From the NCBI GenBank assembly GCA_005884605.1, contig VBBE01000053.1, positions 1 through 5,150 on the forward strand: a stretch of DNA of 5,150 bases. Direction: 5' to 3'. Below, piece after piece: positions 1 to 5,150 of the stretch. The notes beneath the pieces are model-generated. The model saw only the letters and a program-made list of their open reading frames with translations. It was not told the origin of the DNA and ran no database searches. The stretch comes from Candidatus Bathyarchaeota archaeon. GTDB lineage: Archaea; Thermoproteota; Bathyarchaeia; 40CM-2-53-6. Numbering within the stretch: position 1 is the first letter of the stretch; every line of letters begins with the position of its first letter. The translations under genes and the position numbers were made by a program.

Positions 1-64
1 GAAAAGAGCGGGGACTGGCGAGCTCTTTCATTATTCGAATCTGGATATCGTCCAGGGCCTGCAA
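1..64 (-). CDS. Partial winged-helix (Lrp/AsnC-like) regulator, N-terminus only
   Basis: Reading off the left edge on the minus strand, the frame from a TTG at 64-62 gives MQALDDIQIRIMKELASPRSF. This resembles the first helix of Lrp/AsnC-type winged-helix regulators (LDxIDxxILxEL), and the ELASPxSF continuation recalls a thaumarchaeal subfamily from memory. If correct, it is a cytoplasmic DNA-binding transcription factor, of which only 21 residues are visible. The T-rich stretch at 100-92 (minus strand) sits about 30 bases upstream and could be its TATA box, implying a nearly leaderless mRNA. A later ATG at 31-29 would lose the conserved LDDI segment, so the TTG is preferred. The gene would diverge from the cupredoxin at 177. 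Two plus-strand frames are also open here, so the strand assignment is tentative. Confidence 0.42.
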   Translation of the reverse strand, partial: MQALDDIQIRIMKELASPRSF

Positions 65-90
65 CAGAACATTCGAGACGATATCGTGAA

Positions 91-100
91 CTAAAAAAAC
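91..100. promoter_or_regulatory. A/T-rich TATA-like element in divergent region
   Basis: A run of seven A bases follows CT on the plus strand, reading TTTTTTTAG on the minus strand. On the minus strand it lies about 30 bases before the TTG at 64, the usual archaeal TATA-to-start spacing for leaderless mRNA. On the plus strand it would place a transcript start near 121 and leave a leader of about 55 bases before the cupredoxin. It is the only strongly A/T-rich stretch in this intergenic region. Assignment is from position and composition only. Confidence 0.33.
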
Positions 101-101
101 T

Positions 102-120
102 GTCCGAAAATCGGCCGGAC
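102..120. repeat. Inverted repeat GTCCG-n9-CGGAC, possible operator
   Basis: GTCCG at 102-106 is the exact reverse complement of CGGAC at 116-120. An overlapping CCGA/TCGG pair (104-107, 111-114) and a CGGCCG palindrome (112-117) lie inside it. It sits between the A/T-rich element at 91-100 and the cupredoxin start, at or just upstream of the expected plus-strand transcript start, so it could be a regulator-binding site. The arms are only 5 bp, so chance is a real alternative. Confidence 0.25.
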
Positions 121-163
121 CTTAGGCGTTGAGCTATGAGTCGTCCAGGAATACTGGGATAAC

Positions 164-168
164 AGGAG
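164..168 (+). promoter_or_regulatory. Shine-Dalgarno AGGAG that fixes the cupredoxin start
   Basis: AGGAG ends 8 bases before the ATG at 177. This supports the ATG over an in-frame TTG at 129, which has no such site and would add 16 residues with no signal-like character. Confidence 0.7.
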
Positions 169-176
169 AAGCTAGA

Positions 177-650
177 ATGGCCAACTCAAAACCATCAATC
201 GGTCCTCGACGAAGCCGAAAGATCTGGGTCGTACTCGCTTCTGTCATCATAATCGTAGTCGTCATCGCTGGGGTATTCTACATGGCAAATCGCTCCCAAG
301 CTGCTCCCGCACCACCAACAGGCCCCAACGTGACCATCTGGGATACAGGGTTCTGCTCCAACACTGGAAACTGCGGCTACAGTCCCATACCCAAGAACAT
401 AACATCTGGAACAGCCCTAACATGGACAAACACCGGCGGCCAACCTCACACAGCTAGTGAGTGCACCACAGCCGATACCACAAATGCGTGTCCGAACGGA
501 GCAGGCTCCAATACTTCCGAGTCCCGAGCTTTCGACTCAGGCACCCTAGGCAAGGGTCAACTGTTCACATACTCCATCAACACCCCCGGCACCTACTATT
601 ACTATTGCATTCTTCACCCTTGGATGCACGGGACCATCTTAGTCAGCTAG
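177..650 (+). CDS. Membrane-anchored amicyanin/plastocyanin-like blue copper protein
   Basis: This 157-residue protein is predicted to be a type-1 copper electron carrier tethered outside the cytoplasmic membrane. Residues 1-15 are basic (RRSRK) and 16-35 are a strongly hydrophobic helix, giving a signal anchor with no obvious cleavage site. An Ala/Pro linker (42-50) leads to the cupredoxin domain (about 51-157). Copper ligands visible are His91 (GGQPHT), Cys144, His147 and Met150 in CILHPWM. The CxxHPxM spacing matches the short amicyanin-type ligand loop rather than the longer plastocyanin one. Two extra cysteine pairs (Cys60/Cys66 and Cys96/Cys105) probably form disulfides, as fits an external protein. 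The ATG is chosen because AGGAG lies 8 bases upstream. Such small cupredoxins are abundant in Nitrososphaeria and haloarchaea. The redox partner is not evident from the neighbours. Fold and copper binding are well supported; the physiological role is inferred. Confidence 0.92.
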   Translation: MANSKPSIGPRRSRKIWVVLASVIIIVVVIAGVFYMANRSQAAPAPPTGPNVTIWDTGFCSNTGNCGYSPIPKNITSGTALTWTNTGGQPHTASECTTADTTNACPNGAGSNTSESRAFDSGTLGKGQLFTYSINTPGTYYYYCILHPWMHGTILVS

Positions 651-672
651 AGAGATTGACGGAGAATTAGTC

Positions 673-743
673 TCACTCACTTCTGACAAAGCTCTCCGAT
701 GAGCCAGCAGTCAGAAGCTAGTAATAAGCCCAAACTTGAGTGA
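673..743. repeat. Nested inverted repeat between cupredoxin and cupin genes
   Basis: An 8-bp perfect stem, CTTCTGAC (680-687) with GTCAGAAG (710-717), encloses a second 4-bp stem, GCTC (691-694) with GAGC (701-704), around the loop TCCGAT. A further 6-bp pair, TCACTC (673-678) with GAGTGA (738-743), brackets the whole. It occupies most of the 119-base gap between a stop at 650 and a start at 770. It could be a 3'-end stabilising hairpin for the cupredoxin mRNA, a leader structure for the cupin gene, or a protein-binding site. No T-tract follows it, so a classical terminator is not supported. Confidence 0.4.
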
Positions 744-769
744 CACTGATGATGATCCGATAGCTAGAA

Positions 770-1684
770 ATGTCCGGGTCCTCATCCGGTTTTCCTATGA
801 AGGTAATACTAGAGGAGGCCGTCCGTGAAGGGGCGATAAGAGTAGACCTGGCCTGGGACCTATTCTTTGAAAAGCCAACAATCCCCGAAGGACATGGCGG
901 AAGACTAATACCGTTTACCAATTGGCTCTGGGACGAGCTGGGCAAGAAAGCAGGAAACCTGAACCGGAACTCCAGCAGCGAGCTCACTCTGACGATACCC
1001 TCTCTAAGCGAACAGGGAATGGATTTCTTGCTACGTCTGACATCTTTCTGGTCAAACGACGTTTACCTGAAGAAGGACGGGGTGCTTTCAGAGAACCTCT
1101 GGAGGAAGCCGGTCATCAACGTCTTTGATGATACTAGGCTGGACGGATCTGAGCGTTCGCTGACAAGGAAACGGGAAGGATACTATACGCGATTCCTCAT
1201 GCCGCTGCTCGGGCCCGGCCGGACTGCCTTCAGGGTCGAAGTGATCGAGAACGGTGAATCGTCCGCTCGATTACACAGCCACAGCGAAGTCGACGAATAC
1301 TATCTGATTCTCGAAGGGTCCGGGACCCTTAGATTCAACTACAAAGAAATCGCCGTCCATCGGGGGGACCTGATCGGAAAGCCAACGGGACCGGATGATG
1401 CTTCCCAACTTATCGCGGATCAAGGAGAAACACTGCGTATACTCGATATGGAGGTGTGGCACGACCGTCCCGACAACTCCAAGGATCTAATCCACAATCC
1501 GGATTTCAATGAGATCTTCATGAGAGGACGGGGTTGGGGCGCTCTCGTCCCAGCAGACGCCCTCCTCAACCCCAGCGACTTTGGACAATACTACAATGAA
1601 AGCTACAAGCGAACCAAGGATGGCGGGTGGGTTCCCTCAAAGGCACGCGGCCACAAGAAGATCAGGGCAAAGTCATCACAATAG
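770..1684 (+). CDS. Cupin-fold protein with long N-terminal region (COG3837-like cupin)
   Basis: The 304-residue protein carries a single cupin beta-barrel at about 140-235. Cupin motif 1 is visible as G162...H169-S-H171...E176...G183, giving the usual His, His and Glu metal ligands. Motif 2 is G199...P205-T-G207, but the position that normally supplies the fourth ligand, a histidine, is Asp210. The tail (WHDRPD, then PDF) resembles uncharacterised COG3837 cupins, where a similar D..xPD segment follows the barrel. Residues 1-140 are not recognised and resemble no domain I can name; there is no signal peptide or membrane helix, so it is cytoplasmic. The C-terminus is Lys/Arg-rich. A stop at 761-763 means ATG 770 is the first usable start; ATG 797 (MKVILEEAV) is an equally credible alternative, and neither has a clear Shine-Dalgarno. 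The metal and substrate are unknown; isomerase, dioxygenase or ligand-sensing roles are all possible for cupins. Confidence 0.85.
   Translation: MSGSSSGFPMKVILEEAVREGAIRVDLAWDLFFEKPTIPEGHGGRLIPFTNWLWDELGKKAGNLNRNSSSELTLTIPSLSEQGMDFLLRLTSFWSNDVYLKKDGVLSENLWRKPVINVFDDTRLDGSERSLTRKREGYYTRFLMPLLGPGRTAFRVEVIENGESSARLHSHSEVDEYYLILEGSGTLRFNYKEIAVHRGDLIGKPTGPDDASQLIADQGETLRILDMEVWHDRPDNSKDLIHNPDFNEIFMRGRGWGALVPADALLNPSDFGQYYNESYKRTKDGGWVPSKARGHKKIRAKSSQ
1314..1330. repeat. Perfect 17-base palindrome inside the cupin gene
   Basis: AAGGGTCC and GGACCCTT flank a single central G, giving an 8-bp perfect inverted repeat with a 1-base centre. It falls in codons for the turn after cupin motif 1 (LEGSGTL), so coding constraint on Gly/Ser/Thr codons may explain it. 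It has the same 'long arms, one-base centre' form as the intergenic palindrome at 2745-2763, though with a different sequence. Confidence 0.3.
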
Positions 1685-1869
1685 ACCCGATGAGTGACCC
1701 CTCCCCACCTGACTCATGGGCAGTTTCAATCGTCCAAAATATTACCAGTTATCCGACACTACACTGACGATGAGCCTGCCTAAGAGTAATGAGTAGTCGG
1801 AGCCTCGTTCGCCTGGACCTCGCCTAGAATATCGGAATTATGTTTTCATCGTTCTATTCGCAGCTATTC
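1685..1869. other. Intergenic stretch with no supported gene
   Basis: About 185 bases follow the cupin stop at moderate G+C (roughly 45% by hand count over 1721-1860). Both strands break into short frames without recognisable protein character. The only structure seen is a weak 6-bp pair, ATGAGT (1690-1695) with ACTCAT (1712-1717), just after the cupin stop. No tRNA, rRNA, SRP or RNase P motif was recognised. Confidence 0.5.
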
Positions 1870-1879
1870 TCGCTATCGC

Positions 1880-2027
1880 CTCGGTGGCGACCCGTGCCCG
1901 CTCGGCCGCGACCTTATCCGCGGGCGCACCGGTCAGGTCCCCGCATCACCTGCCAGCGGATCGACGGGTCCGAGTGGAGCAGCCAGTCGACGACGGTCAG
2001 AGATATCTCTCCCGCAGTGGGATGCAT
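1880..2027 (-). pseudogene. Frameshifted, truncated N-terminus of squalene-cyclase/prenyltransferase-like family protein
   Basis: On the minus strand an ATG at 2027-2025 opens MHPTAGEISLTVV followed by DWLLHSDPSIRWQVMR, which I recognise as the N-terminal signature of a hypothetical family common in actinobacteria. That family is annotated as squalene-cyclase or prenyltransferase-repeat-like, with an alpha/alpha-toroid fold and usually around 300 residues (from memory). After Arg29 the frame goes off and stops at 1916-1914. Skipping one base in the C4 run at 1939-1942 restores DLTGAPADKVAAERARVATE, which continues the family consensus. At 1880 the match ends where GWGARLL would be expected; the frame then reads unrelated AIARIAANRT and stops at 1840-1838. 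So about 49 codons survive, with one +1 frameshift and loss of the rest. G+C over 1871-2040 is about 69% (118 of 170 by hand) against 40-45% in the flanks, suggesting transfer from a high-G+C source. It is probably non-functional. Confidence 0.75.
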
Positions 2028-2055
2028 CGGCCTGTCGGCACTATGCTCCCGCCGC

Positions 2056-2068
2056 GTGCTTTTAGCAC
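2056..2068. repeat. Small hairpin at the right edge of the G+C-rich island
   Basis: GTGCT (2056-2060) and AGCAC (2064-2068) form a perfect 5-bp stem around TTT. It lies exactly where composition falls from G+C-rich to A+T-rich, upstream of the remnant's start codon. It may be part of the incoming DNA's end or chance. Confidence 0.3.
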
Positions 2069-2098
2069 AACCATATAGTCAAGATTATCGGGCTCGGG

Positions 2099-2105
2099 AA
2101 AAAAA
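2099..2105 (-). terminator. T-tract terminator for the secreted-protein gene
   Basis: Seven consecutive A bases on the plus strand read as T7 on the minus strand, flanked by C runs, 46 bases downstream of the stop at 2151-2153. Archaeal RNA polymerase terminates at such U-tracts without needing a stable hairpin. The position is appropriate for ending the 2675-2151 transcript. Confidence 0.5.
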
Positions 2106-2150
2106 GGGGATTTGACAGTTTTTCAGGACAACATCTAGCACCATCAGGAA

Positions 2151-2675
2151 TTATCCAGTGTTCACCAGATATCCGTATAACATGGCAAGCGAGTCCGATG
2201 GTGCCATGATGGTAACTCCGGGCGAAACGACAAAACCTGTTGTCAGATGCTCGTCCTTGAACGCGACGCCATCCACGTCGGCTACTTGGTAAGAGATGAA
2301 AACCAAGCTTCGATGGTTGCTCAATTGTTCTCTGAGTTCGATGGTGAAAATCGTCGAGTTTCCCGCATACACCCTGCCCCTATCTATTCTCCAAGAGACA
2401 TCGGTGACGACCAAGACCGAACCCACTGGAACCGTGAAATTCTCTGGTGTCGTTCCATCAGAATGCGATCTAGTACAGAACAGTTCGCGAGCTATCACGG
2501 GAGAGCCTTGACAGCGAAGCGTGACAAGTGACCCAGGTTCTTGTCCAAGGTGAGTCTTTGGAAAGTTTGTGACGAACACGTTGAGCACCTGAGATGCAGA
2601 TGCGGATGCGAACATCCCGGTGATGAAAGTGGCGAGTACTACAATGGTCACAATGATTCCTTCTTTTCTATTCAA
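2151..2675 (-). CDS. Secreted beta-rich protein of unknown function
   Basis: The 174-residue product begins with a short basic stretch (MNRKEG) and a hydrophobic core (7-22) followed by ASASASQ, a typical signal peptide likely cleaved near residues 25-28. The mature part is rich in Val, Thr and Ser alternation typical of a beta-sandwich. It shows VLNVFVTNFP (30-39) and FTVPVGSVLVVTDVSW (80-95), patterns I associate with small secreted bacterial proteins of the 'NFPxxQxVxG' and 'VPxGxxLVVTDV' kind. Cys55 and Cys67 could form a disulfide. The start is TTG: the upstream in-frame codons are TTT then TGA, and a strong AAGGAGG lies 11 bases before it. It has its own promoter-like elements and diverges from the CxxC gene at about 2928. 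No catalytic residues are recognisable; surface binding or adhesion is possible but not shown. Confidence 0.8.
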   Translation of the reverse strand: MNRKEGIIVTIVVLATFITGMFASASASQVLNVFVTNFPKTHLGQEPGSLVTLRCQGSPVIARELFCTRSHSDGTTPENFTVPVGSVLVVTDVSWRIDRGRVYAGNSTIFTIELREQLSNHRSLVFISYQVADVDGVAFKDEHLTTGFVVSPGVTIMAPSDSLAMLYGYLVNTG

Positions 2676-2686
2676 AAATCAACACA

Positions 2687-2693
2687 CCTCCTT
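2687..2693 (-). promoter_or_regulatory. Strong Shine-Dalgarno AAGGAGG deciding a TTG start
   Basis: AAGGAGG on the minus strand ends 11 bases before the TTG at 2675. It is the strongest ribosome-binding site in the window. No in-frame ATG or GTG lies between it and the TTG. Confidence 0.7.
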
Positions 2694-2730
2694 CCCATCC
2701 CATGGCCCGCGTTTCGTATGGCGATGACCA

Positions 2731-2736
2731 TTTAAG
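2731..2736 (-). promoter_or_regulatory. TATA-like box for the secreted-protein gene
   Basis: CTCTTAAATGG on the minus strand contains CTTAAA at 2736-2731. An archaeal start site about 25 bases on would be near 2707, leaving a leader of about 32 bases that includes the AAGGAGG. The core reads TTTAAG on the plus strand, so it could also drive rightward transcription beginning near 2758. Confidence 0.5.
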
Positions 2737-2744
2737 AGAATCAG

Positions 2745-2763
2745 GGACTCTCACTGAGAGTCC
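2745..2763. promoter_or_regulatory. Perfect 9+1+9 palindrome, probable operator
   Basis: GGACTCTCA and TGAGAGTCC flank a central C, a perfect 19-base palindrome. It lies in the divergent region, about 9 bases from the TATA-like box at 2731-2736 on the side upstream for leftward transcription, and over the predicted start of any rightward transcript. Symmetry and position suit a dimeric regulator such as a winged-helix protein, activating leftward or repressing rightward transcription. A one-base loop is poor for an RNA hairpin, favouring a DNA site. Confidence 0.55.
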
Positions 2764-2897
2764 TATTCCTCAAGTATGATCGAAAGTGGCTACGGTAGCC
2801 TCGGAGAGACTCGAATATGATGGAAAGAGAGGGGACGCTACGAGAGATCGGGCAGCGGGTCAGATCCTTATCCCCACCCTTGAGAGGAGAAAGTTCG

Positions 2898-2905
2898 CTT
2901 ATATG
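2898..2905 (+). promoter_or_regulatory. TATA-like box for the CxxC protein gene
   Basis: CTTATATG, preceded by the purine-rich GAGAAAG, has its centre near 2902. The GTG at 2928 lies 26 bases downstream, the usual archaeal TATA-to-start spacing, which fits a leaderless mRNA. It falls inside the longer open frame beginning at 2817, so it argues for a later start. Confidence 0.4.
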
Positions 2906-2927
2906 TCAGAACGAGGAATCGAATAGT

Positions 2928-3353
2928 GTGAGACCGGGTCACTCTTCTTCGCCTAGTTTTCCCTTGAAGGTTACTTTTGTCGGCATCATGCCCACTCTGT
3001 TCGCTCACTGCCAGCACTGTATGGAAGTCATGCACGCGACCGGCATGGCTCCTTATTCGGAACAGCTGGAAGACTACCCGGAGGATGTCAAGAAACAATA
3101 TTTCCAGCTCTCTGAGATAGCACAGAAGCTCAAGACTGAGTTCGGCGGGTCAGTAGTACTCGATCCAGTGGACTCGGCGTCCCCGCAAGGAGTCTGGTTA
3201 TCGATCAGGCACCGAATCCTAAGGACTCCATGCATCTTGATTCGAGGGAACAAAGTCTTCAACAAATTTCCGGACTACGAAGAGCTAAGAACAACGATAC
3301 TCGACGCGTTAGAGCGCTCCGGCCGAATAGCCTCGACCCGTGTTTCTCACTAG
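2928..3353 (+). CDS. Thioredoxin-fold CxxC protein, likely thiol-disulfide oxidoreductase
   Basis: From GTG 2928 the product is 141 residues with a thioredoxin-like plan. A beta strand (KVTFVGIM) leads to a C28-Q-H-C31 redox pair at the start of a helix, followed by an acidic helical insert (YSEQLEDYPEDVKKQY), a second strand (SVVLDPVDS), then TPC at 100-102 where thioredoxins have the cis-proline, ILIRGNKVF strands and a final helix (DYEELRTTILDAL). A third cysteine directly after the cis-proline is unusual. There is no signal peptide, so it should be cytoplasmic. The start is uncertain: ATG 2817 has GGAG 9-10 bases upstream but adds 37 residues of low-complexity, non-protein-like sequence; TTG 2964 begins exactly at the fold; GTG 2928 fits the TATA-like box. 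The stop overlaps the convergent gene's stop by four bases. The substrate (disulfides, a metal or arsenate) is unknown. Confidence 0.75.
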   Translation: MRPGHSSSPSFPLKVTFVGIMPTLFAHCQHCMEVMHATGMAPYSEQLEDYPEDVKKQYFQLSEIAQKLKTEFGGSVVLDPVDSASPQGVWLSIRHRILRTPCILIRGNKVFNKFPDYEELRTTILDALERSGRIASTRVSH

Positions 3354-3994
3354 ATCGAACGTCCAACCAGAGAGATAAGATCAATCGTCTTAGCCAGTTC
3401 GTCCATGCGCAGCCTCGCCACGAGGTGGAGCCTCGACGGTTCTTCCTCAAGCATCAGAGAATCAACAGCGTTCAGATCTTTCAATCTCGCAACCAAACCA
3501 CTCCGGTCGACCAGTTGGTTCGCGAACTCGACGCCCTTCGAATAGACACTGTACCCCAGCTCACTGAGTTGAGGGATCTTGACTTCTTCAATGCCAGCTG
3601 TTTCCCAGGTGAGCTTCATGTTCTTCCTCAGCCTCGTAATCTCAACCTGGAACTTTACTGGGTCGGTCAGGGTAGCCCAGCAGTTCAGCCTGTCAGAATC
3701 CCTCGTGATCAACGAGTAGGGGTAGTAGATCAGATTCTCTCTAGCGCCTAACGTTAACGCAAACTCTAGCTCCTTGAACCCGTCAGATGAGCTGTTCATC
3801 TCGCACTTTATTCTGAGACCAGCATGCCCGAACGATGCAAACTTCACCCTGGCCTTCCGGGAGAATCTCTCCTCGAACCAGTGAGCGTATCGCTTGAGAA
3901 TCCTGTGCTTGTAGTAGGTCCCGAGAAAATAGACGACGACGAGGATAGTGGCTAGAGCCGCGACAACTTCGATATCTGAGAAGACGAAGGCCAA
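3350..3994 (-). CDS. Single-pass membrane protein of unknown function, downstream of CstA
   Basis: The 214-residue product has one hydrophobic helix near the N-terminus (about 8-27, VVAALATILVVVYFL) followed by a basic segment (KHRILKRYAHW, RFSRKARVK), predicting a short outside tail and a soluble cytoplasmic domain of about 185 residues. That domain is mixed alpha/beta with a charged helical C-terminus (LEEEPSRLHLVARLRMDELAKT). I do not recognise the family and see no catalytic motif. The start is TTG at 3994: an in-frame TAG lies four codons upstream and no ATG or GTG follows before the membrane helix ends. There is no clear Shine-Dalgarno. It begins 39 bases after the CstA stop on the same strand, so co-transcription and an accessory role for the transporter are plausible but unproven. 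Confidence 0.75.
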   Translation of the reverse strand: MAFVFSDIEVVAALATILVVVYFLGTYYKHRILKRYAHWFEERFSRKARVKFASFGHAGLRIKCEMNSSSDGFKELEFALTLGARENLIYYPYSLITRDSDRLNCWATLTDPVKFQVEITRLRKNMKLTWETAGIEEVKIPQLSELGYSVYSKGVEFANQLVDRSGLVARLKDLNAVDSLMLEEEPSRLHLVARLRMDELAKTIDLISLVGRSI

Positions 3995-4033
3995 GACCAG
4001 TGACTAGGAGGCCGGCACCCTACATGATGCTAT

Positions 4034-5149
4034 CTACTTTTCAGCGAACTCGTTAGCGAGGCTTGGTTGCGGCGTCTCCGCTTCGACCGCCTTGGCGAGC
4101 ATCGGCCCCAGAGTCATTGACGGCGCGCTGACTGCCCCGACTCTAATCCGCCGATAGGCGCGGAATCCATCGTATGACAATACAATGCCTAGAATTGCCA
4201 GTATGACAGCGATTCCCCCCGCAACCGCGTTTCCGTAAATCTTCAATGGTGTGCTCGTCGTCATAGCAATGTCTAGCGTGGCATAGGCAGTATAGCCTAG
4301 CGCAACGATGGTTGTGCCTAGCATGAATACTGCCGGTATGCCTGTCAACAATGTTGTCCTTCGAATCTTTGCGAGCCATAGTGTCGTGACGAGGAGTGTT
4401 ACACCGGCAAGGAGTTGGTTGGAACCACCAAACAGGGTCCAGATGAAACCCCAAGGAGCGCTGAACCTCGTGCTCGTAAGCAAGAATGTGATTATAGACA
4501 CGATAATCGAAGTGACGTAGATATTCTTGAGAAAACGCCGTCCAACCATCTCTGAGATAGCTAGCCGCGCAAACCGGAGGGCCAGCTGGGTCAGCGTGAG
4601 CCCTAGTATCAGAACCATAAGAGCCATGATCGCGATCGATGCGGCTGATGGGATTAGCAGGTTGCTAAGATACTTGGCTCCACCAATCACATAGAGCGAT
4701 AGAGCACCACCTTTAGTTGACGTAAGGGCCCCAACCGCCACCACTGATGTCAGCCCCAGAATCCCCTCAAGCAGCATCCCACCCCCACCAACGAAGTGAG
4801 CGTCCGCCTCATTGTCCAACTGCTTGGATGAAAGAGACGAACCAATCAAGCCATGCCAACCCGAGCACGCACCGCAGGCTATGGTGACAAAGAGAAGAGG
4901 CCATAGAGGAAAAGATATCGTACTGATCAGCCCGGACCCGGCGCCTATCGAGACGGGCGCGAACCAGTTGGTGAAGAGAGGCTGAGCAAAAGTCTGAGGC
5001 GCAACGAACGAGCTTCCTATGATTGCCGCGATAACGAAGTAGGCCACGTAGAATCCCAGATAGTTTATCGGCATGGCAAAACTCCAGAGCGGCAAGACCG
5101 CTCCGAGAAAACTGAATCCTAGCATGGAGATCAAGAGGATATCTTCCTG
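4034..5149 (-). CDS. cstA: CstA-family transporter, C-terminal part (5' end outside window)
   Basis: The frame is open to the right edge, giving the last 371 residues; the TTG at 5134 is an internal Leu codon, not the start. Family hallmarks are CGACSGWHGLIGSSLSSKQL followed by DNEADAHFVGGGGMLLEG (E. coli CstA has the similar CGAxSGFHALI...), and LFGGSNQLLAGVTLL, matching the WxLFGxxNQLLA segment of the C-terminal CstA domain. About nine hydrophobic segments are visible, ending in a 40-residue cytoplasmic tail (AYRRIRVG...EFAEK). Complete relatives are roughly 550-700 residues, so about a third or more is missing. Bacterial CstA and BtsT take up pyruvate and have been linked to peptide use under carbon starvation; the archaeal substrate is not known and pyruvate is an inference. 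A small membrane-protein gene follows 39 bases downstream. Confidence 0.93.
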   Translation of the reverse strand, partial: QEDILLISMLGFSFLGAVLPLWSFAMPINYLGFYVAYFVIAAIIGSSFVAPQTFAQPLFTNWFAPVSIGAGSGLISTISFPLWPLLFVTIACGACSGWHGLIGSSLSSKQLDNEADAHFVGGGGMLLEGILGLTSVVAVGALTSTKGGALSLYVIGGAKYLSNLLIPSAASIAIMALMVLILGLTLTQLALRFARLAISEMVGRRFLKNIYVTSIIVSIITFLLTSTRFSAPWGFIWTLFGGSNQLLAGVTLLVTTLWLAKIRRTTLLTGIPAVFMLGTTIVALGYTAYATLDIAMTTSTPLKIYGNAVAGGIAVILAILGIVLSYDGFRAYRRIRVGAVSAPSMTLGPMLAKAVEAETPQPSLANEFAEK

Positions 5150-5150
5150 C

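Follow-up and report, generated by a model that had tools for sequence, protein, structure and literature searches.

What is a short, G+C-rich island doing where two convergent genes of a soil archaeon meet, and where did it come from? The window, i.e., the whole stretch of 5,150 nucleotides analysed here, contains genes for a copper-binding protein, a cupin, an uncharacterised protein, a weakly thioredoxin-like protein and a second uncharacterised protein, plus part of a CstA transporter gene. The island lies between the cupin-domain gene (770..1684, plus strand; Pfam PF07883, E 1.2e-6) and an uncharacterised gene (2151..2675, minus strand) without any Pfam match at E 0.001, and the 3' ends of both genes face it.

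The cupin protein has 267 relatives, and the organism names among the 120 matches listed are Thaumarchaeota, Nitrososphaerota and Bathyarchaeota. In the genome collection it matches 12 loci. Protein identity reaches 94-96% at four, which belong to BA_22, BA_21 and BA_24 (each named Candidatus Bathyarchaeota archaeon) and to Crenarchaeota archaeon 13_1_40CM_3_52_17. The copper-binding gene on its left (1-797) finds no match next to the cupin gene at the loci of the sisters and has weak matches (71-82% identity) in three of the 12 genomes. Further to the right, an uncharacterised gene (2817-3353) encodes a CQHC motif and gives a weak thioredoxin-like match to NF047660 (16.7 bits, with a cut-off of 105).

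The G+C content of the island is 0.692 (1880-2061). None of the 461 segments taken elsewhere in the window reaches this value (maximum 0.615), nor does any of 2,482 overlapping 182-bp segments from the sister stretches L063-L065 (mean 0.523, maximum 0.626); the composition of the island is foreign to the host. The earlier note had given 69% G+C against 40-45% on both sides; this applies to the immediate flanks, which are at about 42% (0.417 for 1820-1879 and 0.414 for 2062-2160), but not to the wider surroundings, at about 52%.

A tblastn search located two minus-strand peptides of one family in adjacent frames, at 2027-1941 and 1939-1880. The first open piece, MHPTAGEISLTVVDWLLHSDPSIRWQVMR (1941..2027), is separated from the second, DLTGAPADKVAAERARVATE (1880..1939), by a one-base shift of the minus-strand frame at a run of four C (1939..1942), and the family similarity ends with the second piece. 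The two pieces, the single-base frameshift and the abrupt end of coding similarity near 1880 had all been read from the letters beforehand, and the protein-level match to a single family bears them out. The minus-strand frame, in turn, extends upstream beyond that reading, up to an ATG at 2027 (MHPTAGEISLTVV...).

As a whole, the island (1879..2063, minus strand) comprises a 5' leader of about 63 bp followed by the initial 40 codons of a gene publicly named "squalene cyclase". Its left end is at 1879 and its right end at 2062/2063, where the similarity to BA_24 starts. Past codon 40 the fragment departs from the family (GWGARLL comes next in the genome G008), and the remaining ~275 codons of the intact gene, which encodes about 315 residues, are wholly missing from it. 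The start codon, at 1998-2000, is CTG in the fragment vs. GTG in G008 and ATG in a second genome, G017. The island thus carries three disabling lesions: a frameshift, a truncation and a lost start codon. In addition, a short perfect inverted repeat, GTGCT-AAA-AGCAC, lies across the right junction on the minus strand (2056-2068) and may be due to chance.

The closest whole copies that we found belong to related archaea rather than to actinobacteria. They are stop-free open frames at G008:C65:5855-6796 (the genome titled archaeon 13_2_20CM_2_53_6) and G017:C102:479-1414, and their proteins are 91% identical. Positions 1879-2015 are 92.0% identical at the DNA level to the G008 contig (137 bp, E 4.0e-50); with the leader included, positions 1879-2063 are 89.7% identical to the G017 contig over 185 bp (L054 1300-1483), a match recovered in the class-wide search as 90% over 183 bp (E 8.0e-65). 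Judged from these alignments, the resemblance of the island to the family is far beyond chance. The fragment shares with the two intact genes the first 40 codons (90-92% DNA identity), a high G+C content and, in the case of G017, the leader; unlike the fragment, those genes are whole, open, about 315 codons long and located at other genomic sites. The suspicion that a gene remnant is hidden in this gap was therefore well founded, although the label "actinobacterial-type" attached to it was not: three records of a plasmid collection match the island, at 65% and 53% identity in the two from actinobacteria and at 58% in the one from an alphaproteobacterium, vs. 89% protein and 92% DNA identity for the archaeal whole copy. 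Within the scope of these plasmid records, an actinobacterial source was rejected, the two actinobacterial matches falling below the archaeal copies.

Over the few codons available, the fragment differs from G008 by three synonymous and three non-synonymous codons and from G017 by four and six, respectively, the start codon being counted among the non-synonymous ones in both comparisons. G008 and G017 differ from each other at the same codons by five synonymous and five non-synonymous changes, i.e., to a similar degree, and there is no clear surplus of protein-changing differences in the fragment in this small sample.

As far as the distribution of the gene is concerned, the joined 49-residue reading of the two pieces gave some match at E 1 in 10 of the 12 genomes of the cupin set, and strong matches in three of them (G008 89%, G010 77% and G012 74% identity). 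A relative of the intact gene was found at E 1e-30 or better in 11 of 256 genomes of the class, and two matches, G008 itself and G005 (36-37%), came from 398 genomes drawn evenly across the phylum. In the draft assemblies of G001-G004, the four genomes nearest to the host, no copy was found at E 1e-30; single absences carry little weight, because the genomes are drafts. Taken together, these counts make the intact gene a rarity within the phylum, with a patchy occurrence around the relatives of the host, whose own genome may hold a whole copy elsewhere.

The G008 and G017 genes are themselves G+C-rich (71%, with 0.88-0.89 at the third position, in contexts of 0.54 and 0.52), and the other six archaeal copies measured are at 0.59-0.62. 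We take both contigs as archaeal and not as contamination, because they have about 3.7 kb in common (six pieces, 91-96% identity) and because three other archaeal genomes contain DNA that is 73-77% identical to one gene of the G017 contig. Relative to a large, secreted-looking neighbour that both genomes share, the cyclase-named gene changes sides between G008 and G017; the pair occupies L053 2169-6814 and L054 430-4685, in switched order. Two other archaeal genomes also have distant relatives of the family named squalene cyclase (26-30% identity), positioned a few kb upstream of their cupin gene (L006 2149-3102 and L010 1839-2690).

We then compared the same site in the sister genomes. In BA_24, the two genes that flank the island adjoin in the same convergent order, 91.4% (797-1684) and 93.3% (2062-5150) identical to the window, without the island; the comparison of the locus in relatives proposed beforehand thus shows the island absent from a site whose two sides are 91-93% identical. 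The gap between the flanking genes is 168 bases long in BA_24 vs. 377 here, and the two gaps do not align. In BA_21 and BA_22 the flanking genes lie about 6 and 8 kb apart (L014 2532-8445 and L065 4637-12360, respectively), and a DNA search did not find the island in either genome. In the fourth close relative (L012, 13_1_40CM_3_52_17) the contig terminates within the cupin gene and so does not reach the site; about 2.5 kb upstream of its main cupin match, the same contig carries a partial second copy of the cupin 5' end (L012 3314-3462, 82.7% identical to 797-946), which is another front-end gene fragment in this group.

The left part of the intergenic stretch (1685..1878) gave matches of 16-28 bases only in the 12 related genomes (best E 0.09), and it cannot be aligned with the BA_24 gap. 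With the entire 377-base gap as query, seven of the 256 class genomes matched at E 0.001; in six the match fell on the cyclase-named gene, and in G226 it covered 27 bases. Since the BA_24 gap differs and BA_21 and BA_22 have about 6 and 8 kb between the flanking genes, this looks like a variable insertion site, where DNA is gained and lost.

A short, G+C-rich island that is missing at the corresponding site of BA_24 might also arise by an assembly or library chimera, i.e., by the misjoining of another organism's DNA into an archaeal contig. This was checked with a chance open frame of 91 codons on the plus strand (1840..2115), which runs across both junctions and the C4 run and is used here as a probe for independent copies, not as a claimed gene. 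Among 5.8 billion proteins it has one relative, P0243, which is known as a predicted protein only (98 residues, two member sequences); it is identical at 87 of 91 residues (96%), without gaps, and crosses the C4 run in the same plus-strand frame. Because P0243 spans the junctions at 96% and not 100%, there is a second, slightly different sequence with the same island, junctions and frame, and an assembly error is unlikely, as both junctions and the frameshift are covered. Furthermore, the flanking genes adjoin in BA_24 in the same order and orientation, and the nearest DNA copies found sit in archaeal contigs. A chimera, which we rejected as largely refuted by P0243, is accordingly very improbable.

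The recurrence of the island in at least one other sequence (P0243), its position between two gene 3' ends and the inverted repeat across its right junction would all be in keeping with an island retained for a job at the DNA or RNA level, for example as a 3' boundary or a small RNA between the convergent genes. This is very improbable, for the sister gap is a different 168 bp and a protein-coding ancestry accounts for the sequence. Moreover, no Rfam family was found at gathering thresholds, and no tRNA, so that an RNA gene was rejected.

On these grounds we regard the island, with high confidence, as the 5' part of a gene that moves horizontally, left stranded in a convergent intergenic gap of this archaeon and most likely dead there. 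How it arrived can be depicted in several steps. The gene would have entered this archaeal group from a G+C-rich bacterium and would then have passed among these archaea; a whole copy, or the front part alone, would have landed at the site by illegitimate recombination. The site would tolerate the fragment, which lies outside both neighbours, past their 3' ends: an insertion in a gap where both flanking genes end should do little harm, and it cuts no promoter or coding sequence. The fragment itself would yield no working protein and would most likely be neutral.

Within this explanation, the chances are somewhat below even that only the foreign piece of about 185 bp was inserted and the gene was never whole at this site. 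Both ends are sharp (the similarity to G017 covers 1879-2063 and that to the sister starts at 2062), none of the remaining ~275 codons is present, and GGTTGT stands beside the right breakpoint both here and in G017, which fits, weakly, a joining at short shared sequences. However, a frameshift and a lost start codon would also be expected in a copy that was whole but dead, and a larger insertion followed by a deletion is equally possible, because the whole gap (1685-2061) differs from that of the sister. The proposal of an inter-domain transfer followed by decay, or of a partial insertion, is thus upheld in its first part, an inter-domain transfer of the gene family being likely; decay and partial insertion are indistinguishable, and the piece at this site may have come from another archaeon.

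What the intact gene encodes is less clear than its public name implies. In a protein database its product scored at least 7,999 relatives, and the organism names among the 120 matches listed (84-92% identity) are two, Chloroflexi and Anaerolineales. The three plasmid members belong to the same family over their full length (44-51% identity to the G008 protein); those of Mycolicibacterium rufum (WP_043416248.1) and Pararhizobium qamdonense (WP_276121236.1) are annotated as squalene cyclases and that of Nonomuraea gerenzanensis is unannotated there. The actinobacterial and rhizobial plasmid members are much more distant than the archaeal copies and are not a likely source.

None of three family proteins had a Pfam match at E 0.1, and the G008 and M. 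rufum proteins had none in NCBIfam; the Pararhizobium relative scored 14.6 bits against NCBIfam TIGR01787, whose cut-off is 322.7. Class II terpene cyclases, including squalene-hopene cyclase, carry a catalytic D-x-D-D motif, and this motif is present in none of 122 proteins (the 120 matches listed plus those of G008 and G017). No solved relative of the family was found by sequence. With the type II terpene cyclases (MstE and squalene-hopene cyclase) as the comparison system for the intact gene, several barrel families score alike in the alpha-alpha toroid comparison; these fold matches are weak support, because the structure model is modest. What speaks for the description "squalene-cyclase/prenyltransferase-like" is, then, the name given in public records together with a weak similarity of fold.

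To place the archaeal copies, a midpoint-rooted tree of 56 sequences was built, including 45 of the 120 matches listed, eight archaeal copies and the three plasmid copies; the set did not include a partial copy from G018, two more distant archaeal copies and the other 75 listed matches. In this tree, G008 and G017 cluster with five database proteins (98/92); a separate group (100/96) unites five other archaeal copies, and G022 lies in between. With this rooting, the more divergent archaeal copies fall outside the large group that holds the Chloroflexi and Anaerolineales proteins. Taken alone, the tree would also be compatible with a large group that arose in archaea and was later transferred to bacteria. 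The G+C content of the G008/G017-type gene, together with the two named relatives, would point to an entry from a G+C-rich bacterium, and the donor was probably bacterial. A virus-borne gene was considered and rejected: 17 stretches in viral_contigs matched a pattern, and a search for close relatives found none that encodes a relative of the G008 protein.

The pseudogenes left by failed horizontal transfer in prokaryotes are a known kind, and the part of the survey by Liu et al. (2004, PMC522871) considered here describes them in 64 genomes, with a criterion based on composition. The island is a failed-transfer pseudogene of this kind, with family similarity in an intergenic region, lesions, a foreign composition and absence from the BA_24 site. 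As with the pseudogenes described in that part of the survey, it is a disabled piece of anomalous composition, intergenic and found by similarity with disablements; unlike there, both whole relatives in sister archaea and an empty site are available here.

The fragment itself is ordinary. It represents a fairly complete case of an archaeal failed-transfer relic, with the fragment, whole relatives, an island-free sister and a second copy across the junctions, and it shows that such relics are hidden in the gaps between called genes. What modest interest the case has comes chiefly from the large, poorly described family to which the island belongs; this family is not named in the titles and abstract openings that literature searching retrieved. 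It is conceivable, although we consider it unlikely, that a G+C-rich gene of about 315 residues, together with a short leader of its own, travels as a compact unit among archaea and bacteria of the soil, with no recognised mobile element, and has left intact copies at some sites and front-end pieces at others. If this were true, it would be a large, poorly described enzyme family that travels between domains, with thousands of members and no Pfam match.
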